This document shows positions 1-9,145 of a DNA stretch of 9,145 nucleotides, in pieces. The position numbers and the translations under genes are program-made. A model generated the notes under the pieces. The model did not search any database. It was not told the DNA's origin and was given only the letters and a program-made list of their open reading frames with translations. Source of the stretch: Thermofilum sp. (GTDB taxonomy: Archaea; Thermoproteota; Thermoprotei; Thermofilales; Thermofilaceae); the NCBI GenBank assembly GCA_020832965.1, contig JAJHRM010000099.1, positions 1 through 9,145 on the forward strand. Direction: 5' to 3'. Every line of letters starts with the position of its first letter. Within the stretch, counting starts at the first letter, position 1.

Positions 1-1
1 T

Positions 2-724
2 ATATTATTGGTAAATAATAGCGAAATTAAGTCTTTTTATGAGCGATGCGGAATACCTTCTAATAGAATTAAAATAGTACCATCAGCCATAAATTTGCAC
101 GAGTGCAAAAAATATTTGCTGCCAAGAGATTATGCTAGAAAAATCTTAGGGCTTGCAGAATCAGAAGTTGTGACTATAGGTTACATAGGTGGATTAAAGC
201 CTGAGAAAAATGTAAAAACGCTTATAAAGGCTTTTGAAGGATTTGTGAAAAGCTGTCCTAAGGCAAAGGCTAGACTCATAATTATCGGAGACGGTCCTAC
301 GAGACCAATCCTTGAAGAATACGTTAGGGAACGCGGAATTGAAAATTTTGTTTCCTTCCTAGGCTTTATTCCAAATGCATATAGGTTTCTAAATGCTATA
401 GATATCTTTGTCTTACCCTCTTTAAGTGAGGGAAGTCCAATTGCCTTAATAGAGGCTATGTCAGGTGGTAAAGCGATTATTGCCAGCAATATATCTGCTA
501 TCAAAGAGCTGGTTGAAGATGGGAAAGAGGCTCTCTTATTTGACCCACGCAATCCTGAGCAGCTTAAAAACTTAGTATTGAAACTATATAATAATCCAGA
601 GTTAAGGGAAAAACTAGGAGAAAATGCTAAAAGAAAGGCAGTACAATACGATATTAATGCTGTTTTCCCAAAAATACTTCATATCTATAAAGAGGCTATT
701 GTCTATAACTTCGCGCGCCAATAG
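2..724 (+). CDS. GT4-family glycosyltransferase, C-terminal part (5' end outside the window)
   Basis: The reading frame is open from base 2, so the gene starts left of the window; the TTG at 8 is not a convincing start. What remains is the end of the N-terminal Rossmann domain (I-L-L-V-N-N-S-E, then IKIVPSAINL, the usual linker 'vipngvdl' position) and a complete C-terminal GT-B domain. Visible family features are GYIGGLKPEKN (sugar-nucleotide domain start), LIIIGDGP, FLGFIPN, DIFVLPSLSEGSPIALIEAM (the E-x7-E donor-binding motif of retaining GT4 enzymes) and FDPRNPEQL. It should transfer a sugar from a nucleotide donor to a glycan intermediate at the cytoplasmic membrane face; donor and acceptor cannot be read from sequence. 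The last residues (ARQ, stop) are encoded by and just after a CGCGCGC run at 712-718, so the native C-terminus may have been replaced. Base composition is AT-rich compared with the fragment that follows. Confidence 0.9.
   Translation: MLLVNNSEIKSFYERCGIPSNRIKIVPSAINLHECKKYLLPRDYARKILGLAESEVVTIGYIGGLKPEKNVKTLIKAFEGFVKSCPKAKARLIIIGDGPTRPILEEYVRERGIENFVSFLGFIPNAYRFLNAIDIFVLPSLSEGSPIALIEAMSGGKAIIASNISAIKELVEDGKEALLFDPRNPEQLKNLVLKLYNNPELREKLGENAKRKAVQYDINAVFPKILHIYKEAIVYNFARQ
712..718. repeat. CG run, joint 1
   Basis: CGCGCGC. It lies at the very end of the AT-rich first glycosyltransferase and immediately before the GC-richer fragment of a different glycosyltransferase. Gene identity and composition both change here. 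Confidence 0.6.
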
Positions 725-1178
725 TTTAGGGCGTACAATAGTCATAGTCTCTACATTCCAGCTACCAATACCAGGAGCAGCGTGGAGGAGGCTAAGCTAC
801 TTCGCTGAACACCTTTCCCTGAAAGGTTGGAAGGTATATGTTCTGGGGGCATTCTCGCCCACCAGAGAGTTGTTAAAGTTTCCCATTAGGCTAATTACTG
901 TGAAGCGCTCTGGAAAATACGCGCTGTTTAATCTTCAGCTCCGACTGGATCTGCCAGGCTGGCCGTCCCTCATAGCAAACATCTTGGGCTCCTTACCGGT
1001 ACTAATCGTGGCTTTAGTTCTTCGGCCTGACGTACTCTTAGTGTCGATACCATGGCACGATGTTCTGCCGATGGTTTATGCTGCTGTGAAGCTCTCCGGC
1101 TCAAAGCTGGTCATCGATGTGCGCGACCCCCTAGAGCACTGGCTGCACGTATCCCGAGATCTAGCGCGCGCTTTGTAG
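719..1178 (+). pseudogene. GT4 glycosyltransferase fragment, N-terminal third only
   Basis: From GRTIVIVSTF onward the translation matches the N-terminal domain of the intact neighbour at 1185: PGAAWRRLSYFA against PGAGWTRIGFFA, VYVLGAFSP against VAVIGTFSP, and RPDVLLVSIP...LVIDVRD against RPKVVVISLP...IVFDVRD. It ends at VSRDLARAL and a stop, about 150 residues in. The rest of domain 1 and the whole donor-binding domain are absent, so it cannot be an active GT-B enzyme. No credible start exists at the expected place. The frame runs back to an ATG at 624 inside the preceding gene, but that would add about 32 residues unlike the family and a 101-nt overlap. The piece is flanked by CG runs at 712-718 and 1164-1171 and is GC-richer than either neighbour. 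Pseudogene status is strong; whether the truncated peptide is made is unknown. Confidence 0.8.
1164..1171. repeat. CG run, joint 2
   Basis: GCGCGCGC. It truncates the glycosyltransferase fragment on its left in mid-domain and is followed, 13 bp later, by the ATG of the intact paralogue, so the joint sits in that gene's leader. Confidence 0.6.
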
Positions 1179-1184
1179 TTAAAG

Positions 1185-2390
1185 ATGAAAGTTCTGTTTT
1201 TCCTCGGTTTTCCTAACCCCTTCCCCGGCGCTGGTTGGACTAGGATAGGCTTCTTTGCAAAGTATTTTAAAGATAGAGGATATGATGTGGCTGTTATTGG
1301 AACATTCTCTCCGAAAAGCTTAGGTGCCATTGGTTTTAAGAGCTGGAAGGGGGTATCGATATATAATGTTGTCCCAACATTCTGGGTTGAAAACACGTTT
1401 TCCTTGGTATTCAATGTTCTTTCGTCAATGATCGTTTTACCTATAATATTTTTGATTCTGAGACCTAAGGTTGTCGTCATATCTTTACCTACTGGTGAGC
1501 CTGCTGTTGGTGCATACTTCGCGTCGAAGATTATCCGAGCAAAGATTGTATTTGACGTGAGGGATGAATGGGAGGATTATGTTATCAGCAAAGCTTCGTC
1601 AAAGGCCTTCAGAAGAGCATACAAATTGCTTAAGGCTTTGATGACAAGCCTCTATAATAAAGGCGACCTGGTTGTTACAGTTACTCCCTCTGTTGCTCGT
1701 AGCCTCAGGCTAAGAGGTATAAAGAAAGTCAAAATCTTGCCGAACGGCGCTGACATAAATGTCTTCAGGCCTTACAAGAAGGATGTTGTTAGAAGGAGGC
1801 TTGGACGTAAAAACGATGAGTTCATTATCGTTTATGAAGGAGGTATTGGAGGATATTATAGGCTTGACGTAGGTATTAGAGCACTTGCAAGGCTTAGTAA
1901 TGAATTTCGAAACAAAATGAGATTGTTGATAGTTGGTTCTGGAGAGGTATCTAACCTACTGAGTTTGGCTGAAAATCTCGGCTTAAAAGATAATATAATC
2001 TATTTGGGCGTGAAGAAGGATAAGGTTGAGCTTGCTCAAATACTCTCAGCCGGCGACGTAGGTATAGTCCTATATGATGATAATCCCTTATGGAAAAATT
2101 CTATTCCGGCAAAGTTTTATGAGTATTGTGCTTGTGGTCTGCCTGTCATAGCTACGGTTTACGATGATTCTTTGTTAGCTGGCATAATAAAGGAACATCA
2201 GATAGGTTTGACTACGCCACCAATGGACGAGAATAAGCTTTCAGAGGCAATTACATGGCTGTACAGAAACATGCAACTTAGAGAGACTATGGGGATGAGA
2301 GCTAGAAAGCTTATAGAGGAGAAGTTCGATAGGAATAAGATTGCAGACGAATTCCTCAAGCTAATTGAAGGGATCTTAAGCGATGAGTAA
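1185..2390 (+). CDS. GT4-family glycosyltransferase (intact)
   Basis: A 401-residue GT-B enzyme, normal length for GT4. The N-terminal domain begins MKVLFFLGFPNPFPGAGW and contains VFDVRDEWE (122-130), the acceptor-side motif of WbuB-like enzymes. LPNGADINVF (185-194) is the interdomain linker. The C-terminal domain has IVYEGGIGGYYRLD (215-228), LLIVGSGE (247-254), NIIYLGV (270-276) and KFYEYCACGLPVIA (310-323), the donor-binding loop in which the first Glu of the usual E-x7-E is not obvious. A hydrophobic stretch at 73-93 probably contacts the membrane. It is inferred to add a sugar to a membrane-bound glycan precursor; specificity is unknown. The ATG is preceded only by GTTAAAG, a weak ribosome-binding site, and a CG run ends 13 bp upstream, so the native promoter or leader may be lost. 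The stop overlaps the next start by 8 nt, implying co-translation. Confidence 0.92.
   Translation: MKVLFFLGFPNPFPGAGWTRIGFFAKYFKDRGYDVAVIGTFSPKSLGAIGFKSWKGVSIYNVVPTFWVENTFSLVFNVLSSMIVLPIIFLILRPKVVVISLPTGEPAVGAYFASKIIRAKIVFDVRDEWEDYVISKASSKAFRRAYKLLKALMTSLYNKGDLVVTVTPSVARSLRLRGIKKVKILPNGADINVFRPYKKDVVRRRLGRKNDEFIIVYEGGIGGYYRLDVGIRALARLSNEFRNKMRLLIVGSGEVSNLLSLAENLGLKDNIIYLGVKKDKVELAQILSAGDVGIVLYDDNPLWKNSIPAKFYEYCACGLPVIATVYDDSLLAGIIKEHQIGLTTPPMDENKLSEAITWLYRNMQLRETMGMRARKLIEEKFDRNKIADEFLKLIEGILSDE
2367..2372 (+). promoter_or_regulatory. Ribosome-binding site for the 1403-aa gene
   Basis: GAAGGG lies about 10 nt before the ATG at 2383 inside the end of the upstream gene. It favours the 2383 start over the in-frame ATG at 2404, which has no such site. 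Confidence 0.45.
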
Positions 2391-5300
2391 ACAAATTGTT
2401 CTAATGAGAAAAATAATAATAGTTACCGTATTCGCTGTATTATTCTCGATATTTACATTATGGTTGATAGACTCGTGGATAAAGTATCCGCTCTTCCTCT
2501 TCGAAATCTTCACTATATTACTTCTATACCTTATAATCGACAACTATGAAGTAAAGGTAAAAGTAAGCTTTTCATGTAATGTGAGATTAAACTGGGGGGT
2601 TATCATCGATTCCCTACTAATTTCTTTTTCAACGATTCTCTTTCTATTGATTTTCATGAAGATAAATGGAGGGATAATGCAAGTGGTATTAGCTTTGCTC
2701 TGCACGTCCTTGCTTCCAGGTTACGCTTTGCTAAACGTTTCTGAATTAGGCAAATACTTCTCCAGAGTAGAAAGTGTGGTTCTCGCATATTTACTCAGCT
2801 ACATATTTACTGGGCTGGTAACTCTCCTGTTTCTTCCTGCAAGTAATGACTACCGCGCTATGTTACTTTTACTTTGCTACATCGGACTGGGGGTATACTC
2901 TATGCTTAAACATAAGCGTCATCCCCAATTATCAACGCGGGAGTCGTTTGCAAGAAAAATTGACCTCCTAGCTATCATGTTAACCATAGGATTCTACATT
3001 CTATCGTTCTACTTCATATATCCAGGCTTCGCACTATTACCCGGTACAGACATTTCACGACATTATGCCAATAGTATTGTATTGGGCAGGACTCCTAACC
3101 TCTACATTGGATCAACTTACTTGTTTGCTCACCTTCATGAGTCTGTTTTCATTACTCTTTCGAATTCATCGTTGATTTCTGTTCAAATAGCCTTGGCCGC
3201 GTTAAATTTGATGTTACCTTTAGCATTTTATGTTATGGCAAAATCATATTTAGAAAAGGTTGATACCAGACTACCTGCATTGGCTACGCTTTTTTGGGTG
3301 CTCTTTACGAACGGCTTTGGCGGTTTTGCTTGGCTATACTTTACCCTATCAAAACTTTCTTCGATTGGGCAGTCTCAGCTTCAACTTTTATCTTCTACTG
3401 CAGACAAAACGTATAATGGAGTAATGTATGGCGTATTTGGATTATGGTATGTTCCAGCTACAATATCTTTCATTCTCTTAATGGTGGCAATCTTTCTAAT
3501 GGGCAAAAAAGAGATCGAAAGAACACGGTACATTACGCTTTTCTCCTTTTTAGTTTCTGGATTATATTTAACACATGTAGCAGAAGCCTTAGTTTTTATC
3601 CTCTTCCTCGCAGTTTTCGGGTTAATATCAAAAAATGAGAATTTCAGAATAGAGGACGCATTAAAGTCCAGCATATTTGGTATGGTAATTGTGATCGCAG
3701 TTTACTACGTTTTAGCCCAAGTTACTCCGCGTTTCATAGTCAATACTTCTCTTCTAATCTCAACAATCGTACCAATAATAGTCTCCATGTTTACATTAAT
3801 TTTTAGGCATTACATTCGTCCAAGACTATCAATATTTAAAAGTTCATTTAAAATCGATAAGAAATTCCTTGGGAAAGTACTTCTCTTATTGCTTTTCTTT
3901 GGATATTGTGTAGCCCTTTTATCGTGGACGATTGTTTTAGATTCTTTCCACACATGGCAGGTTGACACAATAGGTTTAGTTCCATGGTTCATGTACCCCG
4001 TAATACTCGGTATAAACGGTTTACTGGCAATATCAGCTCTATATTTCCTTACAGAAGACTCGAAACTTTACAATGCGTTTGCGCTTTTCATAGCCTTTAT
4101 GGTGTTCGCTTTCGTAGCTGGAAAAATCGTAACAACAGTAAACCTTTACTTTTTTGATGCTGGATATTGGGAGAAACGATTTATATGGTTTATAAAAATA
4201 CCCTTGGCAATCCTCGCCCCAATACCAATAATCTATGTTATTGATAAGTTGAGGAAAAGAGGCATAAACGTCAATGCAAAAACTCTAGTTTCTGTCACAG
4301 TAATTGGAATCATTGTACTTTACGGAATCTCCACGACATTTCTCAACCTAGAATACTGGAACATAGTGGCAAACAATCCAGCCTATCAGCCCTCCTCAGG
4401 CGAGATGGAAGCCCTAAACGCTTTAAAAGAAATATTTGATAATGATCCTAAATCTTGGTTGGCCACTATAACAGGCACATCCGCTGATATGGCAACCTTT
4501 GCTGCGCCAGCAGATCAACTTGCTTTAAAGCAACTTTTACTTACAGCCTATACGCCTGAAATGGTCCTCACTCAACTTTACAGGTTTCCAGTCTATGATC
4601 ACGCATACATTTACTTGCATAACAGGGACTTTATGCAACTAAACAAATTTAATGACCGCCTACTGGCAAACTATATAAAATTGTTGCCAATAGTCTATGA
4701 AAACTCTGAGGTAAAAATCTACAATGTATCCAAAGTTTCTCCACCTATGCCTAACAGTAATACCGTGCTAATAATGCCTCTCGACAAATCATTATGTGAC
4801 GAGCAGAGTCTTTACACAGCTTATAGTCTTCTTTCTCAAGGACTATACAATTATACAGTTGCCTATGACCTTGATGATAAAGCCCTCAACTCAAAGACGC
4901 TCGTGCTATCGTACGACCCTCCCAAAGAAAACATTCTGACAAGCTTCTATGAAGACCATTTCAACGGAACACTAGCTTCCTATGCTATTGCAAAAGGAAG
5001 CTGGCAAATAGTTAGCGGAGAGCTACTTGGAGGTGAAATTGGAAAATACAGTGAAGGGATAATTCTTTCGCCAATTTTCGCTGAAAATTTCACAGCGTCC
5101 TTTAAAGCCAAGCCCGTAAGTGGGAATGCTTCAGTAGCAAACTACGTTAGCCTCGTATATTCGTGGGTGGACTCCAAAAACTATAGAATTGCAGACATCT
5201 TATTCGGTACAGACTCTTACGTCTACGTTCATTTTAGAACAATAGTTAATGGAGTTGAGAGAGCGATACCGAATTGGCCTGGAATTAAAACAGACCTTAA

Positions 5301-6594
5301 ATGGAATTTTGGCGATGAATACAACATTACGGTTATTGTCAATGGTACACGAAACCAGATTGTAGTGAATGGTAAAACCTACTTATCTACGGAACTGGAA
5401 AATATTCCTGGAAGGATAGGGCTTCGCTATTATAGGTTCTACCAAGTTTCATTTGATGAACTTTCGCTTATGTATAGTATTTCGCTTAACCTTCGCCCAA
5501 TAGAAGATTATCTAACATTTCTAGAATCAGGTGGAAAACTCATTATTTTAAACGTAAACGGCTACCATTTCTTTGCAAGCAAACTCTTCTCGGTTGAAAA
5601 CTCCACATTAAACGCAGAAAAAATTGAAATGGAAAAGAAGACGTTAAACTTGCCGGCAAAAATCACCACGCCGAAACTAACCCTAAAAAGCTCTAAAACA
5701 TCGGTTTTAAGCCGATACATAGGATTAAACGATGAAACCCCCTTTATTGTGAAACAAAGTTTTGGCAAAGGCGAACTATTCTACGTAAACATAAAACCAA
5801 TCATTGAGGCATTACGTAAAGATGAGGCATCTGCGTATTATTCTTTACTTGGTAGTCTACTGGAAGATTTAAATCTGCCAAAAATAAAACCAAATTTTGT
5901 CTTAAGCGGAGATGGATACGTTAAAGAAGTACTGTTGAAAAATGGCGTAAACGTTGAAACAACCTCCATAATATTTCCTGAAAAAACTGTGCATAAGCAA
6001 ATTGAGATCAGAACAAGTAACGAAACTATCGTTTTTCTCAACGTGACGAGCATAAAGATAGAGAATTATTCAAAATTGCTTGTCAAGACAGAAAACCTTA
6101 CGATAAGCAATGGACAAGGATTTTACGCAACCCTAAAACTTAATAGTGAACTTATAATAAAACCTTACGAGGGCACGTTTACTGTTAAAATAGCAACAAA
6201 GGAAGCTAAACGCAGCATAACCTATGTTGAACAAATCTCAATAGTACCTTACGGGACTATTCAGCTATTAGCTCGAGCACCGAAAGTAATTGCTAACGAA
6301 GCCACTTTCATCGAATTCTATACGCTTGGCTCATTAAATTGGCGAACACGAACCTACGGCCAAAATCTAAACGTAAACGGAAAAGTATGTTTTCAAATTA
6401 TACTTTCCGACAGCTACACTCTAGTAAAAAATGTTGAACTTAGTGGATCTTTTGAAAGAGAACCACCTATAGTTATGTTTAATGAACTTTCGACAATACT
6501 AATAGCTATATTTTGGGCTCTTCTATTTTTACCAATATTCATGGTATTAATCTTCTTTTTTAGGGCTAAAGAAATGACTTATAAAAAGGAGTGA
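2383..6594 (+). CDS. Giant polytopic membrane protein, probable GT-C-like transferase with LamG-like outer domain
   Basis: A 1403-residue protein with no frameshift. Residues 1 to about 655 are a polytopic region with roughly 14-16 hydrophobic segments. The loop PGTDISRHYANSIVLGRTP (220-238), with its Asp and His/Arg, is placed like the first catalytic loop of GT-C transferases, which use lipid-linked sugar donors. From about 656 the chain is hydrophilic and rich in N-x-S/T sequons (781, 823, 861, 902, 915, 981, 987, 1073, 1213, 1220, 1228, 1238), suggesting the outer face. Residues 795-848 and 1037-1165 (YLTFLESGGKLIILNVNG, GKGELFYVN) look like two halves of a class-I glutamine-amidotransferase-like fold. 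Between them, about 855-1028, sits a beta-rich LamG/concanavalin-like module (GSWQIVSGELLGG ... IGLRYYRF). A last helix (about 1370-1393) and basic tail RAKEMTYKKE anchor the C-terminus inside. The overlap with the GT gene ties it to glycan work. Transferase activity is inferred; a sugar-binding surface or transport role is possible. Confidence 0.85.
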   Translation: MSKQIVLMRKIIIVTVFAVLFSIFTLWLIDSWIKYPLFLFEIFTILLLYLIIDNYEVKVKVSFSCNVRLNWGVIIDSLLISFSTILFLLIFMKINGGIMQVVLALLCTSLLPGYALLNVSELGKYFSRVESVVLAYLLSYIFTGLVTLLFLPASNDYRAMLLLLCYIGLGVYSMLKHKRHPQLSTRESFARKIDLLAIMLTIGFYILSFYFIYPGFALLPGTDISRHYANSIVLGRTPNLYIGSTYLFAHLHESVFITLSNSSLISVQIALAALNLMLPLAFYVMAKSYLEKVDTRLPALATLFWVLFTNGFGGFAWLYFTLSKLSSIGQSQLQLLSSTADKTYNGVMYGVFGLWYVPATISFILLMVAIFLMGKKEIERTRYITLFSFLVSGLYLTHVAEALVFILFLAVFGLISKNENFRIEDALKSSIFGMVIVIAVYYVLAQVTPRFIVNTSLLISTIVPIIVSMFTLIFRHYIRPRLSIFKSSFKIDKKFLGKVLLLLLFFGYCVALLSWTIVLDSFHTWQVDTIGLVPWFMYPVILGINGLLAISALYFLTEDSKLYNAFALFIAFMVFAFVAGKIVTTVNLYFFDAGYWEKRFIWFIKIPLAILAPIPIIYVIDKLRKRGINVNAKTLVSVTVIGIIVLYGISTTFLNLEYWNIVANNPAYQPSSGEMEALNALKEIFDNDPKSWLATITGTSADMATFAAPADQLALKQLLLTAYTPEMVLTQLYRFPVYDHAYIYLHNRDFMQLNKFNDRLLANYIKLLPIVYENSEVKIYNVSKVSPPMPNSNTVLIMPLDKSLCDEQSLYTAYSLLSQGLYNYTVAYDLDDKALNSKTLVLSYDPPKENILTSFYEDHFNGTLASYAIAKGSWQIVSGELLGGEIGKYSEGIILSPIFAENFTASFKAKPVSGNASVANYVSLVYSWVDSKNYRIADILFGTDSYVYVHFRTIVNGVERAIPNWPGIKTDLKWNFGDEYNITVIVNGTRNQIVVNGKTYLSTELENIPGRIGLRYYRFYQVSFDELSLMYSISLNLRPIEDYLTFLESGGKLIILNVNGYHFFASKLFSVENSTLNAEKIEMEKKTLNLPAKITTPKLTLKSSKTSVLSRYIGLNDETPFIVKQSFGKGELFYVNIKPIIEALRKDEASAYYSLLGSLLEDLNLPKIKPNFVLSGDGYVKEVLLKNGVNVETTSIIFPEKTVHKQIEIRTSNETIVFLNVTSIKIENYSKLLVKTENLTISNGQGFYATLKLNSELIIKPYEGTFTVKIATKEAKRSITYVEQISIVPYGTIQLLARAPKVIANEATFIEFYTLGSLNWRTRTYGQNLNVNGKVCFQIILSDSYTLVKNVELSGSFEREPPIVMFNELSTILIAIFWALLFLPIFMVLIFFFRAKEMTYKKE
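6583..6594 (+). promoter_or_regulatory. Strong ribosome-binding site and stop/start overlap leading into a broken gene
   Basis: AAAAAGGAG spans 6583-6591 and overlaps a GTG (6591) that itself overlaps the TGA of the giant gene. GGAG lies 8 nt before the ATG at 6600, the better start. A native downstream operon gene evidently began here, but only its first codons survive. Confidence 0.6.
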
Positions 6595-6599
6595 AAGTT

Positions 6600-6656
6600 A
6601 TGTGCTTCCAAAATATTTTTGAGTTGAGTGGAGCGCGCGCTTATGAATTTCCAGAT
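6600..6656 (+). pseudogene. Orphan gene start (about 11 codons) plus 16-bp spacer
   Basis: ATG at 6600 opens MCFQNIFELSG (with MKV in front if GTG 6591 is used). It resembles the opening strand of a GT4-type glycosyltransferase (MKVL..NIFELSGA-), though that identification is weak. It meets a CG run at 6633-6640, then 16 bp (6641-6656) of unrecognised sequence, then a second CG run that opens the FkbM fragment. The frame stays open through both runs, so translation from this good ribosome-binding site would make an 11-residue leader fused to the methyltransferase remnant until the frameshift at 6815-6818. Confidence 0.4.
6633..6640. repeat. CG run, joint 3
   Basis: GCGCGCGC at the point where the start of an operon gene is cut after about 11 codons. 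Sequence on the left is AT-rich; beyond the next run it is very GC-rich. Confidence 0.55.
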
Positions 6657-6664
6657 CGCGCGCG
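6657..6664. repeat. CG run, joint 4
   Basis: CGCGCGCG, 24 bp from the start of the previous run, immediately before the truncated FkbM methyltransferase (RARAAGRVYAIEP). Part of it may be native Arg-Ala codons of that gene. Confidence 0.55.
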
Positions 6665-6814
6665 GGCGGCGGGCCGCGTTTATGCTATCGAGCCGGGCCC
6701 CTCCACAGTAGCGGTTCTCAGGGTTAACGTTGAGCGGAACAGGTGCGGTAACGTGGTGGTGTGCGAAGTTGCGGCCTGGTCTGCGCGAGGGAGGCTTGTG
6801 TTGAAGGTCCTCCA

Positions 6815-6818
6815 CCCC
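6815..6818 (+). other. Frameshift site in the FkbM remnant (extra C in a C run)
   Basis: CCCC. With three Cs the two halves of the methyltransferase join in one frame (V-L-H-P-M-Y-G-Y-A-S). Confidence 0.65.
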
Positions 6819-7068
6819 GATGTATGGCTACGCCTCCGCCGTGCGGGAGGGCGCGAGCGTAACCGTGGACGCTTTGACCCTAGACGATATTTTGCGGGGT
6901 GAGACTTCGATCCACATTATCAAAATCGATGTCGAGGGCGCGTTGCTAGAGGTTCTCAAGGGCGCTCGGGGCGTGCTCCGCAGGACGCTCTACGTGGTTG
7001 TCGAGCTGTCGCGTAACGCCCGCGATGTATTGAGGGAGCTTCTGGGCGCTGGATTTGTGTGCAAGAAA

Positions 7069-7074
7069 GCGCGC
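7069..7074. repeat. Short CG run inside the FkbM remnant (not a joint)
   Basis: GCGCGC, only 6 bp, encoding Ala-Arg within FVCKKARFTTY. The protein reads through it naturally, so it serves as an internal control: CG runs can be ordinary codons in this GC-rich DNA. Confidence 0.6.
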
Positions 7075-7106
7075 TTCACCACATACATTTTACGCGAACG
7101 GGGGTA

Positions 7107-7110
7107 GGTG
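7107..7110 (+). promoter_or_regulatory. GGTG ribosome-binding site before the wecB-like remnant
   Basis: GGTG follows the FkbM stop, 3 nt before the ATG at 7114, matching the archaeal 16S anti-Shine-Dalgarno end. It supports 7114 as a former true start. Confidence 0.4.
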
Positions 7111-7113
7111 TGT

Positions 7114-7155
7114 ATGAAGGTTTTTCTGTGGTCGGTACTAGACCCAATTACGCGC
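7114..7155 (+). pseudogene. UDP-GlcNAc 2-epimerase remnant, first 14 codons
   Basis: As it stands the ATG at 7114 reads MKVFLWSVLDPITRAVLEKL then stop. Adding one T to the T5 run at 7121-7125 gives MKVFSVVGTRPNYA, which is the N-terminus of WecB-type UDP-N-acetylglucosamine 2-epimerases and closely parallels MKVISVVGARPNYV of the intact gene at 8749. After codon 14 the sequence passes through a CG run into an unrelated ATP-grasp gene. Codons differ enough from the intact copy that this is a separate, diverged gene start and not a recent duplicate. Confidence 0.75.
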
Positions 7156-7158
7156 GCG
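7151..7158. repeat. CG run, joint 6
   Basis: CGCGCGCG. This is the clearest joint: 14 codons of a wecB-like epimerase on its left, the N-terminal domain of an ATP-grasp enzyme on its right. Confidence 0.7.
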
Positions 7159-7240
7159 GTTCTCGAAAAGCTCTAGCCATGGCGCAATCGCTGAAGGCTT
7201 TTGGAGCTAGAGTTCCCAGCGTGACGCACTATACTACCGA

Positions 7241-7246
7241 CCCCCC
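7241..7246 (+). other. Frameshift site in the ATP-grasp remnant (extra C in a C run)
   Basis: CCCCCC. With five Cs the two frames of the remnant join as T-T-D-P-H-R-F-S-R-F-F-D-R. Confidence 0.55.
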
Positions 7247-7466
7247 ACCGTTTCTCCCGTTTCTTCGATCGCGTTATCGTTTTGCGCGAGGTGGATAGGA
7301 AGAGTGTCTTGTGGGCGGTGCACGTAGCGGAGATCGTGGCGGCGCAAGGAGCAGAGCTCGTAATCCCTGTGGATTTCGTCGATGTGATTACGCTCTCGTC
7401 TTACGCGGAAATTTTCGAAAAGTTGGGCACGAGGCTAGCTGCGGTGCTAGAAGTATCTAGGAAGGA

Positions 7467-7474
7467 CGCGCGCG
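7467..7474. repeat. CG run, joint 7
   Basis: CGCGCGCG, continuing into GCCGCGG. It ends the ATP-grasp remnant and opens the next glycosyltransferase remnant; the two are in different frames, so no fusion protein crosses it. Confidence 0.6.
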
Positions 7475-7538
7475 GCCGCGGTGGGTAGGAGCCCGCGGGA
7501 AATCGCTTACAGTTTTGTTTTCGACGAGGTTGTTCGGC

Positions 7539-7541
7539 TTT
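7539..7541 (+). other. Frameshift site in the glycosyltransferase remnant (extra T)
   Basis: TTT. With two Ts the frame joins as F-D-E-V-V-R-L-R-A-W-G-V-S. Confidence 0.45.
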
Positions 7542-7627
7542 AGGGCTTGGGGTGTCAGCTTCTACGATGTGCGTAAGAGCCAGCTGCTTGAGCTGCCGCT
7601 GAGGTTGAACAGGCTAGTATTTTACAC

Positions 7628-7634
7628 CGCGCGC
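7628..7634. repeat. CG run, possible joint 8
   Basis: CGCGCGC encoding part of Y-T-A-R-Y. Composition drops abruptly from GC-rich to AT-rich here, but the reading frame and a plausible glycosyltransferase pattern continue across it, so it may be native codons. Confidence 0.4.
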
Positions 7635-7745
7635 TACTTATACTGGAACCTCTTGTATTCTCAATTTAGAGGGAATGTTAATCGTACAAATATTATTTTA
7701 GCTACCATAAGATTTTCAAAACTAATCGAGACTCTCCGGGCGTGA

Positions 7746-8032
7746 TCATTATTCCTATGTTTCACAATAATGATCCATCGAAAAATATTAGAGAGGCCAT
7801 CTATATCTGTGTATAATGTAGCAATAATTTTAGATGATATAGATGTAACATGGTTGTTATGAATATTAAATTTTCATATATGGAGAATATACTTTATCTC
7901 GGAGTGTTAACATTTTTATCTATCGTTTTCTTTATTAATGCTCTTAGAAAGCGAACTAAAAAGCTAGCATACAGTATGATATATTGTTATTACTGTGATG
8001 AGATATCGATTTTTAATTAAGAATCGAAGACT
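7746..8032. other. AT-rich, gene-poor stretch
   Basis: About 290 bp, strongly AT-rich, with stops in all frames. A GTG at 7742 opens 24 codons (VIIIPMFHNNDPSKNIREAI...) that faintly recall the start of GT2 transferases, but the ORF ends at 7816 and the likeness is too short to trust. The only longer open frame is the small ORF at 7850. No RNA gene, transposase remnant or inverted repeat was seen. Confidence 0.5.
7850..8020 (+). CDS. Possible small membrane protein (56 aa)
   Basis: An ORF from ATG 7850 (or 7859 or 7886) to TAA 8018-8020. It contains one clear hydrophobic segment, ILYLGVLTFLSIVFFINAL, followed by the basic stretch RKRTKKL, as expected of a single-span protein with a cytoplasmic C-terminal tail that ends YCYYCDEISIFN. 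No ribosome-binding site of note precedes any of the starts, and no family is recognised. It lies in the AT-rich gap between the broken genes and the methyltransferase. It may be a real small protein, the tail of a decayed membrane glycosyltransferase (the same frame upstream holds the GTG ORF at 7742), or a chance ORF. Confidence 0.25.
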   Translation: MVVMNIKFSYMENILYLGVLTFLSIVFFINALRKRTKKLAYSMIYCYYCDEISIFN

Positions 8033-8734
8033 ATGACTGAAGTGCGCAAAGGCGAAGAGCCTGTCGAGCCGAGCATTTGGGATTTGAAAGGGAGAGCTAG
8101 GCGCAGGCAGGAGCGCAGGGCGCAAGTAACAGCTTGGTACCTGCAGCCAAAAGAGCGGGATGTCATCTTGGATGTCGGTTGCGGCGATGGTTTTATGACT
8201 AGTTACTTCTCGAAGGCCGGCTTTGTAGTGGGTTTGGAGCTTTCCTGTCGCTCGCTCGAAGTTGCCAAGCGGAAGGTACCTAAGGGTAACGTGCAGTTTG
8301 TTTGCGCTGATGCGAGCTTTATCCCGTTGAGAAGCGACTCGATTGATAAGGTGGCCGTACTCGAGGTCTTGGAGCATTTGCCTGTAGAGTCCCAGCAAAT
8401 GGTTTGCAAGGAGGTCGATAGAGTTTTGAAAAAAGGTGGGGTTCTCGTGGTCACAGTGCCTTACAAGGAAGAGATCGTTTATACTCGCTGTATTCACTGC
8501 GGGAAGCTGACTCCATTGTGGGGTCACTTACATTCTATGGACGTGGAGAAGGTCAGCAAACTTTTACCTCCGGGCTACGTGCTGGTAGCCAAAGCTCACT
8601 TCCCAAATCTAGAATTTGTATCAATATCGGAAATTTTTCATAAACTCTCATTTACATTATGGTTAATTATTAATAATTTACTTAGAATTATAAAGAAGGG
8701 ATATTGGATTTTGCTGAAATATAAGAAGTTTTAG
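8033..8734 (+). CDS. Class I SAM-dependent methyltransferase (Methyltransf_11-like)
   Basis: A 233-residue protein with the Rossmann methyltransferase order intact: LDVGCGDG (46-53, SAM motif I), acidic E69 after the second strand (VVGLELS), CADASFIP (91-98, motif II), VAVLEVLEHLP (107-117) and VLKKGGVLVVTVP (131-143). After the core, C153-x-x-C156 and H165-x-H167 in TRCIHCGKLTPLWGHLHSMD could bind a metal; related glycan-locus methyltransferases carry a similar C-x-x-C-G...GH block. It probably methylates a small molecule or glycan, since it has no RNA- or DNA-binding domain, but the acceptor is unknown. The N-terminal 30 residues are highly charged (GRARRRQERRA). The C-terminal tail after about 190 is hydrophobic and basic, and its DNA turns AT-rich, perhaps a membrane-associating extension. 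ATG 8033 has only a weak GAAG upstream. The gene ends 14 nt before the epimerase start. Confidence 0.88.
   Translation: MTEVRKGEEPVEPSIWDLKGRARRRQERRAQVTAWYLQPKERDVILDVGCGDGFMTSYFSKAGFVVGLELSCRSLEVAKRKVPKGNVQFVCADASFIPLRSDSIDKVAVLEVLEHLPVESQQMVCKEVDRVLKKGGVLVVTVPYKEEIVYTRCIHCGKLTPLWGHLHSMDVEKVSKLLPPGYVLVAKAHFPNLEFVSISEIFHKLSFTLWLIINNLLRIIKKGYWILLKYKKF
8717..8725 (+). promoter_or_regulatory. Possible leaderless-type TATA promoter for the epimerase
   Basis: AAATATAAG is centred about 28 bp before ATG 8749, the spacing expected if transcription starts at the ATG as in many archaeal leaderless genes. The epimerase has no ribosome-binding site, which fits. It lies in the methyltransferase's last codons, and AT-rich sequence makes chance matches easy. 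Confidence 0.3.
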
Positions 8735-8748
8735 AAGATGAATTAGTT

Positions 8749-9145
8749 ATGAAAGTTATCTCAGTAGTTGGAGCTAGGCCCAACTATGTTAAATTGGCAG
8801 CTGTTCACGATGTCTTTTCAAAGTTTTTCGACCACGTTATAGTGGACACCGGTCAGCATTACGATTACGAGATGAATAGGGTGTTTTTCGAGCAGCTGGA
8901 GATCCCGGAGCCGGACTACTTCCTCGGCGTAGGGAGCGGCTCTCACGGGTACCAGGTTGGCGAGGTTGTCAAGCGGGTGGAGGAGGTTCTGTTGAAGGAG
9001 CGTCCCGATCTCGTGGTTGTGTACGGCGACACGAACTCGACGCTGGGCGGGGCGCTCGCGGCCGTTAAAGCCGGATTCAGAGTCGCGCACGTGGAGGCTG
9101 GCTTGCGGTGCTTCGACATGTCGATGCCGGAGGAGGTGAATAGGA
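8749..9145 (+). CDS. wecB: UDP-N-acetylglucosamine 2-epimerase, N-terminal 132 residues (3' end outside the window)
   Basis: WecB-type epimerases interconvert UDP-GlcNAc and UDP-ManNAc in the cytosol, supplying ManNAc (and ManNAcA after oxidation) for surface glycans. The start MKVISVVGARPNYVKLAAV is the family signature. It is followed by VDTGQHYDYEMNRVFFEQLEIPEPDYFLGVGSGSH, the QVGEVVKRVEEVLLKERPDLVVVYGDTNSTLGGALAA strand-helix block, and VAHVEAGLRCFDMSMPEEVNR, all conserved and in the usual order. The intact frame runs off the right edge; full members are about 360-390 residues. ATG 8749 lies 14 nt after the methyltransferase stop with no ribosome-binding site. The first ~85 bases are about 40% GC, the rest clearly higher. 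A 14-codon remnant of a second epimerase gene lies at 7114. Confidence 0.93.
   Translation, partial: MKVISVVGARPNYVKLAAVHDVFSKFFDHVIVDTGQHYDYEMNRVFFEQLEIPEPDYFLGVGSGSHGYQVGEVVKRVEEVLLKERPDLVVVYGDTNSTLGGALAAVKAGFRVAHVEAGLRCFDMSMPEEVNR

What the first reader, a model, noticed from the sequence alone, without database searches (positions are those of the whole stretch)
712..7634. Gene fragments joined at 7-8 bp alternating CG runs
Seen: runs of 7-8 bp of alternating CG occur at 712, 1164, 6633, 6657, 7151, 7467 and 7628, found by eye. Six fall where a recognisable gene fragment begins or ends; the seventh falls at an abrupt composition change. None was found in the intact genes (1185-2390, 2383-6594, 8033-8734, the epimerase). 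By a rough composition estimate only about one such run would be expected. No longer consensus surrounds them. The sequence is self-complementary, so any two ends carrying it could anneal. Inference: fragments of glycan genes have been stitched together by CG microhomology, which would be the most stable short pairing at high temperature, or by an unknown recombinase or nuclease acting on GCGCGC. This could be a mechanism for shuffling surface-glycan genes.
Basis: partly seen in the sequence, partly recalled or inferred. Interest (0 to 1): 0.78.

Follow-up and report, generated by a model that had tools for sequence, protein, structure and literature searches.

The report
Decayed gene pieces joined at CG runs
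In a sugar-coat gene region that seems to come from a heat-loving archaeon, broken gene pieces meet at short CGCGCGCG stretches, which looks like repair scars left by sticky CG ends rather than a system for building new genes.

Summary
All seven runs are exactly where stated, against 0.5-0.7 expected. Homology edges give nine boundaries between gene pieces. Five carry a run within 2 bp; random placement gives 0.66. Leaving out two ordinary gene borders it is 4 of 7 (P 0.0002; boundaries were listed knowing the claim). Runs 6633 and 7628 have no mapped joint. The mosaic pieces are mostly frameshifted, all on one strand, start to end, so they look like a shrinking operon, not shuffled working genes.

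In a related chromosome (G116, by length Thermofilum pendens) such runs are six times denser outside genes than inside, and some lie just upstream of TATA-like boxes. None of the window's runs do. In G116, copied gene fragments end at runs of 6 bp or more at 4 of 19 ends vs 0.7 expected, including a two-piece mosaic with a run at each end. Broader sets show about twofold.

Best reading: end joining or template switching by CG microhomology, as the primase PriSL does in Saccharolobus (PMC12019639). No dedicated recombinase or gene-shuffling system is supported; host genome not held.

The parts
2..724 (+). C-terminal part of a GT4-type glycosyltransferase (GT1), cut by the contig start
   Evidence: Pfam Glycos_transf_1 5e-39; C-terminal homology ends at about 699
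712..718 (.). CG run CGCGCGC in the overlap between GT1 and GT2
   Evidence: ordinary gene border, not a shown joint
699..1178 (+). N-terminal domain only of a second glycosyltransferase (GT2); C-terminal domain missing; its frame is open
   Evidence: P0001-P0004; 83% to P0002 and P0004, 64% to P0003
1164..1171 (.). CG run GCGCGCGC at the truncated end of GT2
   Evidence: relative P0003 ends in the same peptide DLARAL
1185..2390 (+). intact GT4-type glycosyltransferase
   Evidence: 38% to L008
2383..6594 (+). intact large protein (1403 aa), function not assigned
   Evidence: 24% to L008 over 1347 aligned positions; no NCBIfam match; not scanned against Pfam
6633..6640 (.). CG run GCGCGCGC between unassigned short stretches
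6657..6664 (.). CG run CGCGCGCG directly before the FkbM remnant
6666..7107 (+). FkbM methyltransferase remnant: about 114 N-terminal residues missing against P0005, and a frameshift
   Evidence: P0005 73%
7114..7157 (+). about the first 15 codons of a UDP-GlcNAc 2-epimerase copy with a one-base frameshift
   Evidence: 7125-7157 aligned; the first codons and the frameshift read by eye (ATG at 7114)
7151..7158 (.). CG run CGCGCGCG at the joint epimerase piece / ATP-grasp piece
7161..7467 (+). N-terminal piece of an ATP-grasp-type protein (full-length relatives about 600 aa), with a frameshift and a small gap
   Evidence: the family name is recalled, no profile scan of the full-length relatives was made
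7467..7474 (.). CG run CGCGCGCG at the joint ATP-grasp piece / GT3 piece
7472..7574 (+). N-terminal piece of a third glycosyltransferase (GT3), internally frameshifted
   Evidence: relative at L102 6101-7381 minus strand
7628..7634 (.). CG run CGCGCGC beyond the last mapped edge
8033..8734 (+). intact class I SAM methyltransferase
8749..9145 (+). UDP-GlcNAc 2-epimerase, cut by the contig end

Best explanation
The GC-rich parts of the window are the remains of a glycan-synthesis operon that has been shrinking. Stretches of FkbM methyltransferase, epimerase, ATP-grasp-type and glycosyltransferase genes were lost, and the leftover ends were joined where short alternating CG sequences could pair. 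Shown: runs sit at four truncation joints; the pieces keep one strand and start-to-end direction; those in 6666-7574 carry frameshifts; a related chromosome has copied gene fragments ending at CG runs. Inferred: the joining is microhomology-mediated end joining or template switching, most likely by the replicative primase PriSL, which in Saccharolobus islandicus anneals strands sharing 2-4 GC pairs. Also inferred: CG runs are over-used because non-coding DNA of this lineage is rich in them.
For:: 5 of 9 boundaries at runs (random mean 0.66, none of 20,000 trials reached 5 at 2 bp; P 0.001 at 8 bp); 4 of 7 without the two ordinary borders (P 0.0002; 0.0027 at 8 bp); edges 6666, 7157/7161, 7467/7472; no run of 7 bp or more at the matching places in the genes printed (6 other epimerases and the window's own, 7 ATP-grasp starts, 5 matching stretches at the ATP-grasp end, 1 GT, 2 distinct FkbM); in G116 the stretch between runs at 1662334-1662340 and 1662583-1662590 is a 98% copy of one gene piece plus a 99-100% copy of another; the donor ends lack runs, and donor CGC abuts recipient CG; 3 of 18 ends of nine fragment copies have a run of 6 bp or more; with the second mosaic half added by hand 4 of 19, 0.7 expected; 10 of 125 vs 4.6 and 9 of 100 vs 4.3 for runs of 7 bp or more. 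G116 has a PriS match and no Ku match. PMC12019639 (abstract and passages seen).
Against: Boundaries were listed knowing the claim. An alternating CG run can only read as Ala and Arg, so it can stretch an alignment by a residue or two. Four of nine boundaries have no run; 6633 and 7628 have no known joint. In one search only 1 of 18 ends has a run of 7 bp or more (0.5 expected; 2 of 19 with the added half). In one search the matching donor ends lie near runs nearly as often (7 of 125), and for runs of 6 bp or more it is 15 vs 9.9 expected, donors 13. The G116 epimerase has a 6-bp run 9 bp before the joint-matching place, so such positions can carry CG natively. P0004 is joined within a shared NSRLVVT stretch. 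The ancestral sequence is unknown. The host is unknown: its epimerase is closer to L001 and L002 (78-79%) than to G116 (68%), P0013 (67% to the FkbM piece) is labelled a Desulfurococcales MAG, and the L002 genome sample has no such excess outside genes. In the PriSL paper most repair indels were 1-2 bp.
Confidence: 0.48

Rival explanations
1. The runs are simply a non-coding, partly promoter-associated motif of the lineage. They gather wherever DNA is no longer coding, so they fall at gene borders and in remnants without taking part in any joining.
For: In G116 runs of 7 bp or more are 1.26 per kb outside genes vs 0.21 inside. CGCGCGC is the most frequent 7-mer outside ORFs of 100 aa or more in a 419-kb sample, 4.9 times denser than inside. 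A TATA-like box lies 3-11 nt downstream on 42 of 271 sides facing a start vs 62 of 2255 control sides.
Against: The window runs fall at exact joints inside coding remnants and none of their 14 sides meets the promoter criterion. Five per 1046 bp equals the highest density on G116 contig C2. The position test keeps the run density.
Confidence: 0.26
2. Coincidence of GC-rich coding: runs are Ala-Arg codons of GC-rich genes and the alignment edges drift onto them.
For: Alternating CG reads as Ala and Arg in every frame. Second-order composition gives 2.2 runs in 6595-7640, observed 5, P 0.08. The G116 epimerase has a 6-bp run close to the matching place.
Against: The genes printed have no run of 7 bp or more at these places; edges from two sides meet at 7157/7161 and 7467/7472.
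Confidence: 0.13
3. A site-specific nuclease or recombinase acts on GCGCGC and shuffles glycan genes.
For: Every run of 7 bp or more holds GCGCGC, and none exceeds 8 bp.
Against: All six pieces lie on one strand; the mosaic pieces are frameshifted; several boundaries have no run; none of the ten proteins matches a recombinase. The host genome could not be searched.
Confidence: 0.05
4. Assembly or amplification chimera.
For: The window equals the 9145-bp longest contig listed for P0001 and no genome is held. No reads could be checked.
Against: P0007 (98%, ENA contig of 8475 bp) is an FkbM piece with the same start, though that Met is also present in the intact P0005 and so does not prove the same break; P0015 is identical to the window's ORF and is listed with a 1609-bp contig but no source; P0003 ends in the same peptide at 64% identity. 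An 8-bp overlap is too short for common assemblers (general knowledge).
Confidence: 0.07

Closest known systems
Primase-mediated microhomology end joining / polymerization across discontinuous templates, Saccharolobus islandicus PriSL (PMC12019639; abstract and passages seen)
   Same: A hyperthermophilic archaeon; annealing needs only 2-4 GC pairs; template switching would give copied pieces as in G116 1662338-1662585
   Different: Reported indels are mostly 1-2 bp; alternating 7-8 bp CG runs and operon remnants were not in the passages seen
Helicase Q / polymerase theta end joining with templated insertions (PMC8654963, search listing only; rest recalled)
   Same: Short copied inserts with microhomology at the ends
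   Different: Eukaryotic work; no such enzyme was sought here
Genome instability at Z-DNA-forming repeats (PMC6957503, search listing only)
   Same: Alternating sequence linked to instability
   Different: Runs here are only 7-8 bp; no DNA structure was tested
GC-rich BRE upstream of archaeal TATA boxes (PMC5777992, passages seen; its table lists Thermofilum pendens)
   Same: GC-rich element just upstream of TATA
   Different: The G116 element is an alternating CG run 3-11 nt from the TATA-like box

Membership tests
Microhomology-mediated end joining scar | Joint lies at a short sequence that both partners could share | tested here: inconclusive
   Runs lie at the joints, but the intact partners of this strain are unknown; distant relatives lack a run of 7 bp or more there
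Microhomology-mediated end joining scar | Sequence lost between the joined pieces | tested here: met
   Most of the epimerase, the rest of the ATP-grasp-type protein and about 114 FkbM N-terminal residues are missing
PriSL-mediated repair | Archaeal primase present, Ku absent | tested here: inconclusive
   Tested only in the relative G116: PF01896 match, PF02735 no match; host genome not held
PriSL-mediated repair | Joints depend on the enzyme | not testable with these tools
   needs an experiment
Site-specific recombination / gene shuffling | Recombinase gene | tested here: inconclusive
   None among ten window proteins scanned with Pfam; host genome not held
Site-specific recombination / gene shuffling | Recombined products with open reading frames | tested here: not met
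   Pieces in 6666-7574 are frameshifted; GT2 alone keeps an open frame
Site-specific recombination / gene shuffling | Both orientations at a palindromic site | tested here: not met
   six of six pieces on the + strand
Promoter-associated CG element (seen in G116) | TATA-like box 3-11 nt from the run | tested here: not met
   0 of 14 sides of the seven window runs; criterion

The most novel reading that the evidence does not exclude
In Thermofilum-like archaea, promoter-linked alternating CG runs act as preferred break and insertion sites. Repeated CG-primed template switching drops copied gene pieces there, slowly turning surface-glycan loci into mosaics.
Probability: 0.12. Interest if true: 0.75.

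Novelty: new variant of a known kind. Interest (0 to 1): 0.45.

Why it matters
How archaea without Ku mend broken DNA is open. Natural scars with a recognisable CG signature would let repair be read from genomes and would test whether the primase pathway shown in Saccharolobus acts elsewhere. It would also show how glycan loci decay and diverge.

Tried and rejected
Own-genome count: no genome held. Viral contigs: no relative of GT2. Phylum scan for GT2: 8 of 398 genomes, 38% identity or less. The joint ORF 7059-7295 elsewhere: no protein among 2 candidates; weak partial hits in 2 of 81 genomes. The stretch 6595-6665 as FkbM: the alignment did not support it. CG-run excess outside genes in samples of other genomes: not seen in G002 (15 runs of 7 bp in or more inside, 2 outside) or G235 (43 inside, 2 outside), too few in G005 (7 inside, 1 outside), present in G211 (69 inside, 34 outside in a tenth of the length). 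I first took the G116 promoter motif as the whole explanation; the exact joints and argued against it. Reading run 7628 as conserved coding sequence was by eye only; one search found no homolog. In one search CGCGCGC is 3.2 times its second-order expectation outside ORFs, but CCGGCGG reaches the same ratio; what sets CGCGCGC apart is its density outside versus inside (4.9 vs 1.8). (71 of 2152 alignment ends near runs vs 37 after shifting) is not used as a test because its ends are not independent. Dropped rows: output was cut, so no count rests on it, only the mosaic and its donor ends; one search listed six events, one (946005) set aside as low complexity, and its event at 1123842-1123917, with a run at one end, fails the identity cut and is not in the 4 of 19; the half at 1662436-1662585 failed the non-genic filter and was added by hand.
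Full report
Observation. The seven runs are present at the stated places. The window has 7 runs of 7 bp or more where first- and second-order Markov models give 0.51 and 0.71; none of 200 simulations per model reached 7. Within the GC-rich stretch 6595-7640 the excess is smaller: 5 against 1.0 (P 0.01) or 2.2 (P 0.08). No run of 7 bp or more lies in 1185-6594 or 8033-9145. The window length equals the longest contig listed for its own protein P0001, and no genome is held for it.

Anatomy. Positions 2-724 hold the C-terminal part of a glycosyltransferase. Positions 699-1178 hold only the N-terminal domain of a second one, 83% identical to P0002 and P0004 and 64% to P0003. The next two genes (1185-2390 and 2383-6594) are intact and resemble genes of L008. 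Then comes the mosaic. A frameshift-aware alignment shows FkbM methyltransferase from 6666 to 7101, lacking about 114 N-terminal residues compared with P0005. An epimerase start, aligned from 7125 and read by eye from the ATG at 7114, ends at 7157. The N-terminal piece of an ATP-grasp-type protein spans 7161-7467, with full-length relatives of about 600 residues (the family name is recalled). A third glycosyltransferase piece spans 7472-7574. All pieces are on the + strand in start-to-end direction. One search reads through frameshifts in FkbM, ATP-grasp and GT3; the one in the epimerase piece is by eye. From 8033 the genes are intact again.

Joints and runs. Nine boundaries were listed from alignment edges. 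Five carry a run within 2 bp: the GT1/GT2 border, the GT2 end, the FkbM 5' edge, epimerase/ATP-grasp and ATP-grasp/GT3. Four do not. Placing two runs at random in 700-1184 and five in 6595-7640 gives 0.66 hits on average and reaches 5 in none of 20,000 trials; at 8 bp tolerance P is 0.001. Without the two ordinary gene borders it is 4 of 7, P 0.0002 (0.0027 at 8 bp). The list was made knowing the claim, so these P values are optimistic. The genes printed show no run of 7 bp or more at the matching places: six other epimerases and the window's own, seven ATP-grasp starts, five stretches at the ATP-grasp end, one GT and two distinct FkbM genes. The G116 epimerase has a 6-bp run 9 bp before the matching place. 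All are distant relatives, so the ancestral sequence of this strain stays unknown.

Are the joints real? P0015 equals the window's frameshifted FkbM product; it is listed with a 1609-bp contig but no source, so what it stands for is unclear. P0007 (98%, 95 residues, 8475-bp ENA contig) has the same start; that Met also exists in intact P0005, so the shared start suggests but does not prove the same break. P0008, P0009 and P0014 are FkbM pieces on further contigs. P0003 ends in the same DLARAL peptide. This speaks against a single assembly accident, though reads were not available. P0004 joins the GT2 domain to an epimerase C-terminal part within a shared NSRLVVT stretch, so CG is not the only glue. 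Its DNA was not seen.

A related chromosome. A search with P0013, a relative of the FkbM piece, matched 10 of 81 genomes of one class, G116 by far best (48%). Its glycan locus L102 holds relatives of several window genes. Its contig length of 1,781,889 bp is, from memory, that of Thermofilum pendens; GC is 57.7%, and PMC5777992 lists 0.58 for that species in what I take to be the GC column. The window's host is not settled. Its epimerase is closer to L001 and L002 (78-79%) than to G116 (68%), and P0013 itself is labelled as a Desulfurococcales MAG. Over the G116 contig, runs of 7 bp or more number 345 in genes (0.21 per kb) and 220 outside (1.26 per kb); the ratio outside to inside grows from 1.2 at 5 bp to 8 at 8 bp. 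Outside ORFs, in a 419-kb sample, CGCGCG is the most frequent 6-mer and CGCGCGC the most frequent 7-mer. A TATA-like box starts 3-11 nt downstream of a run on 42 of 271 sides facing a gene start, 7 of 169 facing away, and on 62 of 2255 and 27 of 1703 control GC stretches. In 126 of 1844 genes a run lies 20-80 bp before the start, against 39 at 140-200 bp. So part of the runs there look like promoter elements. Gene calls are from a simple dicodon script, not from an annotation. None of the 14 sides of the window's runs meets the same criterion. Samples of other genomes show the excess in G211 but not in G002 or G235, so it is not general.

Fragment ends in G116. Between runs at 1662334-1662340 and 1662583-1662590 lies a mosaic of a 93-bp piece 98% like an epimerase part and a piece of 150-158 bp that is 99-100% like a stretch at another gene's end. 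The donor ends carry no run; the outer joints have donor CGC against recipient CG. Among nine low-copy gene-fragment copies outside genes, 3 of 18 ends have a run of 6 bp or more nearby; adding the second mosaic half by hand makes 4 of 19, with 0.7 expected (Poisson P 0.006). For runs of 7 bp or more it is 1 of 18, or 2 of 19, with 0.5 expected. Broader sets give 10 of 125 against 4.6 and 9 of 100 against 4.3. For runs of 6 bp or more they give 15 against 9.9 and 13 against 7.6. In one search the matching donor ends were near runs in 7 of 125 (13 for 6 bp or more), so that contrast is weak. The two densest places for runs on this contig, 5 per 1046 bp, lie in its repeated gene family; that is the density seen in the window.

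Mechanism. One strand and kept order fit successive deletions in a once collinear operon better than joining of random palindromic ends. In Saccharolobus islandicus the primase PriSL anneals strands sharing as few as two GC pairs and switches templates, and overproduction of PriL raises repair of CRISPR-cut DNA (PMC12019639, abstract and passages). G116 has the primase small subunit and no Ku match. I take CG-microhomology joining or template switching as most likely, at 0.48, lowered from 0.5 after rechecking because the 7-bp count and the G116 epimerase speak less clearly than first written. The enzyme, and any role of pre-existing promoter runs as break sites, are inference.

Print status. 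Searches for Thermofilum with intergenic and CGCGCG, for CGCGCG with archaeal promoter, and for Thermofilum with pseudogenes and gene fragments (one paper listed, on tRNA introns) found no earlier report in the library searched; most subscription papers are not in it.

Noticed in passing
G116 contig C2 (L102-L122, L131-L208): Alternating CG runs of 7 bp or more 3-11 nt upstream of TATA-like boxes; 32 of these 42 lie 33-57 nt before a start codon: a likely promoter element.
   Followed up: partly
L102 12335-12591: Mosaic of two recently copied gene pieces (98% and 99-100%) between two CG runs.
   Followed up: yes
L102 13979-14146 and 7512-7787, minus strand: Truncated N-terminal glycosyltransferase pieces in the G116 glycan locus; the second, named by eye, ends close to a CG run.
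   Followed up: partly
G116 C2, mostly 228-1158 kb: A repeated gene family with many truncated copies, some ends at CG runs; identity of the family not determined.
   Followed up: no
protein P0004 (6499-bp JGI contig): Glycosyltransferase N-terminal domain fused in frame to an epimerase C-terminal part.
   Followed up: partly
window 2383-6594: 1403-residue protein without an NCBIfam match, 24% to a protein of L008 over nearly its full length.
   Followed up: no
window 7640-8032: AT-rich (29% GC) stretch with no clear homolog among the fetched loci.
   Followed up: partly
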